Source: Nitrosopumilus sp. LS_AOA (GTDB lineage: Archaea; Thermoproteota; Nitrososphaeria; Nitrososphaerales; Nitrosopumilaceae). From it: a stretch of DNA of 64,000 bases. The stretch is taken from contig LFLC01000010.1 in the NCBI GenBank assembly GCA_001543015.1, positions 1 to 64,000 on the forward strand, read 5' to 3'. A program made the translations under genes and the position numbers. Within the stretch, counting starts at the first letter, position 1, and every line of letters begins with the position of its first letter. The notes under the pieces were generated by a model, which saw nothing but the letters and a program-made list of their open reading frames with translations, was not told the DNA's origin and ran no database searches. Below, in pieces: positions 1 through 64,000 of this stretch.

Positions 1-80
1 TTTTATAATAAATAATACAAAATCTATCATCAATATTTTTGATCACATGTTATAATTAGTAAAATGGTTATTCAAAATTT

Positions 81-818
81 ATGGTAAAACTAGGATTAGT
101 TCAAACCACATCTTATAGTTCAAATCAAAATGGGATTTCAAAAATATCAGAAATTTTAAAAAAGTTGGGAAAACAGGAAACTGAAATTATATGTCTACCA
201 GAACAATGGCTAAAAAATAATGAAATCAAAGATTTTGATTTAGAATTTTCAGATTTTAAAAAAATTGCAAAAGAGTTTTCCATGACAATTATCCCAGGAG
301 CATTTTATGAAATTACAAAGAAAAAAACATCAATTATTGCTCCAGTAATTGGTCCTAAAGGTGAAATAATTGGAAAGCAAGAGAAAATTCATCCATTTGA
401 CTATGAAAGAGATACAGTAAAGCCAGGACGAGAGGCAAAAATTTTCAATACCGCATGTAAATTTGGAGTGATTATTTGCTACGATATGGTTTTTCCAAAT
501 GTTGCAAATATTATGACTAAAAAAGGAGCTCAAGTATTATTTTCTCCAAGTAGAATTGTCAACAGAGGAATAAAACCATGGCAAATGTATGTTCAAGTAA
601 GGTCACTTGAAAATAGAATACCAATCCTTGCAGCAAATGTGGAGAATCATAGGTTTGGAGGAAATAGTATGATTGTGGATTTAATTGAAAATAATAAAGT
701 AGTCACAACAAAAATTACAAAATTGGCCAAACAAAAAGGAATTGCAAAAAAATTCAATCTCGGTAAATATGAAAAGAGTAGGAAGAAAAGATTTTCAGAT
801 TTAAATAATTTTCAATAA
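81..818 (+). CDS. Carbon-nitrogen hydrolase (nitrilase superfamily)
   Basis: A 245-residue protein of the nitrilase/amidase superfamily, which hydrolyses amide or nitrile C-N bonds through a Glu-Lys-Cys triad. The triad is visible as E41 (LPEQW), K102 (EKIHPF) and C133 (IICYDM). It is slightly shorter than the usual 260-300 residues and has no signal peptide, so it should be cytoplasmic. A TATA-like stretch (TTATAATT, about 50-57) lies roughly 28 bases upstream of the ATG, which fits a leaderless transcript. The substrate cannot be told from sequence; omega-amidase or N-carbamoyl hydrolase roles are possible. It ends one base before the convergent inositol-phosphate synthase gene. Confidence 0.9.
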   Translation: MVKLGLVQTTSYSSNQNGISKISEILKKLGKQETEIICLPEQWLKNNEIKDFDLEFSDFKKIAKEFSMTIIPGAFYEITKKKTSIIAPVIGPKGEIIGKQEKIHPFDYERDTVKPGREAKIFNTACKFGVIICYDMVFPNVANIMTKKGAQVLFSPSRIVNRGIKPWQMYVQVRSLENRIPILAANVENHRFGGNSMIVDLIENNKVVTTKITKLAKQKGIAKKFNLGKYEKSRKKRFSDLNNFQ

Positions 819-1913
819 TTAATCGCCAGCAACAAACTTTTCACAGGCAATTTTTGCTTCAATATCAGAAGTTTGTTCTATTGGATGTTTCATCAGATAT
901 GCACTTGCAGGTTTTATCGGTCCACCAACTCCTCTATCAAGAGCAATTTTTGCTAATCTGATTGCATCAACAACAATTCCTGCAGAATTTGCTTTGTCAT
1001 CAACTTCTAAACGAACTTCCATGTTGTATGGAATATTTGCCCATTGACGACCCTCAATTCTCATAAACATAAGTTTGGTGTTACCAAGGAATGGAATAAA
1101 ATCAGAAGGACCAACATAAATTTGATCGTCAGCCAATCTTTCTTTTAATTGACTTTGAACACTTTCAGTTTTGGAAATTCTTTTTGAAACTAGTCTATCT
1201 TGTTCTTTCATATTTAGAAAATCAGTATTGCCACCAACATTGATTTGGTATGTTTTTTCAATTTTGGTTCCCCTATCACTACATAATTTTGCCAAAGTTC
1301 TATGAACTATTGTTGCACCAACTTGTCCTTTGATATCATCACCAATACATGGAATATTTTTTTCTTCAAACTTTTTAGCCCATGTTTCATCTGATGCAAT
1401 AAATGATGGAATACAATTTACAAATGCAGTATTTGTATCGAGGCAAATCTGTGCCCAATACTCAGTTACTTTATCAGAACCTACGGGCAAATAAGATACT
1501 ATAACTTGAACATCTAAATCTTTGATTACTTTTTTTACTTCTTCAGTAATTTGTTCAATGCTTTTAGGATTTTTGATTGGATTGATTTTATTTTCTACCC
1601 AATAACCTACACCATCTAAAATAGGACTTTCATAGACTTTGGCGTCAGTTTTTGGCATATCACCTTTTGCAATCCAATCAACCATGTTAGGAGATTCATA
1701 AATTGCATCATTAAGTAGCTTGCCAACTTTATTTTCAGCAACATCAAATCCACAAACAAAATTAATATCGTGAATTCCATATCCAGCTAATTTTTCATGA
1801 ATAATTCCAGTAACTTCTTGTGAAGGGTTTTTTCTATAGTATTCAATTCCTTCGATTAACCCAGAAAAACAATTACCAATACCTACTAAACCAACATTGA
1901 TTTTACCTGACAT
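819..1913 (-). CDS. ino1: Inositol-3-phosphate synthase
   Basis: A 364-residue archaeal-length myo-inositol-1(3)-phosphate synthase, converting glucose-6-phosphate to inositol phosphate with NAD. The N-terminal Rossmann motif VGLVGIGNCFSG is at residues 7-18, and the family-typical catalytic-domain segments GDDIKGQVGAT and NVGGNTDFLNM occur mid-protein. The product feeds archaeal inositol phospholipids, and in many archaea compatible solutes. It is divergent from deoxyhypusine synthase and convergent with the nitrilase gene. The start ATG gives the expected short lead before the Rossmann strand. Confidence 0.92.
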   Translation of the reverse strand: MSGKINVGLVGIGNCFSGLIEGIEYYRKNPSQEVTGIIHEKLAGYGIHDINFVCGFDVAENKVGKLLNDAIYESPNMVDWIAKGDMPKTDAKVYESPILDGVGYWVENKINPIKNPKSIEQITEEVKKVIKDLDVQVIVSYLPVGSDKVTEYWAQICLDTNTAFVNCIPSFIASDETWAKKFEEKNIPCIGDDIKGQVGATIVHRTLAKLCSDRGTKIEKTYQINVGGNTDFLNMKEQDRLVSKRISKTESVQSQLKERLADDQIYVGPSDFIPFLGNTKLMFMRIEGRQWANIPYNMEVRLEVDDKANSAGIVVDAIRLAKIALDRGVGGPIKPASAYLMKHPIEQTSDIEAKIACEKFVAGD

Positions 1914-2006
1914 TCGCGAATTAGTGTCATCTGGCTGGTTTATAGGTATCTTAAATTGTTAAAAAAATTATTCTAGTAAAGGCAGAATTTTATACATGAG
2001 AGTAAA

Positions 2007-2957
2007 ATGAAAAACATGATTGAAGTAGGTCGTCCTGTTAAAGATATAGAAATTGATTCAAGTACATCTATTGAAAAAATTTTTGAAGAGTTATCTCAAT
2101 CAGGAGGATTTGAATCAGTAAATCTTTCAGACGGATTAGAAATTTTAACAGAAATGATTTCAGATAAAGAATGTCTAAAATTTATTTCATTTGTTGGAGC
2201 AATTGTTTCAACAGGGTTGAGAGGAATTATAAAAAATATGATCAAAAACAAATGGTTTGATGTTGCAATAACTACTTGCGGAGCTTTAGACCATGACATT
2301 GCACGACATTTTTCAGATTACAAAAAAGGATCATTTACAATGGATGATAATGAATTAGCAGACCAAAATATTCACAGATTAGGAAATGTACTTGTCCCAA
2401 TGGATAGTTACGGACCATTAATTGAAGAAAAAATGCAGGCATTTTTAGAAGAAGAATATCAAAGTGGAGTCAGAGAAATGAATACACCAGAAATTTGTAA
2501 AATGATTGGAAAACATTTGGGTGAGGATTCATTTCTTTATTGGGCATACAAAAACGATATCGATGTTGTAGTTCCAGGAATAATGGATGGAGCTGTAGGA
2601 AGTCAAATTTGGTTATTCACACAAAAACATAATGATTTCAAACTAAACATGATAGGGGATGCAAATCTACTATCAGGGCTAGTTTTCAAAGCTGGAAAGT
2701 CAGGGGCATTTATGATCGGTGGTGGAATATCAAAACACCACACATTATGGTGGAACCAATACAGAGAAGGGTTAGATTATGCATTTTACATAACAACTGC
2801 TCAAGAATTTGATGGAAGTCTTAGCGGTGCACTAGTTAGAGAGGCAATTTCATGGGGGAAGGTAACTAAAGAAGCAAAGCAATCAACACTTCATGCAGAG
2901 GTAACTACAATATTGCCATTTATCTATGCAGCATTACTTTCAAAATTAAAAAATTAG
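2007..2957 (+). CDS. dys: Deoxyhypusine synthase
   Basis: A 316-residue deoxyhypusine synthase, which transfers the aminobutyl group of spermidine to a lysine of aIF5A. Family motifs are clear: VVPGIMDGAVGSQ, GGGISKHH, the AQEFDGSLSGA substrate loop, and SWGK, which carries the catalytic lysine near residue 285. Length is normal. The aIF5A gene itself is not in this window. It stands alone, with about 280 bases to the next gene. Confidence 0.95.
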   Translation: MKNMIEVGRPVKDIEIDSSTSIEKIFEELSQSGGFESVNLSDGLEILTEMISDKECLKFISFVGAIVSTGLRGIIKNMIKNKWFDVAITTCGALDHDIARHFSDYKKGSFTMDDNELADQNIHRLGNVLVPMDSYGPLIEEKMQAFLEEEYQSGVREMNTPEICKMIGKHLGEDSFLYWAYKNDIDVVVPGIMDGAVGSQIWLFTQKHNDFKLNMIGDANLLSGLVFKAGKSGAFMIGGGISKHHTLWWNQYREGLDYAFYITTAQEFDGSLSGALVREAISWGKVTKEAKQSTLHAEVTTILPFIYAALLSKLKN

Positions 2958-3239
2958 ATTAATTGTTGTTAAATTCAAAATATCGAAATCACAATAATTT
3001 ACATTAGAATAAAGTCTGATTACTCTAAACATACAGAAAATGATATAGTTTAGGAGATATTGATTTTCATGTCTGAATGCAATGCTAAATTTTGTAAATT
3101 AAAAAATTTAGAATTGATTCTTGAGAAAAATGATTTGGGTAAAAAATAGAGACAAAAATATTCCATAATGATGAAAATATGACTAGTGGCATTCAAAATT
3201 TGATAAATATTATTATTTGATAGATATAAAAAATATTCA

Positions 3240-3953
3240 GTGTACCCTAGAATCAAAATTAAAGAATTAGAACCAATCAATTTAGAAGGAGGTTATCTTA
3301 TTGATGGATTTCCATCAGCAGGATTTAGCAGTGCAATTGCATCAGAATCAATGATTAAAACATCACAGTTCAAGTTGGCAGGAATAATTGATTCAGATAG
3401 TTTTCCTTCAATTAGTGTTATCAAAAATGGAAAACCAAATTTTCCATCAAGTATTTTTGTAAATGAAGATTTGAAAGTGGGCATATTTTTGTCATATCTT
3501 ACTCTTGAACAATCAATGCATAGAACTACAGCTAAAGCGATGTTAAAATGGGCAAAAAAACACAAAATTGGATTAATTGTGAGTAGTATTGCAATCAAAT
3601 CAGCAAAGGGTAATGAAGAGATGACAGGTATTGGAAGTACTGATTCAGCTAGAGATAAAGTAAAAGATGCAGGATTGAAAGTTTTAGAACATGGAACAGT
3701 TCCAGGGATTCCAGGAATATTGTTAAATGAAGGAAGTATGTCAGGGCAAGATGTAATTGTTTTAATTTTTCACTCAGATGGTAAAGGTCCTGATTTTAAA
3801 TCGAGTGCACAACTTTGTCTTGCAATATCAAAATTAATTCCAGGGGCATCATGCAATATTCCATCTTTACAAAAAGAAGCAGAAAAAGCTGAAATTGTAA
3901 TTAAAGAAACACAAGAAGAATCAAGTCATCTTAAAGATTCAATGTATATGTAG
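3240..3953 (+). CDS. PAC2-family protein (proteasome assembly chaperone-like)
   Basis: A 237-residue PAC2 domain protein of the family related to eukaryotic proteasome assembly chaperone 2; the archaeal members have no proven function. The N-terminal GGYLIDGFPSAGFSSAIASE pattern and the central GTVPGIPGILLNEG segment are typical. It starts with GTG; a TATA-like AT-rich stretch lies just upstream. A second, longer-conserved PAC2 protein is encoded at 48332, so the organism has at least two. Confidence 0.8.
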   Translation: MYPRIKIKELEPINLEGGYLIDGFPSAGFSSAIASESMIKTSQFKLAGIIDSDSFPSISVIKNGKPNFPSSIFVNEDLKVGIFLSYLTLEQSMHRTTAKAMLKWAKKHKIGLIVSSIAIKSAKGNEEMTGIGSTDSARDKVKDAGLKVLEHGTVPGIPGILLNEGSMSGQDVIVLIFHSDGKGPDFKSSAQLCLAISKLIPGASCNIPSLQKEAEKAEIVIKETQEESSHLKDSMYM

Positions 3954-4001
3954 AATTTTCAAACTATGTTTATGTTAGTATAAACAAATCATTAATCAAA
4001 G

Positions 4002-4619
4002 ATGAGTCAATTACTTGAATTTTCAGTTTTAGTAATTGTAATTTCAGCATCAGGTGTAATGGCGCCAGGTCCACTATTTGCAGCAAACATAGCATATGGA
4101 CTAAGAGGAGGAGTAAAATCAGGTATCAAGATGGCAATAGGCCATACAATTGTAGAATTACCACTAGTCATTCTATTAGGAATAGGAGTGTTTTCTCTAG
4201 AATTATTTCCAGAATTTAGAACAATCATATCAGTTTTTGGTGCAATTACACTTTTTGTGTTTGCAGCAATGCAAATTAAAACAATTTTTAGAAATAAAGA
4301 GTCCACAACAAATCTAAAACAAGGGCCTCTTGTTTCAGGAATTATACTTAGTGCATTAAACCCATTTTTTATAATTTGGTGGCTGACAATTGGATTCAAG
4401 TTAATTTCTGATGCGATGCTAATTTGGGCATTTTCAGGCATACTCATCTTGTTTATTTTACATATTTGGATGGATTTTGCATGGCTTGGGGCAATATCAT
4501 ATCTTGCATCAAAGAGTTCAAAAATTTTATCAAACAAAAATTATAAAATTATTATGATTGGATTAAGTGTAATGTTGGTATATTTTGGAATTACATTTTT
4601 AGAAGATATATTGTATTAA
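4002..4619 (+). CDS. LysE/RhtB-family exporter
   Basis: A 205-residue integral membrane protein with about six hydrophobic helices and the LysE-type N-terminal signature (APGPLFAANIAYGLRGG, near residues 21-37). The family exports amino acids or other small metabolites. The substrate cannot be assigned. The last four bases overlap the end of the convergent small membrane protein gene. Confidence 0.85.
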   Translation: MSQLLEFSVLVIVISASGVMAPGPLFAANIAYGLRGGVKSGIKMAIGHTIVELPLVILLGIGVFSLELFPEFRTIISVFGAITLFVFAAMQIKTIFRNKESTTNLKQGPLVSGIILSALNPFFIIWWLTIGFKLISDAMLIWAFSGILILFILHIWMDFAWLGAISYLASKSSKILSNKNYKIIMIGLSVMLVYFGITFLEDILY

Positions 4620-4888
4620 CTGCAATCAAGGATTTCTATTTGAGGTTCACATTCATCATTAAAAAAATCAATTTTCTCAACTATTACTTCACAGGATTCT
4701 GGATCAAGTAATTTTTCATACGATTTAATGTCTGTCATAATGGTCATGTGTTGTAAACCACAAAAATTACCAGTAGTACTAATCAAAACTATAACAATTA
4801 AAATTCCAACAACAATTAGAATAGGGCTTTTGAAATTAGTTTTTTGAAATATCAATTTCCATTGTAGAAACATTTCGTTGTTTCCCAT
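4616..4888 (-). CDS. Small single-pass membrane protein, unknown
   Basis: A 90-residue unrecognised protein with one strong hydrophobic helix (about residues 22-41) followed by an outward-facing domain containing four cysteines (C43, C67, C81, C89) that could form disulfides. The annotated ATG overlaps the upstream Alba gene by 53 bases. An in-frame TTG at codon 12 (position 4855) would cut this to 20 bases and may be the true start. Close coupling suggests co-transcription with the Alba gene. Confidence 0.6.
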
Positions 4889-5459
4889 CTTGAGAAGTTA
4901 ATGAATCAGATGAAATTCTCACATCACTAATTACATAACCTACAGAATCCATTCTTTTAATTATCATTTGAGATACATCAACTGCTTGTGTAATTCTTTT
5001 TCCTCTAGCTTTAATTGTTACAGTTGTTCTAGTTGAGAGTTGAGTTAAGGTTGCAGAAACATAAGTCATAATTGGTTTTGTTCCAACAAAAATTATATTT
5101 CGATCTTCTACAGGTTTTGGTTCAGAAGTACCTTCTGGAGCTTCTAACATTGGTTCAGGTGCGGGAGCTTCTAACTTTGGTTCAGGTGCGGGAGCTTCTA
5201 ACTTTGGCTCAGGTTCTGGAGTTGGCTCAGGTTCTGGAGTTGGCTCAGGTTCTGGAGTTGGCTCAGGTTCTGGAGTTGGCTCAGGTTCTGGAGTTGGCTC
5301 AGGTTCTGGAGTTGGCTCAGGTTCTGGAGTTGGCTCAGGTTCTGGAGTTGGCTCAGGTTCTGGAGTTGGCTCAGGTGTAGATTCAGGTGTGGGTTTAGTT
5401 CGAGAATCAAATTCTGATAAAATGTCTTCTGCGTCGTTTGATTTTTTAGGGTCGCTCAA
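4836..5459 (-). CDS. Alba-domain DNA/RNA-binding protein with Pro/Glu repeat tail
   Basis: A 207-residue protein. Its C-terminal ~90 residues are an Alba domain (starts [13 protein letters not shown], then the basic [13 protein letters not shown] loop and [15 protein letters not shown]). Alba proteins coat DNA or bind RNA as dimers. Unlike the usual ~90-100-residue Alba, it has an N-terminal extension: a polar start, then nine copies of TPEPEP and two copies of KLEAPAPEP. The extension is strongly acidic and probably disordered, the opposite charge to the DNA-binding face. A separate ordinary Alba gene may exist elsewhere; none is seen here. Confidence 0.88.
5206..5367. repeat. 18-bp tandem repeat x9 inside the Alba gene
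   Basis: Nine head-to-tail identical 18-base units (plus-strand ggctcaggttctggagtt), followed by a partial tenth. On the minus strand each encodes the hexapeptide repeat of the Alba tail. A second, 27-base repeat present twice lies beside it (about 5154-5205) and encodes KLEAPAPEP. Identity down to synonymous positions points to recent slippage or unequal exchange, and the copy number probably varies between strains. Confidence 0.95.
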
Positions 5460-5500
5460 TTTAAAATTCCTTTAATAATCAAACTCTCTTTCGCTTTTAT

Positions 5501-5749
5501 TTAATTTTTCAGGTTTTGGGATTTTAGATAATTTTCAAAGAATTTCTCTAGATCGTCACTAGTATTGCATTTTTTAATTTCTTCAACTAGTTTTTCATCT
5601 TCAATCTCATAGCAATTTAGAACATCTTGAGAATCTTTGAATCCAAGCATTGCCTTATTTTTGAAAATGCAGTGATAGAGTTTTTCCCTCTCCATATTTT
5701 CAGGCTTGAATTTTATACCATCATCATTTGCAGAAATTGGCGAATCCAT
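5501..5749 (-). CDS. Conserved-looking hypothetical protein
   Basis: An 82-residue charged soluble protein that I do not recognise. It has no membrane segment or metal motif; two cysteines (in YHCIF and NCYEI) are isolated. It lies upstream of the Alba gene on the same strand with about 40 bases between, so the two may share a transcript. Coding is supported by a normal AT-rich codon pattern and a full-length frame between two confident genes. Confidence 0.55.
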   Translation of the reverse strand: MDSPISANDDGIKFKPENMEREKLYHCIFKNKAMLGFKDSQDVLNCYEIEDEKLVEEIKKCNTSDDLEKFFENYLKSQNLKN

Positions 5750-5821
5750 AAGAACGATAAAACTAGTAGCTATTTAGATGAATACACAATATTGTAATAA
5801 TCATAAAAATAAACAATCACA

Positions 5822-6916
5822 TTGGAAACAAGAATAGTTTTCCACATTGATTTTGATTATTTTTATGCTCAATGTGAAGAAGCGAGATCGCCTGAACTAA
5901 AAACAAAGCCAGTCTGTGTCTGTGTATTTTCTGATAGAGGAGGAGATAGTGGTGCAATTGCCACTGCAAACTATACTGCAAGAAAATATGGAGTTAAATC
6001 AGGAATTCCAATAGCGTTTGCAAAAAAAAGACTAGAGGAAAGAAAAGATGCAGTATTTCTACCTGTAGATTTTGAATACTATACAGAAATGTCTGAAAAA
6101 GCAATGGAGGTTATGAAAAAAGATGTTGATGTTTTTGAATATGTAGGGAGAGATGAAGCATATTTGGATGTAACAAAAAGAGTAGAGGGGGATTTTATCA
6201 AAGCAAGTCATTTAGCACAACAAATTAAAAATTCAATCAGAGATAAAATAAAACTTAGTTGTTCTGTTGGAATTTCTCAAAATAAATTAATTTCAAAAAT
6301 TGCATCAAACTATCAAAAACCAGATGGGTTGACAATTGTGACACCAGAAAAAGTTGAAGAATTTTTAGAGCAATTAAAAATTAGAACAATTCCAGGGATA
6401 GGGGGGAAAACTGAAAAAATATTTTTAGAAATGAAGATTGAAACAATTCAAGATTTAAAAAAGCTAGATGTCTTTACACTAAATAATAAATTTGGGCGAA
6501 AAAGTGGAACTTACATGTACAATGCTGCAAGAGGAATAGATAATGAACCAGTAAAAGAAAAAGAAGGTAGAGTTCAATATAGTAAAATTATGACACTCAA
6601 AAAAGATTCTAAAGATTATTCATTTTTATCAGAAAGTATCAAAGAGTTATGTGTAGAAGTACATGATGTAATTAAAAAAAATAATCAAATGTTCAAATCA
6701 GTTGGGATACATTTTGTTCAATCAGATTTATCAAACAAATCAAAATCAAGAATGCTTAAAAATCCAACTGCAGATTTACAAGAATTACAAAAAAATGCAG
6801 AGACATTGCTAGTTGAAGCTCTAGAAAATCAAACAATCACCATTAGAAGACTAGGGGTCAAAGTGGCAGAGTTATCAGAAATTAAAGGACAGAGAGATAT
6901 TACGAATTATTTTTAG
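5822..6916 (+). CDS. dbh: DNA polymerase IV (Y-family translesion polymerase)
   Basis: A 364-residue Y-family polymerase, the archaeal Dpo4/Dbh type, which bypasses damaged template bases. Catalytic acidic residues are D10 (FHIDFDYFYAQ), D111 and E112 (GRDEAYLD). The thumb helix-hairpin-helix (IPGIGGKTEK) and a little-finger domain follow. The last eight residues, QRDITNYF (357-364), form a perfect QxxIxxYF PCNA-binding PIP box. The start is TTG. The 3' end overlaps the convergent archaeosortase-like gene by 17 bases. Confidence 0.95.
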   Translation: METRIVFHIDFDYFYAQCEEARSPELKTKPVCVCVFSDRGGDSGAIATANYTARKYGVKSGIPIAFAKKRLEERKDAVFLPVDFEYYTEMSEKAMEVMKKDVDVFEYVGRDEAYLDVTKRVEGDFIKASHLAQQIKNSIRDKIKLSCSVGISQNKLISKIASNYQKPDGLTIVTPEKVEEFLEQLKIRTIPGIGGKTEKIFLEMKIETIQDLKKLDVFTLNNKFGRKSGTYMYNAARGIDNEPVKEKEGRVQYSKIMTLKKDSKDYSFLSESIKELCVEVHDVIKKNNQMFKSVGIHFVQSDLSNKSKSRMLKNPTADLQELQKNAETLLVEALENQTITIRRLGVKVAELSEIKGQRDITNYF

Positions 6917-7886
6917 GTGGAAGATTTCCTTTTGATTCCATCTTTTTGAGCCTACGTGTTTCAATTACTATAACAATCAAAATAAATGCAAACAGCCACG
7001 GCAAAAACATTATCTCACCTGCAATCTTATGATATTCCTCCCATGCGACAGGGTCTGTAGTTACTTTTAGGGCATACCAGGATAATGAAAAAATTCTAAT
7101 CAGATTAACTACAATGGTACCAATTATTCCTATAATAAAATAGACAGATTTTCTACCTCTGGGAATATTCATCTTTAACATAAATGCCCCAATCACCAAA
7201 GAGAAGATGATAATACTATGAACACCAGCTGATGGCCAAAATACTTGTAATGCTATTGAACCGTGATCACCTCGCAAAAACATTACATTGTCTCGGGCTA
7301 CTGCAGTTCCAAGTTCAAGTGTAGTAATTATCCAAACATTTGCTTGAATAAAGTATGGAACAACATATTGTAATGGACCGAGTGTATCATATGGGAAAAA
7401 TGCATCAAGGGATAAAATTATTGCAGTGCCTGTAAGAAATATTGGTGCTGCAGGTGCAATCCTAATCCATCTTTTACCAAAGAAAACAGTTAGTGCAACA
7501 AGAATAAAAATTGCCATTACAATAAAGTCCCACATCCATGTAAATGAGAAAATTAATGGAATGTCAATTGATTCACCATATGCAATGATGTAATCTCGAA
7601 ATCCATACTCTAAGGAAATCAAATATGCAATGACAAGTAGTGCCATTGGAATAACTGCTAGTAATCGTTTTTTAGAAATTACAATTCGCAGACCAACAAG
7701 TTCTGCAACTACAAAGATTAATGCAAAAAGATAACCACCTCGCCCTTCATTCCAACTCCAAGTAATAGAATCAGGAAATGCGATCATTGAAAAAAGAATG
7801 GGACTAGAAATTATTGCAATTCCAAAAATAAGATTCCAATTCTTCATTAAAATAAATCTAAAAATGGCAAATAAATATCCCAACAT
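6900..7886 (-). CDS. Exosortase/archaeosortase-family membrane protein, Ser-for-Cys variant
   Basis: A 328-residue protein with about eight membrane helices. The archaeosortase core can be aligned by eye: WPSAGVHS (S219, H223) at the place of the usual CSGxRS catalytic motif, NLIRI (N261, R264) for the conserved NxxR, and YHKIAGE (H286) for the conserved His. Archaeosortases cleave C-terminal sorting tails of surface proteins and may link them to lipid. Here the canonical Cys position holds Ser and the nearby Arg is His. That suits a thaumarchaeal branch, but activity is unproven. The substrate is unknown. Confidence 0.75.
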   Translation of the reverse strand: MLGYLFAIFRFILMKNWNLIFGIAIISSPILFSMIAFPDSITWSWNEGRGGYLFALIFVVAELVGLRIVISKKRLLAVIPMALLVIAYLISLEYGFRDYIIAYGESIDIPLIFSFTWMWDFIVMAIFILVALTVFFGKRWIRIAPAAPIFLTGTAIILSLDAFFPYDTLGPLQYVVPYFIQANVWIITTLELGTAVARDNVMFLRGDHGSIALQVFWPSAGVHSIIIFSLVIGAFMLKMNIPRGRKSVYFIIGIIGTIVVNLIRIFSLSWYALKVTTDPVAWEEYHKIAGEIMFLPWLFAFILIVIVIETRRLKKMESKGNLPPKNNS

Positions 7887-7935
7887 TACATAATCTAAAA
7901 ATCAGTCTATAGGAAATACAAAGAGGGAAAAGATG

Positions 7936-8013
7936 CTAATCTTCTGCATCTTCAATTTCATCAGCATCAGGATTTCTCCTACTTGGCCTAATTGGGATAA
8001 AGATGTATGTCAC
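7936..8013 (-). CDS. Possible small membrane-anchored acidic peptide (start uncertain)
   Basis: On the minus strand an in-frame stretch reads as a hydrophobic segment (VFQIIIVTYIFIP), then RPSRRNPDADEIEDAED and a TAG stop. The composition looks like a real small membrane protein with an acidic tail. The only ordinary start in frame is GTG at 8013, giving 25 residues, but the protein-like reading continues about 10 codons upstream to a TGA with no ATG, GTG or TTG. It may use a rare start, or be a decayed or truncated gene. Confidence 0.35.
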   Translation of the reverse strand: MTYIFIPIRPSRRNPDADEIEDAED

Positions 8014-8092
8014 AATAATGATTTGAAAGACTTCAAGATAGAGTCAAAGGTTGTAAAAATTTACCTAAGTGGTAATTTCCAATGAATCAAAC

Positions 8093-8572
8093 TCAAGAAT
8101 TGATATTACATTCATCTTTGAGGGATTTTACAGTTGTAAAATATGTGATAGTCAAAATTGCAATAGCAACTATTCTAATTGGAATCTCATAATTTGTCAA
8201 AAATGCAGTAGCTGTAGCACCAACTGAACCAAATGTAGAAATCACTGCAAAACCAATAGGACCGCAGCTACAAGCCCCAGCTGCTGCACCAATTATAGAA
8301 CCAAAAATACCACCACCCATTTTTTGTTTTGAGCTTTTGAGAATATTTATGCGAAATATGTTCATTGGAAGAACCAATGCAGATAATGCAGAAATAATTA
8401 CAATTAGAACAAATCCCAATTCTGTTCCTGAGGGAATGTGACTAACAACATAAGGCTCCAAGAAGATATACTCAGACATTATCAACAGTCCAATCATCAT
8501 AACTACAAAAATAATTAATGATAGTACCAAGTATTTGGAATTTGAGAAAACTAGTTTGATTGTATGTATCAT
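8093..8572 (-). CDS. Membrane protein with CxC-GP motif, partner of DsbA-like protein
   Basis: A 159-residue protein with about four membrane helices (residues 15-33, 50-73, 88-112, 132-148). A glycine/alanine-rich helix contains a C101-S-C103-G-P motif; one more Cys is near the C-terminus (C155). The start codon follows directly on the stop of the DsbA-like gene, so they are co-transcribed and perhaps co-translated. I do not recognise the family. A role in electron or metal transfer to the exported thiol protein is an inference from the CxC motif and coupling. Confidence 0.7.
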   Translation of the reverse strand: MIHTIKLVFSNSKYLVLSLIIFVVMMIGLLIMSEYIFLEPYVVSHIPSGTELGFVLIVIISALSALVLPMNIFRINILKSSKQKMGGGIFGSIIGAAAGACSCGPIGFAVISTFGSVGATATAFLTNYEIPIRIVAIAILTITYFTTVKSLKDECNINS

Positions 8573-9235
8573 TTAGATCATAGGATCCAAAATTTGTTTA
8601 AAAACAGAAAATGGTTGTGCTCCACTGATTTGTTGTTGTCCATCAGAATTTACAATAAAGAATCCAGGAGTTCCTCGTACACCGTGTTCTTTTGCTTGTT
8701 GAGTGTTAAATGAAACTCGTTTTGAATATTTTCCAGAATCAAGACAACTCTCAAAGAGATCCATGTCAAGACCCAAACTAAATGCAAATGCCTTTAGTCT
8801 TTCAGAATTTGCCCAGCCATTATCAATTTTTGATTCCTGTGAAGTGTAAAGAAGATCATGATATTCCCAATACATTTTTTGATCTTCTGCACAGTATGAT
8901 GCTTGTGCAGCTATTGGAGAATCCTTACCTAAAAATGCCAAGTCAACAAAAACAAGATTTACTTTTCCAGTTTCAATGTATTGTTGTTCAATTGCAGGTT
9001 TTGTATTATGAAACCAATTATAACATTGATGACATTGGTAATCTCCAAATTCAACTATAGTAATTGGCGCATCAGGATTTCCCAAAATTGGAGAACCCAT
9101 AGCAGTGATTATTGTTCCATGAGTTCTTCCCATATCAAGATTCACAGTTTCGGTGGGAGATGATGAAACTGAGGCTACAATTCCAGCAATAATTGCTACA
9201 ACAATGACGCCTATCATCATCCCTTTTTTATTCAT
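8573..9235 (-). CDS. DsbA-family thiol oxidoreductase, membrane-anchored
   Basis: A 220-residue thioredoxin-fold protein with an N-terminal hydrophobic segment (residues 5-24, signal anchor or signal peptide). The active site is C68-H-Q-C71 after the strand ITIVEFGDYQ; the conserved cis-proline loop is GVRGTPGFFIV. It should act outside the membrane in disulfide formation or repair. Thaumarchaea commonly carry several such proteins. It is first in a unit with the CxC membrane protein at 8093. Confidence 0.9.
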   Translation of the reverse strand: MNKKGMMIGVIVVAIIAGIVASVSSSPTETVNLDMGRTHGTIITAMGSPILGNPDAPITIVEFGDYQCHQCYNWFHNTKPAIEQQYIETGKVNLVFVDLAFLGKDSPIAAQASYCAEDQKMYWEYHDLLYTSQESKIDNGWANSERLKAFAFSLGLDMDLFESCLDSGKYSKRVSFNTQQAKEHGVRGTPGFFIVNSDGQQQISGAQPFSVFKQILDPMI

Positions 9236-9266
9236 ATTAAATTCTGATAAAATGAGTTAAAAAAAC

Positions 9267-9464
9267 TTATTCCAAATTACGAGACGATTTTCGCTTAAAC
9301 AAATTTACAAATTTTGCAATTACAGTATCGATAGGACATACTTCACATACAATACTTGATGAATGACTATCAAAATGGGCATCAAATTTTACTCGAGATT
9401 TAAAAATTAGATCACATTTTTCACAATAAATCTTTGTTACATTATTTTTAAAAATATCAGTCAC
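9267..9464 (-). CDS. Small C2H2 zinc-finger protein
   Basis: A 65-residue protein with a classical C-x2-C-x12-H-x3-H finger (C14, C17, H30, H34), a further C40-x2-C43 pair, and a basic C-terminus (FKRKSSR). Such one-finger proteins are common in this archaeal group and are presumed DNA, RNA or protein binders. It lies about 30 bases upstream of the DsbA-like gene on the same strand. Function unknown. Confidence 0.65.
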   Translation of the reverse strand: MTDIFKNNVTKIYCEKCDLIFKSRVKFDAHFDSHSSSIVCEVCPIDTVIAKFVNLFKRKSSRNLE

Positions 9465-9531
9465 AATTAATTTGCATTATTAGTGCTTATAAAGATCTTG
9501 TAAAAATCATATGAAAAAAACTGAAATTAAA

Positions 9532-9903
9532 TTACATATAATGAATTCTCATGTGAGTGGTTAATTCAACTTCATATTTTGTAACAAATCCACAATGAGT
9601 GCAAGAAAACATTTCAAGTTGTGATGTTGGTGCATCTCGCTCAATTATTTTACCAGAAATAGATGTAATACTAATAATTTCTTTATGAGAAATTACTGCA
9701 AAATTTTTAGTCTCACCAATTGAATCAAGAAATTCTTTAATTGCTGAAATCACTGTATCAATATCAAGTATTTCATCATCATCAAATTTTGAAAGCATGA
9801 ATTGATGATGTTTTAATGTAGGAATTGCAGATACTGAGTCTGAAACAAACACTAGTAATTCATTTTTTATCGACAAAACTTCTTTACAATCAACTGTAAG
9901 CAT
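9532..9903 (-). CDS. Hypothetical protein with C-terminal C2H2 zinc finger
   Basis: A 123-residue protein. Residues 1-95 form an unrecognised soluble domain, alternating hydrophobic strands with acidic loops. The C-terminus is a C-x2-C-x12-H-x3-H finger (C101, C104, H117, H121) ending two residues before the stop. It is on the same strand as, and just upstream of, the smaller zinc-finger gene at 9267. Partner and nucleic-acid target are unknown. Confidence 0.65.
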   Translation of the reverse strand: MLTVDCKEVLSIKNELLVFVSDSVSAIPTLKHHQFMLSKFDDDEILDIDTVISAIKEFLDSIGETKNFAVISHKEIISITSISGKIIERDAPTSQLEMFSCTHCGFVTKYEVELTTHMRIHYM

Positions 9904-9986
9904 AAGATTTCAATGTAGAATCGATATTTTAGTTTAACAGTACTTAGAAAATGATTATTATTGTTTAATATTCTACATTTGAGTAT

Positions 9987-10373
9987 ATGAGGGATTCAGA
10001 AACTTTTGGAATAGAAAAAGATCATGGTGAGGAAGTAATAGCATGGTTAAATGAGCGAGCAAAATCACAAAAAATGAAGCTTGAAGCAAGATTATACGGA
10101 TATATCATTTCTACAAAAAATTTTGGTGATTTTGAAATGTTTTCATGGATTGGAGATGTACAAAATGCAAGAAAGTTAATCATCAAAGCAAGTAAAAGAT
10201 TCAAAGTCAAAGTGATAGAGGGAGGATATAGACCAGAAGAGAAATTATTTAAAATGAAGAAATTTGATTTTGCAAAAGTAAAGAAAGGTGAAAAAACTAT
10301 TGGTCAAATAGAATTTGCAGTATCAAGATTTGGAAATAAACAATGGGAGATTCAAAATGAAGAACGTCATTAA
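9987..10373 (+). CDS. Hypothetical protein, unknown
   Basis: A 128-residue soluble, basic (Lys-rich) protein that I do not recognise. It contains an alternating pattern compatible with an alpha/beta fold (LEARLYGYIISTKNFGDFEMF, then KVKVIEGG). No signal peptide or metal motif. It is followed after about 27 bases by the 3-hydroxyisobutyrate-dehydrogenase-like gene on the same strand and may be co-transcribed with it. Confidence 0.6.
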   Translation: MRDSETFGIEKDHGEEVIAWLNERAKSQKMKLEARLYGYIISTKNFGDFEMFSWIGDVQNARKLIIKASKRFKVKVIEGGYRPEEKLFKMKKFDFAKVKKGEKTIGQIEFAVSRFGNKQWEIQNEERH

Positions 10374-10400
10374 TTTTACAGTATCAAAAAAGGAATCAAT

Positions 10401-11279
10401 ATGAACAAAGTTGGTGTAATTGGACTAGGAATGTTAGGAAATGCAGTAGCTGAACATTTGTTTGATTCAGGTTTTCAAGTCTCCGCATACAATAGAACAA
10501 AAGAAAAAACAGTAAATCTAAAAAATAAAGGAGTTAAAATTTTCACATCACCTAAAGATATTGCAATAAATTCTGAACTTGTGATAATCATAGTAAAAGA
10601 TGCTAAAGCAGTAAAAGAAATTTCTTTTGGAAAGAATGGAATCATTGAAGGAAAACATAAAAAATTAATTGTTGCAGATATGAGTACAATTGATCCAACT
10701 GAATCAAAAAATATTTCAAAACAATTTCAAGATAATGATATTTACAAATTAGATATTCCAGTTATGGGGGGACCAAATGTTGCAATTTCAGGGAATTTAG
10801 TAATGATGGTGTCGGGGGATAAAAATAGTTATGAGAATTGTAAAAGTGTCTTTGAAAAAATTGCAAACAAAATATTTTTTCTAGGAGGAGAAGGAGTTGC
10901 ACATTCTGTAAAGCTTGCCATGAATCTACAAATTACTATGCTTGCCTTAGCATTATCTGAAGGTATTACTCTACTCAAAAAATCAAATGTAGACCCAAAA
11001 ATATTTCTAGAAATTTTAAACTCTACATATTTTAAAACTGGAATGAGTGAAAAAAAGGCATACAAAATGATTGAAGGAAATTATGATGCAACATTTACTC
11101 TAGCCAATTTAAAAAAAGATATCAGCACCATGACTAATACTGCAAAATCTTTAGGAATAGAATTGCCAATGATTAGTAAAGCAGAACAAGTTTATGAAAA
11201 TGCGATTAATGCAGGATTGGGTGATATTGATTATACAGGAATTATTGAATATATCAAAAATATTAATGAAACAAAATAA
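10401..11279 (+). CDS. NAD(P)-dependent beta-hydroxyacid dehydrogenase
   Basis: A 292-residue member of the 3-hydroxyisobutyrate/6-phosphogluconate dehydrogenase-like family. The dinucleotide-binding motif is GLGMLG (residues 8-13), the substrate loop DIPVMGGPNVAISG (118-131), and the catalytic lysine K171 with N175 (KLAMN). The real substrate could be a beta-hydroxyacid or succinic/glyoxylate semialdehyde; sequence alone cannot decide. An AAGGAA element 7-12 bases before the ATG looks like a ribosome site. Confidence 0.88.
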   Translation: MNKVGVIGLGMLGNAVAEHLFDSGFQVSAYNRTKEKTVNLKNKGVKIFTSPKDIAINSELVIIIVKDAKAVKEISFGKNGIIEGKHKKLIVADMSTIDPTESKNISKQFQDNDIYKLDIPVMGGPNVAISGNLVMMVSGDKNSYENCKSVFEKIANKIFFLGGEGVAHSVKLAMNLQITMLALALSEGITLLKKSNVDPKIFLEILNSTYFKTGMSEKKAYKMIEGNYDATFTLANLKKDISTMTNTAKSLGIELPMISKAEQVYENAINAGLGDIDYTGIIEYIKNINETK

Positions 11280-11340
11280 AATCAAATTTACGAATAAAAT
11301 TTAACAAAAATTCTATAAACTATGCTAATTGAATGAAAAT

Positions 11341-12102
11341 ATGAGATTAAATGACAAAGTTGCAATAGTCACTGGCGCATCAAGTGATATTGGAAAAGGA
11401 ATTGTAAAGAGATTCACAGAAGAAGGGGCCAAAGTCATCATGATTGCAAGAAATTTAGAAGGTTTAGAAAAAGCAAGAAAAGAAATAGGAAATGAAGAAT
11501 CCACTGCATCAATCACATGTGATTTAACTGATGAATCACAAACTCAGCAAGCTGTTAGTCAGATAATGGATACGTATGGTAAAATCGATATTCTAGTAAA
11601 TAATGCAGGAGCAATTAATGACCCAATACATTTTCACAAAATGCAAGATTCAGAAATTAAAAAACTAATTGACATAAACTTGTTAGGAGTATTTCACATG
11701 ACAAAGTCAGTTCTTGTAAAAATGTCAGATGTAAAAAGTGGGGCAATTGTAAATGTTGGTTCAATATCAAGTGAGAGAGCAATTCCAAGAGTTCACCTGG
11801 CAGTTTATTCATCTACAAAGGCTGCAATTTCCATGTTTACAAAATCTCTAGCAGTAGAATATGCAAGAAAAAATATTAGATGTAATTGTGTTAATCCTGG
11901 AATTATAAATTCAGGAATGATTAAACCATATCTTGATGATCCGCAAGCAAGAAAGGTACTTGAAGAGAGATTGCCACTTGCAAGAATTGGTGAGCCAGAA
12001 GATGTTGCAAACGCAGTATTGTTCTTAGCATCAGATGAGGCAAGCTGGATTACAGGAACAATTCTAAATGTTGATGGCGGTAAAACTGCATCAGAGGGAT
12101 AA
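11341..12102 (+). CDS. Short-chain dehydrogenase/reductase (FabG-like)
   Basis: A 253-residue SDR. It has the cofactor motif [10 protein letters not shown] (residues 11-20, with Asp where the usual central Gly sits), NNAG (87-90), catalytic Ser in GSISSE (140-145), and the Y156-x3-K160 pair; the C-terminal [12 protein letters not shown] is standard. I chose the ATG at 11341, which gives the usual five to seven residues before the first strand; an in-frame TTG at 11329 would add four residues. It probably reduces a 3-oxoacyl or similar ketone; substrate unknown. Confidence 0.9.
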
Positions 12103-12142
12103 CCATTCAAAAAATATTTTAGAATTTTATCACATGTTATAA

Positions 12143-12259
12143 TTAGATTGGTGGGTTTTTTCTCTTCAAAAATATGTTATAGCTTAATCCAGAAACAATC
12201 ATAATAATTCCAGTTACAACTGACCACATTAGTAAAGATACAATTTCTGATTCTTCCAC
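12143..12259 (-). CDS. 38-residue single-helix membrane peptide
   Basis: A short frame with GTG start and TAA stop. It encodes an acidic N-terminus (MEESE), one continuous hydrophobic helix (about residues 7-30) and a basic end (LKRKNPP), which predicts an N-out, C-in membrane peptide by the positive-inside rule. It fills most of a 240-base gap between two plus-strand genes. No recognised family. The amphipathic arrangement and clean boundaries argue for a real gene. Confidence 0.5.
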   Translation of the reverse strand: MEESEIVSLLMWSVVTGIIMIVSGLSYNIFLKRKNPPI

Positions 12260-12363
12260 AAAAGATTATGAATTTTTGAACATCTAAAGTTTGGGTTTAA
12301 AGTATATCTAAAATGAGATTAAAATTTTGAAACATCTAAATAGATTTGTTACAGACTAGATTC

Positions 12364-12573
12364 ATGCCTGAATTTATTTGCCCTGATTGTGGACAAAGAT
12401 TATTTCATGAGAATGAAACTACTTTAAAAATTGAAGAGACGATTCATTCAAAATTCTGTAGAAAAGAAGTAGGAAAAACTCATAGTTTTATGCACAGAGA
12501 TCTAGCACATATGGAGACCTTTGATTCAGAAAGAGAAAATGATACTGCAGGCAATCCTGTTTTAAAAAAATAA
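12364..12573 (+). CDS. Small zinc-ribbon protein
   Basis: A 69-residue protein beginning MPEFICPDCGQRLF, with C6-x2-C9 and later a Cys (C32) and several His residues that could complete a zinc site. I chose the ATG at 12364 rather than an in-frame TTG at 12346, because the zinc knuckle begins right after it. Function unknown; the family is typical of thaumarchaeal genomes. Confidence 0.6.
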   Translation: MPEFICPDCGQRLFHENETTLKIEETIHSKFCRKEVGKTHSFMHRDLAHMETFDSERENDTAGNPVLKK

Positions 12574-12625
12574 TTTCCAGTCATTCCCTCAAAATTATAT
12601 CCTAGGTACTAATGGTTTAGATTAA

Positions 12626-13840
12626 TTGTCAGAAGAAAATCAATATGATTTAGTAGTGGTAGGTGGAGGACCAGCAGGATCATCAGCTGCATGGGCTGCT
12701 GCAAAAAATGGAATTAAAGTAGCTTTAATTGAAAAAGAGGGTTCAATTGCTGAAACTGTTAGAACAAGTGGAGTTACATGGATTCAAAGTATCAAAGAAT
12801 TTGGAATTCCAGAGAATTGTTACAATCCAATTAAAAATTTTACATTTTGTTCACCAAATAATGAAATTACAATAAAGGATTCAGTACCAAGAGCTGCAGT
12901 TTTAGATGTTCGAAAAACATACAGATGGTTAGCTAGAGAGGCAGAAAATGCAGGAGTGGATATTTTCATTAAAACTAGCATTAATGGTGTTATCAAAAAT
13001 GACAATGGGGACATAATTGGAGTTAGTGGTGTAGGACCCAAAGGAGAAATTACATTTCATTCAAAAATTATAATTGATGCCAGTGGGTTTTCATCAACTA
13101 TTTGCAAGACAATGGGTTTTGTTACACAGTGGGAAAGATTTGGAGCAGGTGCTGAATGGGAAGTAAAAGTTGAAAACGTGGATTCAGAAACATGGTGGCT
13201 AATGGTAGGCAAACAGTATTCACCTGCAGGATATGCTTGGATTTTTCCTTTAGGTAATAATATGGTAAGAATTGGTGTGGGTGTAGGAAAACCAGAATCA
13301 GATGTAGACCCAACTCAAAGACTCAAAGAAATAATGGATGCAAAATTAGGCCCAATTAAAAAACTGGGTAGAATTACACCAATTGAATTTCATTATGGTT
13401 TAATTCCAAATGATGGACTATCAAGAAAAACAGTTTTTAATAATTTGATACTAGTTGGGGATTCAGCAGGACAAGCAAATCCACTAGTTCTTGAGGGAAT
13501 AAGATATGCAATAAAATATGGCAGAGTTGCAGGAAAAGTTTCAGCAGATGCTATAAAATCTGGAAATACCAACAGAGATGCACTTTTACCATATGAAAAT
13601 AATTGGAAAAAAGATATTGAATCAAAAATAAAATCAGCAGGTAAAGTTCAAGATAGATGGATTGGACTATCAGATGAAGATTGGGATAAGGAATTAGATA
13701 TTATTAGTGAATTAAAATCAGAAGAATTTATTGATTTTATTAAAGCAGAATTTGGATTATCAAACATGATAAAATTAGCAACACATCATCCAAAACTTGC
13801 AGTAAGACAGCTCTTTAATTTAGTTAAAGGAAAAAATTAA
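12626..13840 (+). CDS. Geranylgeranyl-reductase-family FAD oxidoreductase
   Basis: A 404-residue flavoprotein with an N-terminal FAD motif (VVVGGGPAGSSAAWAA, near residues 10-25) and the second conserved GDSAGQANPLVLEGI segment typical of the geranylgeranyl reductase/digeranylgeranylglycerophospholipid reductase group. It probably saturates isoprenoid chains of membrane lipids or quinones. It starts with TTG. The stop is immediately followed by the end of the convergent secreted-protein gene, with no gap. Confidence 0.88.
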   Translation: MSEENQYDLVVVGGGPAGSSAAWAAAKNGIKVALIEKEGSIAETVRTSGVTWIQSIKEFGIPENCYNPIKNFTFCSPNNEITIKDSVPRAAVLDVRKTYRWLAREAENAGVDIFIKTSINGVIKNDNGDIIGVSGVGPKGEITFHSKIIIDASGFSSTICKTMGFVTQWERFGAGAEWEVKVENVDSETWWLMVGKQYSPAGYAWIFPLGNNMVRIGVGVGKPESDVDPTQRLKEIMDAKLGPIKKLGRITPIEFHYGLIPNDGLSRKTVFNNLILVGDSAGQANPLVLEGIRYAIKYGRVAGKVSADAIKSGNTNRDALLPYENNWKKDIESKIKSAGKVQDRWIGLSDEDWDKELDIISELKSEEFIDFIKAEFGLSNMIKLATHHPKLAVRQLFNLVKGKN

Positions 13841-16795
13841 TTATTTTACATTAAAGAAATCAGTTACTATCAAATTATGATATTGTAACTGAACTACATA
13901 CATGCCAGAATCAAATGGTTGGGATACAACTTTAGTAAATAATCCAGTTGGGTCGTCTTTGATAATTATTTCTTTTACAAGATTTCCTTTTTGATTATAA
14001 ATATCGATAAAAAGATCCTCACTAAACTCTACAAGTTTTAAAACACGCCCAGATATCACTAATTTATCCCCCCCATACGATGCCTCAATTGGAGCTGTAG
14101 GGTTTCGTATTGGAAGATATCGTTCAATTATTGTTTTAAGTTCATCCAAATTATCAGCTACAAATTCAGCATTGACATCAGTAAAACCAGATTTAATTTC
14201 ATTAATCACAGATGCAAATCTAGGATTTGAAGCAAAATTCTCACCGCCAAATTCTTTTGCAAATGAATGTAATTCTTCAAATTCACGTGCAAGGTCTACC
14301 ATATTTAGATTAGAATCAACATATTGGTAATCAAATTCTTCTTCCACATTAACAATTTGAGTGGCCTTAGAATTTTGGTATTGTAACTGAACAATGTACA
14401 AACCAGGATCAGTTGGGGCAATCCACTGTGTGTAAAAATTTCCCTGTTTGGTATCAGTGAATTCTAAACTACTGTGAGTACTGCCATCCATGTTAAAAAC
14501 AGTGACATACAGATTTTCTCGTCTATCAAAAGTAGATTTTTCAGTTGCACCTTTGATTATCCAAATATCTTTTTCAGCATCAAATGAAATATCATAGAAA
14601 ATACTATCATTGCTTAATACCAAATGATCACTTAGGTAATTACCAATTTCTAAAATTTTGGATTCAGTATCTACAAAATTTGCAATATCAATTAAGTCAT
14701 TTGCAGCATCCATTTTTTCATTATATTCATCAACATAATCAGAAAATCCTGCATTATAGAAAGTAGATACCATATTTGAGAAAGTATCTAACATTTTACG
14801 GAATTCAATTCGTTTAATTTCATCTGCAGTATATCCAACATCTGAGCCTAGTGGGTCATCAGCATAGGCTTTTGAGACCATAGTCCATTCATCAAATAGT
14901 TCACGAACTAATTTATCAGCTTGATCAAGATCATTTTTAATTACAAGATCTCGGACATTATCAATTTTTTCATTAAATGTTTCAGTAAACTCTACATAAT
15001 TGGGTAAGAACCGATTCTTAGTTAAACTCAATTCAACTAAATTCTCAATGGATTTTGCTCTCTGTAAAATATCACTTGCGCGAACCTTGAATGCATCTTT
15101 GTTATAAGAATCCAAATCAGATTTAATTTCAGGAGCTATACTACTTACCCATGTTAACAAAACATCAATTCTATCAATTCTAGTAATTGATGGATTACCT
15201 GATTCCATTTGTTTTGCAGTATCTAAAATTTTCAATGCATTATCAATTAAAAATAAATTTTTGTAATCAGCTTGAATTTCAGCTTTTTGTTTCATAGAAT
15301 GATATTTAAATTCCAAAACCAGTAGAGGGTTACGTTTTTCCCTTAGATCAGACATGGATTGATCAAATTCTGAGACAATATCTAAAATATCATCAATGGA
15401 TTCAGCGTTTTCAACTCGCTCTAAAAGTAATTTCCAATCTGCAACAAGACTAGAATCAATATCAATTGATTGTGAGATTTCTACACTTTTGTTTATTCTT
15501 GATGAAATATCAATGACTTGGGCCATTTGATTAATTTTTAATTCTGATTTCAAAATATCATCAACGGATGTAGCCAATGCTAAATCAAGCTCAAGTGCTT
15601 GCCAATCAGACATTATCAGATTGGCAAGATCACTATTATCTTTAGAATCAGATGAAATGAATCTATCAACACCATCAAGTTTCTGTAAAATTATGGATAT
15701 TTGATGTAATTCAGAAACACGTATTTTTGAGGCTAGTAAATCTTCAATAGAGTCTTTATTTTCAAAAGATGGTTTCAGTCGTTCCCAATCACTTTGCACT
15801 AGTCGATAAAGATCACTTTGCTTTCTAGATACAATATCAAGATATCTTGCTTTTGATAGAATATCAATTAAATCTGTAATTTCATCAGAGTAAATAGGAG
15901 CAGTGCCTCTAGCAAAAATAAATCCAACTTCTTGATGTACTTGTCTATTCATTATGGTGTCCGATTTTTTCATCAAGTTTAGTAATGTTTCTTCTAATTC
16001 ATCAAAAGTAGGAGTTCTTACAGTATTAGTTTTTTCAGGATTTACATTTCTAATTTCAACAGATGCATCAGTTAGTAAACCAATAGCTTTTGGAATATGA
16101 CCTATTTCATAATAAAATATGGCTGAAAAAATTATTTCGTTAATAGATTTTGCAACACCAAAAGAAATTTCATCTTCATCTAATAATTTTTGTACGGAAT
16201 CCAATGATGATGAGATAGATGGTCTAATCAAAGGTTCAATCTCAAATAACAAATCATCTACAAGAAATTCATTCCATAAATCAACATACACGGATTCTAA
16301 TTCGGATAAATTGCTTGAAGTCTGATTCGATATTGGGGATGGAATATCAAATAATTTTCCAATAATTAATGCTTGATCAGTTACCAAATTTTTAGCTAAA
16401 GAAATTTTTTCATCATTACTAGATTCAATGAAGGATGAGGATGAAACATTAAATGTTGTTGATTTTGAATAATCACCATAAAATAATTTAATTTCATATT
16501 CTCCAGGCATTCCACAAACCCTACCTTTCAAAGGAATTACATCTGTGATAAAATCGCCATTAGTTAATGGCATTAGTTGTTGAATTTGACAGAGATCACC
16601 ATGAGGATTTATTATTTGCATAATTAGAAATGAATCACTTACAATTGCCACCTGACCATAAACAAACATAGATTCACCACGCTGATAATCACCAAAATTT
16701 TCAATAATTGAAATTCTATCAGGACTTTGAGCAGAAGCATATACAGGCATTAAAAGAAGGACAAACATGCCTAAAACTGTAAGAATTTGCCTCAT
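13841..16795 (-). CDS. Large secreted protein with terminal beta-sandwich domains and a helical centre
   Basis: A 984-residue exported protein with a signal peptide (MRQILTVLGMFVLLLMPVYASA, cut before Q). An N-terminal Ig-like domain (about residues 24-125) resembles two domains near the C-terminus (about 720-810 and 905-984), each ending in a strand like YVVQLQYHN. The long middle part is predicted helical with heptad-like Asp/Leu/Ser repeats (LADDI, SIDDIL). There is no C-terminal anchor, so it is likely secreted or bound non-covalently. I chose the ATG five codons inside the longest frame because it gives a normal signal peptide. Function unknown. Confidence 0.75.
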   Translation of the reverse strand: MRQILTVLGMFVLLLMPVYASAQSPDRISIIENFGDYQRGESMFVYGQVAIVSDSFLIMQIINPHGDLCQIQQLMPLTNGDFITDVIPLKGRVCGMPGEYEIKLFYGDYSKSTTFNVSSSSFIESSNDEKISLAKNLVTDQALIIGKLFDIPSPISNQTSSNLSELESVYVDLWNEFLVDDLLFEIEPLIRPSISSSLDSVQKLLDEDEISFGVAKSINEIIFSAIFYYEIGHIPKAIGLLTDASVEIRNVNPEKTNTVRTPTFDELEETLLNLMKKSDTIMNRQVHQEVGFIFARGTAPIYSDEITDLIDILSKARYLDIVSRKQSDLYRLVQSDWERLKPSFENKDSIEDLLASKIRVSELHQISIILQKLDGVDRFISSDSKDNSDLANLIMSDWQALELDLALATSVDDILKSELKINQMAQVIDISSRINKSVEISQSIDIDSSLVADWKLLLERVENAESIDDILDIVSEFDQSMSDLREKRNPLLVLEFKYHSMKQKAEIQADYKNLFLIDNALKILDTAKQMESGNPSITRIDRIDVLLTWVSSIAPEIKSDLDSYNKDAFKVRASDILQRAKSIENLVELSLTKNRFLPNYVEFTETFNEKIDNVRDLVIKNDLDQADKLVRELFDEWTMVSKAYADDPLGSDVGYTADEIKRIEFRKMLDTFSNMVSTFYNAGFSDYVDEYNEKMDAANDLIDIANFVDTESKILEIGNYLSDHLVLSNDSIFYDISFDAEKDIWIIKGATEKSTFDRRENLYVTVFNMDGSTHSSLEFTDTKQGNFYTQWIAPTDPGLYIVQLQYQNSKATQIVNVEEEFDYQYVDSNLNMVDLAREFEELHSFAKEFGGENFASNPRFASVINEIKSGFTDVNAEFVADNLDELKTIIERYLPIRNPTAPIEASYGGDKLVISGRVLKLVEFSEDLFIDIYNQKGNLVKEIIIKDDPTGLFTKVVSQPFDSGMYVVQLQYHNLIVTDFFNVK

Positions 16796-16871
16796 AGATA
16801 TCAAAATCAAGATTCCTGATACTTAAAACTTGGGCAGTAATGATTCTAGAAATAAAATCTCTAAAATTAAA

Positions 16872-17084
16872 TCAAGCCATGACAACTTGGGAATAGTTGT
16901 CAGACTTGATTTGGGACACAGTTTTGACGTGGTCGGCATTTAGGGACGTACAAATGAAATGCAATTGCTCGAGAGTACAAGTAGTACATTTTTTACAAAT
17001 CATGCTTGTAGGTTTCATGCATCGAAAACATTTAGTGTTCTCAACTAATCCTCCACCACAATTTCTACATGATTCGTCAGGCAA
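16872..17084 (-). CDS. Cys-rich zinc-binding protein
   Basis: A 70-residue protein with eight cysteines, mostly in pairs: C6-x2-C9, C19-x2-C22, C30-x2-C33-x2-C36 and C45. This suits one or two zinc ribbons or a B-box-like fold. It lies upstream of the large secreted-protein gene on the same strand, about 75 bases away. The product is unrecognised. Confidence 0.6.
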   Translation of the reverse strand: MPDESCRNCGGGLVENTKCFRCMKPTSMICKKCTTCTLEQLHFICTSLNADHVKTVSQIKSDNYSQVVMA

Positions 17085-17194
17085 TCTTATTCAAACAAAA
17101 TTAATAAAAATTAGATATAAGCAACACGTACAAGTCATTCACCTCAAAGCTCTGTAAGAAGAAGATTATAATTGAAATAGATTATTAAAAAATC

Positions 17195-17824
17195 ATGGAT
17201 GGTGTTAGAAAAACATTTGATAAATGGGCTCAAAACGGTAGAGCAGAATTAATGGAAGAGGAACATGGGGAAAATGTCTCAAAATTTTTACAAACAGTTT
17301 CATTTGATAAAGCATTTACATTTCTTGATGTAGGATGTGGAAATGGATGGGTTGTAAGAAAAATTGCTAAAGAAGAAAAATGTAAAAAAGCCATAGGCAT
17401 TGATAAAAGTAAAAAAATGATTTTAGAGGCAATTAAAAAAACCAGTGTAGGAAATGAAAAATTTATTCATACAGATATAGAGACTTGGGAATATAGAGGA
17501 AAATTTGATTTTATTTTTTCTATGGAATCATTATACTATGCAGATTCAATTGAAATAGCACTAGAAAAAATATACAAAATATTAAAACCAGGAGGACAGT
17601 TTTTTTGTGGAACCGATTTTTACACAGACAACAAGGCAACTGCAAGATGGGCAAGTATTATGAAAATACAAATGCATCTTCATTCAAAAAAAGAATGGAA
17701 AAAGTTTTTTCAAAATGCAGGATTTTTAATTAAAACAAAACACATCAAAGATTTGAAAAATACAAAAAAATGGAAAAGAGAGTATGGGACTTTGTTCATT
17801 ATAGGCACAAAACCTAAAAAGTAA
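17195..17824 (+). CDS. Class I SAM-dependent methyltransferase
   Basis: A 209-residue methyltransferase with motif I FLDVGCGNGWVVRKI (near residues 44-58), an acidic loop after the second strand (IGIDKSK) and the post-motif FDFIFSMESLYY. It belongs to the Methyltransf_11/25 group. The substrate is unknown; there is no membrane segment. It reads toward the RNase P RNA gene on the same strand, whose 5' stem begins about 30 bases after the stop. Confidence 0.85.
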   Translation: MDGVRKTFDKWAQNGRAELMEEEHGENVSKFLQTVSFDKAFTFLDVGCGNGWVVRKIAKEEKCKKAIGIDKSKKMILEAIKKTSVGNEKFIHTDIETWEYRGKFDFIFSMESLYYADSIEIALEKIYKILKPGGQFFCGTDFYTDNKATARWASIMKIQMHLHSKKEWKKFFQNAGFLIKTKHIKDLKNTKKWKREYGTLFIIGTKPKK

Positions 17825-17855
17825 TATTCAAATTCAATCAAAAAATATACTTGTT

Positions 17856-18138
17856 ATGTGAGCTGGAGCACGACACGCTGCTACGGCAGAGGAAACTCCT
17901 CCCTCCATACAGGAAATGTGATCTGGAGATAGATAATCAGAGATGGTTGGCAACGGAACAGAAAAAAATCCAATATGGCGCACAATGATGGCAAAACCTG
18001 AGGTTTCCATAAAAGGAATGAAACAGACGACCCACATGGAGCAAAGCCAAACAGAACTCAAGGATCCTGTACCAAGTTCAGGTAGGCTGCAAAGCGAAAT
18101 ATCGTGAAAACAGAAGGAGGGTTACTCCCAGCACACAT
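17856..18138 (+). ncRNA. rnpB: RNase P RNA (archaeal)
   Basis: The catalytic RNA of RNase P, which trims tRNA 5' ends. The conserved region CR-I is GAGGAAACTCC at 17889-17899, and CR-V is ACAGAAGGAGGGTTA at 18110-18124. The ends pair as helix P1: ATGTGAGCTGG (17856-17866) with CCAGCACACAT (18128-18138), one mismatch. Its higher G+C than the surroundings also marks it as structural RNA. Exact transcript ends may differ by a few bases. Confidence 0.93.
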
Positions 18139-18142
18139 ATTA

Positions 18143-18149
18143 TTTTTTT
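18143..18149 (+). terminator. T-run terminator after RNase P RNA
   Basis: Seven T residues start five bases after the P1 helix, in a TATTATTTTTTTA context, which fits the archaeal T-rich termination signal. Confidence 0.45.
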
Positions 18150-18181
18150 AAAGGTAAAAAATGGAACTTATAGATATTTTT

Positions 18182-19564
18182 CTATAGTTGGCTAACTGCT
18201 TCTTTACAAACATCAGTGTTACATTGACAATCTGCACTGCATATGCAAGCGCCCTGCATTGCACAATCACATGCATAATCAGGATCACCACTATCTGCTT
18301 CGCATCCACATGCTTGATCTACCATAGTAGATGGGGTGGTTGGGGGCGGAGTACTTTGTGGAGGAGGACTTTGTTGTGAAGTCGCTTCATAAACACTTCT
18401 TGTTTGCTGATAACTAGAATCATCTTTTAATTGTGCTTCACCTCTGTTAGTTTGATAACCACCTGATGATGCACTGGTTTGTGTTCCTACTAATCTACCA
18501 GGATCAATTCCTGTTTGTTCTGATGAAACATTTTTGAGGGAACGACTACTATGAATGAAAAATCCTATACCTCCAATTGCAGCCATTGTGGCCATACCAT
18601 AAACAATCGTAACTGGAAATTCACCAGTTGAAGTTGTTGCATATCCTGCAGGGGATGTTGGAGTAATACCTGCAATTTCAACGCCATCTAAAACATCTAA
18701 TGCACCAAATCCAATTGCTGTAAGGGTTGCTTGATCAGATGACTGTACGCTTCTAACTGAATATTTTTGATCAGAAACAACATCGGCCTCAAAGACTCTT
18801 TCAACTTGTCTTCCTTCCCTTAGACTACTTTCACCCATAGTCCAACTAGATATAACAAATCCAGATATGGATTTATCTAATCCAAATGTTTCAGCATCAG
18901 ATGTAATTCCAGTTGGATCAAACAAAAAGTGCCAATTAGTCATTGGTTGCTCTAAAATAAAATCGGCATTAATTAGTGGTCTATTAAGAACATCTTCAGC
19001 TTCTGTACCAGCAAAGAAAGCAAATGCATCAGGTTCTTGAGATTTTATAATATTTAATGGAATGTTAATTTCAATACCGTCAATTATAATTTCATCATTT
19101 GTAGAAAGACCTCTCCAACCTAAATCAACAAGTGTTCGTTGTGAATCTTTAGTTATTACATAATTTGTGAGTGTGCCTTCAATAATCACTTTAAAATCAA
19201 CTGATGTGAGGATATTTCGTGCTTTAAGATGAAAATCATAATCTACATTCAAATCAGAAATTCTTGCCTGACTTCCATCTTCAGCAATTCGTTGATTTAA
19301 TGAATCCATGAGTTTTTGAACGCCAGGATTAGACATATCAGCAGAACCTGTTATGGTCCATTCATTTCCACGTAATGCATCAAATAGATTTCCACCGTCA
19401 TGATATTCAATAAAGATGGTTTTTTGATAATTCATTTTAAAAGGAGATTCATTAGAATTTGGGTTAATTTTTGCTTCTAATTGTGCTGCCCATACAGTAG
19501 AAGTACTAGTACCAATAATTATTATGCTAGCAATCAATATTGTCAAAATCAGAGATCTAGACAC
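18182..19564 (-). CDS. Exported membrane protein with Cys-rich cytoplasmic tail
   Basis: A 460-residue unrecognised protein. A signal peptide (residues 1-26, ending TVWA) leads into an extracellular beta-rich domain of about 280 residues. A membrane helix follows (about 316-338), then a polar, Gln/Ser/Pro-rich linker. The last 42 residues carry nine cysteines, eight of them in four CxC pairs (C419/421, C432/434, C440/442, C446/448) plus C453. With the N-terminus outside, this tail should be cytoplasmic. It resembles metallothionein-type metal binding, an inference from the CxC spacing. It is divergent from cofD. Confidence 0.72.
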   Translation of the reverse strand: MSRSLILTILIASIIIIGTSTSTVWAAQLEAKINPNSNESPFKMNYQKTIFIEYHDGGNLFDALRGNEWTITGSADMSNPGVQKLMDSLNQRIAEDGSQARISDLNVDYDFHLKARNILTSVDFKVIIEGTLTNYVITKDSQRTLVDLGWRGLSTNDEIIIDGIEINIPLNIIKSQEPDAFAFFAGTEAEDVLNRPLINADFILEQPMTNWHFLFDPTGITSDAETFGLDKSISGFVISSWTMGESSLREGRQVERVFEADVVSDQKYSVRSVQSSDQATLTAIGFGALDVLDGVEIAGITPTSPAGYATTSTGEFPVTIVYGMATMAAIGGIGFFIHSSRSLKNVSSEQTGIDPGRLVGTQTSASSGGYQTNRGEAQLKDDSSYQQTRSVYEATSQQSPPPQSTPPPTTPSTMVDQACGCEADSGDPDYACDCAMQGACICSADCQCNTDVCKEAVSQL

Positions 19565-19680
19565 GACAAAAATAAATATTTTTCAGTAATAAACGTATCC
19601 TAAAAATTTGATTCCACATAAATTTGAAAAAGTAATATGGAGTAACATATGAAGACTTTGTAATTCTAGAGGTATATGAT

Positions 19681-20601
19681 ATGATTACAGTTTTAGCAGG
19701 AGGAACCGGTTCAGTAAAAATAGTTAGAGGGTTTGTAGCTCAAGATTCTAAAGTTAATGTAATTACTAATGTTGGAGATAATTATTGGATGTATGGACTC
19801 TATGTATGTCCAGATATTGATACAATTGTTTATGGATTGGCTGATTTACTAGACCAAGAAAAAGGTTGGGGAATTAAAAAAGATACATTCAACTTTTTAC
19901 GTCAAATGGAAGTGTTTGGGGAAGAAACTTGGTTTAGAATTGGAGACAGAGATGCTGCAACTAATCTACTTAGAACAAACATGTTAAAAAATGGAAAAAA
20001 TCTAAGTGACATTACAAAATGGATGTGTAAGAAATTTGCAGTTACTGCAAACGTTATTCCAGTTACAGATAACACCATTGAAACAAGAATTACTACAAAC
20101 AAAGGAGAATTACACTTGCAAGAATACTGGGTAAAGTATAGAGGAATGGATAAAGTTGAAGGAATTCAATACATAGGTTCTGATAAAGCCCGTCCAAATC
20201 CTGAAGCAATAAATGCAATTCATGATGCAGATATAGTTATTTTAGCTCCAGGAAATCCATTGACATCGATTGGACCAATGTTACAAATTAAAGGAATTAG
20301 AAAAGAATTATCAAAAATTAAAAGAAAGGTTGTGGCAATTAGCCCATTAATTGGAGACAATGCAATTAGTGGTCCAGCAGCAAAATATATGCAGGCTGCG
20401 GGAATAGAATCAAACGCATATGGATTAGCAAAAATGTATTCAGATGTATGCTCTAACATTATAGTTGATACTAAAGATAAAGCACTAGTAAAGAAAATTC
20501 AGAGTTTGGACATGAGAGTTTTTGAAACAAAAATCACTATGAAAAATAAATTAGCAGAAGATGCATTAGCCAACTTTATCTTAAAACAAGTTCACGTGTA
20601 A
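19681..20601 (+). CDS. cofD: 2-phospho-L-lactate transferase (F420 biosynthesis)
   Basis: A 306-residue CofD, which joins the lactyl-phosphate (or equivalent) donor to FO to make F420-0. The N-terminal LAGGTGSVKIVRGF and the central APGNPLTSIGPML motifs are diagnostic, and the length is typical. The stop is followed one base later by the TTG start of cofC, so the two form an operon. The FO synthase genes are about 19 kb away at 39068. Confidence 0.95.
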   Translation: MITVLAGGTGSVKIVRGFVAQDSKVNVITNVGDNYWMYGLYVCPDIDTIVYGLADLLDQEKGWGIKKDTFNFLRQMEVFGEETWFRIGDRDAATNLLRTNMLKNGKNLSDITKWMCKKFAVTANVIPVTDNTIETRITTNKGELHLQEYWVKYRGMDKVEGIQYIGSDKARPNPEAINAIHDADIVILAPGNPLTSIGPMLQIKGIRKELSKIKRKVVAISPLIGDNAISGPAAKYMQAAGIESNAYGLAKMYSDVCSNIIVDTKDKALVKKIQSLDMRVFETKITMKNKLAEDALANFILKQVHV

Positions 20602-20602
20602 T

Positions 20603-21241
20603 TTGAAAATAGCAGCAATTATTCCTGTAAAGACTTTCTCTAATGCAAAAACACGTTTAGATTTATCTCCGCAAAAAATAGAAGGGTTATGTAAAATTAT
20701 GTTAGAGGAGATTTTACATATCATTTCCATATCTCCTCAAATTGAAAAAACAATCCTAGTAACAAAAGAGGAAAAAGCAATTGAGATTGGAAAAAAATTC
20801 AATGTAGTCATTATCAGAGATGAGAAAGAAGAAAGTGTCAACAGTGCAGTAGCACTGGCAGACAAATATCTTTTAGAAAATAAATTTGATGCCTCAATTG
20901 TGTTCCCACAAGACATACCATATATCAAAACTCAAGATATCGATTTTATGCTAAAATATATGGCTCAACCAAATTTTGCCATAATTATACCATCCAGAAG
21001 ATTTGATGGAACAAATGCCCTAGTAAGAATGCCAATTGATTTGATGAAGACACACTATGATGAAGATAGTTACAAAATCCATATGAATACTGCCAAAGAA
21101 CATACACTAAATGTTGCAATGGTTTTTGTAAAAAGAATCATGTGGGATGTGGATAACAAAGAAGATTTAGAATTTCTATTAGAGCAAAACGATAAACCAC
21201 AAATTGAAGCAAAAATCAGAGAACTTTTAGATTCAAACTAG
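20603..21241 (+). CDS. cofC: 2-phospho-L-lactate guanylyltransferase (F420 biosynthesis)
   Basis: A 212-residue CofC nucleotidyltransferase that activates 2-phospholactate (or a related acid) with GTP for CofD. The N-terminal AAIIPVKTFSNAKTRL is the typical nucleotide-binding start, and FPQDIPYI is the metal-binding segment. It starts with TTG directly after cofD. Confidence 0.93.
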   Translation: MKIAAIIPVKTFSNAKTRLDLSPQKIEGLCKIMLEEILHIISISPQIEKTILVTKEEKAIEIGKKFNVVIIRDEKEESVNSAVALADKYLLENKFDASIVFPQDIPYIKTQDIDFMLKYMAQPNFAIIIPSRRFDGTNALVRMPIDLMKTHYDEDSYKIHMNTAKEHTLNVAMVFVKRIMWDVDNKEDLEFLLEQNDKPQIEAKIRELLDSN

Positions 21242-21344
21242 GAAAAAATAATTTTAAAGATAACAAGATCATTAAACGCATTAAGTAGAATCTGCTAGAA
21301 TAACAGCGATTGTAATTAGAAATAGTTGTAATGATTTGATAGTA

Positions 21345-22334
21345 TTAGATCTTTAAATTGGATTCTCGTCTTGAAAATATTTTACTAATAACCAAAACAG
21401 AAACAGAAAATACACCAGATAGCAATAACAAAATTTCCAAAGAAGACATCAAAGAGTGAGAGAAGGCATCCTCAATTGAAATTAAATTAATTTGTGCAAT
21501 AAAATAAGCATAAGAAAATACAAAGTAATTAGTTGCCCAATGAATTAACAGTGAAGCCACAAAACCATATCGTAAATAGACCCATCCCAATATTATACCA
21601 CCAGCAGCAGCTTGTGCAAATTTACCCTCACTCCAAGAATCACCAAAAGCAATATGTGCAAATCCAAAAAGAATTCCAACAAAAACAATCAAGATAATTG
21701 CTTTTTTAGAATCATATATTTCCAAATTTGCAGGACGCCATAAGCATCTGAGAAAATATTTTGGAGAAGCATTACTAGAATATAGTGCAAAAAGAGGAAT
21801 TCCAATCAAAATTAAACGAAAACCAAATTCTTCTATCAGAGGTGCAAGAGTAATATAAAAAAATTGAATTAAATCATTATCACCAAGTGGCGGAACAGTT
21901 ACAATTCCAAATCCCTCTTGAATGAAATTAATTAATAATGAAATTAAAATTAAAATTGAAAGCCATTTTGTGATTCCAACCATGTAATTTGATTGATATT
22001 CAAATTTTCCAAAAGAGATTACTGATGAAAGTGATTTAAAAAATCCATGTTTTGGTCCAATTATTGAAATAGTAAAAAGAATAGCATAAAAAGTCCATAA
22101 AACAACAAAGACATCACCAATAGTAACATCAGTAGGCATTTGATACAATTCAGTTCCATGAAATAATTCTAAATGTGTTAAAGGATAATCATAATTGATA
22201 TCACCACCAATATCACTTTCAAAGACTAGAAAAATTCCAATTGGAAAAGATACTAAAAGTAAACCAAAAATTACAGATAATAATGCAGTGTAAGGAATTC
22301 CAAGAGCTTGTAAAATTTTATTTGAATTTTGCAA
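21345..22334 (-). CDS. CPBP-family intramembrane metalloprotease
   Basis: A 329-residue membrane protein with about eight helices. The glutamic intramembrane protease motifs are present: E168-E169-x3-R173 (IEEFGFR), F223-x3-H227 (FGFAH) and H265-x3-N269 (HWATN). Eukaryotic relatives process prenylated CAAX proteins; archaeal substrates are unknown. It begins seven bases after the eIF1-like gene on the same strand, suggesting co-transcription. Confidence 0.9.
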   Translation of the reverse strand: MQNSNKILQALGIPYTALLSVIFGLLLVSFPIGIFLVFESDIGGDINYDYPLTHLELFHGTELYQMPTDVTIGDVFVVLWTFYAILFTISIIGPKHGFFKSLSSVISFGKFEYQSNYMVGITKWLSILILISLLINFIQEGFGIVTVPPLGDNDLIQFFYITLAPLIEEFGFRLILIGIPLFALYSSNASPKYFLRCLWRPANLEIYDSKKAIILIVFVGILFGFAHIAFGDSWSEGKFAQAAAGGIILGWVYLRYGFVASLLIHWATNYFVFSYAYFIAQINLISIEDAFSHSLMSSLEILLLLSGVFSVSVLVISKIFSRRESNLKI

Positions 22335-22340
22335 TTTGTT

Positions 22341-22649
22341 CTAATGTAGTTCTATAGTATCTGCTGCAAAGCCCAGATTAATCAAAGTCTCTTTAATGGT
22401 ATCTCGATGATCACCTTGTAAAAAGACATAACCTTCTTTTGCAGTTCCCCCACATGCATATTTATTTTTGAGACTTTTTGCAACAGATTCTAAATTATTT
22501 AACTTAGGATCTAATCCCTCAATCATAGTACCTTTTTTCTTAAATCGTCTTGTTTCTAATCGAATTATTATTTTAGTACTGTCTTTGGCAAGTTCACCAC
22601 AAGCACACAAGTCTTCTGGAAGACCACAAGTATTACAAATTACTGCCAT
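22341..22649 (-). CDS. Translation initiation factor SUI1/eIF1-like
   Basis: A 102-residue SUI1-domain protein that helps select the start codon on the small ribosomal subunit. An N-terminal zinc knuckle (C5, C8, C15, C17) precedes the domain. The core contains the basic ETRRFKKKGT loop and the conserved KYACGGTAKEG and LQGDHRD segments. Length is standard for archaeal aIF1. Confidence 0.93.
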   Translation of the reverse strand: MAVICNTCGLPEDLCACGELAKDSTKIIIRLETRRFKKKGTMIEGLDPKLNNLESVAKSLKNKYACGGTAKEGYVFLQGDHRDTIKETLINLGFAADTIELH

Positions 22650-22753
22650 ACGTTCGAAATCACATCAATTTCACGCACTATTAAGCCTTGTTTGAATAGT
22701 AACAATCTATTAAAAATAAGGAGATTTTTTAGATAGAAAGTCAAAGAAAAGTT

Positions 22754-23086
22754 GTGACCGAAGATCTTACAAGAAAAGCTGCTGAAATGTTACTAAATGG
22801 AGCAACATTACTTAGTGATCCTTGTCCATATTGTAAAGGGGTAAGAGTGATGAAAGATGGGCATGCATTATGCATCAGTTGTGGTCGTGAACCTGAAAAA
22901 AAACAAGTTCCACAAAAAGACATACAACAATCAAAAAAATCACCATTAGAAGAGACATTGGATAAAAAAATGTTAGATCTTTCAAAAGAATTAGAGCAGG
23001 AAAAAGATCATGAAAAACAGCAAAAAATTCTAAAATCTATTAATTCAGTACTAGAAACAATAGAAAAAATCAAAGGAAAACAATAA
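22754..23086 (+). CDS. Autoantigen p27 (SSSCA1)-like zinc protein
   Basis: A 110-residue protein starting with GTG. The N-terminal half matches the Sjogren/scleroderma autoantigen 1 family: helix AAEMLLNGATLLSD, then C24-x2-C27 and C40-x2-C43 forming a zinc ribbon. The C-terminal half is a Lys/Glu-rich coiled coil. Molecular function is not established in archaea. It is followed at short range by the Sec61-beta gene. Confidence 0.85.
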   Translation: MTEDLTRKAAEMLLNGATLLSDPCPYCKGVRVMKDGHALCISCGREPEKKQVPQKDIQQSKKSPLEETLDKKMLDLSKELEQEKDHEKQQKILKSINSVLETIEKIKGKQ

Positions 23087-23118
23087 AGTTTTTATGTTAA
23101 AATTTGTCATGTCGAATT

Positions 23119-23283
23119 ATGAGTAGTAAGAAAGCAGCACCACTTCCAGCATCAAGTGGGGGGCTCATGAGATTCTTTGAGGATGAGACAAAAGGCTTCA
23201 AAATTGATCCAAGAATAGTGATATCAGTTCCAATTAGCTTAATTGTAGTTTCATGGGCAATTGACATATTTTTAGCTCCGTGA
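23119..23283 (+). CDS. secG: Protein translocase subunit Sec61-beta (SecG)
   Basis: A 54-residue tail-anchored protein. It has a polar N-terminus with SSGGLMRFFEDE, then FKIDPRIVI leading into a single membrane helix (about residues 33-51) and a very short outside end. This is the typical layout of the archaeal Sec61-beta subunit of the SecYE-beta channel. It sits between the p27-like gene and the DUF2070 gene, both on the same strand, with 7 bases to the latter. Confidence 0.85.
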   Translation: MSSKKAAPLPASSGGLMRFFEDETKGFKIDPRIVISVPISLIVVSWAIDIFLAP

Positions 23284-23290
23284 ACAAACC

Positions 23291-25036
23291 ATGGAAGATT
23301 CAGATGATGTTTCAAACATACACAATAGATTTTCCCTTACACTAGTTAATCCATCATCACATTATTTTTCTCTTGTAGGTTCATTATCAGTAGCTTTAGT
23401 AATTGTACTTTCAACATATTTGGGTTATTTGAATAATTTATCAATTAATGAAATGTTGTTTAGAATACCAGCAGTAATTGGAGTTTTAGTGGTATTACAA
23501 TTATTAGACAAGAGATTCTCAAAGAAAAAAGAATATTCAAAGTCATTACATTCATCTCTTTTTGGAAATATGTTATGGGTGGTAACTCTCTTGTTGGGAT
23601 TACTTGCAAGTGTTGTGTTATCAAAAGAAACATCAGTGTTTTTTATTACTTTTGGAATGATTCTTTTTGCAAGTTTTAGAATAGGAATTTACACTACAGT
23701 GTTGGGTGCAAGTCTCAAAAAAGCATTAGCCATTTGTTTCATTCAACCATTAGTAATGTTTTTGGTATTAATTCCACAAGATATGTGGTTTTCAATGCTT
23801 ACTGATCCGATTGCATTGGGATACGGAATATCATTTTTAATAATTGCGTGTTCATGGTCACTAGTTACAGATAGAGCTGGAAGGCCAGGAATGAAGAGTA
23901 CTCATAAAACTATTCAAGCATATTTGGCATCGCAAGGAAATGATTTTGATGATGCTGAAAAACTCATGGAGGAGCGCTCTAGTGAAACAAGTGTAACCAC
24001 ATCACAATTAAGATTGTCATCACCAAATGGCGATACAGAATTTAGAATGGTATTACCAGAGATACATCCAGGACCATATCATCCAGTAGGTGGAAGTAAC
24101 ATCCCATATTTGATTTACAAAAATTTATCTTCATCAGCAATGGTTATGCATAGTATTTCAGATCATGCACTAAATTTACCATCAAGAAATGAAGTTGAAA
24201 ATTATTTAAAAAATTTAGAAAACAGTACAGTAAAGGAAGAAGGGTTAAAATGTACAGAACCAGTAATAGTTCAAATAAACAAAGCTAGAGTTACAGGGGT
24301 ATTATTTGGAAATAATCCATTATTGTTTTTGTCATTATCTCCACATGGAATGGAGGATATTCCAAATTATATGAAAACAGAAATTGATCAATATGGAAAA
24401 AATAGAAATTATTCTAGAATGATGATAATTGATTGTCACAATGCAATGGGTGAGGAAATTTCCAAAGAAGATGGGGAAGATATGTTAAAAGCTGCAAAAT
24501 CTTGTTTGGATACTCTAATTACAAAAGATAGTTTTCCAATTGAGTTTGGGTATGAAAATTCTGATGATATGGATGTGTGGGCTGAAGATTTAGGTATGGG
24601 TGGAATTGGAGTTGTTTGTCTCAAAATAAATGAAAAAAAGTATTTTCTTGGATGGGCTGATGCCAACAATATGGAAAATGGGATAAGAGAGAAAATAATT
24701 AGTAATTTTTCAAAAGAAGGTTATCAATTATTAGAGATTTGTACATCAGATACACATTATGCAGCAGTTAAGCCTAGAAACAGAAATGGATACTACCAAT
24801 TGGGGTTAATCACAAATGCAGATAAACTCTCAAAATGGTTTTTAAAAATTGCAAAAAAATCAGAAACAACTACAACGTCTGCAAAATTTGAAATTTTAGA
24901 AAATGAAACTACAGTCAAAGTCATGGGAAAAGAAATCTATGAGGATTATTCAAAAGCCCTTGATAAATCTCTGAAAATCACCAAAATTTTTGTCTTGGGG
25001 TGTGTGTTGCTATTTGTTTCTAGTCTTTTCCTATAG
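23291..25036 (+). CDS. DUF2070-family membrane protein
   Basis: A 581-residue protein. The first ~190 residues hold six or seven membrane helices; the long soluble C-terminal part carries the conserved PEIHPGPYHPVGGSNIP segment of archaeal DUF2070, then a final membrane helix near the C-terminus (about 563-581). HPGP and later His/Asp clusters (DCHNAMG) look like a metal-dependent hydrolase site. That is inference; no function is established. The 3' end overlaps the convergent nuclease gene by 17 bases. Confidence 0.85.
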   Translation: MEDSDDVSNIHNRFSLTLVNPSSHYFSLVGSLSVALVIVLSTYLGYLNNLSINEMLFRIPAVIGVLVVLQLLDKRFSKKKEYSKSLHSSLFGNMLWVVTLLLGLLASVVLSKETSVFFITFGMILFASFRIGIYTTVLGASLKKALAICFIQPLVMFLVLIPQDMWFSMLTDPIALGYGISFLIIACSWSLVTDRAGRPGMKSTHKTIQAYLASQGNDFDDAEKLMEERSSETSVTTSQLRLSSPNGDTEFRMVLPEIHPGPYHPVGGSNIPYLIYKNLSSSAMVMHSISDHALNLPSRNEVENYLKNLENSTVKEEGLKCTEPVIVQINKARVTGVLFGNNPLLFLSLSPHGMEDIPNYMKTEIDQYGKNRNYSRMMIIDCHNAMGEEISKEDGEDMLKAAKSCLDTLITKDSFPIEFGYENSDDMDVWAEDLGMGGIGVVCLKINEKKYFLGWADANNMENGIREKIISNFSKEGYQLLEICTSDTHYAAVKPRNRNGYYQLGLITNADKLSKWFLKIAKKSETTTTSAKFEILENETTVKVMGKEIYEDYSKALDKSLKITKIFVLGCVLLFVSSLFL

Positions 25037-25655
25037 TTTTCATTTGATCAATATTTCCATAAAATTCATCAATAAATGAGGAGAATTGAAAAATTGGAAC
25101 TATTGGGACATTGTCAATAAAATTGATTTTATCTTGGTATAATGTTACAATTACAGGTACCGCAGTTGCACCCGGAGTTTTTTCAACATATTTTTTAGTT
25201 CTGTCAATCTGTTTTTTTACAGCATTAGTTAGAGAAGAAGTGCTATAGCGTTTCCAATGTTTACAATCAATCAAGATAGCAATTCCAAGTCGAATTCCAA
25301 TCACATCAATTTCCATTCGTGGTTTTGTTAAAATCATATTTTTTATTACAGCAAAATCTTTTGAAGATAAAATTTCAGCAGTTAATCCTTCAAAATCCCT
25401 CCAATCCAAAGCAATGGAAATATCATCAATTGGAAATCCATTTTCAAGTAAAGCAACTGCAATTTTTAGTTTGTCAGATACTTCAAAATAATAAAAATTA
25501 TCTTGTTTTGAACCAATATCATTTTTAATAAATTCATCTAAAATTGTTTTAGAGTCAATTGAATTAATTTTAGTGACTGCAGAAAAATCAGCAACAGAAA
25601 CACCACCAGGAATGATACCTTGTAGTCCAACAATCATGTTATGATTAACTTTCAT
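25020..25655 (-). CDS. Mrr-like PD-(D/E)xK nuclease-fold protein
   Basis: A 211-residue protein. The N-terminal ~80 residues look like a winged-helix domain. The C-terminal part has the restriction-endonuclease-like core: E94 (RDFEGLTAEIL), D117 (MEIDVIG) and D130-C-K132 (ILIDCKHWK). This is the arrangement of Mrr_cat nucleases. There is no methyltransferase or other restriction partner beside it, so a house-keeping DNA-repair or recombination role is as likely as restriction. Confidence 0.75.
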   Translation of the reverse strand: MKVNHNMIVGLQGIIPGGVSVADFSAVTKINSIDSKTILDEFIKNDIGSKQDNFYYFEVSDKLKIAVALLENGFPIDDISIALDWRDFEGLTAEILSSKDFAVIKNMILTKPRMEIDVIGIRLGIAILIDCKHWKRYSTSSLTNAVKKQIDRTKKYVEKTPGATAVPVIVTLYQDKINFIDNVPIVPIFQFSSFIDEFYGNIDQMKTIGKD

Positions 25656-25721
25656 CTACAATTTTTCATTGACATGCAGAATTTAGGTTTTAGGAGACAC
25701 AGATATTTCAGTATAGGTTGA

Positions 25722-25997
25722 TTAATTTTCATTTTCTCCTTCATGAATTAATTGAAGCTTTGATGTAAGAAAACTTTGGAATGTGATTTCCATAGGTGTT
25801 GATGAATGTGAAACAATGTTCTGACTTTGAATAATTTCTTTTTCCAATCGTTCCCTAATTACTTGATCATTTAAGATTTGGTGTTTTAATGAAATTGCTT
25901 GTTTTCTGTTTTTTGTGTATATTTGAATCCAACAATATCCAGTTTGACTATCATCAATTTCTATTTCAGTAATTTTCATATTATGATTAGTATACAT
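25722..25997 (-). CDS. Hypothetical protein
   Basis: A 91-residue soluble protein that I do not recognise. It has an N-terminal beta segment (MKITEIEIDDSQTGYCWIQIYT) and helical middle (KQAISLKHQIL). It is upstream of the nuclease gene on the same strand, about 65 bases away. A downstream in-frame ATG (codon 7, MKITEI) may be the true start. Confidence 0.55.
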   Translation of the reverse strand: MYTNHNMKITEIEIDDSQTGYCWIQIYTKNRKQAISLKHQILNDQVIRERLEKEIIQSQNIVSHSSTPMEITFQSFLTSKLQLIHEGENEN

Positions 25998-26085
25998 TTA
26001 CCTTTTAGGGTTTTAATTTTTTTTAGAAATTAGATTTTCAGAGGATTTGATATAGGTTTTATTACAAGCATCTAAAATTAAGAAT

Positions 26086-28545
26086 ATGAAAAAATTGCTA
26101 GTAATCCTACTAGCTTTAACAGCGATTACAGTTTTACAAAGTGATTCCTTTGCAGAAAAAAATACGTTTTTTGATTCAATCAAATTTATTCAGTATTTAG
26201 ATGAGAATACAGCCCTTGAAGAAGTAAGAAATGGTAATCTTGATGTGTATTATTACACAATTTCACCAGATAGACTAGAAACACATCAAGCAAGAGAGGG
26301 ATTACAAGTATTTGATTCCACTGGAGGCTCATACAGCATACTTGTCAACCCCGCAGAATCTGAAAAATTCAATCCATTTTCAAGTAAAGAGATTAGATTT
26401 GCTTTGAATTATTTGGTGGATAGAAAATTAATTGTAAATGAGTTAATGGGAGGATATGGCGCTCCAATTATTTCATACTATAGTCCATCAGAGCCAGAAT
26501 ATCTGACAATCATTAAAGAATTAGAGTCATTTAGTTTCAAATACAATCCGGCACTAGCAAATGAAATTATCACCAAAGTACTCAAAGAAAAAGGAGCAAA
26601 GAAAATAAATGAAAAGTGGTTAATGGATGAAAACCCAATTGAGATAACCATGTTTATCAGAAGTGATGATCCAGTTAGAAAATCAATTGGAGAGATTTTA
26701 GCAGTGGAATTTGAAAAGATTGGATTCGCGGTAAAAAAGGAATATGGTGATCTTAACAAGGCATTTGTAATTGTATATGGTTCGAATCCATCTGACTTGA
26801 AATGGAGTTTATACACGGAAGGATGGGCGCGTTCAGCATTTGTAAAATATGATTCCATAGGATTAGCACAAATGTATTCCCCATGGTTTTCAAATATGCC
26901 AGGATTCAATGACCCAACATATTGGAATTATGAAAATGAAAAGATGGATGAGTTAACTCAAAAAATATACACAGGTAATTTTGAATCATCTGAAAAAAGA
27001 TCAGAGTTAATTCAAGAAGCAGTAGTTGAGGGAATTAATGAATCAGTTAGAATTTTTTTGGCAAGTAAAATTGATCAATATGTTGTAAATGAAAAAGTAA
27101 GTGGAATAGTTAATGATTTTGGAGCAGGAGTGCCCAGTAGATTTACACCAATAAATGCACAAAGTAATGAAGATGAATTAGTAATTGGGGTAAAGCAAAT
27201 CTATCAAGGTGCATGGAATCCAGTAATGGGGTTAACTGATAGTTATAGTAGGCACATTTGGGGGATAATTTCAGATCCTGGTGTATTCAAACATCCATTT
27301 ACAGGAGAAACATTTCCAATCAGAGCGCAATGGGTAGTAGAAACTGCAGGACCAAATGAAAAACTCAAGGTTCCACAAGAAGCAAAAATGTGGAATGCTG
27401 AATTACATCAATGGCAAAAGGTATCTTCAGATACACTTGCAACAAGTAAAGTATCATTTGATTTTGAGTTTAGTAATTGGCATAATGGACAAATGATGGA
27501 TATGAATGATATTTTACATTCACTATACTTTACAGTAGAATGGGGAACTCAAACTGATGAAAATGATAAAACTTTTGATACAGAATTTACCCCAAGAGCT
27601 GCTCAAAGTATAGAAACAATTATCGGAGTGATTCCAATTGATGAGAATACACTTGAAGTGTATGTAGATTATTGGCATTTTGATGAAGGTGAAATTGCTG
27701 ACTGGGCGATATTATGGAATACGATGCCATGGGAAATTTCAACTGCGATGGAGAAGGCAGTAATTGATGGCAAAGTGTCATTTTCTAGATCAGGGGCTAC
27801 AAGTAAAAATATCAATTGGCTTTCGTTAATCGTTCCAAATGATGCAAAAATGATTAAAGAGAATTTACAAGAACTAAAGGATGAAAATTATATTCCAAAA
27901 GCATTTGAAGAGAATTATCAAAGTTTAGAATATTACAAAAAAAGATATGATGCATCAATCAAATGGATTGAAACCAATAATCATGCAGTGATAAGTAATG
28001 GTCCATTTTATTTAGAATCATATTCACCAGAATCTAGAACAATTACAGTAAAAACATTTGAAGATGATTCATATCCATTTAAAATTGGAAAGTGGTCTGA
28101 ATTTGAGAATGTGGAATTTCCAATGATTAAAAAAATAGATTTAAAAAAAGTCATAAAGAAAGGAGATGAACTCAAAATAGGCATAAAAATAGTAAATTCT
28201 GATTCAATTTTATATTTTTTAACAAATAATGAAGGAGACTTGATTGCAACCGAATCATTCAAAGTAATTGATGAGGAAATGATAATTAATTTATCAGCAG
28301 AGCAAACAAAAAAATTAGGAATTGGTGCAAACAACATCAAAATTTTTGCAATGTCTAATTCAGTTTTAAAACCAGATTATTTTGAATCAAGTTTTATTGT
28401 AACTAATCAAAAAATAGAATTACCAACTAGTAGTATTGATATGATTGAATTTTCAGAAGACGAGTCTAATTATGAAATTTGGATTATTCCAATAATCATA
28501 ATTATTGGAGTTATGATTTATCTAAAAAAGAGACAGTCACACTAG
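26086..28545 (+). CDS. ABC-type (family 5) substrate-binding protein, membrane-anchored
   Basis: An 819-residue extracellular solute-binding protein of the peptide/oligosaccharide (SBP_bac_5) family. A signal peptide (residues 1-23, ending DSFA) is followed by two SBP-like lobes; the FNPFSSKEIRFALNYLVDRKLI segment is typical. The protein ends with a linker, a membrane helix (about 797-813) and a basic tail (KKRQSH). That makes it self-anchored, or a possible sorting substrate. It is longer than usual (~550-600). No permease or ATPase genes lie beside it. Confidence 0.85.
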   Translation: MKKLLVILLALTAITVLQSDSFAEKNTFFDSIKFIQYLDENTALEEVRNGNLDVYYYTISPDRLETHQAREGLQVFDSTGGSYSILVNPAESEKFNPFSSKEIRFALNYLVDRKLIVNELMGGYGAPIISYYSPSEPEYLTIIKELESFSFKYNPALANEIITKVLKEKGAKKINEKWLMDENPIEITMFIRSDDPVRKSIGEILAVEFEKIGFAVKKEYGDLNKAFVIVYGSNPSDLKWSLYTEGWARSAFVKYDSIGLAQMYSPWFSNMPGFNDPTYWNYENEKMDELTQKIYTGNFESSEKRSELIQEAVVEGINESVRIFLASKIDQYVVNEKVSGIVNDFGAGVPSRFTPINAQSNEDELVIGVKQIYQGAWNPVMGLTDSYSRHIWGIISDPGVFKHPFTGETFPIRAQWVVETAGPNEKLKVPQEAKMWNAELHQWQKVSSDTLATSKVSFDFEFSNWHNGQMMDMNDILHSLYFTVEWGTQTDENDKTFDTEFTPRAAQSIETIIGVIPIDENTLEVYVDYWHFDEGEIADWAILWNTMPWEISTAMEKAVIDGKVSFSRSGATSKNINWLSLIVPNDAKMIKENLQELKDENYIPKAFEENYQSLEYYKKRYDASIKWIETNNHAVISNGPFYLESYSPESRTITVKTFEDDSYPFKIGKWSEFENVEFPMIKKIDLKKVIKKGDELKIGIKIVNSDSILYFLTNNEGDLIATESFKVIDEEMIINLSAEQTKKLGIGANNIKIFAMSNSVLKPDYFESSFIVTNQKIELPTSSIDMIEFSEDESNYEIWIIPIIIIIGVMIYLKKRQSH

Positions 28546-29028
28546 ATGATAATCTTTAAGAATAGATTGAATTTGTTCTTCATTTTCAAGTTTAGAGTAT
28601 TCATCTAATAGATTTTGATTGAGTTCATAGAAGGTATGACCCCATTTGAATTTATCAAGTAATTCTAAACTTTGTTCCTTAAATCCTAAAATAAACAATG
28701 ATGCAGACAATGCTTCTGCAGTTGTAAGTTTGTTAAGTTTTGAATAATTCACAGGGTTCCCTGCCAATAAGGGTGGAAGTTTTCGTTTAATTCCATTAAA
28801 TTTTTTAGAAAATGCCTGATCAGCTAAATTCCAAGAGCAATCAATTCCAACAATAGTGTTAATTAAAGATCTATCTTTAGGTATCAAAGTTTTCTTTGAG
28901 AATGGATCCAAAACCATTCCACGATTACCAATTTTTTTTATATTTTGAGCAAGGCCAAATTTAACCATCTTGGCTGCTGTACATTTTTTTGGATCATCTT
29001 GATAAAACATCAAAACTTGTAATTTCAT
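28537..29028 (-). CDS. tsr3: 16S/18S rRNA aminocarboxypropyltransferase Tsr3
   Basis: A 163-residue Tsr3 (DUF367) protein, which transfers the acp group from SAM to a hypermodified small-subunit rRNA residue. Diagnostic segments are IVGIDCSWNLAD (near 62-73), RKLPPLLAGNPVNY and LTTAEALSASL. Length is normal. It overlaps the convergent SBP gene by 9 bases. Confidence 0.9.
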   Translation of the reverse strand: MKLQVLMFYQDDPKKCTAAKMVKFGLAQNIKKIGNRGMVLDPFSKKTLIPKDRSLINTIVGIDCSWNLADQAFSKKFNGIKRKLPPLLAGNPVNYSKLNKLTTAEALSASLFILGFKEQSLELLDKFKWGHTFYELNQNLLDEYSKLENEEQIQSILKDYHLV

Positions 29029-29062
29029 ATCAATAAATTAGAAAATGAATGGTATTTTGAAT

Positions 29063-32000
29063 TTACTCTAAAGTCTTGAATGTCACTTTATAGTAAAATC
29101 TAGAGATTTGATCATCTTTGATTACCTCAACATTCCAATTAGTATTAGGTAAAAATTCAATAGATGATTCAGGTAATATACTGAATTTTTCTAGGCGTAC
29201 ATCTGGACCACTATACCTCACATTAAGGCTCATTCCATCAACTTCAACAACATCATAGATTTGTCCAGGTTTTCTAGTTGATTCACTAACTAAACAATCA
29301 ACATCTGGACCAATTATACAAATTCCTGAATCACTTGAAACTTTAAGATTTACTGAAGATTCTTCACCCCTACTAGAAGTAATTAAAGAACCAGAAAGTA
29401 CTCGGGGGGCAATAAATGAAGAGTCAAAAGTTTTTTCTTCAGTTAAAATAGAAATTGTTGTATCAGCAATTCTATTTTCTTTCTCAATTATGGTGTTTGA
29501 TTTTGGTGTGGATGTATCTTCAACTACATTGAATTGCACGTATTTGGTTTCAAAGTCAGCAGCAACGGTTACCTCATACAGTCCAATGGCAGATGTAGAA
29601 TCAGGAATTATAAATTCATGAACAAATGAACCAGAAGGGCTCGGTAAAATACTAGTTATTGGGCCCATGTTGGTTCCACAAATAAATGAACCACAGGTTA
29701 TCTCTGCATCAGATTTTTTAATAACACTTACTTCAAATGCTTCAAGATAAATTAACTTGTTTGGTTTCCCAGTAATTATCACTACATCGCCAGGGTTGTA
29801 TTCTGTTTTGTCAGTTGATGCCAAAAGAGTGATTGGATCATCAATTCCAAAAATAAAATCATTGGCAACACCGAAAACATTTTCAGCATATTTTCCATCA
29901 TAAATTGCCTTTACTTTGTAATTACCTTCAGAAAATATCGTTACGTGTAATTCAAAGAGGCTAGAGAAGTCACCACCTTGTTTTGGATAAACTAAAGCTT
30001 GATGAATTTCTTTGAAAGGAAAAGTCCCATCAACTATTTTAATTGTAACTCTCTCAGGAACTACAAGACCTTCACTGCCTTGCTCACGTACAAGTACAGT
30101 TCCTACAACATTGAGTTGTTCTCCAGCTTTGTAAAGTGATTTTTCAGTACTTACATAGATAGGGATTGTGGAAAGAGAATCATTATCAGGATCTGATGAA
30201 ACTTTGAAAAACAAATCCTCACCATATGTTGATGAAGAAACATGGATTTTATACAATCCAAAATTAGATTTTGTAACATCTCGTCCATCATCTATTTTGA
30301 TATTTTGATAAGATTCAGAAATTGGAGTAGTCCATGACCATGAAAAACGTTGATTATCAATACTTGCACCAGAATTAGTTACGGTTCCATCAGGCCTAGT
30401 TAATGAAATATCAACTGCCCTATCACTTGTTTGAAGAATGCCAGTCATAGAGACAGTCTCACCTAAGCCATAAATTTCCTTATCAATGGATACAAAAGAA
30501 CCATCTTTCAAATCATCAAAAAGCTCAAAAGAGGTTGTTGCCAAAAAATTCTCATATTTTGCAGTAATTACATAAGTTCCTTCAGAAAATATTAATCGAG
30601 TGAGATCAGTTTTCATTGAAAAAGATCCTCCTACTTCAGGAATTGCAGTAAAATCATACCCCACTAAAACACCACTAGTAGATAATTGACCAGAATCTGT
30701 CGAAGCAATAATTTCAAGAGGATCACCATCAATAGTTGAAATTGTAATTTTTACAATTGGGGTTTCATAGCTTGTACGTAATATGGGATTAAAGATTTGG
30801 CCACTAATAATCAATTCTTTATCTAAATAAAAATCATAATTGAGTTTGTTTGTAGTAATAGATAGAGGATCAGTATTCAAAATATACGTTTCAGGATTTT
30901 CAACTACTTTGATTATTTTTGTTGCAGAACCTACATCCTGGTTAACGTTAATCCAATAATCACCCAATCTTGAATCAGAATTTGGAATAGTAAAAGAATA
31001 TTCAAATTTACTATCACCATCTAATCGTACCAAATCTAAAATTTTTAAAACAGTACCGCCGCCTGATTGTTCACCAACACCTAATGAAAGACTTGTAGTT
31101 TGTAGAATTTCTAAATTAAGTGAATCAACCCAAAGATTGTTTAATCTTCCAGTTATATTCACAGTATCACCAACACCATACACTTCTTTATCAGTCCAAA
31201 GCGAAAGAGGTACATCTTCTTTAATGTCCTCTATAACTTCAAAAGTAGTAGAAGTTGATTTATCAAAATATTCTGCAATAATTTCATAAGTACCATATTT
31301 AGGATTCACAGTTGTAAGAAATAGACTAGTTGAAAATTCACCATCAGTAGGAAATAAATTTCCATTGGAGATATTTACTCCTTGAGAGTCAGTAATGGTG
31401 AATTTCATGCCTTGAAATGGGATAATCTCAGATGCAAAACCAGAAACAGAAACAGTTTGACCTGGGAAATATTGTGATTTATCTGTAGTGAGGTTAAATG
31501 AGCTATCAATTTTTTCTACTAGTTCAATTAATTCAAAACCTACTGCGAAATTAGTATTAACAATTGCACCACCATAACTTACAGATACATCATAGTTTCC
31601 TTCATTGATTCCAAGGACTTGATGTAAACTAAGAGTGGTTTCATAATTGAGATTCAAATCAGGGTATAGTGATACAGTTTTATCAAAGTTTGGGCCCGTG
31701 ATATGAACTTTAATTAGTTCGGGTAAAAATTCCGGTTGTACGGGATTAATTTCTTTAGAAATACTTCCTGAAATTACTGCAACATCACCAAACAGATAAG
31801 AAGATTTTTCTGATGTTACAGTGACAGAAACAGTTTCAGATTCTAGAGTTTCAACTAATTTACCATTTGAAGAACCAGTAGTAGATGTAACAAATTTCCA
31901 ATCACTCGAACCATCTAAATCATAACCATCATAGATTCTCTGCCAAGATGTGAAATCATTTGTAAGGTCTGATAATAATGGTGTTTTATCAATCACAATT

Positions 32001-32344
32001 CCATTTGCATCTCTTAGTTCAACTGATTCATTTGAATCAGTAAACCATACACTTTGGTAAGAATATGTTAAGAATTCTCCAGGTTGGATTGTTGTTCCAG
32101 CAATAATGGTCATTGTTTTTTTAAGAACAGTAGTTGATGCAATTTCCCATCCACCCAAATTAATTTCAGAGTCAGTAGGATTGTAAAGTTCTACCCATTC
32201 GTTAATAGACGCTGAATCATCTCCTGGAGGATTAATGTCAACTTCATTAATTACGACATGTCCAGGATTAGTTTGAGCATATACTGGAGCAACTAATCCC
32301 ACCAGAAGAAACATAGAAAATACTAAAAGTAAATTTTGATTCAT
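29063..32344 (-). CDS. Secreted lamin-tail/Ig-repeat surface protein
   Basis: A 1093-residue exported protein. Signal peptide 1-23 (ends PVYA). A lamin-tail domain follows at about 28-165 (HVVINEVDINPP, EWVELYNP, LGGWEI). Six or seven repeats of a ~110-residue beta-sandwich come next, each opening with a phrase such as TDKSQYFPGQTVSVSG, TDKEVYGVGDTVNITG or TDKTEYNPGDVVIITG. No C-terminal anchor is seen. The repeats resemble macroglobulin/bacterial Ig modules, suggesting an extended adhesive or structural cell-surface role (inference). Confidence 0.8.
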   Translation of the reverse strand: MNQNLLLVFSMFLLVGLVAPVYAQTNPGHVVINEVDINPPGDDSASINEWVELYNPTDSEINLGGWEIASTTVLKKTMTIIAGTTIQPGEFLTYSYQSVWFTDSNESVELRDANGIVIDKTPLLSDLTNDFTSWQRIYDGYDLDGSSDWKFVTSTTGSSNGKLVETLESETVSVTVTSEKSSYLFGDVAVISGSISKEINPVQPEFLPELIKVHITGPNFDKTVSLYPDLNLNYETTLSLHQVLGINEGNYDVSVSYGGAIVNTNFAVGFELIELVEKIDSSFNLTTDKSQYFPGQTVSVSGFASEIIPFQGMKFTITDSQGVNISNGNLFPTDGEFSTSLFLTTVNPKYGTYEIIAEYFDKSTSTTFEVIEDIKEDVPLSLWTDKEVYGVGDTVNITGRLNNLWVDSLNLEILQTTSLSLGVGEQSGGGTVLKILDLVRLDGDSKFEYSFTIPNSDSRLGDYWINVNQDVGSATKIIKVVENPETYILNTDPLSITTNKLNYDFYLDKELIISGQIFNPILRTSYETPIVKITISTIDGDPLEIIASTDSGQLSTSGVLVGYDFTAIPEVGGSFSMKTDLTRLIFSEGTYVITAKYENFLATTSFELFDDLKDGSFVSIDKEIYGLGETVSMTGILQTSDRAVDISLTRPDGTVTNSGASIDNQRFSWSWTTPISESYQNIKIDDGRDVTKSNFGLYKIHVSSSTYGEDLFFKVSSDPDNDSLSTIPIYVSTEKSLYKAGEQLNVVGTVLVREQGSEGLVVPERVTIKIVDGTFPFKEIHQALVYPKQGGDFSSLFELHVTIFSEGNYKVKAIYDGKYAENVFGVANDFIFGIDDPITLLASTDKTEYNPGDVVIITGKPNKLIYLEAFEVSVIKKSDAEITCGSFICGTNMGPITSILPSPSGSFVHEFIIPDSTSAIGLYEVTVAADFETKYVQFNVVEDTSTPKSNTIIEKENRIADTTISILTEEKTFDSSFIAPRVLSGSLITSSRGEESSVNLKVSSDSGICIIGPDVDCLVSESTRKPGQIYDVVEVDGMSLNVRYSGPDVRLEKFSILPESSIEFLPNTNWNVEVIKDDQISRFYYKVTFKTLE

Positions 32345-32482
32345 TGTGATTTCCTGATTTTTTTAGATAAAAGACTCATTTTAGAATGGAATTGAGGAAA
32401 AGTTGAGCTAATTGTTAAAGTCATACATCTTAAAATCATTAAAAATTATCATGGTTTTTCAGTATTAAGGCTCACGTAGAAA

Positions 32483-32728
32483 TTATTCCTTTAAATCATC
32501 ACAATTTGGACATTTTTTATCAATTACTTTGGAGCCACACTCCATACAGATTCCCTCACCTACATCTTGTAAAATTGATTTTTGTCTCTTTGCAACATAG
32601 ATTTTGATTCCGAAATACATGATAATTACTATAATTGCAGCATATGCAGCACCCATAAATGGAATTAATCCAATCATAAAAAGTACCAGACCTACAATCA
32701 GGACTAGATCACGCTTTTCAAATTTCAA
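32483..32728 (-). CDS. Small membrane protein with zinc ribbon
   Basis: An 81-residue protein with two adjacent hydrophobic helices (about residues 7-25 and 27-44) and a C-terminal zinc ribbon C61-x2-C64 / C73-x2-C76. By the basic loop (VAKRQK) the ribbon should be cytoplasmic. Unrecognised. It lies upstream of the lamin-tail gene on the same strand with about 140 bases between. Confidence 0.65.
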   Translation of the reverse strand: MKFEKRDLVLIVGLVLFMIGLIPFMGAAYAAIIVIIMYFGIKIYVAKRQKSILQDVGEGICMECGSKVIDKKCPNCDDLKE

Positions 32729-32864
32729 TAAATTCAGAGACTAAAAGAATTCATAAAAACATGCCGGAGCTCAGAGCCATTAGTTTACTTCATTCAAAGT
32801 CATTACTCTAACTCTTCCTCATTGCTCGGCAATTACTTCAGATAGTAATTTCATAATAAGATAA

Positions 32865-32941
32865 TGGTGGGATTGGGGAAATTTGAATTCCCGACCTCTG
32901 CGTCCCAAACGCAGAATCATACCAAGCTAGACCACAATCCC
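32865..32941 (-). tRNA. tRNA-Pro (UGG anticodon)
   Basis: Minus-strand cloverleaf. Acceptor GGGATTG pairs with CAATCCC, the anticodon stem CTGCG/CGCAG encloses TTTGGGA with anticodon TGG, and the T arm is GGGAA-TTCAAAT-TTCCC. Discriminator A is followed by an encoded CC-A, so the 3' CCA (32865-32867) is genomic. No intron. Confidence 0.95.
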
Positions 32942-32962
32942 AGTTAAACACAAGAATTACCC

Positions 32963-32971
32963 AATTTAAGC
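32963..32971 (-). promoter_or_regulatory. TATA box for tRNA-Pro
   Basis: Minus strand reads GCTTAAATT, a good archaeal box A, 22-30 bases upstream of the tRNA 5' end, with a purine-rich BRE-like GAAG just ahead. Confidence 0.55.
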
Positions 32972-33029
32972 TTCACAGATATTCTAAATATCAGATAATC
33001 ATTTTAAAGGCACCAAAAAGATCAAAGTC

Positions 33030-33926
33030 GTGCAAACTGATGACTATCTCAAAGCAGGAAAAATTGCAGCAGAAGTACGAGAGATGGTCAGAAACAAAGA
33101 CTGGATTGGAAAAACAGTTTATGAAATATGTGAAGAAGTTGAAGGTGAAATTAAAAAACGAGGAGCAAAATGTGCTTTTCCAGTAAACACCAGCATTAAT
33201 GAAATTGCAGCTCACTATACTGCAGAACCAAATGATCCAATTACTATCAAGGATACAGATTTAGTAAAAATTGATCTAGGAGTTCAAGTTAACGGATACA
33301 TTGCAGATACTGCAGTAACTGTTTGTTATGATTCACAATATGATGGGTTGGTACAAACAGCAGAAGAAGCATTAGCTAATGCAATGTCGATGATAAAAAC
33401 TGGAGTAAAAGCAAGTGACATTGGACGAAAAATTGAATCAACAATTAAACAGAAAGGATTCAAACCAATTGCGAATCTCAGCGGTCATTCATTGGGTCAA
33501 TATACAATTCATGCTGGAAAATCTATCCCAAACATTTGGTCAATTGGCGGATTTTCACTTTCAGAAAATTCAGCATATGCATGTGAGCCATTTGTTACAA
33601 CAGGGCAAGGAGGTGGATTTGTCAGAAATGGGAAGATAAAAAATATTTTTGCAATAAACTCTAGAAAGAAAACAAAAAATGCAGAAGCAGACAAATTACT
33701 TGATTTTATTTGGGAGAATTTCAACATGTTACCATTTGCATTAAGATGGATAACAAAAGAATGGGAAGAAAAAAAGGCAAAGGAACTATTAGAAATTTTA
33801 GTAAAGAAAAAAGCTATACAGGCATATCCAATATTAATGGAAATAAATGAACAAAGAGTTGCCCAAGCAGAACATACATTCATTCCAAATGAGAATGGAG
33901 TGACAGTAACAACTAAGACATTATAA
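33030..33926 (+). CDS. map: Methionine aminopeptidase, type II
   Basis: A 298-residue MetAP that removes the initiator methionine. Metal ligands are D82 (VKIDLG), D93 (IADTAV), H153 (SGHSLG), E186 (ACEPF) and E281 (QAEHTF); H62 and H161 are the conserved active-site histidines. The insertion between metal ligands (about 195-270) marks the archaeal/eukaryotic type II. GTG start. Confidence 0.95.
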   Translation: MQTDDYLKAGKIAAEVREMVRNKDWIGKTVYEICEEVEGEIKKRGAKCAFPVNTSINEIAAHYTAEPNDPITIKDTDLVKIDLGVQVNGYIADTAVTVCYDSQYDGLVQTAEEALANAMSMIKTGVKASDIGRKIESTIKQKGFKPIANLSGHSLGQYTIHAGKSIPNIWSIGGFSLSENSAYACEPFVTTGQGGGFVRNGKIKNIFAINSRKKTKNAEADKLLDFIWENFNMLPFALRWITKEWEEKKAKELLEILVKKKAIQAYPILMEINEQRVAQAEHTFIPNENGVTVTTKTL

Positions 33927-33940
33927 AAAAATGACATATT

Positions 33941-34054
33941 TTGAGTGAAGAAGTTAAACCGTGCCCAAAATGTAAGGGAATTATGTTCAAAGAACAGGGA
34001 GAAACAGTGGCATGGTTTTGTCCATCATGTAATTTAAAATTTAAAACAAAATAA
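33941..34054 (+). CDS. 37-residue zinc-ribbon peptide
   Basis: TTG-started short frame with C8-x2-C11 and C27-x2-C30, a complete zinc ribbon (PCPKCKG ... FCPSCN) and a basic end. It follows the map gene by 14 bases on the same strand. Such mini ribbons occur in many archaea; function unknown. Confidence 0.6.
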   Translation: MSEEVKPCPKCKGIMFKEQGETVAWFCPSCNLKFKTK

Positions 34055-34065
34055 TCTTTAATTTA

Positions 34066-34245
34066 TTATTCCAGTTCCTCACCAAATATTTTTTCAATTT
34101 TTGTTATTCCATCGCATGAATTACACTTTGATGATTCAGAGAATAAATAGTCACCATCAATAAATTCTCTTTTTCTCTGCATACCACATTTTGAGCATTT
34201 TTCAATAGTATATGCAATAATGATTTTTTTCTTTGAAAAAATCAT
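34066..34245 (-). CDS. 59-residue zinc-ribbon protein
   Basis: A short basic protein with C17-x2-C20 and C41-x2-C44 separated by 20 residues, typical of a zinc ribbon. Its ATG overlaps the TGA of the DUF1512 gene (ATGA), so it is translationally coupled to that gene and probably functions with it. No recognised family. Confidence 0.65.
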   Translation of the reverse strand: MIFSKKKIIIAYTIEKCSKCGMQRKREFIDGDYLFSESSKCNSCDGITKIEKIFGEELE

Positions 34246-35366
34246 TGAGAAACTCCCGAGGTGTTACCTACACCAATTATTACTATGGATTGACCTTGTT
34301 TAGTATTTTCCCGAATCATTTCATTAATTTGGGAACTAACATCATTAGATGTATCAGCAATTTGTTTTGTCATCAATGTGATTGCCTCTTTAACGGATTG
34401 TTTGACTACAATAGAAAAGATAGGAATATTTTTCTGTGTTGCAATTTCCTCAATTTGAAATCGTTCGGTTCCAATTCCACCAATTGCTGCACCAAATCCA
34501 CATGCAATAGATGCAGACTCTTCACCCTCCATTTTTAGTGCGGCATCAACCATAATTATTGCATCAATCTTAGAATTAGAAATTATGGATTCAAGAGCTT
34601 CTGCAGGTCGTCCAACTGTAGAACCAGGTCCCTCAGATTTTAAGAGAAATAATTTTCTATCCTCAAAATCAGTTTTTGCTAGAACAGTTTGAAATGCAAT
34701 TGTTTCTTTTTCAAAATTAAGCATCATTTTTCCTACAACCATTGGTCCAATTCCATCACCAACTGGTTGTCCAGTTTTAAATGCAGGAATAGATTTACTC
34801 ATTGCCTCAGCATGCTCCATGATGAAGGGGAGTAGCATTTGCAATGGTAAAATTAATGGGTAGTTATTTTGTTTTTTTGCAGTCAAAAACATGTGATTAA
34901 CTATCTTGTAAATCATTTGGAGAGAAGATGCGATTTCAAGTAAAGTTTGAACTTTGTTTAATTCAAGTTCATTAATTTGTGGTGAGAGTAATTTTATGTG
35001 TTCTCGAGTATAATCCTCTTTTATTCGTACAGTATGTCTGACTTTGTCAACTATTCCATTAGGATCCATGTCAACAGGCATTATTGTGAAATATTCTAGA
35101 AATTTATCAATTTTTTTTGTAGGGTCATCATCAAGTTTTAAATTTTTTTTAACATAAATAATTAATTCGTTTCTTGATTCCCCTTTAAATCCATCAAGTT
35201 TCTTGAGAGCCTTTGTGATTTCTCTCGAAGTTACGTATAATTGAATTCGTTGACCATAAAACACAAAAAGAATGATTGGAAGAAACCAAACCAACATCAT
35301 TAAAGGATCACTGTCATCACCCATTCCAAATAATTGATCAAAATCGATATTCATAAATTCCATCAA
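34242..35366 (-). CDS. DUF1512-family protein
   Basis: A 374-residue archaeal DUF1512 protein. An N-terminal membrane helix (about residues 25-41) is followed by a cytoplasmic domain. Conserved-looking parts include LLKSEGPGSTVGRP, the SKIDAIIMVDAALKMEGEE acidic segment and ACGFGAAIGGIG. Function is not known. Coupled to the zinc-ribbon gene at 34066. Confidence 0.85.
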   Translation of the reverse strand: MMEFMNIDFDQLFGMGDDSDPLMMLVWFLPIILFVFYGQRIQLYVTSREITKALKKLDGFKGESRNELIIYVKKNLKLDDDPTKKIDKFLEYFTIMPVDMDPNGIVDKVRHTVRIKEDYTREHIKLLSPQINELELNKVQTLLEIASSLQMIYKIVNHMFLTAKKQNNYPLILPLQMLLPFIMEHAEAMSKSIPAFKTGQPVGDGIGPMVVGKMMLNFEKETIAFQTVLAKTDFEDRKLFLLKSEGPGSTVGRPAEALESIISNSKIDAIIMVDAALKMEGEESASIACGFGAAIGGIGTERFQIEEIATQKNIPIFSIVVKQSVKEAITLMTKQIADTSNDVSSQINEMIRENTKQGQSIVIIGVGNTSGVSQ

Positions 35367-35477
35367 ACAACGTGCAAGAAATATCTAAATTAAATCATTC
35401 GTCCAGTTACAACTATCTAATTGATTTCAAATTATAATATTTAAAATAAACAAAAAAAGATCATGTCTAAACAGGGG

Positions 35478-35807
35478 TTATTTGATAGGACTTCCCAAAG
35501 GGACATCACCATCCACAGTTAACCAAAAGGGCTTATCATCAACATCTGCAGCCAATAACATTGCATTAGATTCAACACCTGCCATTTTTTTTGGTTCTAG
35601 ATTTGCAATCACAATTACAGTTTTTCCCACCATTTCTTCAGGTTGAAAATATTGTGCTCCACCAATGATTACATCACGTTGATCATCATTTCCCAAATCA
35701 ATTCTGCCTTTAATAATTCTGGATTTACCTTCAATAGGTTCAGTTGCAATAATTTTTGCGACTCTAATATCCAATTTTGTAAAATCATCATAGGTAATAT
35801 TTGTCAT
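35478..35807 (-). CDS. tRNA-binding OB-fold protein (EMAP/Arc1p/MetG-C type)
   Basis: A 109-residue stand-alone tRNA_bind domain. The start TYDDFTKLDIRVAKI, the middle IIGGAQYF and the end ANLEPKKMAGVESNAMLLAA are family hallmarks. In other organisms the same domain is fused to methionyl-tRNA synthetase or forms a CsaA-like chaperone. Here it may act in trans on a synthetase. Downstream of a small hypothetical gene on the same strand. Confidence 0.9.
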   Translation of the reverse strand: MTNITYDDFTKLDIRVAKIIATEPIEGKSRIIKGRIDLGNDDQRDVIIGGAQYFQPEEMVGKTVIVIANLEPKKMAGVESNAMLLAADVDDKPFWLTVDGDVPLGSPIK

Positions 35808-35847
35808 ATCAAACCATAATTATTCCAATTAAAATGAATTTCGATTT

Positions 35848-36063
35848 TTACTGTAATTCTTTTTTAGTTATTCCACTAGTCTCAATTTCATATTTTAGGG
35901 CTGCAGGAAGTTCAACATATTTTTTACTAGCTAATACAATAATTTGATCTTCAGGAACATCAACTTTTTTTAATAATTTACCTCGTTGGTGGGCATATGC
36001 ATTTTTCCAAAAATTAGCAGCATCAAAGGTTTCAATTTTTGGCATGTATTTTGTGGGTCTCAT
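35848..36063 (-). CDS. Hypothetical protein
   Basis: A 71-residue basic, soluble protein that I do not recognise, with no cysteine. It lies about 40 bases upstream of the tRNA-binding OB-fold gene and is probably co-transcribed with it. If transcription starts near 36160 its 5' leader would contain the nested hairpin at 36083-36160. Confidence 0.6.
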   Translation of the reverse strand: MRPTKYMPKIETFDAANFWKNAYAHQRGKLLKKVDVPEDQIIVLASKKYVELPAALKYEIETSGITKKELQ

Positions 36064-36082
36064 ATTGTTTCAAATTTAAATT

Positions 36083-36160
36083 GACTGTGATGGAAGATTG
36101 GCAAATGCCATTAGAACTGGAGTTAATGTTCTGGATTTTAGGCATGTACCCATCACAGTC
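36083..36160. other. Nested inverted repeat: candidate structured RNA or leader
   Basis: Perfect 11-base arms GACTGTGATGG (36083-36093) and CCATCACAGTC (36150-36160) enclose a second helix ATGCC/GGCAT (36105-36109 with 36141-36145) and an apical hairpin AGAAC/GTTCT (36113-36117 with 36128-36132), all properly nested. The AT-rich AATATATTTT at about 36185-36194 is placed correctly to start a minus-strand transcript at the outer arm. The two T-G wobbles that lengthen the apical stem favour the plus strand instead. Strand and function are open; a stand-alone RNA, a leader of the minus-strand gene or a DNA cruciform are possible. Confidence 0.45.
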
Positions 36161-36218
36161 TATTATGAACAGAAAAAGATTCTAATATATTTTAATGCAG
36201 AGTGAATTCCTGTTAGAT

Positions 36219-36635
36219 ATGGCTACAATTAAAGTAAAACTAGGAATCAATGCCACAGTTGACAAAGTTTGGGATGTAATTTCAGATATTGACAATGAAC
36301 CAAAATTTTGGAAGGGAACTAAAGAGGTCAAAAATATTTCAAAAGAAGGAAACAAGGTTTATCGAGAGATTACAATTGCATTTAGAGATCAAAAATGCAT
36401 GCAAGAAGTCACACTAGAGCCAAAAAAGCGAATAGAAGCCAAATTCACAAAAGGTATCATTAGTGGAGAGAAAATCATAGAAATTATTCCAAATGGTGAT
36501 GAAACAATTATTCATACAACTTGGGATATGAAACTCACAGGAATGATGGGAATGTTTACAGGTGTGATCAAAAAACATATCAAAAGTGGTACAGAGCAAG
36601 CCATGCAAAGCATTAAAGAAGAAATAGAGAAGTAG
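36219..36635 (+). CDS. SRPBCC (START-like) superfamily protein
   Basis: A 138-residue START/polyketide-cyclase-like protein, a helix-grip fold that binds hydrophobic ligands. The opening VDKVWDVISDIDNEPKFW pattern is typical. I chose the ATG at 36219 rather than an in-frame ATG at 36195, because the upstream TATA-like AATATATTTT at 36185-36194 would put the transcript start near 36215. It is followed after 3 bases by the GT2 gene, so they are probably one operon; a lipid-related role would fit but is inferred. Confidence 0.82.
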   Translation: MATIKVKLGINATVDKVWDVISDIDNEPKFWKGTKEVKNISKEGNKVYREITIAFRDQKCMQEVTLEPKKRIEAKFTKGIISGEKIIEIIPNGDETIIHTTWDMKLTGMMGMFTGVIKKHIKSGTEQAMQSIKEEIEK

Positions 36636-36638
36636 CTA

Positions 36639-37847
36639 ATGGAATTAATTTTTGATATTTTCATATATTCTATAATTGCAATTTTAATTGCCATTTGTGT
36701 AGCATGGGTTTTTCTCATCAAATCAATGATGGATTCATTTAGATTAACTCCATATCTTGACAAATTTGAAAATAAATCAAAATCATTTCCCAAAGTTTCA
36801 ATCATACTTCCAGCAAGAAATGAAGAAAATTATGTAGGGGAATGTTTAGACTCGTTAATTAAACAAGATTATCAAAATTATGAAATTATAGTCATTAACG
36901 ATTCATCAGATGATTCAACATGGAAAATAATTTTAGAATATGCAAAAAACAATTCTAAAATTATTCCAGTAAATGCCAACCCCAAACCAGATGGATGGAT
37001 GGGTAAAAATTGGGCATGTATGGAAGGATATCAAAAAGTGACAGGTGATCTTTTGTTGTTCACTGACGCAGATACAAAGCACTCAAAAAATGTAATATCT
37101 CTTGCAGTATCTCATTTAATTTCATTTGACTTGGATGCATTATCTGCAATTCCAAAAATGATTACACTTGATTTCTGGACAAGTATTACACTTCCAATGA
37201 TTTCCACATTTTTACATACTAGATTTTCTGCATTAAATGTAAATAATCCATCAAAGAAAACAGGTTATTTTTTTGGTAGTTTTTTTATTATGAAAAAAGA
37301 AACGTATGAAAAAATTGGTATGCATGAAGGAGTAAAACATGAAATAATTGAAGATGGTGCATTAGGGAAAAAAGTCAAAGAAGCAGGATTTAAAATGAAG
37401 ATGGTTAGAGGAGAGCATCTAATTGATGCAGTTTGGGCACGAGATAAAGGAACATTATGGGATGCTTTGAAAAGACTAATGATTCCATTATATCTGCAAA
37501 GTGAGAAAATTGCTATTGGTATTTTCTTTGCAGTATTATTTTTATTATTTATTCCATTTCCAATATTTTTGACATCTGTTTTGATACCAACAGAATTAAT
37601 ATCTACAAAAATACTTTGTATTACTGCAGCCATAGCATCAATTCTCATCTATATTGCCGCGTTTATTGAAGTAAAAATTGGGCTGGGTTTAAAATTAAGA
37701 TATGCGTTATTTGCACCGCTAGGTAGCATAGTTGTCGTATTAGGATTTTTGAGTGGATTAATTCAAGCAAAGAGTTCATCATCAATTTCATGGAGAGGAA
37801 GAAAATATTCTATGAAAGACCATACTCAAAATTCCATTAATGTATAG
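36639..37847 (+). CDS. Family 2 glycosyltransferase, membrane-bound
   Basis: A 402-residue GT2 with an N-terminal membrane helix (about 7-28), a GT-A domain (VSIILPARNEENY, VINDSSDDST, LLLFTDADTKHS as the DxD), and three C-terminal membrane helices. The order and the GWMGKNWACMEG segment resemble carotenoid/hopanoid-type glycosyltransferases. The acceptor is probably a membrane lipid or isoprenoid, not determined. Co-transcribed with the START-like gene. Confidence 0.88.
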   Translation: MELIFDIFIYSIIAILIAICVAWVFLIKSMMDSFRLTPYLDKFENKSKSFPKVSIILPARNEENYVGECLDSLIKQDYQNYEIIVINDSSDDSTWKIILEYAKNNSKIIPVNANPKPDGWMGKNWACMEGYQKVTGDLLLFTDADTKHSKNVISLAVSHLISFDLDALSAIPKMITLDFWTSITLPMISTFLHTRFSALNVNNPSKKTGYFFGSFFIMKKETYEKIGMHEGVKHEIIEDGALGKKVKEAGFKMKMVRGEHLIDAVWARDKGTLWDALKRLMIPLYLQSEKIAIGIFFAVLFLLFIPFPIFLTSVLIPTELISTKILCITAAIASILIYIAAFIEVKIGLGLKLRYALFAPLGSIVVVLGFLSGLIQAKSSSSISWRGRKYSMKDHTQNSINV

Positions 37848-37885
37848 GAATCCTTTTAGATAGAAAACAAGAGTTAAAAAATCTC

Positions 37886-39025
37886 ATGGATAAATCAGGA
37901 ATGTTAGTAGGAGGAGCTTTTGGAGCTATGTTAGTTATTACAATTTTTACAGTTTTTTTCATGTCCCCACCAGAATCAATAAAATCAACAATTGATGTAA
38001 GTGAGAATGATGAAATCCAAATTAAAAAACCAATTTCATCTTATTCAAAAAATTTATCATTGAGTGAAATTTTTGAAAAATCAGAATCAGGAGTAGTTAG
38101 AGTAAATGTTCAAAGAGCAAATTCAGTTGATGGTGTAGGAGGAATAGGTTCGGGTTTTGTTTTTGATAAAAAAGGCCACATAATTACAAATGCACATGTG
38201 GTTAATGATGCAACAAAAGTAGTAGTCACATTTCTTGATGGGAGATCATATAATGCCGAAATAATTGGAGTTGATGAATACACAGACATTGCAGTAATCA
38301 AAGTTAATGCAGATTTTTCACTATTACAACCCGTACTTTTAGGGGATTCATCTAATCTCAAAGTAGGAGAACAAATAGCTGCAATTGGAAATCCATTTGG
38401 TTTATCAGGTTCAATGACATCAGGAATAATTAGTCAACTTGGGCGATTACTGCCTTCAGATGCAGGATATTCAATTCCAGATGTAATTCAAACAGATGCT
38501 GCAATAAATCCAGGGAATTCTGGAGGTCCATTGTTAAACATGATGGGCGGAGTAGTTGGAATTAATACTGCAATTCAATCTAATACAGGATCAAATACAG
38601 GAGTAGGTTTTGCAATACCATCACAAACACTTGCCAAAATTGTTCCAACTCTAATTGAAAAAGGAGAATACAAGCATCCATGGATTGGAATTTCAGGTAG
38701 AGATATTGATCCAGATATGGCAAAAGTAATGAAATTAAAAGATGCGGTAGGATTCTTGATAGTTACAGTTGTAGATGATAGTCCAGCATCCAAAGCAGGA
38801 TTGATTGGTTCAGAAAAAATAATTCTAGTAGAAGGAGTGAATTATCCAATTGGGGGAGATGTAATTTTAGCAGTGGATGGAATAGATGTTAGGAAAATTG
38901 ATGATATTTTGATACATCTACAAAGAGCAAAATCCATAGGTGATGAAATGATGTTAGAGATTTTAAGAGACAATAGAACTACAACTATTACAATTATTCT
39001 ACAAGAAAGACCAAATGTAAATTAG
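37886..39025 (+). CDS. HtrA/DegP-like serine protease with PDZ domain
   Basis: A 379-residue trypsin-fold protease tethered by an N-terminal membrane helix (about residues 7-27). Catalytic triad H104 (TNAHVV), D134 (YTDIAV) and S212 (NPGNSGGPL). One PDZ domain follows (about 265-375). It should act in protein quality control outside the membrane. About 40 bases follow the GT2 gene; operon membership is possible. Confidence 0.93.
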   Translation: MDKSGMLVGGAFGAMLVITIFTVFFMSPPESIKSTIDVSENDEIQIKKPISSYSKNLSLSEIFEKSESGVVRVNVQRANSVDGVGGIGSGFVFDKKGHIITNAHVVNDATKVVVTFLDGRSYNAEIIGVDEYTDIAVIKVNADFSLLQPVLLGDSSNLKVGEQIAAIGNPFGLSGSMTSGIISQLGRLLPSDAGYSIPDVIQTDAAINPGNSGGPLLNMMGGVVGINTAIQSNTGSNTGVGFAIPSQTLAKIVPTLIEKGEYKHPWIGISGRDIDPDMAKVMKLKDAVGFLIVTVVDDSPASKAGLIGSEKIILVEGVNYPIGGDVILAVDGIDVRKIDDILIHLQRAKSIGDEMMLEILRDNRTTTITIILQERPNVN

Positions 39026-39067
39026 AAAAATACAAGCATAAATACTTGCAGGCAAGAATTCATTCTA

Positions 39068-40237
39068 TTGAACAAGCTTGTCTTAAACTCTGAGAGCTTA
39101 AACAATGTTTTAGAGAATAAAACAATCTCTCGTCAAGAAACAATTGAAATTTATCAACATGCAATAAAAGATCCCAGAGAACTTTTTTCTGTAGCACATA
39201 ATTTAAGAAAAAAATTCAAAAAAGAAACAGTCACATTTTCAAAAAAAGCATTTTTCAACATAGTTAATCTCTGTAAAGATACTTGTACATATTGTACTTA
39301 CAAAGCAGAACCAGAAGATACGAAACTTTCGTTAATGTCAAAACAACAAATATTAGAATTACTACAACTTGCAAAAAAATACAAATGTGTTGAAGCTCTA
39401 TTTGTTACAGGAGAGAAACCAGAACAAAAATATCCAGAAGCAAGAGAATGGCTTAAAAAAAATGGATTCAAATCAACAGTAGAATATCTCACCCATGCAT
39501 CAGAATTAGCTTTAGAATTAGGATTATTTCCACACACAAATGCAGGAAATTTGAATTTTGAGGAAATGAGGGAGTTAAAGAAAACAAATGTATCCATGGG
39601 AATTATGCTTGAAAATGTTAGTGATAGATTAACTGAAAGAGGAATGCCCCATTATTTAGCAGCAAGTAAAAGACCAAAAACAAGATTATCTATTTTAGAA
39701 AATTCAGGAAAGCTGAAAATACCAATGACTACTGGAATCCTGGTTGGAATTGGAGAAACTATTGAGGAGATAATTGATTCCATATTTGCAATAAAACAAT
39801 TACATCAAAAATATGGGAATATACAAGAAGTGATTTTACAAAATTTTCAACCTAAACAAGATACAATAATGAAAAATAATCCATCAGCAGATGAGAATTA
39901 TTTTAAAACAATTGTAGCTTTATCAAGAATCATCATGCCTGAAATGAATATACAAATTCCACCAAATTTATCACCTAAATCATATCAAAGTTTCTTATCA
40001 ATTGGAATAAATGATTGGGGGGGAATATCACCACTTACTCCAGATTTTGTAAATCCAGAATTCTCATGGCCAGAAATTAGCAAAGTAGATGAGAATTCAA
40101 AAAATGCAGGTTTTGATTTAAAATGTAGATTTCCAATTTATCCTGAATTTTTTTCTTTTATTAGTAAAGAGTTAAGAGACAAGATGTCAGTGATAGAAGA
40201 CAGGGAAGGATTAGTAAAAGAGGAATACTGGAGATGA
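39068..40237 (+). CDS. cofG: FO synthase subunit 1 (F420 biosynthesis)
   Basis: A 389-residue radical-SAM CofG, which with CofH makes the deazaflavin FO from a ribityl-aminouracil and tyrosine. The cluster motif is C69-x3-C73-x2-C76 (CKDTCTYC), and the VTGEKPEQKYPEAREWL segment is typical. TTG start. Overlaps cofH by four bases (ATGA), so they are translationally coupled. Confidence 0.95.
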   Translation: MNKLVLNSESLNNVLENKTISRQETIEIYQHAIKDPRELFSVAHNLRKKFKKETVTFSKKAFFNIVNLCKDTCTYCTYKAEPEDTKLSLMSKQQILELLQLAKKYKCVEALFVTGEKPEQKYPEAREWLKKNGFKSTVEYLTHASELALELGLFPHTNAGNLNFEEMRELKKTNVSMGIMLENVSDRLTERGMPHYLAASKRPKTRLSILENSGKLKIPMTTGILVGIGETIEEIIDSIFAIKQLHQKYGNIQEVILQNFQPKQDTIMKNNPSADENYFKTIVALSRIIMPEMNIQIPPNLSPKSYQSFLSIGINDWGGISPLTPDFVNPEFSWPEISKVDENSKNAGFDLKCRFPIYPEFFSFISKELRDKMSVIEDREGLVKEEYWR

Positions 40238-41493
40238 CAATGAATTTAGATTCACTTTTCAAATATGCAGATCCAATAATTTCAGAAATTCTTAACAATG
40301 CATTATCAGACAAAGAGATTTCAGCTAAAGAAGGAATTGAATTGTACAGTGCAGATGGAATGAATTTTCATCTTGTAGGATTAGTTGCAGATGAAATTCG
40401 AAGAAAGCGAGTTGGGGATATTGTGTCATATGTGGTTAACAGAAATATCAATTTCACAAATGTGTGTATCAAACAATGTGGTTTTTGTGCATTTAGCAGA
40501 GATTTTAGAGAGGAAGAGGGATATTTTCTTCCAACTGAAGAAATTGTAAGACGAGTAAAAGAAGCACATCAAGTAGGAGCTACAGAGGTTTGCATTCAAG
40601 CAGGACTTCCACCAGATATGAAAGGGGATCTTTATGAAAATATTTGTAGAGAAATTAAAAAAGAAATTCCAGACATACACATTCATGGATTCTCCCCTGA
40701 AGAAATTCTTTATGGTGCAGAGAGATCAAATACAACAATTGAAGAATTTCTAAAAAGAATGAAAGAGGCAGGGGTTGGAACACTTCCAGGAACATCAGCT
40801 GAAATTCTTGATCAAAAATTAAGAGATAAAATTTCTCCAGGTAGAATTAGTGTAGATAATTGGGAAAAAGTCATCAAAACTGCCCATAAAATGGGAATCA
40901 ATACTACATCAACTATGATGTTTGGGCATTTAGAAACAATAGAAAATAGAATAAACCATATTGTAAAATTAAGAGAAATTCAAAAAGAAACAGGAGGGTT
41001 TACCGAATTTGTTCCCCTTAATTTTATTCATACAGAAGCACCAATGTACAAACATCAATTACATGAAGGTATTAGACAAGGCGGGAGTGGAAACGATGTT
41101 TTACTTACACATGCAATTTCAAGAATTATGCTAAACAATTCTATTAATAATTTACAAATGTCATGGGTAAAAGAAGGACAAAAAATGTCACAGTTATTGT
41201 TAATGTGGGGAGCAAATGATTTTGGCGGAACTCTAATCAACGAAAGTATTTCAACATCTGCAGGTTCAGAATACGGTCAATTACTAAGACCTAAAGAAAT
41301 TAGAAGAATGGTAAGAGAGATTAAAAGAATTCCAGCAGAAAGAGACACGCATTATAATATTCTAAAAAAATTCGAAGACGGGAATGAGGAAGAAAGTGAA
41401 TTAGATAAAATCACAAATATTTCACAATTTGGATCATATGTAGAACTAGTAAAAATAAATAAATTCAATTATAAAAATCCAAGAAGAAAATAA
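40234..41493 (+). CDS. cofH: FO synthase subunit 2 (F420 biosynthesis)
   Basis: A 419-residue radical-SAM CofH, length slightly longer than average. Cluster motif C78-x3-C82-x2-C85 (CIKQCGFC), followed by AFSRDFREEEGYF. Conserved LPGTSAEIL and TTSTMMFGHLET segments are present. The C-terminal ~40 residues are charged. The next gene starts one base after the stop. Confidence 0.95.
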   Translation: MTMNLDSLFKYADPIISEILNNALSDKEISAKEGIELYSADGMNFHLVGLVADEIRRKRVGDIVSYVVNRNINFTNVCIKQCGFCAFSRDFREEEGYFLPTEEIVRRVKEAHQVGATEVCIQAGLPPDMKGDLYENICREIKKEIPDIHIHGFSPEEILYGAERSNTTIEEFLKRMKEAGVGTLPGTSAEILDQKLRDKISPGRISVDNWEKVIKTAHKMGINTTSTMMFGHLETIENRINHIVKLREIQKETGGFTEFVPLNFIHTEAPMYKHQLHEGIRQGGSGNDVLLTHAISRIMLNNSINNLQMSWVKEGQKMSQLLLMWGANDFGGTLINESISTSAGSEYGQLLRPKEIRRMVREIKRIPAERDTHYNILKKFEDGNEEESELDKITNISQFGSYVELVKINKFNYKNPRRK

Positions 41494-42852
41494 TTGTCTA
41501 TTGCAGAAAAGGCATTAAACCATTCAAAAAAAATTGGTATTGATGAATGTGAAATAGTTGTAGTGAAGAAAAAAATCACAACAGTTAGAATTACAGACTC
41601 TGAAATTGCAGAAATTAAACAAAATTTTGATGAAAGTTATGGGATTAGAATTATTCATCAAAAAAAAATTGCTTCAAGTCAAACAACAGATAAAGAAAAT
41701 ATCAATAAAAATATTGAAAATATTTTTGAAACAATATCAAATCTTAAACCAAGAGAATTTTGGAATGGATTGCCATACAAAGCATCATTAAAAAAATTAG
41801 AGGGAACATTTGATGAAAAATTGGAAGAGATTTCAGGCTCAAATGCTATGGATATCGCACAAAATATGATAAATTCTACTATTAACGATAAAGTAAATAC
41901 GATTACAGGTTCATTGAATATAGTTTCAGAGAATTTTGAATTATCAAATACCAACGGATTAGAACTTGTAGATAAATCCACATACATTACAGGAATTATT
42001 AATGCAGAATCAGAATTTGGAAATTTACCAGTATCAGGTATAGGGCATGCAAGTGGTAGAACATTAGTAAATTTTTCAGCAGAACAATTAGGAAAAGATG
42101 CAAAACATATGTGCATTAAAGCAATTAATCCACAAAAGATTGATTCAGGCATGTATTCTATAATTTTTGAACCATATTCAGTGGGAGAACTATTGGCATT
42201 TGTGATTGCAGCAAATTTTAATTTTAAAACATTTTCAGAAAAAAAAAGTTGTTTCTCAAATAATTTTGAAGAAAAAATAGCAATTGATGAATTAGATTTG
42301 ATAGATGACCCATTCATTCCAGAAGGAATAGGATCAAAATCAGTTGATGATGAAGGTGTGTCAACTCAGAAAATAAATTTAATAGAAAACGGTATTTTCA
42401 AAAATACTTTTTCAAATCTTTATGATAGTTATAAAGAAGGAGGGAAATCTACAGGGAATTCATCAAGAGTAGGTTCACCAACGGGAAGAAGTTCAGAACC
42501 AATTCCAATTTCGGCACCACATAATTTGAAAATAAATTCAGGGAATAGTTCTCAAGAAGATATGATAAAAGATACAAAACATGGATTAGTAGTTGGAAGG
42601 TTATGGTACACATATGCTGTAAATCCAATTAAAGGAGATTTTTCATGTACTGCAAGAAGCGGCATACATATTATTGAAAATGGTGAAATAAAGAGTTCTG
42701 GGAAATCAGTAAGAATAATTCACAACCTTACAAATATGTTAAAAAATATTTCAGAGATTGGAAACAATCAAAGAAATGTCATTCAATGGGCATCATTGCC
42801 ATCAATTACGCCATCAATTAAAGTAGAAAATATCACAGTAAATTCGATTTAA
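41494..42852 (+). CDS. TldE/PmbA-like protein (TldD/TldE family)
   Basis: A 452-residue member of the TldD/TldE metalloprotease family. Where TldD has HExxxH, this protein reads YSVGELLAF, so it lacks the zinc motif and is the TldE/PmbA-type partner. The C-terminal domain with GRSSEPIPISAPHNLKI and LVVGRLWYTYAVNP is typical. TldE needs a TldD partner to cleave small peptides; none is next to it here. TTG start, abutting cofH. Confidence 0.82.
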   Translation: MSIAEKALNHSKKIGIDECEIVVVKKKITTVRITDSEIAEIKQNFDESYGIRIIHQKKIASSQTTDKENINKNIENIFETISNLKPREFWNGLPYKASLKKLEGTFDEKLEEISGSNAMDIAQNMINSTINDKVNTITGSLNIVSENFELSNTNGLELVDKSTYITGIINAESEFGNLPVSGIGHASGRTLVNFSAEQLGKDAKHMCIKAINPQKIDSGMYSIIFEPYSVGELLAFVIAANFNFKTFSEKKSCFSNNFEEKIAIDELDLIDDPFIPEGIGSKSVDDEGVSTQKINLIENGIFKNTFSNLYDSYKEGGKSTGNSSRVGSPTGRSSEPIPISAPHNLKINSGNSSQEDMIKDTKHGLVVGRLWYTYAVNPIKGDFSCTARSGIHIIENGEIKSSGKSVRIIHNLTNMLKNISEIGNNQRNVIQWASLPSITPSIKVENITVNSI

Positions 42853-42872
42853 ACAAGAAATACAGGCATAGA

Positions 42873-43808
42873 TTACTTGAAAAACGTGACTGCCAAATAA
42901 ACAGCATACCCAACGGTAAGACAAACACCCATGGCCTTACTTATAATTCCAGTTTTTAGCGCAATTAACAATGAAAGACTAAAGATAATCATTATTGCAT
43001 AATCGACATAAACATCAGATGAAATCATTACACCTCCAAGTACTGCACCTACACCCATGATCATCAAAATATTGTAAATGTTACTTCCGATTATATTTCC
43101 AATACCAATATCCGCATGACCTTTTCTAATGGCAATTATTGATGTAATTAATTCTGGAAGAGAGGTACCAATTGCAATTACAGTTAAGCCAATAATTTTT
43201 TCAGATAAACCAAATTCTTTTGCCAAAATAACTGCATTGTCAACGGTCAAGATTGCACCAACATACAAAAGACCAACACCTAATCCAATTAATCCAAATG
43301 ATTTGAGGTAGAGGTTTTTTTTATGTTGTTGTGTTTTTTCGTTATTCTTTTCTCTTTGTTTCATTATATCTTTAAATGTATAAATTGTAAATACACCCAA
43401 TCCTCCAAGCAACAAGATTCCATCATACTGAGATATCTCACCATCAATTGAAATCAATACAAGTAAAACAGAAACACCCAACATGATTGGGATTTCTTTT
43501 TTTAATACAGATTTTCGTACTGCAAGAGGAACAAGAATTGCCGCAATACCAATAACCATCCCAACATTTGCAATATTACTTCCAACTATATTTCCTAAAA
43601 TTATTGCACTATGTTCTCCTGCTGCAGCAATACTAGCTGCAAGTTCAGGAGTTGATGTGCCATAAGCTACAATAGTCATACCAATTACAAGATTACTTAT
43701 ACGAAATTTCTTAGCAATGGTAACACCTCCACTAACTAACCAATTACCCCCAAAACACAGCAGTACTAATCCAACTACAGTTAGAATTGCGTTTACTACT
43801 ATTTCCAC
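42873..43808 (-). CDS. Ca2+/Na+ antiporter (CaCA family, YrbG-like)
   Basis: A 311-residue exchanger with about ten membrane helices and two inverted alpha repeats: AYGTSTPELAAS with GNIVGSN, and AIGTSLPELITS with GNIIGSN. The cytoplasmic loop between halves is short and charged (KQREKNNEKTQQ). It ejects calcium or swaps it for sodium/protons. Confidence 0.93.
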   Translation of the reverse strand: MEIVVNAILTVVGLVLLCFGGNWLVSGGVTIAKKFRISNLVIGMTIVAYGTSTPELAASIAAAGEHSAIILGNIVGSNIANVGMVIGIAAILVPLAVRKSVLKKEIPIMLGVSVLLVLISIDGEISQYDGILLLGGLGVFTIYTFKDIMKQREKNNEKTQQHKKNLYLKSFGLIGLGVGLLYVGAILTVDNAVILAKEFGLSEKIIGLTVIAIGTSLPELITSIIAIRKGHADIGIGNIIGSNIYNILMIMGVGAVLGGVMISSDVYVDYAIMIIFSLSLLIALKTGIISKAMGVCLTVGYAVYLAVTFFK

Positions 43809-44018
43809 AATAAACTTTCAGATTTTGCTCGTTTAAAGGAGATGATTTACCATTAGTTTACAATTCAAACAATTCAAGTTAATTCATTAAAAATTATTCA
43901 GATCGTGAAAAGTAAAATATTATAATCATAAAATGGAAATAGGCACAAAATATGAGTGTAAAAAAACAATCCAGAAAGATCAATAAAGCTCAAGTCAAAG
44001 ACTAATAAAGTAATGTAC

Positions 44019-44039
44019 CGTACCATACAGTATGATACG
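44019..44039. promoter_or_regulatory. Palindromic operator overlapping the start of a winged-helix gene
   Basis: CGTACCATACAGTATGATACG is a 21-base inverted repeat around a central A, with a perfect inner CATAC-A-GTATG and one mismatched pair outside. It covers the ATG (44032) of the regulator and lies just downstream of a TAATAAAG box A-like element (about 44003-44010), ideal for repression of its own leaderless transcript. Confidence 0.6.
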
Positions 44040-44388
44040 ACAAAGACTAACATATGTGCCATTAGAGGTAGCAGATCAATTCGAAGATTTCATCATAAAG
44101 CGCGGTGAACAAGTTCTAGATGCAGTAAAAGCAAAAACAAGAGATTACAGTACATTATCTTTACTGAAATTATTGTATCAACTCAGAGGAAATTCTATGA
44201 CATTTTCAGAATTGTATTCAAAATCAAAGATCAGAATGAAAAAATCATTTCTAAATTATCTGCATCTATGTGTAGATTACAATTTTATCAAAAAAGAGCC
44301 AAGAGGTGCAAATATGATATACTCAATTACAGAGAAAGGACATACCATGTTGAATCTGTTCATTCACAAGCAACTCCACATGCAATAA
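44032..44388 (+). CDS. Winged-helix transcriptional regulator
   Basis: A 118-residue DNA-binding protein. A helix-turn-helix (SLLKLLYQLRGNSMTFSELYSKSK, about 42-65) and a wing (NFIKKEPRGANMIYSITEKG, about 83-102) match archaeal MarR/PadR-like single-domain regulators. The gene starts inside a 21-base palindrome, which suggests autoregulation. It precedes, and could belong with, the TrmB/kinase cluster. Confidence 0.75.
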   Translation: MIRQRLTYVPLEVADQFEDFIIKRGEQVLDAVKAKTRDYSTLSLLKLLYQLRGNSMTFSELYSKSKIRMKKSFLNYLHLCVDYNFIKKEPRGANMIYSITEKGHTMLNLFIHKQLHMQ

Positions 44389-44440
44389 AAAATATTTCAA
44401 CACGTAAAACATATGCACAAAAATGAATGATATTGGTAAA

Positions 44441-45316
44441 TTAAGACTTTTTTGGATTTAATGGAGTCGCAACATTCCACAAAAATTCACATAAACTGAA
44501 AATATTATTTGTCATCTCTGGTGCATCAGTACATAATGAAATATTAGAATTTTCATCCGTGAAATCATTTGTATTAGTAAAATCAGACATGAACATTTGT
44601 TTATTTTCAAAAACAGCTATCCTACCATTAGAAGGTAATTTACCAATTTTATTTTCAGTAGCATTAATTCTCTTAATGTAAGGAATAACTAATTTTTCAT
44701 TAGAATCAGTAATCAAGAAAACAGTGCCTCCATTTTTTTTACATATTTTAATTTTTTCAGGAATATCACTATGATACATTCTCATAATATCCTTAATCGA
44801 AGTCACAATGTAAACAACATCTTTTGCAGTTTCCAGTGCAAGACTAATACCAGAATAAACATTTTCTAATCCCTGAATAACTCGGAATGTAGGTGCAGAT
44901 GCATCAAAAGATATAGAAACAATGCCATTAACTTTTTTGATAATATCTTTTTTAATTTTATTAATTCGTTCAATATCCTTTTTCTTTTTTTGTAAAACCA
45001 AATCTATTGAATTTTCAGGATCAGTAGGAATACATAATTTTGGATTAGATAAAGTCATAGAAACAAAACCTTCACTTACCAATTCATCAATTTTTCTATA
45101 AATTTTATTTCTATCAATTTTCATCTCTTTTGCCAAAGAACCAGTAGTAATTGGGCCTAATCTTAAAAGAGTCATGTAAATCTGTCCAGATTGAAAATCC
45201 AATCCCAATGCAGAGGAAAATGCTAAACTAATATCATTAACATGTTCAATAACACCAAGTTCAGTGGGGGTATGCTTGAAATCAGTTTTTTGTCTTTGCA
45301 ATGAAAACAGTACCAA
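44441..45316 (-). CDS. TrmB-family transcriptional regulator
   Basis: A 291-residue regulator with an N-terminal winged helix (about 35-90; IYMTLLRLGPITTGSLAKEM as the TrmB helix), a short coiled coil (KKKDIERINKIKKDI) and a C-terminal effector-like domain related to the TrmB sugar-binding/PLD-like fold. TTG start. It faces a histidine kinase gene across three inverted-repeat sites and probably binds them. Confidence 0.85.
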   Translation of the reverse strand: MVLFSLQRQKTDFKHTPTELGVIEHVNDISLAFSSALGLDFQSGQIYMTLLRLGPITTGSLAKEMKIDRNKIYRKIDELVSEGFVSMTLSNPKLCIPTDPENSIDLVLQKKKKDIERINKIKKDIIKKVNGIVSISFDASAPTFRVIQGLENVYSGISLALETAKDVVYIVTSIKDIMRMYHSDIPEKIKICKKNGGTVFLITDSNEKLVIPYIKRINATENKIGKLPSNGRIAVFENKQMFMSDFTNTNDFTDENSNISLCTDAPEMTNNIFSLCEFLWNVATPLNPKKS

Positions 45317-45339
45317 TTTTTACTTAATACCAGTCAAGG

Positions 45340-45354
45340 TGTTCAGTATGAACA
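45340..45354. promoter_or_regulatory. Operator site 1, TGTTCA-N3-TGAACA
   Basis: Perfect palindrome TGTTCA-GTA-TGAACA, 24-38 bases upstream of the TrmB start, about where its TATA box would lie. Confidence 0.55.
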
Positions 45355-45366
45355 ATATGAACAAGA

Positions 45367-45381
45367 TGTTCATGATGAGCA
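45367..45381. promoter_or_regulatory. Operator site 2, TGTTCA-N3-TGAGCA
   Basis: TGTTCA-TGA-TGAGCA, one base from perfect symmetry. It starts 27 bases after site 1. An additional TGAACA half-site precedes it at 45358-45363. Confidence 0.5.
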
Positions 45382-45421
45382 AGAAAAAATGATTGTTTAA
45401 TATCAAAATTAGAGAAAAATA

Positions 45422-45436
45422 TGTTCAAAATGAGCA
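45422..45436. promoter_or_regulatory. Operator site 3, TGTTCA-N3-TGAGCA
   Basis: TGTTCA-AAA-TGAGCA, ending 22 bases before the TTG start of the facing kinase gene; it mirrors site 1 on the TrmB side. Confidence 0.5.
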
Positions 45437-45458
45437 TACCCCCCCACATTAGATAGAC

Positions 45459-46502
45459 TTGAACATAACAAATATGGAAAAAGATGTTATTGAAAGAAGG
45501 AATGTAATGATAAGTGGAACCAGAGTTAAAGAATCATCAAATACTAATTTTAGATCAAGGGGAACATCACAAAGTGGGTTAAAAGAATCACTTCAAAATA
45601 CTGAAAATGATTTAATGAATGCACTATTTGAACAAAATCCAGCATACAACCAAACGATAGCCACATTAAAACAATTCAACGAGTATAAACTACAATTAGC
45701 AAAAAATCAAGTGGAAAGAGAACTAAAACTCTCAAAAGCTTTTGAACAAAGAGTAATTCAAAATTTAAAAAATGTTGCAAATAATGAAAGAAAATTAAAA
45801 GAACAAAAATTCCATCTTCAAGAAAAAATGAATAAAGTATCAGAGAAACTAACAGATTCAGGAAGACTTATGACAATAGGAACACTAGCTACAAGATTCA
45901 GTCATGATGTCAAAAATCCCCTCACACTCATTCAAACTCAGCTTGAAGTTCTGCAAATGAAATTCTTAAAAGAAAATGATAACGATACCAAAGTTGCATT
46001 TTTGAGAATTTTTTATGCATTATCTGGAATCACGCATATGGCAGAGCAAGTTTTAGATTATTCTCGTGAAAAACCATTACAAACAACACAAACTAATCTA
46101 TCAGATATTTTGAAATTATGTATAATGGGAATGGTCATTCCTGAAAATATTAAAATCACACTGCCAGAAAAAGACTGCACCATATTATGTGATGATTATC
46201 AAATAGGAATTGTGTTTAATAATTTAATTTTAAATTCTATAGAATCACTAGAAGATGGAGGAGAAATTAAAATAAATGTAAATAATGAAACAGACAATAT
46301 TGTTATAGAATTTCAGGATTCAGGTCCAGGAATTTCAGAAGACATAGTTGAAAAAATATTTGAACCCATGTTTAGTACTAAACAGAAAGGTACAGGGTTA
46401 GGATTAGCAAGTTGTGTTAGAATAATAGCACAGCATAAAGGAACAATTAGTGTACAAAATAACCCAACAAGATTTTTGATTAAACTTCCAAAAAATCAAT
46501 AA
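45459..46502 (+). CDS. Soluble histidine kinase
   Basis: A 347-residue kinase without membrane segments. The first ~45 residues are polar, residues 45-135 are a predicted coiled coil, then the HisKA box with H149 (FSHDVKNPLTLIQ), the N box (NLILNSIESL) and ATP-binding glycines (DSGPGIS, GTGLGLA). TTG start; an in-frame ATG at 45474 is an alternative. Its input is unknown. It is divergent from the TrmB gene with shared operator-like sites. A response regulator lies at 47877. Confidence 0.9.
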   Translation: MNITNMEKDVIERRNVMISGTRVKESSNTNFRSRGTSQSGLKESLQNTENDLMNALFEQNPAYNQTIATLKQFNEYKLQLAKNQVERELKLSKAFEQRVIQNLKNVANNERKLKEQKFHLQEKMNKVSEKLTDSGRLMTIGTLATRFSHDVKNPLTLIQTQLEVLQMKFLKENDNDTKVAFLRIFYALSGITHMAEQVLDYSREKPLQTTQTNLSDILKLCIMGMVIPENIKITLPEKDCTILCDDYQIGIVFNNLILNSIESLEDGGEIKINVNNETDNIVIEFQDSGPGISEDIVEKIFEPMFSTKQKGTGLGLASCVRIIAQHKGTISVQNNPTRFLIKLPKNQ

Positions 46503-46535
46503 AACATAAACTCAAAAATAAGAAAATCTTGAAAA

Positions 46536-47783
46536 TTAATTAACATTCATTACAGGTTGTGTGTCAGGAACAATTAGATCTTTTTGTGGAATACTAAAGT
46601 AGAAAACAGAACCTTGCCCCAATTCACTGTCCACACCAATTAATCCATGCATACTACGAACTATTCCTTTACAAATGGATAATCCAAGACCAGAACCACC
46701 ATGTTCTCTAGTTGTAGAAGCATTTACTTGATAAAATTTTTGGAATAAATTCTTTTGATTATCTTTTGAAATCCCCATACCATTATCTTTGACATAAAAC
46801 GTCACATAAGGATCATTTCTTTTTGTAGCAATTTCAATTTTTCCGTTTTCAGATACAAAATCAATTGCATTAATTAGAAAATTTTTCAATACTTGTTCAA
46901 TACGATTTTTGTCTCCAGATATAATTAAATCATCATTACAAGATATAGAAAAATCAATATTATTTTCAGCCATAACAGATTCATATTCATCATAAACAGA
47001 TTTAATAATTTTACAAGAGGACAAATCAGAAAATGTGAATACCATTTTTCCTAAATCAAGTTTTTTAACATCTAACAAATCACCAATCATCACTACTAAT
47101 TTATCGGCATTATGATGAATTTTTTCAATACTTTGACGCTGTTTTTCATTTAAAACGCCATATGCATCCTGTTCTAAAATAGAGCACCAACTAATGATGG
47201 GAGTAAGAGGGGTTTTTAATTCATGTGAAATCATAGAGGTGAATTCAGATTTTTTCTGATCAGCTTTTTTTGCTTCTTCTACAAGATTAGTTACAATATT
47301 ACTCCGCCATTCTAATTCGTGCAAGTATTTTTTTTCAATTTTCTTTTGTTCTGTTAATTCAGATATTGTTTTTTTCAATTCTTCTTTAGTTTCATTCAAA
47401 TATTGAACTTTATACTTTAATTCAATGTCTGTATGTTGTAATTCTAAGATTTTTGCTTCATAATCTTTTGATTTCTCAATAAACTTTTCACTTAATTTGT
47501 TGATAGAATTCCCCAATGTTCCTAACTCATCATTTTTTTCTATTTTCAATAATGTTTTACCGTCATCAGATATCGCATCAGTGTTTTTGGTGAATTTTTT
47601 TATCTCTAACAACACGTGTTTGACCAAAAGGATTGCAGATATACCAAATGCAAAAATTGCAGTTAATGAAATTGTGAAAAATAGAAAATTATTGGAAGGA
47701 TCTGAAAAATAATATCCATAAAATATTAAACCCGTCATTATTGCAAGAAATGAACCAATTTTTATTATAAATTTAGTAAGCAT
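46536..47783 (-). CDS. Membrane histidine kinase with HAMP domain
   Basis: A 415-residue kinase with two N-terminal membrane helices (about 8-25 and 35-55) separated by a very short outside loop, so it probably senses within the membrane or cytoplasm. A HAMP domain (about 55-105), a long coiled coil, the HisKA box with H187 ([12 protein letters not shown]) and a HATPase domain ([15 protein letters not shown]) follow. It is convergent with the soluble kinase and divergent from the receiver gene, forming a two-component cluster. Confidence 0.92.
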
Positions 47784-47876
47784 CTCTAAAAAGTAATAGT
47801 TCTAATGTTTTGTCAAGCAATGTGTTATCAAATTAAACAAGCTACAGCTAAACTGGCAATCTAAGAATAAATCATA

Positions 47877-48260
47877 ATGGTATCAGTAATCGTAGTTGAA
47901 GATAATGTAGATTCAATGGGAGTATTATGTGAATTTTTACAAATCAAAGATTTGGATGTGATCGGTCGAGGGAAAAATGGCCAAGATGCCATAAAATTGT
48001 ATAATCAGCTTCGTCCAGATGCAGTAATCATGGATGTAATGATGCCTGAATTTGATGGTTATTACGGTCTTGAAGGAATCAAAAAGAATGATCCCAATGC
48101 AACGGTAGTCATGGTAACAGCAGACAAGACAGATGCTACTAGAAAAAAATTGATGAAGTTGAATGCATCAGCAATCCTATACAAACCAAATGATGTAAAC
48201 AAAATAAAGCCAACAGTGGAAAAATTAATAGATGAAAAAGTTCAATCAATCAAATTTTAA
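47877..48260 (+). CDS. CheY-like response regulator (receiver only)
   Basis: A 127-residue stand-alone receiver: acidic pair E8/D9, phosphate acceptor D53 (VIMDVMMP), T81 (MVTADK) and K103 (LYKP). It has no output domain, so it acts through a partner protein, as is common in this lineage. It is divergent from the HAMP kinase, about 90 bases away, which is the likely phosphodonor; the soluble kinase is the other candidate. Confidence 0.92.
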   Translation: MVSVIVVEDNVDSMGVLCEFLQIKDLDVIGRGKNGQDAIKLYNQLRPDAVIMDVMMPEFDGYYGLEGIKKNDPNATVVMVTADKTDATRKKLMKLNASAILYKPNDVNKIKPTVEKLIDEKVQSIKF

Positions 48261-48331
48261 TAATTATTTGGAATTTGAAAAAATTTCACAATGCTCAATA
48301 AAGTAATTAGACAGAACAATTGACGTAATCA

Positions 48332-49057
48332 GTGCAAAAGAAATTCCCAGAAGCTGAAGTATTTGAAACAAAGAAAATGACATTAAAAAGTCCAATAATT
48401 TTTGCAGGATTTGTCGGTGCAGGGTTAGTAGGTCCTGTTGCAATAAATCACATTATTGAGAAATTAGAAATGGTGGAAATGGGAGTAATGAGATCAAAAT
48501 ATCTTCCACCATCTACAGTTTTTATGAAAGGTAGATTACGCCATCCATTTAGATTCTATTCAAACCAAGAAGGAACAGTATGTGCAATAATTTGTGAAAT
48601 AACTTTGAGGATGGAGGGTCTTTATTCATTAGTGGCATCAATTTTAGATTGGGCAGCTGAAAAAGGATCAAAAGAAATAGTAATTTTAGATGGTGTTGCA
48701 AGTAATGAACACGATGATAAAGCGTATTGTGCTGCAGAAGAGGATCTAATCAGAACTATGGCAGATAAAGACATCAGCATGATTCCTCAAGGATTTATCA
48801 CAGGAATTCCTGGAGGAATATTAAATGAATGTCTTGTAAGAGAGATTCAAGGATTAACACTTTTAGCAAAAGCAGATAAAGTTGCACCAGATTCAGCTGC
48901 TGCTGCGACATTAATTGAGGCACTAAACAGACTCTATGATATGAATATAGATACTACAGATCTTCGTAAAGATAAAGATAGAATTAATTCAGAATTTAGC
49001 GAATTATCTCAAAAATATGTAGAGCATAGAGAAGAGATTGCCGGTATGTACATGTGA
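48332..49057 (+). CDS. PAC2-family protein (proteasome assembly chaperone-like)
   Basis: A 241-residue PAC2 protein, GTG start. Typical segments are IIFAGFVGAGLVGPVAINH, GFITGIPGGILNECL and a helical, charged C-terminus. It shares with the protein at 3240 the same C-terminal MYM ending and the GIPGxxLNE motif, suggesting paralogs. Function in archaea is unproven. Confidence 0.85.
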   Translation: MQKKFPEAEVFETKKMTLKSPIIFAGFVGAGLVGPVAINHIIEKLEMVEMGVMRSKYLPPSTVFMKGRLRHPFRFYSNQEGTVCAIICEITLRMEGLYSLVASILDWAAEKGSKEIVILDGVASNEHDDKAYCAAEEDLIRTMADKDISMIPQGFITGIPGGILNECLVREIQGLTLLAKADKVAPDSAAAATLIEALNRLYDMNIDTTDLRKDKDRINSEFSELSQKYVEHREEIAGMYM

Positions 49058-49106
49058 TCGAAATTATAGGCAAATTCTTTTATTCACAATATAGGAGCAT
49101 CAAACC

Positions 49107-50129
49107 ATGGTTCTGACCTACAAAAAAGCTGGAGTCGATATTTCACAAATTAAACAAAGTCAAAAGGCAATTGGGAAATTAATTTCATCAACTCACAAGC
49201 TTCAGAAAAAAGCAAAAATGACACATGGGTTTGGACATTATGCAGGAATTGTAGAAATTCCAGGTGGAAAACTTTTAGCAACACATACAGATGGAGTAGG
49301 AACTAAAGTGGTAATTGCAAATATGATGAAAAAATACAACACAATAGGAATTGATTGTGTTGCAATGAATGTTAATGATATAATTTGTATTGGTGCAACA
49401 CCAATATCATTTGTTGATTATATTGCTGCAAACAAAAATAATGTAGCAATTTTCAAAAAAATTGTTGAGGGTTTAGTTACAGGTGCAAAAAAATCATCCA
49501 TGCCAATTGTAGGTGGAGAAACTGCAATAATGCCGGATGTAATTGAAGGAAAAGGATTTGCATTTGATTTGGCAGGAATGGTTGTAGGATTATTAGATAA
49601 AAAAGATCTGGTTCTAGGGAATAAAATAAAATCAGGAGATGTGATTATTGGGGCAAAGAGTACAGGATTTCATTCAAACGGATATTCACTTGCAAGAAAG
49701 GCATTATTAAAAAAATACTCAATTAATGATAAAGTCAAAGGAGTAGGAAAAATTGGAGATGCAATGCTCAAACCAACTGAAATTTATACAAATCCAGTAT
49801 TAGAAATGATTCAGAAATGTAAGATTAATGGTCTTGCACACATCACAGGAGGAGCATTTACCAAATTATTACGCCTCAAAAATATAGGATATCAGATTGA
49901 TTCACTTCCAAAAATCCCACCAATCATGGGACTCGTACAAGAACAGGGCGTAAAATCTGAAGAAATGTACAAGACATTTAACATGGGTGTGGGATTTTGT
50001 GTGATTGCACCAAAAACACAAGTAACAAAAATCAAATCAATTTTCAAAAAATATAAAATTTCAAGTCAGGAAATTGGACAGGTTGTTTCAAAGAAAGGTG
50101 TTTTTGTAAATTCAATAAAAATTGCTTAA
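49107..50129 (+). CDS. purM: Phosphoribosylformylglycinamidine cyclo-ligase
   Basis: A 340-residue PurM (AIR synthase), fifth step of purine synthesis. Opening TYKKAGVDI, the substrate/ATP loops ATHTDGVGTKV, CVAMNVNDI and VGGETAIMPD, and ITGGAFTKLLRL are characteristic. An AGGAG ribosome-binding element lies about 10 bases before the ATG. No other pur genes adjacent. Confidence 0.96.
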   Translation: MVLTYKKAGVDISQIKQSQKAIGKLISSTHKLQKKAKMTHGFGHYAGIVEIPGGKLLATHTDGVGTKVVIANMMKKYNTIGIDCVAMNVNDIICIGATPISFVDYIAANKNNVAIFKKIVEGLVTGAKKSSMPIVGGETAIMPDVIEGKGFAFDLAGMVVGLLDKKDLVLGNKIKSGDVIIGAKSTGFHSNGYSLARKALLKKYSINDKVKGVGKIGDAMLKPTEIYTNPVLEMIQKCKINGLAHITGGAFTKLLRLKNIGYQIDSLPKIPPIMGLVQEQGVKSEEMYKTFNMGVGFCVIAPKTQVTKIKSIFKKYKISSQEIGQVVSKKGVFVNSIKIA

Positions 50130-50203
50130 TTTAACAATTACAAAATAATTTTCAACCTAATATCACCTTATATGACAGATTTCTCAAGGCAGGTAAGAGA
50201 ATA

Positions 50204-51451
50204 ATGAGTGAGGCCCAGTTTATTGAAACAATTATCGGTGTAGGTATTCTACTTTTTGCAGCTAAATTAATGGCAGAACTTTTCCTCAGAATGAAACTTC
50301 CAATTGTGTTAGGGGAATTAATTGCAGGAATGATTGTTGGACCGTTTGCATTAGGAGGAATACAAATAGCTGATGGAAAACAATTACTGCAAATTAATGA
50401 TGAAATTAGAATACTAGGGGAAATGGGAGCAATTGTAATTTTATTCATGGCAGGACTTGAAATGACTCCTAAAGAATTTCTCAAAGGAGGAAAAGCAGCG
50501 TTTACAGTTGGAACATTAGGAGTAGTTGTACCGTTCTTTGTAGGTCTTGCAGTTTTCATGGCATTTGGATTTGATGCATTACAGTCAATGTTAATTGCAA
50601 CAGCACTTACTGCAACAAGTATTGCAATTTCAATTCAAGTTCTAAGTGAATTTGGTAAAATAAAAACACCAGAAGCCAGACTCATAATTGGTGCAGCAAT
50701 AGTAGATGATATTTTAGCAATTGCAGTACTATCAGTTGTAACATCCATAGCAGGATCTGATGGAGGAATAGATAACATCGATCCTATTGAAGTCGTAATT
50801 ACAATTTTACAGGTATTAGGATTTTTTGCAATAATGCTCATTGTTGCAGTTGTTGTTATTCCAAAGGTAATCACACCCAGAATATGGAAGGCAAAAGGAA
50901 GTGTGGAGGGAATTGCTACTGCGGCGTTCTTTGGTGCAGCAGCTCTTGCAGGCTCCATTGGTCTTTCACCAATAGTGGGGGCGTTTGCTGTAGGAATGGC
51001 ATTATCCACAACCAAAGTATTTGAGAAAATAGAAAGTTATGTTGGTAAGATAGGTTTGATTTTTGCTCCATTGTTCTTTGCAATTATTGGGGCACAGGTG
51101 GATCTGAGAGCAGTTGATTTGAATATTTTGATGTTAAGTGGAGTTATTATTTTAGTGGCAGTTACAACAAAATTATTTGGATGTGGTCTTCCAGCAATGT
51201 ATTTTTTGAAAAGTAAATCAGCTGGAATGAAGGTTGGAATTGGAATGATTTCAAGAGGTGAAGTAGGACTTATTGTAGCAGGTGTAGGGGTAACTGCAGG
51301 AATTCTCACATCAGAAGTGTATTCTACAATAATAATCATGGTATTAGTTACAACAATCATAACTCCAATTTGGTTAAAGATAGAATACAGGAAAGATCAA
51401 AATGGAAATAACGGTTCACCAAAAACAAAACCAGAACAAACTATAGAATAA
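50204..51451 (+). CDS. Cation:proton antiporter (CPA2 family)
   Basis: A 415-residue antiporter with about 12-13 membrane helices. The segments LGELIAGMIVGP, MAGLEMTPKEF, ATALTATSIAIS and IIGAAIVDDILA (with the conserved paired Asp residues) match the Na+/H+ or K+/H+ CPA2 exchangers. It has no C-terminal regulatory (TrkA-N) domain; the tail is short and polar. Confidence 0.92.
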   Translation: MSEAQFIETIIGVGILLFAAKLMAELFLRMKLPIVLGELIAGMIVGPFALGGIQIADGKQLLQINDEIRILGEMGAIVILFMAGLEMTPKEFLKGGKAAFTVGTLGVVVPFFVGLAVFMAFGFDALQSMLIATALTATSIAISIQVLSEFGKIKTPEARLIIGAAIVDDILAIAVLSVVTSIAGSDGGIDNIDPIEVVITILQVLGFFAIMLIVAVVVIPKVITPRIWKAKGSVEGIATAAFFGAAALAGSIGLSPIVGAFAVGMALSTTKVFEKIESYVGKIGLIFAPLFFAIIGAQVDLRAVDLNILMLSGVIILVAVTTKLFGCGLPAMYFLKSKSAGMKVGIGMISRGEVGLIVAGVGVTAGILTSEVYSTIIIMVLVTTIITPIWLKIEYRKDQNGNNGSPKTKPEQTIE

Positions 51452-51529
51452 ATTCAGAGATAGTAAAATGATACAAAAAATGACCACTATGAAAGATATT
51501 TACAATAAGGTGAATTTAGGATAAACAAT

Positions 51530-52198
51530 ATGACTGTAAATTATAATGAATTAACAAAACAAGTTCTCAACATATATCCAGAAGTAAAATTTGCAGGGAT
51601 TGTCAACGTTAAAGGTGAAATTGTTGCAGGCGGTCACAAAGAAAATGTCGAACAAATACTAGTAGGAGATGAAGTGAAAATGTCAATACATTATGCAATA
51701 CAAAAAAGAGATCTTTATACAAATTTAGCATATAAAATAGGTCATGAAAAATCAGCAATTACTGAATTTGAAAAAGTAATACTGATCAGCATTCCAATGA
51801 ATTCCAATGAGTTGTTTTTAGTTCGAACAGACATAGGAGTTAATTATTCAAAAATTATTGATTTCATTTATTCAAAAATAGATCCTCAAAAACACATTCG
51901 TGATGAGATCAATCTAATTCAAAATGAAATTGAGAAATTAAAAAATCTGAAAGTCAGTAAAGCGAAGAGAAGAGTGGTAAAGAGAAAACCAGCTAGAAAG
52001 ACTGCAAAGAGAAGAGTGGTAAAGAGAAAACCAGCTAGAAAGACTGCAAAGAGAAGAGTGGTAAAGAGAAAACCAGCTAGAAAGACTGCAAAGAGAAGAG
52101 TGGTAAAGAGAAAACCAGCTAGAAAGACTGCAAAGAGAAGAGTGGTAAAGAGAAAACCAGCTAGAAGTAGCAAATCCAAAAGAAAAACAAGAAGGTAG
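51530..52198 (+). CDS. Roadblock-like protein with basic 14-residue repeat tail
   Basis: A 222-residue protein. The first ~125 residues are an alpha/beta domain resembling the roadblock/LC7-like small proteins frequent in thaumarchaea (FAGIVNVKGEIVAGG, then VILISIP). A short helix follows. From residue 146 it repeats KRRVVKRKPARKTA four times plus a partial copy, ending in SSKSKRKTRR. The tail is very basic, histone H1-like, and should bind nucleic acid (inference). It is the charge opposite of the acidic tail on the Alba protein at 4836. Confidence 0.75.
   Translation: MTVNYNELTKQVLNIYPEVKFAGIVNVKGEIVAGGHKENVEQILVGDEVKMSIHYAIQKRDLYTNLAYKIGHEKSAITEFEKVILISIPMNSNELFLVRTDIGVNYSKIIDFIYSKIDPQKHIRDEINLIQNEIEKLKNLKVSKAKRRVVKRKPARKTAKRRVVKRKPARKTAKRRVVKRKPARKTAKRRVVKRKPARKTAKRRVVKRKPARSSKSKRKTRR
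51965..52165. repeat. 42-bp tandem repeat x4.8 in basic-tail gene
   Basis: Four identical 42-base units at 51965, 52007, 52049 and 52091, and a fifth 33-base partial unit at 52133, all in frame. Identity at every base, including wobble positions, suggests recent duplication. Confidence 0.95.
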
Positions 52199-52254
52199 GC
52201 TCAATTCGAGTTGAATTGTTTAACGAATTTATGTCTAAATTACTATGAAAACTC

Positions 52255-53841
52255 ATGAATAAACTGAATCCTGCACTTGCCAAGGCATGTAGTGAAATTA
52301 CTCAAAATCTTCTAACAATTAATCAACCCAGTAAAAAACAAGTCAAAGAAGAAATCATCAAAATCTGTACAAAATATGCACTTGAGAGGATTCCTAGAAA
52401 CTATGAGATTCTATCAACAGTAAAAGATTCAGATTTTGAAAAATTAAAAAATGTATTACTAAGAAAGCCAACAAAAACAGCATCAGGTGTTTCAGTGGTT
52501 GCATTAATGCCAAAACCATATGCATGTCCACATGGCCGATGCACATATTGTCCAGGCGGAATAGAATTTAATTCTCCAAACAGTTACACAGGAAAAGAAC
52601 CATCATCACTAAATGCGATTGAAAATGATTTTGATCCTAAATTACAAATTACATCAAAGATTGAGAAATTAATTTCGTTTGGGCATGATCCAAGTAAAAT
52701 GGAAATTGTTATTGTGGGTGGAACATTTCTATTTATGCCAAAAGACTATCAAAAAGATTTCATAAAATCATGTTATGATGCATTAAATGGAACAAACTCA
52801 AATAATTTAGAAGAAGCAAAATCAAATAATGAACATGCTTCAATTAGAAATGTCGGATTCACAATTGAGACAAAGCCAGACTATTGTAAAAAAGAGCATG
52901 TTGATTTAATGCTAAGTTATGGAATAACAAGAGTTGAGATAGGAGTACAATCATTACAAGAAAGAGTTTATGAAATTGTTAACAGAGGTCATAACTATAA
53001 TGACGTATTAGAATCATTTCAAATTTCAAAAGATGCAGGATACAAAATTGTTGCACATATGATGCCGGGATTACCTACAATGACACCAGAAGGAGACATT
53101 GCAGATTTTAAAAAATTATTTTCAGATTCAGAATTACGTCCAGATATGTTGAAAATTTATCCTTCTCTAGTAATTGAAAATACCCCATTGTATGAAGAGT
53201 ACAAGCAAGGAAAGTACACACCATATTCTGATGAAGATATGATCAAAGTTCTAACAGAAGCTAAGAGAAATGTTCCAAAATGGGTTAGAATAATGAGAAT
53301 TCAAAGGGAAATTTCTCCAAAAGAGATCATTGCAGGTCCAAAATCAGGCAATTTGAGACAAATTGTTCATCAAAATCTTGCAAAATTAGGAATATCATGC
53401 AAATGTATCAGATGTAGAGAAGTAGGACTATCTAACAAGAAAGCAGATGTAGGAGATGTAAAATTGATCAGAATTAACTATGAGTCATCAGGAGGAAAAG
53501 AAGTGTTTTTGTCATATGAGGACAAAAATGAATCAATTTATGGATTTTTGAGATTACGAAAACCTAGTGTAGATGCACATAGAGATGAAATTGATCAAGA
53601 CACATGTATCGTTAGAGAGATTCATGTATATGGAAAATCTTTGAAACTAGGAGAAAAAGGAGATAGTGAAATACAACATTCAGGTCTAGGAAAAAATTTG
53701 ATGAAGGAAGCTGAAAAAATATCTAAAGAAGAATTTGATGCAAAGAAAATTTTAGTGATTAGTGCTGTAGGTACAAGAGAGTATTATCAAAAATTAGGGT
53801 ATTCGTTATATGGACCATACATGTCCAAATCATTGAATTAG
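52255..53841 (+). CDS. elp3: Elp3 tRNA U34 modification enzyme
   Basis: A 528-residue Elp3 with radical-SAM and acetyltransferase parts. The cluster motif is C91-x4-C96-x2-C99 (PHGRCTYCPGG); the conserved IETKPDYC and GVQSLQERVYEIVNRGH segments follow. The GNAT domain occupies about 380-528 (HSGLGKNLMKEAEK as the acetyl-CoA loop). It makes the cm5U-type modification at the tRNA wobble base. It precedes lysS by 9 bases, so they share a transcript. Confidence 0.96.
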   Translation: MNKLNPALAKACSEITQNLLTINQPSKKQVKEEIIKICTKYALERIPRNYEILSTVKDSDFEKLKNVLLRKPTKTASGVSVVALMPKPYACPHGRCTYCPGGIEFNSPNSYTGKEPSSLNAIENDFDPKLQITSKIEKLISFGHDPSKMEIVIVGGTFLFMPKDYQKDFIKSCYDALNGTNSNNLEEAKSNNEHASIRNVGFTIETKPDYCKKEHVDLMLSYGITRVEIGVQSLQERVYEIVNRGHNYNDVLESFQISKDAGYKIVAHMMPGLPTMTPEGDIADFKKLFSDSELRPDMLKIYPSLVIENTPLYEEYKQGKYTPYSDEDMIKVLTEAKRNVPKWVRIMRIQREISPKEIIAGPKSGNLRQIVHQNLAKLGISCKCIRCREVGLSNKKADVGDVKLIRINYESSGGKEVFLSYEDKNESIYGFLRLRKPSVDAHRDEIDQDTCIVREIHVYGKSLKLGEKGDSEIQHSGLGKNLMKEAEKISKEEFDAKKILVISAVGTREYYQKLGYSLYGPYMSKSLN

Positions 53842-53850
53842 TGAAAAGAA

Positions 53851-55440
53851 ATGACAGAACTAAAAATTATCGGAAAAGGGACTTGGATTGATAAATTAGC
53901 ATCAGAGTTACTAGAGCGTGAAAAAGTTCTTGGAAGGAGTACAGATATTTTAAGAGTAGAAAGTGGTCTAGGGGCATCAGGAATTCCACATATTGGAAGT
54001 CTAGGTGATGCAGTAAGAGCATACGGAGTTAAGTTAGCATTAGAAAACTTGGGATACAAGTCAGAACTAATTGCATACTCTGATGACCTTGATGGATTAA
54101 GAAAAATTCCAGAAGGAATGCAAGAGTTTGGTTTAGAAGAACATATTGCAAAACCAGTATCACTTATTCCAGATCCTTATGGATGTCATGACTCTTACGG
54201 AATGCACATGAGTAGTATTCTATTAGATGGATTAGAGAAGGTTGGAATAAAATATGAATTTAGACGGGCAGTTGATACTTACAAACAAGGATTACTAAAA
54301 GATCAAATACACACAATATTACAAAACAGTTCAAAAATTGGAGACAAAATTTCAGAACTTGTAGGACAAGAAAAATATCAAAAATACTTACCATATTTTC
54401 CAGTTTGTGCAAATTGTAATCGTCTCTATACAGCAGAAGCTACGGAATACATTTCAGATGAGAAGAAAGTGAAATACACATGTCATGATACAGAAATAGG
54501 CTCAAAAATAGTCAAGGGTTGTGGTCATATTGGAGAGGCCGATATTGGAAAAGACCTAGGAAAATTAGCATGGAAGGTAGAATTTGCAGCAAGGTGGGCT
54601 GCATTTGATATTAGATTTGAAGCATATGGAAAAGACATCATGGATTCAGTCAAAGTAAATGATTGGGTAGCAGATGAAATTTTAGAATTTCCACATCCTC
54701 ATCATGTAAAATATGAAATGTTTCTAGATAAGGGTGGGAAAAAGATTTCAAAATCATTAGGTAATGTAATTACAGCACAAAAATGGCTAGAATTCGGTAC
54801 TCCAAAATCAATTCTATTATTACTATACAAAAGAATTACGGGTGCAAGAGAATTAGGATTTGATGACATTCCATCATTGATGGCAGAATATAATGAGCTT
54901 GAAGATATTTACTTTGGACGAATCAAAGTAGACAATCAAGCAAAATTGGTAAAATCAAAAGGATTATTTGAATATGTAAATCTACTAAATCCTCCAAAGC
55001 AGTCAAGTACACATGTAAACTATAGGTTAGTAGTTGAATTAACAAAAATTTTCAAAGAAAACAGAGGAGAAAGAGTAATGAAGAAATTATTAGATTATGG
55101 TGTAATAAAAAATCCAGAATCAGAAATAGAAAAACTCATTGTACTTGCAGGTAATTTCTCAGATGAATTTGATGAGCAAGAAAAAATTAAAGTGGATTTG
55201 GATGATACTACAAAAAATGCATTGAAATTACTAGTTGATGCATTAAAAGGGGATGATGAATTAGAAGATATTCAAAATACAATATACCAAATTGCAAAAT
55301 CAAATGATGTACAACCAAAAGATTTCTTTAAAATATTATATCAAATAATTTTAGGAACATCAAGAGGTCCAAAGATTGGACCATTTATTGCAGATATTGG
55401 AAGAAAACAAGTAGCAAAAACACTTTCAGAGTACACATAG
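53851..55440 (+). CDS. lysS: Lysyl-tRNA synthetase, class I
   Basis: A 529-residue class I LysRS, the archaeal form. The HIGH-equivalent is HIGS (47-50) and the KMSKS-equivalent KISKS (298-302). A zinc knuckle (CANC at 186-189, then C211 and C224) sits between. The C-terminal helical anticodon-binding part is complete. It lies downstream of elp3 and just ahead of a small membrane protein gene. Confidence 0.95.
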   Translation: MTELKIIGKGTWIDKLASELLEREKVLGRSTDILRVESGLGASGIPHIGSLGDAVRAYGVKLALENLGYKSELIAYSDDLDGLRKIPEGMQEFGLEEHIAKPVSLIPDPYGCHDSYGMHMSSILLDGLEKVGIKYEFRRAVDTYKQGLLKDQIHTILQNSSKIGDKISELVGQEKYQKYLPYFPVCANCNRLYTAEATEYISDEKKVKYTCHDTEIGSKIVKGCGHIGEADIGKDLGKLAWKVEFAARWAAFDIRFEAYGKDIMDSVKVNDWVADEILEFPHPHHVKYEMFLDKGGKKISKSLGNVITAQKWLEFGTPKSILLLLYKRITGARELGFDDIPSLMAEYNELEDIYFGRIKVDNQAKLVKSKGLFEYVNLLNPPKQSSTHVNYRLVVELTKIFKENRGERVMKKLLDYGVIKNPESEIEKLIVLAGNFSDEFDEQEKIKVDLDDTTKNALKLLVDALKGDDELEDIQNTIYQIAKSNDVQPKDFFKILYQIILGTSRGPKIGPFIADIGRKQVAKTLSEYT

Positions 55441-55442
55441 TC

Positions 55443-55643
55443 ATGGTTCATGGAGACCACAATAAATCAAGAAACAATGGGAGTTTTGCACTGATAATTT
55501 TAGGTGCATTGATGTTAATTATTGGGCCCCAAGAAGCAATTGTTCCAAAAAGTTTGAGCGTATTTGTATGGGTTGGAGGTATAATTATTGGTAGTATTGG
55601 ATTTTATCTGAAATTTTTTAGAGGTAGAATAAAACAAAGATAA
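55443..55643 (+). CDS. Small two-helix membrane protein
   Basis: A 66-residue protein with a polar N-terminus, two hydrophobic helices (about 15-32 and 38-57) joined by a short loop, and a basic end (FRGRIKQR). It starts 2 bases after lysS and is probably co-transcribed. No recognised family. Confidence 0.6.
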   Translation: MVHGDHNKSRNNGSFALIILGALMLIIGPQEAIVPKSLSVFVWVGGIIIGSIGFYLKFFRGRIKQR

Positions 55644-55680
55644 AGAAAGGTTCATCTTTTAGAAAAAATCGGGAAGAAAT

Positions 55681-56463
55681 ATGGGGCTTTTTGGTAAAAA
55701 GAAATTAGATGATACAGTATCTGAAAAAAATGAAGAGCCAATACTAAATGAAGAGAGGGAATCAAAAATTGAAGACTTGGAAAAAGTATACAGTACAAAA
55801 CAAGATGAAATTAATGAGATAACAGAAAAAATTCAAACTGTAAAAGAAGAATACGATGAAATTGTTAGTAATTTAATGTTAGTCAAAAAAGAACATAATC
55901 AAAAAAGAATGGAATTAGATATTATTTTACGAGAATACAAAGAGGTTAAAGAAAAAATTAAAAATTCTGAGCAAATTAAAGATTCAAAATCAATTAATCA
56001 ATTTAAAAAAACTGAAGAAGATCTCACAACTATAAAAGATAATCTTGAAAATAAAAAAGAAAAATTAGAGGAAAAAATTAATGAATATGATGAAATTGTA
56101 AAAAAAATTACAAAAGAACAATCCATTCTACACATTATAAAAAAGCAACAATTAGAATCTAAAAAAGAACTAGAAGATGCAAATTCTAGATTATACAATG
56201 CAAAAACAGAATTAGAGAAAAAAGATCAATTTCAAGAAACAGAAGTTCTTTCTTTAAAAGAAAAAGAATTCATAGAGGGAGATAATGGCAATATTCAAAA
56301 TTCTGCAAGTGTAATTGAGGCAGCAAGTGTTGTTGTAGGCTCATTAAAATCAAAACTCAACACAACACAAAAAGAACTAGAAACAATTCAGTTACAATTA
56401 GAAAAAGAAATAGAAGAGCATAAAAAAACCAGAAAAGAATTAGAAAAATTAAAAAAAACCTAA
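55681..56463 (+). CDS. Coiled-coil protein
   Basis: A 260-residue protein rich in Lys and Glu with continuous heptads from about residue 25 to 175 and 220 to the end; a short less charged segment (SASVIEAASVVVGSLKSKL, about 207-225) sits between. No enzyme motif, no membrane segment. The N-terminal MGLFGKKK resembles a lead found on other structural proteins of these archaea. A cytoskeletal or chromosome-associated role is possible; function unknown. Confidence 0.65.
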   Translation: MGLFGKKKLDDTVSEKNEEPILNEERESKIEDLEKVYSTKQDEINEITEKIQTVKEEYDEIVSNLMLVKKEHNQKRMELDIILREYKEVKEKIKNSEQIKDSKSINQFKKTEEDLTTIKDNLENKKEKLEEKINEYDEIVKKITKEQSILHIIKKQQLESKKELEDANSRLYNAKTELEKKDQFQETEVLSLKEKEFIEGDNGNIQNSASVIEAASVVVGSLKSKLNTTQKELETIQLQLEKEIEEHKKTRKELEKLKKT

Positions 56464-56475
56464 ATCACTGAATAA

Positions 56476-56922
56476 TCATAAATCATTAAAATATTTTTTC
56501 CATTTTAATTTTATTTCTTGCTCAGAAATCCCCATATCATATAAGGGTGAAGTTACAGTAGATACATCAGAAACAGTTACCAATATAATTTCATGAATAA
56601 TACTTTTAATTCCAATATTTTTGTAATATGATAAAATTTCATCATACATTTGCCCATCATTTAAAATTCTGGCGGCACCTTTGAACAAATAACCTCTTCT
56701 CAAAAGAGGATCAATTACATTAATTTCAACATCAGGATTGTTTTTTAAATTATTTACAGTGTCAGGTGAGCGAATATTTGCAAATGCCAAAAATTCTGAG
56801 GTCCAACCAATAATTGTTCCCTTGGGGGAAATGTTAGGTGTTCCATCAAGGGATACAGTTGCAACAAAACCTAGTTTCTGTTGTTCCAAAAAGTCCTTTA
56901 TTTCTTGAGTGATAATTGACAT
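56476..56922 (-). CDS. Pyridoxamine 5'-phosphate oxidase-family flavin protein
   Basis: A 148-residue split-barrel FMN-binding protein. The start KLGFVATVSLDGTPNISPKGTI is the common PNPOx-like pattern. Substrate unknown; the family also includes F420-using and heme-handling members, which would fit an F420-making cell (inference). Confidence 0.85.
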   Translation of the reverse strand: MSIITQEIKDFLEQQKLGFVATVSLDGTPNISPKGTIIGWTSEFLAFANIRSPDTVNNLKNNPDVEINVIDPLLRRGYLFKGAARILNDGQMYDEILSYYKNIGIKSIIHEIILVTVSDVSTVTSPLYDMGISEQEIKLKWKKYFNDL

Positions 56923-56961
56923 GACAAATAGAAATAATTACAAGATAATTAATTTTCAGTA

Positions 56962-57060
56962 TTATCGCATAAACTCTGCCATCTCTATTGAAAAGAAAAA
57001 GAAGCCAATCATACCACCAATAATTCCAATCCAAGCTGCAATTTTTTTAGATTTAGACAT
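56962..57060 (-). CDS. 32-residue single-helix membrane peptide
   Basis: An ATG-started frame: basic N-terminus (MSKSKK), a hydrophobic helix (about residues 8-25) and a short end with charged residues. It sits upstream of the flavin-protein gene on the same strand and divergent from another small membrane peptide at 57143. Function unknown. Confidence 0.5.
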   Translation of the reverse strand: MSKSKKIAAWIGIIGGMIGFFFFSIEMAEFMR

Positions 57061-57142
57061 ATGACAAAATATCATGCACATACTATTGAATCTAATTGAA
57101 TTTTTTAGACAGTTATAATTACAATAAAAAGAATCACCAGTA

Positions 57143-57286
57143 TTGGCTAGCATCAAAGATATTGGAAAATTTTTTGTATTCATAGTTGTAGGCCTTGGAA
57201 CCATAATTGTAGGCTCATTTATGATTAGAGGTACAATGCACATGTGGGATAATCCAGAAAAAAAAGACGATGAAAAAAAGGACTAA
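57143..57286 (+). CDS. 47-residue single-helix membrane peptide
   Basis: TTG-started frame with one membrane helix (about residues 9-28) and a charged, Lys/Asp/Glu-rich cytoplasmic tail (PEKKDDEKKD). It overlaps the start of the next gene by 17 bases, a sign of coupling. No family recognised. Confidence 0.5.
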   Translation: MASIKDIGKFFVFIVVGLGTIIVGSFMIRGTMHMWDNPEKKDDEKKD

Positions 57287-57614
57287 AAACAAGGAACGAT
57301 TACTAACAATTGAATTGATTCAAAACTCTACAATTAGAAAATCACTTGATCAATACATCAAAAATAGAATTAGAGAAATACCCACTGAGATTAAACAAAC
57401 ATTTCCAAACATCAAGCAAATTTGGAAGTGTAATGATGAATTAGATTTTCTTTATGGGTATTATGTTGGAAAAATAGAGGAGGGTAGTCTACATTATTTA
57501 CTAAAGGCAACTAGAGCATCAGCTGGAGGATATGTTGATACTTTTGAAATTAGAGGAATAATAGAAACACGGAAAAAAGAATTACAAGATACGATAAAAT
57601 CTGCAATCAATTAG
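57270..57614 (+). CDS. Hypothetical protein
   Basis: A 114-residue soluble, basic protein that I do not recognise. It is predicted mostly helical with a central LDFLYGYYVGKIEEG segment and a Gly-containing turn (ASAGGYVD). The start overlaps the end of the small membrane peptide gene at 57143, so both are likely on one message. Confidence 0.6.
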   Translation: MKKRTKNKERLLTIELIQNSTIRKSLDQYIKNRIREIPTEIKQTFPNIKQIWKCNDELDFLYGYYVGKIEEGSLHYLLKATRASAGGYVDTFEIRGIIETRKKELQDTIKSAIN

Positions 57615-57648
57615 TGAAGTAGAAATACTACAGCAATCAAGTAAAAAT

Positions 57649-57822
57649 ATGGTAGGACCACAAGATGGAGGTTTTGGTTTTGATCAATCAAAAAAATATA
57701 CCACCATAGAAAATATTGATGAGGTATGCAATCAATGTCAAGCAGGTCAACACAAAAAATGCTTGAAAAAATCAAAACAGCAAGAAGTTTGTGAATGTGA
57801 ACATTGTATGATTTACGGTTAA
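57649..57822 (+). CDS. 57-residue Cys-rich protein
   Basis: ATG-started frame with six cysteines: C27-x2-C30, C38, C48-x-C50-x2-C53, plus H35 and H52. This fits a compact zinc-binding fold. It follows the hypothetical gene at 57270 by 34 bases. Function unknown. Confidence 0.55.
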   Translation: MVGPQDGGFGFDQSKKYTTIENIDEVCNQCQAGQHKKCLKKSKQQEVCECEHCMIYG

Positions 57823-57863
57823 ATTAAGAAATTTTTTAATAATATGAAAATTATCAGATAATC

Positions 57864-57977
57864 TTGTCAAATCAATATACATTTCATTGTAAATTCTGTG
57901 GAATTGATTTTGGGAATGATGTTATTCAATTAGCCATACATATCGGCAGAACCCACGATAAACCTAGAGAATATTAG
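57864..57977 (+). CDS. 37-residue C2H2 zinc-finger peptide
   Basis: A TTG-started frame consisting almost only of a C2H2 finger: C9-x2-C12-x13-H26-x4-H31 (HCKFCGIDF, then HIGRTH). It is the third C2H2-type protein in the window. The regular finger spacing argues that it is a real gene despite its size. Confidence 0.55.
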   Translation: MSNQYTFHCKFCGIDFGNDVIQLAIHIGRTHDKPREY

Positions 57978-57990
57978 ATACTAGTAAAAA

Positions 57991-58323
57991 TTAGATATCA
58001 GATAATTTATTTTCAAGTTCTTGAATTTCTTTTTTAGTAGTATCAGAGACAATCTGTGCAAATTCTTTTTGTGCAGAGATAATTGAGGCAGATGCAGATT
58101 TGTAATCAGGATCTCCTTTTTTGATTATATCACAGGATTCAAGGGATGTTATATGACCAGTCACAGAAGCTATTGCATTTTTTTGATTAAATTTTACAAT
58201 TCCATCAAATGCCTCAATGTACATAAGTGCGGATTCTGCTTTACACTTGAAAGTGACTCTACCTGTTTCAGTATTAAATAATTGAGTTACTCCACCAGGT
58301 TTTCTTGTTACAATTACTGTCAT
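57991..58323 (-). CDS. Hypothetical protein
   Basis: A 110-residue soluble protein with an N-terminal beta segment (MTVIVTRKPGGVTQLF), a central helix with two cysteines (FKCKAE, LESCDI) and a C-terminal coiled coil (KKEIQELENKLSDI). I chose the second ATG (58323), three codons inside the longest frame. It is the last gene of a tight minus-strand run after ferritin. Confidence 0.6.
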   Translation of the reverse strand: MTVIVTRKPGGVTQLFNTETGRVTFKCKAESALMYIEAFDGIVKFNQKNAIASVTGHITSLESCDIIKKGDPDYKSASASIISAQKEFAQIVSDTTKKEIQELENKLSDI

Positions 58324-58365
58324 AAAATACAAGAAAATAAAGAGGTATTAATTATTTTAGAAAAA

Positions 58366-58881
58366 TTATACTGCAGGTTCAGGTGATGCTGAGGCCTCAA
58401 CTGCAAGAAATTTGTCAATTTCATTAATTCCTAGCTTGTCTCTACCAAGAAGATCAAACTTTTGTAAAATTGTTTCAAACTTTGTTTCTTCTTGCACTTG
58501 TTCGTTGACAAACCATTCTAGAAATGCATATGTAGAATGATCTTTTTCTTTTTGTGCTATCTCCACCATTTTGTGAATTGCAGCAGTTACTGTTTGTTCA
58601 TTTTTTAGTGCAGTTTTGATAATGCCTTCAAGTGATTTGTAGGAACTAGCTGGTGATTTGATTGCAGGAATAGTGGCAACTGCTCCAAGTGCATTAAGAT
58701 AATGAACCACTTTAAGCAAGTGAGTTCTCTCCTCATCTGATTGTGCATAAAAATAATTTGCAGCGCCTTGATAACCAGTTACCTCACACCATGATGCCAT
58801 TGCCAAGTAATTATTTGATGCAGATGCTTCAAGTGCAACTTGATCATTTAGTGTTTTTTTCATTTTAGTAGAAATTTTCAT
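58366..58881 (-). CDS. Ferritin
   Basis: A 171-residue ferritin with a four-helix bundle. Ferroxidase-site residues are visible as E18 in helix A (LNDQVALEASASNNYL), E51-x2-H54 in helix B (SDEERTH), and a later Glu cluster (NEQVQEETKFE). Non-heme (bacterial-type) ferritin, iron storage in the cytoplasm. It begins 32 bases after the Nramp-like transporter gene, same strand, so uptake and storage are probably co-regulated. Confidence 0.93.
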   Translation of the reverse strand: MKISTKMKKTLNDQVALEASASNNYLAMASWCEVTGYQGAANYFYAQSDEERTHLLKVVHYLNALGAVATIPAIKSPASSYKSLEGIIKTALKNEQTVTAAIHKMVEIAQKEKDHSTYAFLEWFVNEQVQEETKFETILQKFDLLGRDKLGINEIDKFLAVEASASPEPAV

Positions 58882-58913
58882 AAAATCAAGTTAGATTCAT
58901 TAAATTTAAAGGA

Positions 58914-60179
58914 TTAGGAAGAAAATTTCATTATTAAAAATATCAATGCAAATCCAATTAAAAATACAATTCCTGCAACACTAGTAATTTTCATTATTAG
59001 GGACGGATGGTCTAGTTTTGGGAGATATTTCCCAGTTACTAGTCTAAAATTGAAAATAGCGATGATTGGTGCGACAACAAAGGACAAAACGGTGGCAAAA
59101 TCTACTAATGCCTTTAGATTATCACCAAACTGAAAGATTACAACTAGTGAACCAGTAGCAATTATCAAAAGAATTACTATATACAAAATTCTGGATTTTA
59201 TTCCCTCAATAGTTTCATTTTGTGTAAAAAGTAGTTCAATAGTTCTTTTCATAGACCTAGAATATCCATCAAACACTGCAATAATTGTTCCAAACATTAT
59301 TGCAAAAGCTGAAGCTGAAATTAGGATATAACTCCAATCACCGATTGTATTAGTATACAATGTAACTATCTGATGTGCAAATTGGGCATTGTTATTTGGA
59401 AGTTCTTCACCTGATCCATAGAAAATGTAAGAACCCAAAGTTACAAACATTACAGCAAGAATACCTGTAATCAAATATGCAAATTTGAATTCAAATATTG
59501 TTTCTTTTAATTTTGGTGTGTATTTTGATTGTTTAATTCGCTCTAATGTCCACAAACTATTCCAACTTGAAATCTCCAAAGGTGCAGGCATCCACCCCAT
59601 TAATGCCAGTAAAAAGAAAATTCCAGATACAGTTATCAAATCTTTAGTGATAAATCCATCTACAGGTTCTATTGGTCCGTTGTATAACACAAGAATAAAT
59701 GCAGCAACAGTTGACACCACTAGTACTATAGCAACTATTTTGATCAAACTATCAAGGGCATTATACTTTCCAATTGCCAATATTACAACACAGACTGCAA
59801 ACAAAATGATTATAGTCCATTCTCCGAGATAGTCAATTCCAAAAAGATTTTCAAAAAATCCCGCAGTAACAAATCCTACTGCACCAGTGACAAAAAACAT
59901 TGAAGTAATTATTAAAATAAAATACAACCACAATGCAGGTTTGCCGAGTTTTTTGTAACCATCAATAATACTTGTTTGTGTAGAATTGGCATAACGAGAG
60001 CCATATTCAAAGAAGGGATATTTCAGAATCATGGCTAAAATCACAAAACCCATAATTAATAACCCAAAATCAGCACCAGCTCTAGTTGACTGAATTAGAT
60101 GCGAAACACCAATGGCAGTACTTGCAAATAAGATTCCAGGTCCAGCAGTTTTGGCAAATCTAGATAATTTTTCATTCAT
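58914..60179 (-). CDS. Nramp-like divalent metal transporter (atypical site)
   Basis: A 421-residue Nramp-superfamily protein with about eleven membrane helices. The first helix starts with the family GPGILFA, but the metal-binding DPGN is replaced by GVSH (24-27), and the helix-6 MPH is MPAP (197-200). It thus belongs to an Nramp-related branch whose ion is uncertain: Mg, Mn, Fe or another. Its place before ferritin suggests a metal role. It follows the carbonic-anhydrase-like gene by 18 bases. Confidence 0.82.
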   Translation of the reverse strand: MNEKLSRFAKTAGPGILFASTAIGVSHLIQSTRAGADFGLLIMGFVILAMILKYPFFEYGSRYANSTQTSIIDGYKKLGKPALWLYFILIITSMFFVTGAVGFVTAGFFENLFGIDYLGEWTIIILFAVCVVILAIGKYNALDSLIKIVAIVLVVSTVAAFILVLYNGPIEPVDGFITKDLITVSGIFFLLALMGWMPAPLEISSWNSLWTLERIKQSKYTPKLKETIFEFKFAYLITGILAVMFVTLGSYIFYGSGEELPNNNAQFAHQIVTLYTNTIGDWSYILISASAFAIMFGTIIAVFDGYSRSMKRTIELLFTQNETIEGIKSRILYIVILLIIATGSLVVIFQFGDNLKALVDFATVLSFVVAPIIAIFNFRLVTGKYLPKLDHPSLIMKITSVAGIVFLIGFALIFLIMKFSS

Positions 60180-60197
60180 TGCACAAACAAATCATAT

Positions 60198-60572
60198 CTA
60201 AATTACATGAACATTCCAGGAATTATCAACCCAAACACCAATAACTTTGGCACCAATATTCCATGAAGACATTACTTCAATCCCTTTTTTGATTTGGGAT
60301 ATATGCTCTTCATCAGATACAAGATTGCCAGCACAGTCAGAATGTCCAGAGATTACAATTAATTCAGATTTATGAACATTAATTGAAATTCCTATTTTGA
60401 ATTTAATTGATTCAAGATCTGAATTTGCTGCAACTGTTTTATCTACTCCTGGTTCAGTTATTGCATCAACAAAATCAACTGAATAATTTTCTTTAATCCA
60501 TTTTGCCAGCGGAAGTTGAATTCTACCATCCATACAAGATACAGATGTTGCAAATTTTCCTTCAGCCATCAA
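60198..60572 (-). CDS. Small beta-carbonic-anhydrase-like protein
   Basis: A 124-residue protein with the beta-carbonic anhydrase zinc pattern in reduced form: C13-x-D15-x-R17 (SCMDGR) and H77-x2-C80 (SGHSDCAGN). It is shorter than standard enzymes (~170-220 residues), so the fold is minimal and catalysis is not certain. It lies between tag and the Nramp-like gene in a minus-strand run with short gaps. Confidence 0.65.
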   Translation of the reverse strand: MMAEGKFATSVSCMDGRIQLPLAKWIKENYSVDFVDAITEPGVDKTVAANSDLESIKFKIGISINVHKSELIVISGHSDCAGNLVSDEEHISQIKKGIEVMSSWNIGAKVIGVWVDNSWNVHVI

Positions 60573-60599
60573 TTAAAAGAGAATTACCTACCTTAAAAA

Positions 60600-61154
60600 T
60601 TATTTTTTATATAGATAACAATTAGACGTATGATCATTTACCATTCCTATTGCCTGCATTAATGCATAGCAAATTGTAGGTCCAACAAAATTAAATCCGC
60701 GTTTTTTAAGATCTTTGCTTAGTTTTTCTGAAATTTCAGTTGTTGCAGGTAAATCATCGAGTTTTTTGAATTTATTTTTGATTGGTTTGTGATTTACAAA
60801 TCCCCACAGATATTTATCAAAAGAGCCAAACTCGGCTTGAATTTTTAGAAATTGTTTTGCGTTATTTATGGTAGAATTGACTTTGAGTCTATTTCTAATA
60901 ATTGATTCATCTTTGAGTAATTTCTCAACATGTTTTTGAGTGTATTTTGAGACTTTGAGTACATCAAAATCTGAAAATGCATTTCTATATCCATCTCTAC
61001 GTTTGAGAATAGTTACCCATGAAAGACCAGCCTGTGCCCCCTCTAATATTAGAAATTCAAAGAGTTTTCCATCATCATGTAGAGGTTTCCCCCATTCTTC
61101 ATCATGATATGTAATATTTGGTTCATCTTTTGCCCACTCACATCTTTTCATCAT
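60600..61154 (-). CDS. tag: DNA-3-methyladenine glycosylase I
   Basis: A 184-residue Tag enzyme that removes 3-methyladenine from DNA. The opening RCEWAKDE, the middle LEGAQAGLSWVTIL and the zinc ligands C5, H18, H175 and C179 match the bacterial enzyme. First gene of a five-gene minus-strand run with short spacings. Archaea less often carry Tag, so it may have been acquired from bacteria (inference). Confidence 0.95.
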   Translation of the reverse strand: MMKRCEWAKDEPNITYHDEEWGKPLHDDGKLFEFLILEGAQAGLSWVTILKRRDGYRNAFSDFDVLKVSKYTQKHVEKLLKDESIIRNRLKVNSTINNAKQFLKIQAEFGSFDKYLWGFVNHKPIKNKFKKLDDLPATTEISEKLSKDLKKRGFNFVGPTICYALMQAIGMVNDHTSNCYLYKK

Positions 61155-61199
61155 TTACATAGAGTTACCACAAAATATTAATTATTAGACCAAATTATC

Positions 61200-61625
61200 A
61201 TGAAATTAAATCAGCAACTATTCCAAATTAACAGAAATTTCCTTATTTGTTTTATAATTTCAGCATCACTTTCAGCAATAATTGCACAGTTACTTGGAGA
61301 TCATGATAATTATCTAAACACAACAATTACCATAGTTTTTGGATACATTGTATATTTTGGAATTTTTTCGGGTTTGTTTTACTTTGATAACATTAAACGT
61401 TATAGAAAAATGAAGTCAAATTTAATCAAAAAAGAATTATTTGCCATGATTTCATCATTTGGGGTTGGAGAAGTGATTTATCTTGGAATCAGATGGCCAA
61501 CACTATATTATTTTCTTGAAATGGGGATAGAGCCATACATTGCATCATTAATTTCAGAAATAATTGCAACAGCATGTTACATGATATCAGTTACCGTATT
61601 TCTCAGAAAGACAAAGACGTTTTAG
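61200..61625 (+). CDS. Four-helix membrane protein, unknown
   Basis: A 141-residue protein with four hydrophobic segments (about 14-32, 42-62, 84-98 and 111-135) and a basic loop (NIKRYRKMKSNLIKK) between the second and third. No recognised family. It ends directly against the convergent CBS-domain gene. Confidence 0.65.
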   Translation: MKLNQQLFQINRNFLICFIISASLSAIIAQLLGDHDNYLNTTITIVFGYIVYFGIFSGLFYFDNIKRYRKMKSNLIKKELFAMISSFGVGEVIYLGIRWPTLYYFLEMGIEPYIASLISEIIATACYMISVTVFLRKTKTF

Positions 61626-62027
61626 TTATTTTGCAAGTTGGTTTACTAAATCAGTTGATGTGATTATACCAACAATATTTCCATTCTCAGTTACTGCGAG
61701 TTTTCTAATTTTTTTGCTACTCATTCTTTCTGCTGCAGCAGAAATTGGTTCATCGTGATTAATGGTGATTAATGGTGAGGACATAAATTTTTCAACTTGA
61801 GTATCTAATGGAAGATTATTTGCAGCAATCTTTGTTGCAAAATCTCTATCAGTTACAATACCTATAGGATTATTATTTTCTTTAACAAGAATTGCACCAA
61901 TCCCACCTTGTTCCATCATCTTTGCAATTTGAAATGCTGTTGTGGAAGTATTTACAGAAATTAATGTTCTAGCCATGATATCCTGAATTAAAATAGATGA
62001 TTGATTGAAATCCTCACGACTCATCAT
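61626..62027 (-). CDS. CBS-pair domain protein
   Basis: A 133-residue protein made of two CBS motifs (about residues 12-65 and 77-130; GIVTDRDFATK and GIITSTDLVNQL end each). CBS pairs bind adenine nucleotides and regulate partner proteins. The partner is not evident from the neighbours. Confidence 0.92.
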   Translation of the reverse strand: MMSREDFNQSSILIQDIMARTLISVNTSTTAFQIAKMMEQGGIGAILVKENNNPIGIVTDRDFATKIAANNLPLDTQVEKFMSSPLITINHDEPISAAAERMSSKKIRKLAVTENGNIVGIITSTDLVNQLAK

Positions 62028-62084
62028 GGATCTAAGTAAATTTGGTATTTAAGAGATTCATAAAAAACACTAATTAATTAAAAA

Positions 62085-62165
62085 CTAGAATTCTTCATAT
62101 CCACAACGTCTACAAATTCCAGTACCATTACGTGAAATAAGATGATTACAATATTTTTGCTTCAT
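62085..62165 (-). CDS. 26-residue zinc-knuckle peptide
   Basis: A very short ATG-started frame with C6, H8, C18 and C21 (YCNHLIS, then ICRRCGYEEF), a plausible zinc knuckle. Its small size leaves real doubt. Confidence 0.4.
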   Translation of the reverse strand: MKQKYCNHLISRNGTGICRRCGYEEF

Positions 62166-62306
62166 GAAATTTTTAAAATCAGCGGATTAATGGAGTAATG
62201 TTTGTTTCAAATGATCACACATTATTCATAAAAGATCAATCACATTTTGTAGCTTGTTTTATTCAAAAAGCTAGATCATATAATCAATCTACACATATTT
62301 TTCAAT

Positions 62307-62759
62307 ATGAACACTTTGCCAGTCATTGCAGTAATAGGAATGTTGGTATTAGTTACAGCAACTATCGGTTTCGGTGCCACATTAACAAGTACTCCAACGT
62401 TTAACCTGATTGGTGCAAGTGATAATAATGAAGTAGCAACAGCAAGAGGAAATATCACGGCTTTAACATGGACTGAAGAAGTTGGTCCACATGGGGAAAT
62501 TGAAACAGATAGAATAGATTTTACCGTGGGTAATAATTCCACATCAACAACCATTACATTTGATGTATGTGCAGTAATTGAATTTAATAATGGAAGCGCT
62601 TATTTCTCCCCATCAGCAGGTTCAGTCCCAGCATGTGTAACTACAGATTCTATATCTGGAAATGCATTGGATGCTACTAATTATATCGACTTTGTACTTG
62701 CAGTAAATGTTACAGAAATAGTAGATATTAGTTTCTCAATAGAAGAATCAACACCATAA
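62307..62759 (+). CDS. Small secreted protein with ARG-x6-W motif
   Basis: A 150-residue exported protein. An N-terminal hydrophobic signal (residues 4-24) is followed by a Thr/Ser-rich beta-type domain with two cysteines (C88, C110) that could form a disulfide, and three likely N-glycosylation sequons. After the signal it carries A46-R-G-x6-W55, the same spacing as the protein starting at 63827. It precedes a signal peptidase gene by about 50 bases, an arrangement like the Bacillus TasA/SipW unit (inference). Confidence 0.65.
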   Translation: MNTLPVIAVIGMLVLVTATIGFGATLTSTPTFNLIGASDNNEVATARGNITALTWTEEVGPHGEIETDRIDFTVGNNSTSTTITFDVCAVIEFNNGSAYFSPSAGSVPACVTTDSISGNALDATNYIDFVLAVNVTEIVDISFSIEESTP

Positions 62760-62808
62760 GATAATTGACAACCGATTATTTTTTGAAATGTCTATGTAGG
62801 TAAAAACT

Positions 62809-63627
62809 TTGAAAACAAAAAAAGTGAAAATACTCACATTACTTTTAATTTTACCACTAGTAGTATATTTTTGGCCTGTTCAACTTTATGGAGATACAAC
62901 ATACATCATGTTAGTTGGAAATAGTATGAAAGGGACAATTGATAGTGGAACATTTGTGATTATAAAACCAGATCAAGAATATTTTCTTGGAGATATTATT
63001 GCATTTGAAAATGAACAAAATAAAAAGGTAATTCATAGAATTATAGAAATTACGGATGAGGGATTCATTACAAAAGGGGATAACAATCAGAGAATTGATC
63101 CTGGAACACAATATTTAGACAAGGTAATAGGAAGATCAGTGATTGTAGTGCCATTTGTGGGATTTACTTCAATGTTTATTCAAACACCATTAGGAATGTC
63201 AATTTTTGGGGTTTGGGCTTTGGCAATGTTTATGATAAAAAAACCAGATAAAATAAAAAAAATTACACATGAGAGTTTTACAATTTTTAAAATTGGGTTA
63301 ATTTCAGTGATAGCTAATTACATCATTACTCAAAGTGCTCTAGGAATGAATATTCGTTTATCTGATTCAATGACCATCCCATTTTCAAATATTTTTGAAC
63401 CAAATACTGCAAATACGATTACATTTTGCATATTATTAATAACAATTATTGGATTATACTATCTAGTACGTATTCAAGACAAAAAAACAAAGGATATCAA
63501 AGCAGTAAAATTAATTCTCTCATTAGGGGTAATTCTCATCATGATATTTCAATCAATTAGCATACTCAGTATTTCTCATTTATGGTTAAATGAGATTAAT
63601 AAAATTGGCATAATTCCAGTATTTTGA
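62809..63627 (+). CDS. Signal peptidase I, ER/SipW type (S26B)
   Basis: A 272-residue membrane protease. An N-terminal helix (about 7-24) is followed by the catalytic serine S39 (VGNSMKG), H76 in the place of the bacterial lysine (VIHRI) and D91 (TKGDNN); the C-terminal half has about four further membrane helices, more than usual. The Ser-His-Asp set marks the archaeal/eukaryotic/SipW branch. TTG start. It is flanked by two small exported proteins that share a motif and may be its dedicated substrates. Confidence 0.9.
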   Translation: MKTKKVKILTLLLILPLVVYFWPVQLYGDTTYIMLVGNSMKGTIDSGTFVIIKPDQEYFLGDIIAFENEQNKKVIHRIIEITDEGFITKGDNNQRIDPGTQYLDKVIGRSVIVVPFVGFTSMFIQTPLGMSIFGVWALAMFMIKKPDKIKKITHESFTIFKIGLISVIANYIITQSALGMNIRLSDSMTIPFSNIFEPNTANTITFCILLITIIGLYYLVRIQDKKTKDIKAVKLILSLGVILIMIFQSISILSISHLWLNEINKIGIIPVF

Positions 63628-63812
63628 TAAAATTTTAAAAATTAAATTTTTTAAAATGGTTAAAAGTGCCATTTTGGAATCAAAGAATCAAAAAATATTC
63701 CATTCTCAATAATAGGATTTTCTTCCCCATACACAATAGAAGCAAATTGAACATAATATTACTCAAAAATAATTCTAAAAATGATCTTTTCAGGATTTTG
63801 AATTTTAAATCT

Positions 63813-63818
63813 GAGGAG
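63813..63818 (+). promoter_or_regulatory. Shine-Dalgarno GAGGAG
   Basis: A clear GAGGAG eight bases before the ATG at 63827, stronger than at most genes in this window, and it fixes that start. Confidence 0.6.
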
Positions 63819-63826
63819 TGGAAATA

Positions 63827-64000
63827 ATGGATTTTCAAACAATTGGAACTATTGGTTTAATGTTAGTTCTAGTTGTTGCAACATCAACTATGGCCTTAGC
63901 AGATGAGTCATTTATTGAAGAATCATTTTTTAATTCAAATTCAAACGAAGAAATCCACACAAGTATAGCACGCGGACAGGTTGAAGATTTTTCATGGATT
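63827..64000 (+). CDS. Small secreted protein with ARG-x6-W motif (cut by window end)
   Basis: The first 58 codons of an exported protein. Signal peptide about 1-25 (ends MALA), then an acidic, Asn-rich stretch and A48-R-G-x6-W57, matching the motif of the protein at 62307. The remainder lies beyond the window. A good ribosome site precedes it. It is probably a paralog of the first protein and part of the signal peptidase cluster. Confidence 0.65.
   Translation, partial: MDFQTIGTIGLMLVLVVATSTMALADESFIEESFFNSNSNEEIHTSIARGQVEDFSWI

Follow-up and report, generated by a model that had tools for sequence, protein, structure and literature searches.

In Bacillus, TasA fibres are built by strand exchange, and TapA is proposed to start them (PMC9674648, PMC10151520). 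For the Sulfolobus threads, the conserved residues after the signal peptide were described as the donor strand and a paralogue was proposed as the cap (PMC9715654). The present locus lies at the end of a window of 64,000 nucleotides from Nitrosopumilus sp. LS_AOA (genome of 1.93 Mb), which covers positions 1-64000 of its contig. A first-pass annotation had read it as a possible SipW/TasA-like unit that exports and matures a surface fibre or coat. Ammonia-oxidising archaea rank high in abundance among marine cells, yet little is known of how they attach to surfaces or to one another. The six-gene candidate fibre system described here is a concrete, testable gene set, limited to lineages that mostly also bear archaella.

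The contig extends to 83,821 and was read to 80,000 for the parts past the window edge at 64,000. The unit is larger than first noted and consists of about six genes. The plus strand carries A, a small secreted protein of 150 aa and the predicted main subunit (62307..62759), the S26B signal peptidase of 272 aa with a TTG start (62809..63627), and B, a second small secreted protein of 152 aa (63827-64285; 63827..64000 inside the window). B starts with ATG at 63827; GTG at 63818 is a possible alternative. Convergent to these genes, on the minus strand past the window, lie the third paralogue C (138 aa, 64362-64778), D (129 aa, 64790-65179) and the membrane protein E (1381 aa, 65179-69324), the end of which is overlapped by D by one base. 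E comprises a signal peptide, an ectodomain of about 400 residues in which InlB-like repeats are weakly recognisable, a single membrane helix and a coiled coil of about 900 residues, which is absent from the versions in compact operons. Histidine kinases and response regulators are encoded near the cassette in the source contig. For the peptidase, A, B, C and D, dN/dS was well below 1 in two pairs (source genome with G041, G060 with G216), with the lowest value, 0.02, for A in the comparison of G060 and G216. All five genes tested are under purifying selection.

The presence of an S26B peptidase gene between two small exported proteins was confirmed. The enzyme passed the profile of archaeal signal peptidase I (TIGR02228) with 77.7 bits against a cut-off of 51.85, and Ser39, His76 and Asp91 were invariant in both alignments of such peptidases, with 8 and 10 sequences. 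Hydropathy indicates one N-terminal anchor and four C-terminal segments in most members. The source genome encodes a separate housekeeping signal peptidase (C35:177322) with one C-terminal helix. Hence, of the roughly four extra C-terminal helices noted before, the number of segments holds, but only about three are extra, because the housekeeping archaeal enzyme already has one. With four segments against one, the cassette peptidase is a second, specialised enzyme, distinct from the housekeeping one. Judged by the SipW profile NF046067 (cut-off 190), it is no closer to SipW than the housekeeping enzyme, both scoring far below the cut-off (54.1 and 57.5 bits, respectively). For the complete genome G143 a broken peptidase frame was found (L085:9810-10633), caused by sequencing error or decay, while A, B, C and D persist. 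The persistence of the small genes beside a broken peptidase is a point against the explanation preferred below.

Completed past position 64000, B proved homologous to A across 144 residues (35% identity, E=2e-18). The motif A-R-G-x6-W, reported earlier for both small proteins, is present about 23 residues past the signal segment as ARGNITALTW in A and ARGQVEDFSW in B. From the alignment it is part of a real homology over the 144 residues and not an isolated motif. By sequence comparison C is a member of the same family. Across 30 relatives, invariance is limited to one Asn and two Cys; a disulphide is suggested by the two Cys. B forms a strongly supported clade on the tree that spans genera, and so does C; the set of paralogues is therefore older than the split of the genera g1 and g39.

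Five family members were found in the source genome: A, B, C, a lone A-type paralogue and a truncated copy. The lone paralogue (C66:10664-11107) adjoins an adenylate-cyclase-like gene and has no peptidase nearby; comparable lone copies occur in G041, G052, G060, G216, G031, G042, G143 and G045. The truncated copy is the C-terminal half of an A-type gene at 75295-75507 of the window contig and likely a relic. G041 has a similar A-type fragment (C12:44139). Downstream of the second cassette of G041, a protein of 602 aa is encoded (L065:9582-11387), whose signal and body resemble the A family (E=1e-7). Behind the A-like body come a long extracellular part and, at the C-terminus, a membrane helix; the protein is a possible tip or anchor adhesin.

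The small proteins were detected in 12 of the 250 genomes of the family and a peptidase of the cassette type in 13. Both occur, adjoining, in 11 genomes, which belong to three genera. Class-wide, the same 12 genomes out of 400 were the only ones with small proteins. The contig scan for these proteins was performed with the alignment of the A group, as the alignment of the whole family has no conserved stretches. In G045 a lone A stands at the end of a contig and the peptidase search gave no match; G167 and G169 lack A, B and C and encode a peptidase that is more distant. The divergent peptidases of G167 and G169 (307 and 314 aa; L087:4807-6587, L088:2656-4229) show the same architecture and are faced by a different small secreted family (163-218 aa), unrelated by hhalign; this is possibly another pair of peptidase and substrate. 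In G073, from another family of the same order, a full-length peptidase of the cassette type (L118:8708-10065) is divergent to a frame of 79 aa, perhaps a truncated gene, with a weak match to the A family (E=1e-5 within that locus).

The order A-peptidase-B, convergent with C-D-E, is kept in the genera g1 and g39. One-strand operons with the orders E-D-C-A-peptidase and E-D-C-peptidase were found at the loci of G041 (contig 5) and G164. An unrelated second protein, or a peptidase unlinked from such proteins in related genomes, was named in the first-pass annotation as evidence against its reading. Since B is homologous to A and A, peptidase and B stay together in related genomes, neither was observed. 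A dedicated export and maturation cassette is supported, with its own peptidase, paralogous substrates and linkage across three genera. Paralogy, conserved gene order and the fact that, among 250 genomes, peptidase and small proteins almost always occur together count in favour of the explanation preferred below, as do the separate housekeeping peptidase, the two invariant cysteines and the purifying selection.

A can be divided into a signal peptide (residues 1-23), a conserved mature tail (residues 24-47; 62376..62447, plus strand), which is a candidate donor strand or recognition segment, and a beta-sandwich body (residues 48-150). In split alignments, A and C were 0.37 identical in the signal peptide, 0.35 in the tail, 0.45 in the tail core and 0.26 in the body. 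For A and B the identity was 0.37 in the body, 0.22 in the signal peptide and 0.12 in the tail; B thus joins a body like that of A to another N-terminus (ALA|DES). The body of D does not align with the family, and hhalign joined D with 87% over the first 44 columns only. Judged by these alignments, signal peptide and mature N-terminal tail are common to A, C and D, and A and B have only the body in common. A profile of signal and tail recovered the A, C and D genes in nine genomes bearing small proteins; D sequences had gone into this profile, so finding D again in the genomes used for training is no independent result. The same profile gave nothing convincing in five genomes that lack the cassette (best E 0.005). 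Where compact operons lack B, the peptidase remains beside C and D, and this links the enzyme to the class of tail-bearing proteins. The signal of B (ALA|D) might be cleaved by the housekeeping enzyme.

The AlphaFold models of A and C are based on 12 sequences and reached pLDDT 77-80. For A, a seven-stranded beta-sandwich was predicted at residues 48-148, mostly with pLDDT above 82, and the tail was poorly predicted (residues 23-34 mostly below 50). C was modelled with a similar sandwich (pLDDT 77). Foldseek searches of A against the PDB and viral models and of C against the PDB gave no match at E<=0.001, nor any significant fold match of A or C to a strand-exchange pilin. The best matches below the threshold were DUF1425 and beta-sandwich domains of glycosidases. 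A cannula fibre (9h8b) at rank 4 for A (E=0.03, prob 0.66, TM-score 0.28) and an archaeal type IV pilus at rank 30 for C were not significant. The profile of A, B and C had no match among the sequences of solved structures. A conserved tail directly behind the cleavage site, disordered in the single chain as in the model of A, is seen in donor-strand filaments.

Taken together, we consider it slightly more probable than an even chance that the unit is a cassette dedicated to secreting and assembling a surface filament made of protein. A, C, D and probably also B would be exported through Sec, and the cassette peptidase would remove the distinctive signal peptide and free the conserved N-terminal tail. 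By donor-strand exchange, the tail of one subunit would complete the beta-sandwich body of the next. The swap of tails and bodies fits a strand-exchange fibre of this kind with B as cap. The roles are proposed because the traits of the tail resemble those described for the threads, and TasA is likewise built by strand exchange. Points against this explanation are that neither A nor C has a significant fold match to a strand-exchange pilin, that the models come from 12 sequences, that A and B have no charged n-regions, and that the housekeeping enzyme could cleave the signal of B. A would act as main subunit; C and D, with the tail on other bodies, as minor or adaptor subunits. Because B has the body of A but no tail, it could receive a strand but offer none, as cap or starter; such a role is proposed for TapA and Saci_0405. 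E, with signal peptide, ectodomain, membrane helix and often a long coiled coil, may form the membrane base.

The conservation of the tail might also reflect mere recognition by the peptidase. The cassette would then comprise a dedicated peptidase and secreted or surface coat proteins, for example S-layer-associated or soluble, which do not polymerise by strand exchange. We regard this explanation as unlikely, though it is to be taken seriously: the tail lies directly after the cleavage site and is confined to peptidase-linked proteins, and the fold is a generic beta-sandwich with no pilin match. Signal peptidases usually read few residues after the cleavage site, whereas the tail is conserved over about 20. 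Moreover, several combinations of tail and body per cassette would be unusual for independent coat proteins.

A rather improbable explanation is an accessory of the archaellum or the chemosensory system, such as a surface collar, a sheath, or an adhesion or sensing complex, with E as receptor-like membrane coiled coil. Archaellins were found in 10 of the 11 cassette genomes and in 49 of the 250 genomes overall (Fisher 3.5e-7, uncorrected for shared ancestry), and in G052, G060, G216, G031 and G034 no more than about 20 kb separate the cassette from archaellin genes. An extra A gene adjoins the archaellin in G034, and the kinases and regulators close to the cassette would suit a chemosensory role. 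However, 39 of the 49 archaellin-bearing genomes of the family have no cassette, and G164 has a cassette and no archaellin. The co-occurrence points to cells that swim and visit surfaces, or else to a cassette linked directly to the archaellum; a common motile or surface lifestyle explains the association equally well.

That the unit is a true, highly diverged TasA/camelysin-SipW member, homologous to the Pyrobaculum bundling pili, is very improbable: its gene logic equals that of sipW-calY1-bc_1280-calY2 (PMC10151520) and archaeal TasA homologues are reported in the literature, but neither TasA nor AbpA was among the Foldseek top 50 for A and C (models from 12 sequences), and the profiles PF12389 (TasA/camelysin) and TIGR04088 (SipW-cognate signal) had no match over cut-off in 14 genomes, with the B. 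subtilis control positive. Together with the NF046067 score of the cassette peptidase, which does not exceed that of the housekeeping enzyme, these negatives leave membership of the SipW/TasA families unsupported. Among the papers searched, none connects Nitrosopumilus with TasA. A type IV pilin or archaellin identity was rejected on direct reading of A and B. A class III signal consists of a charged n-region and a site of the K/R-G type before the hydrophobic helix; A and B have no charged n-regions and no such signal, and GFG or ALA closes their hydrophobic segment, as in class I signals. A viral origin was rejected as well, since the small proteins matched no PHROG and the search for a viral contig was negative.

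The filament reading can be compared with the described systems. Archaeal signal peptidase I (TIGR02228) has the same catalytic domain and Ser/His/Asp residues, but the cassette enzyme is a second copy of patchy distribution, has extra C-terminal helices and is tied to the cassette. The Pyrodictium cannulae (CanA) offer a likeness as fibre subunit with a weak match to A, which is not significant (TM-score 0.28). The bundling pili of Pyrobaculum (AbpA) are, like the putative filament of the cassette, archaeal extracellular filaments of a secreted beta-subunit and TasA-like according to the literature; the fold searches with A and C found no match to them. The Sulfolobus threads (Saci_0406/0405) share with the cassette, as predicted for A, a subunit exported by Sec and SPase I with a conserved N-terminal tail right after the cleavage site, and the neighbouring paralogue Saci_0405, proposed as cap, is comparable to B (PMC9715654). 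In contrast, no sequence relation was found, a dedicated signal peptidase is not part of the thread system as described (PMC9715654), and four cassette proteins bear tail and body in shuffled combinations.

For the Bacillus units tapA-sipW-tasA and sipW-calY1-bc_1280-calY2, the analogy drawn at the outset is supported: an ER/archaeal-type peptidase stands beside two related small secreted beta-proteins, which bear a distinctive signal peptide. The cassette differs in that neither sequence nor fold comparison matched it to TasA/camelysin or to the SipW-cognate signal, in the four-helix C-terminal membrane domain of its peptidase, and in the addition of C, D and the coiled-coil membrane protein E. 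It is best read as a unit that would work like tapA-sipW-tasA, rather than as an established member of the SipW/TasA family. Somewhat short of even confidence, we tentatively propose that these ammonia-oxidising archaea have a new kind of filament, with a single export tail placed on three different bodies and the body of B standing without it. Subunit, adaptor and cap would correspond to combinations of tail and body, served by a dedicated membrane-domain peptidase and a coiled-coil membrane anchor. If this is true, then with subunits of no detectable homology the Bacillus solution, an own signal peptidase with paired beta-subunits, recurs in archaea.
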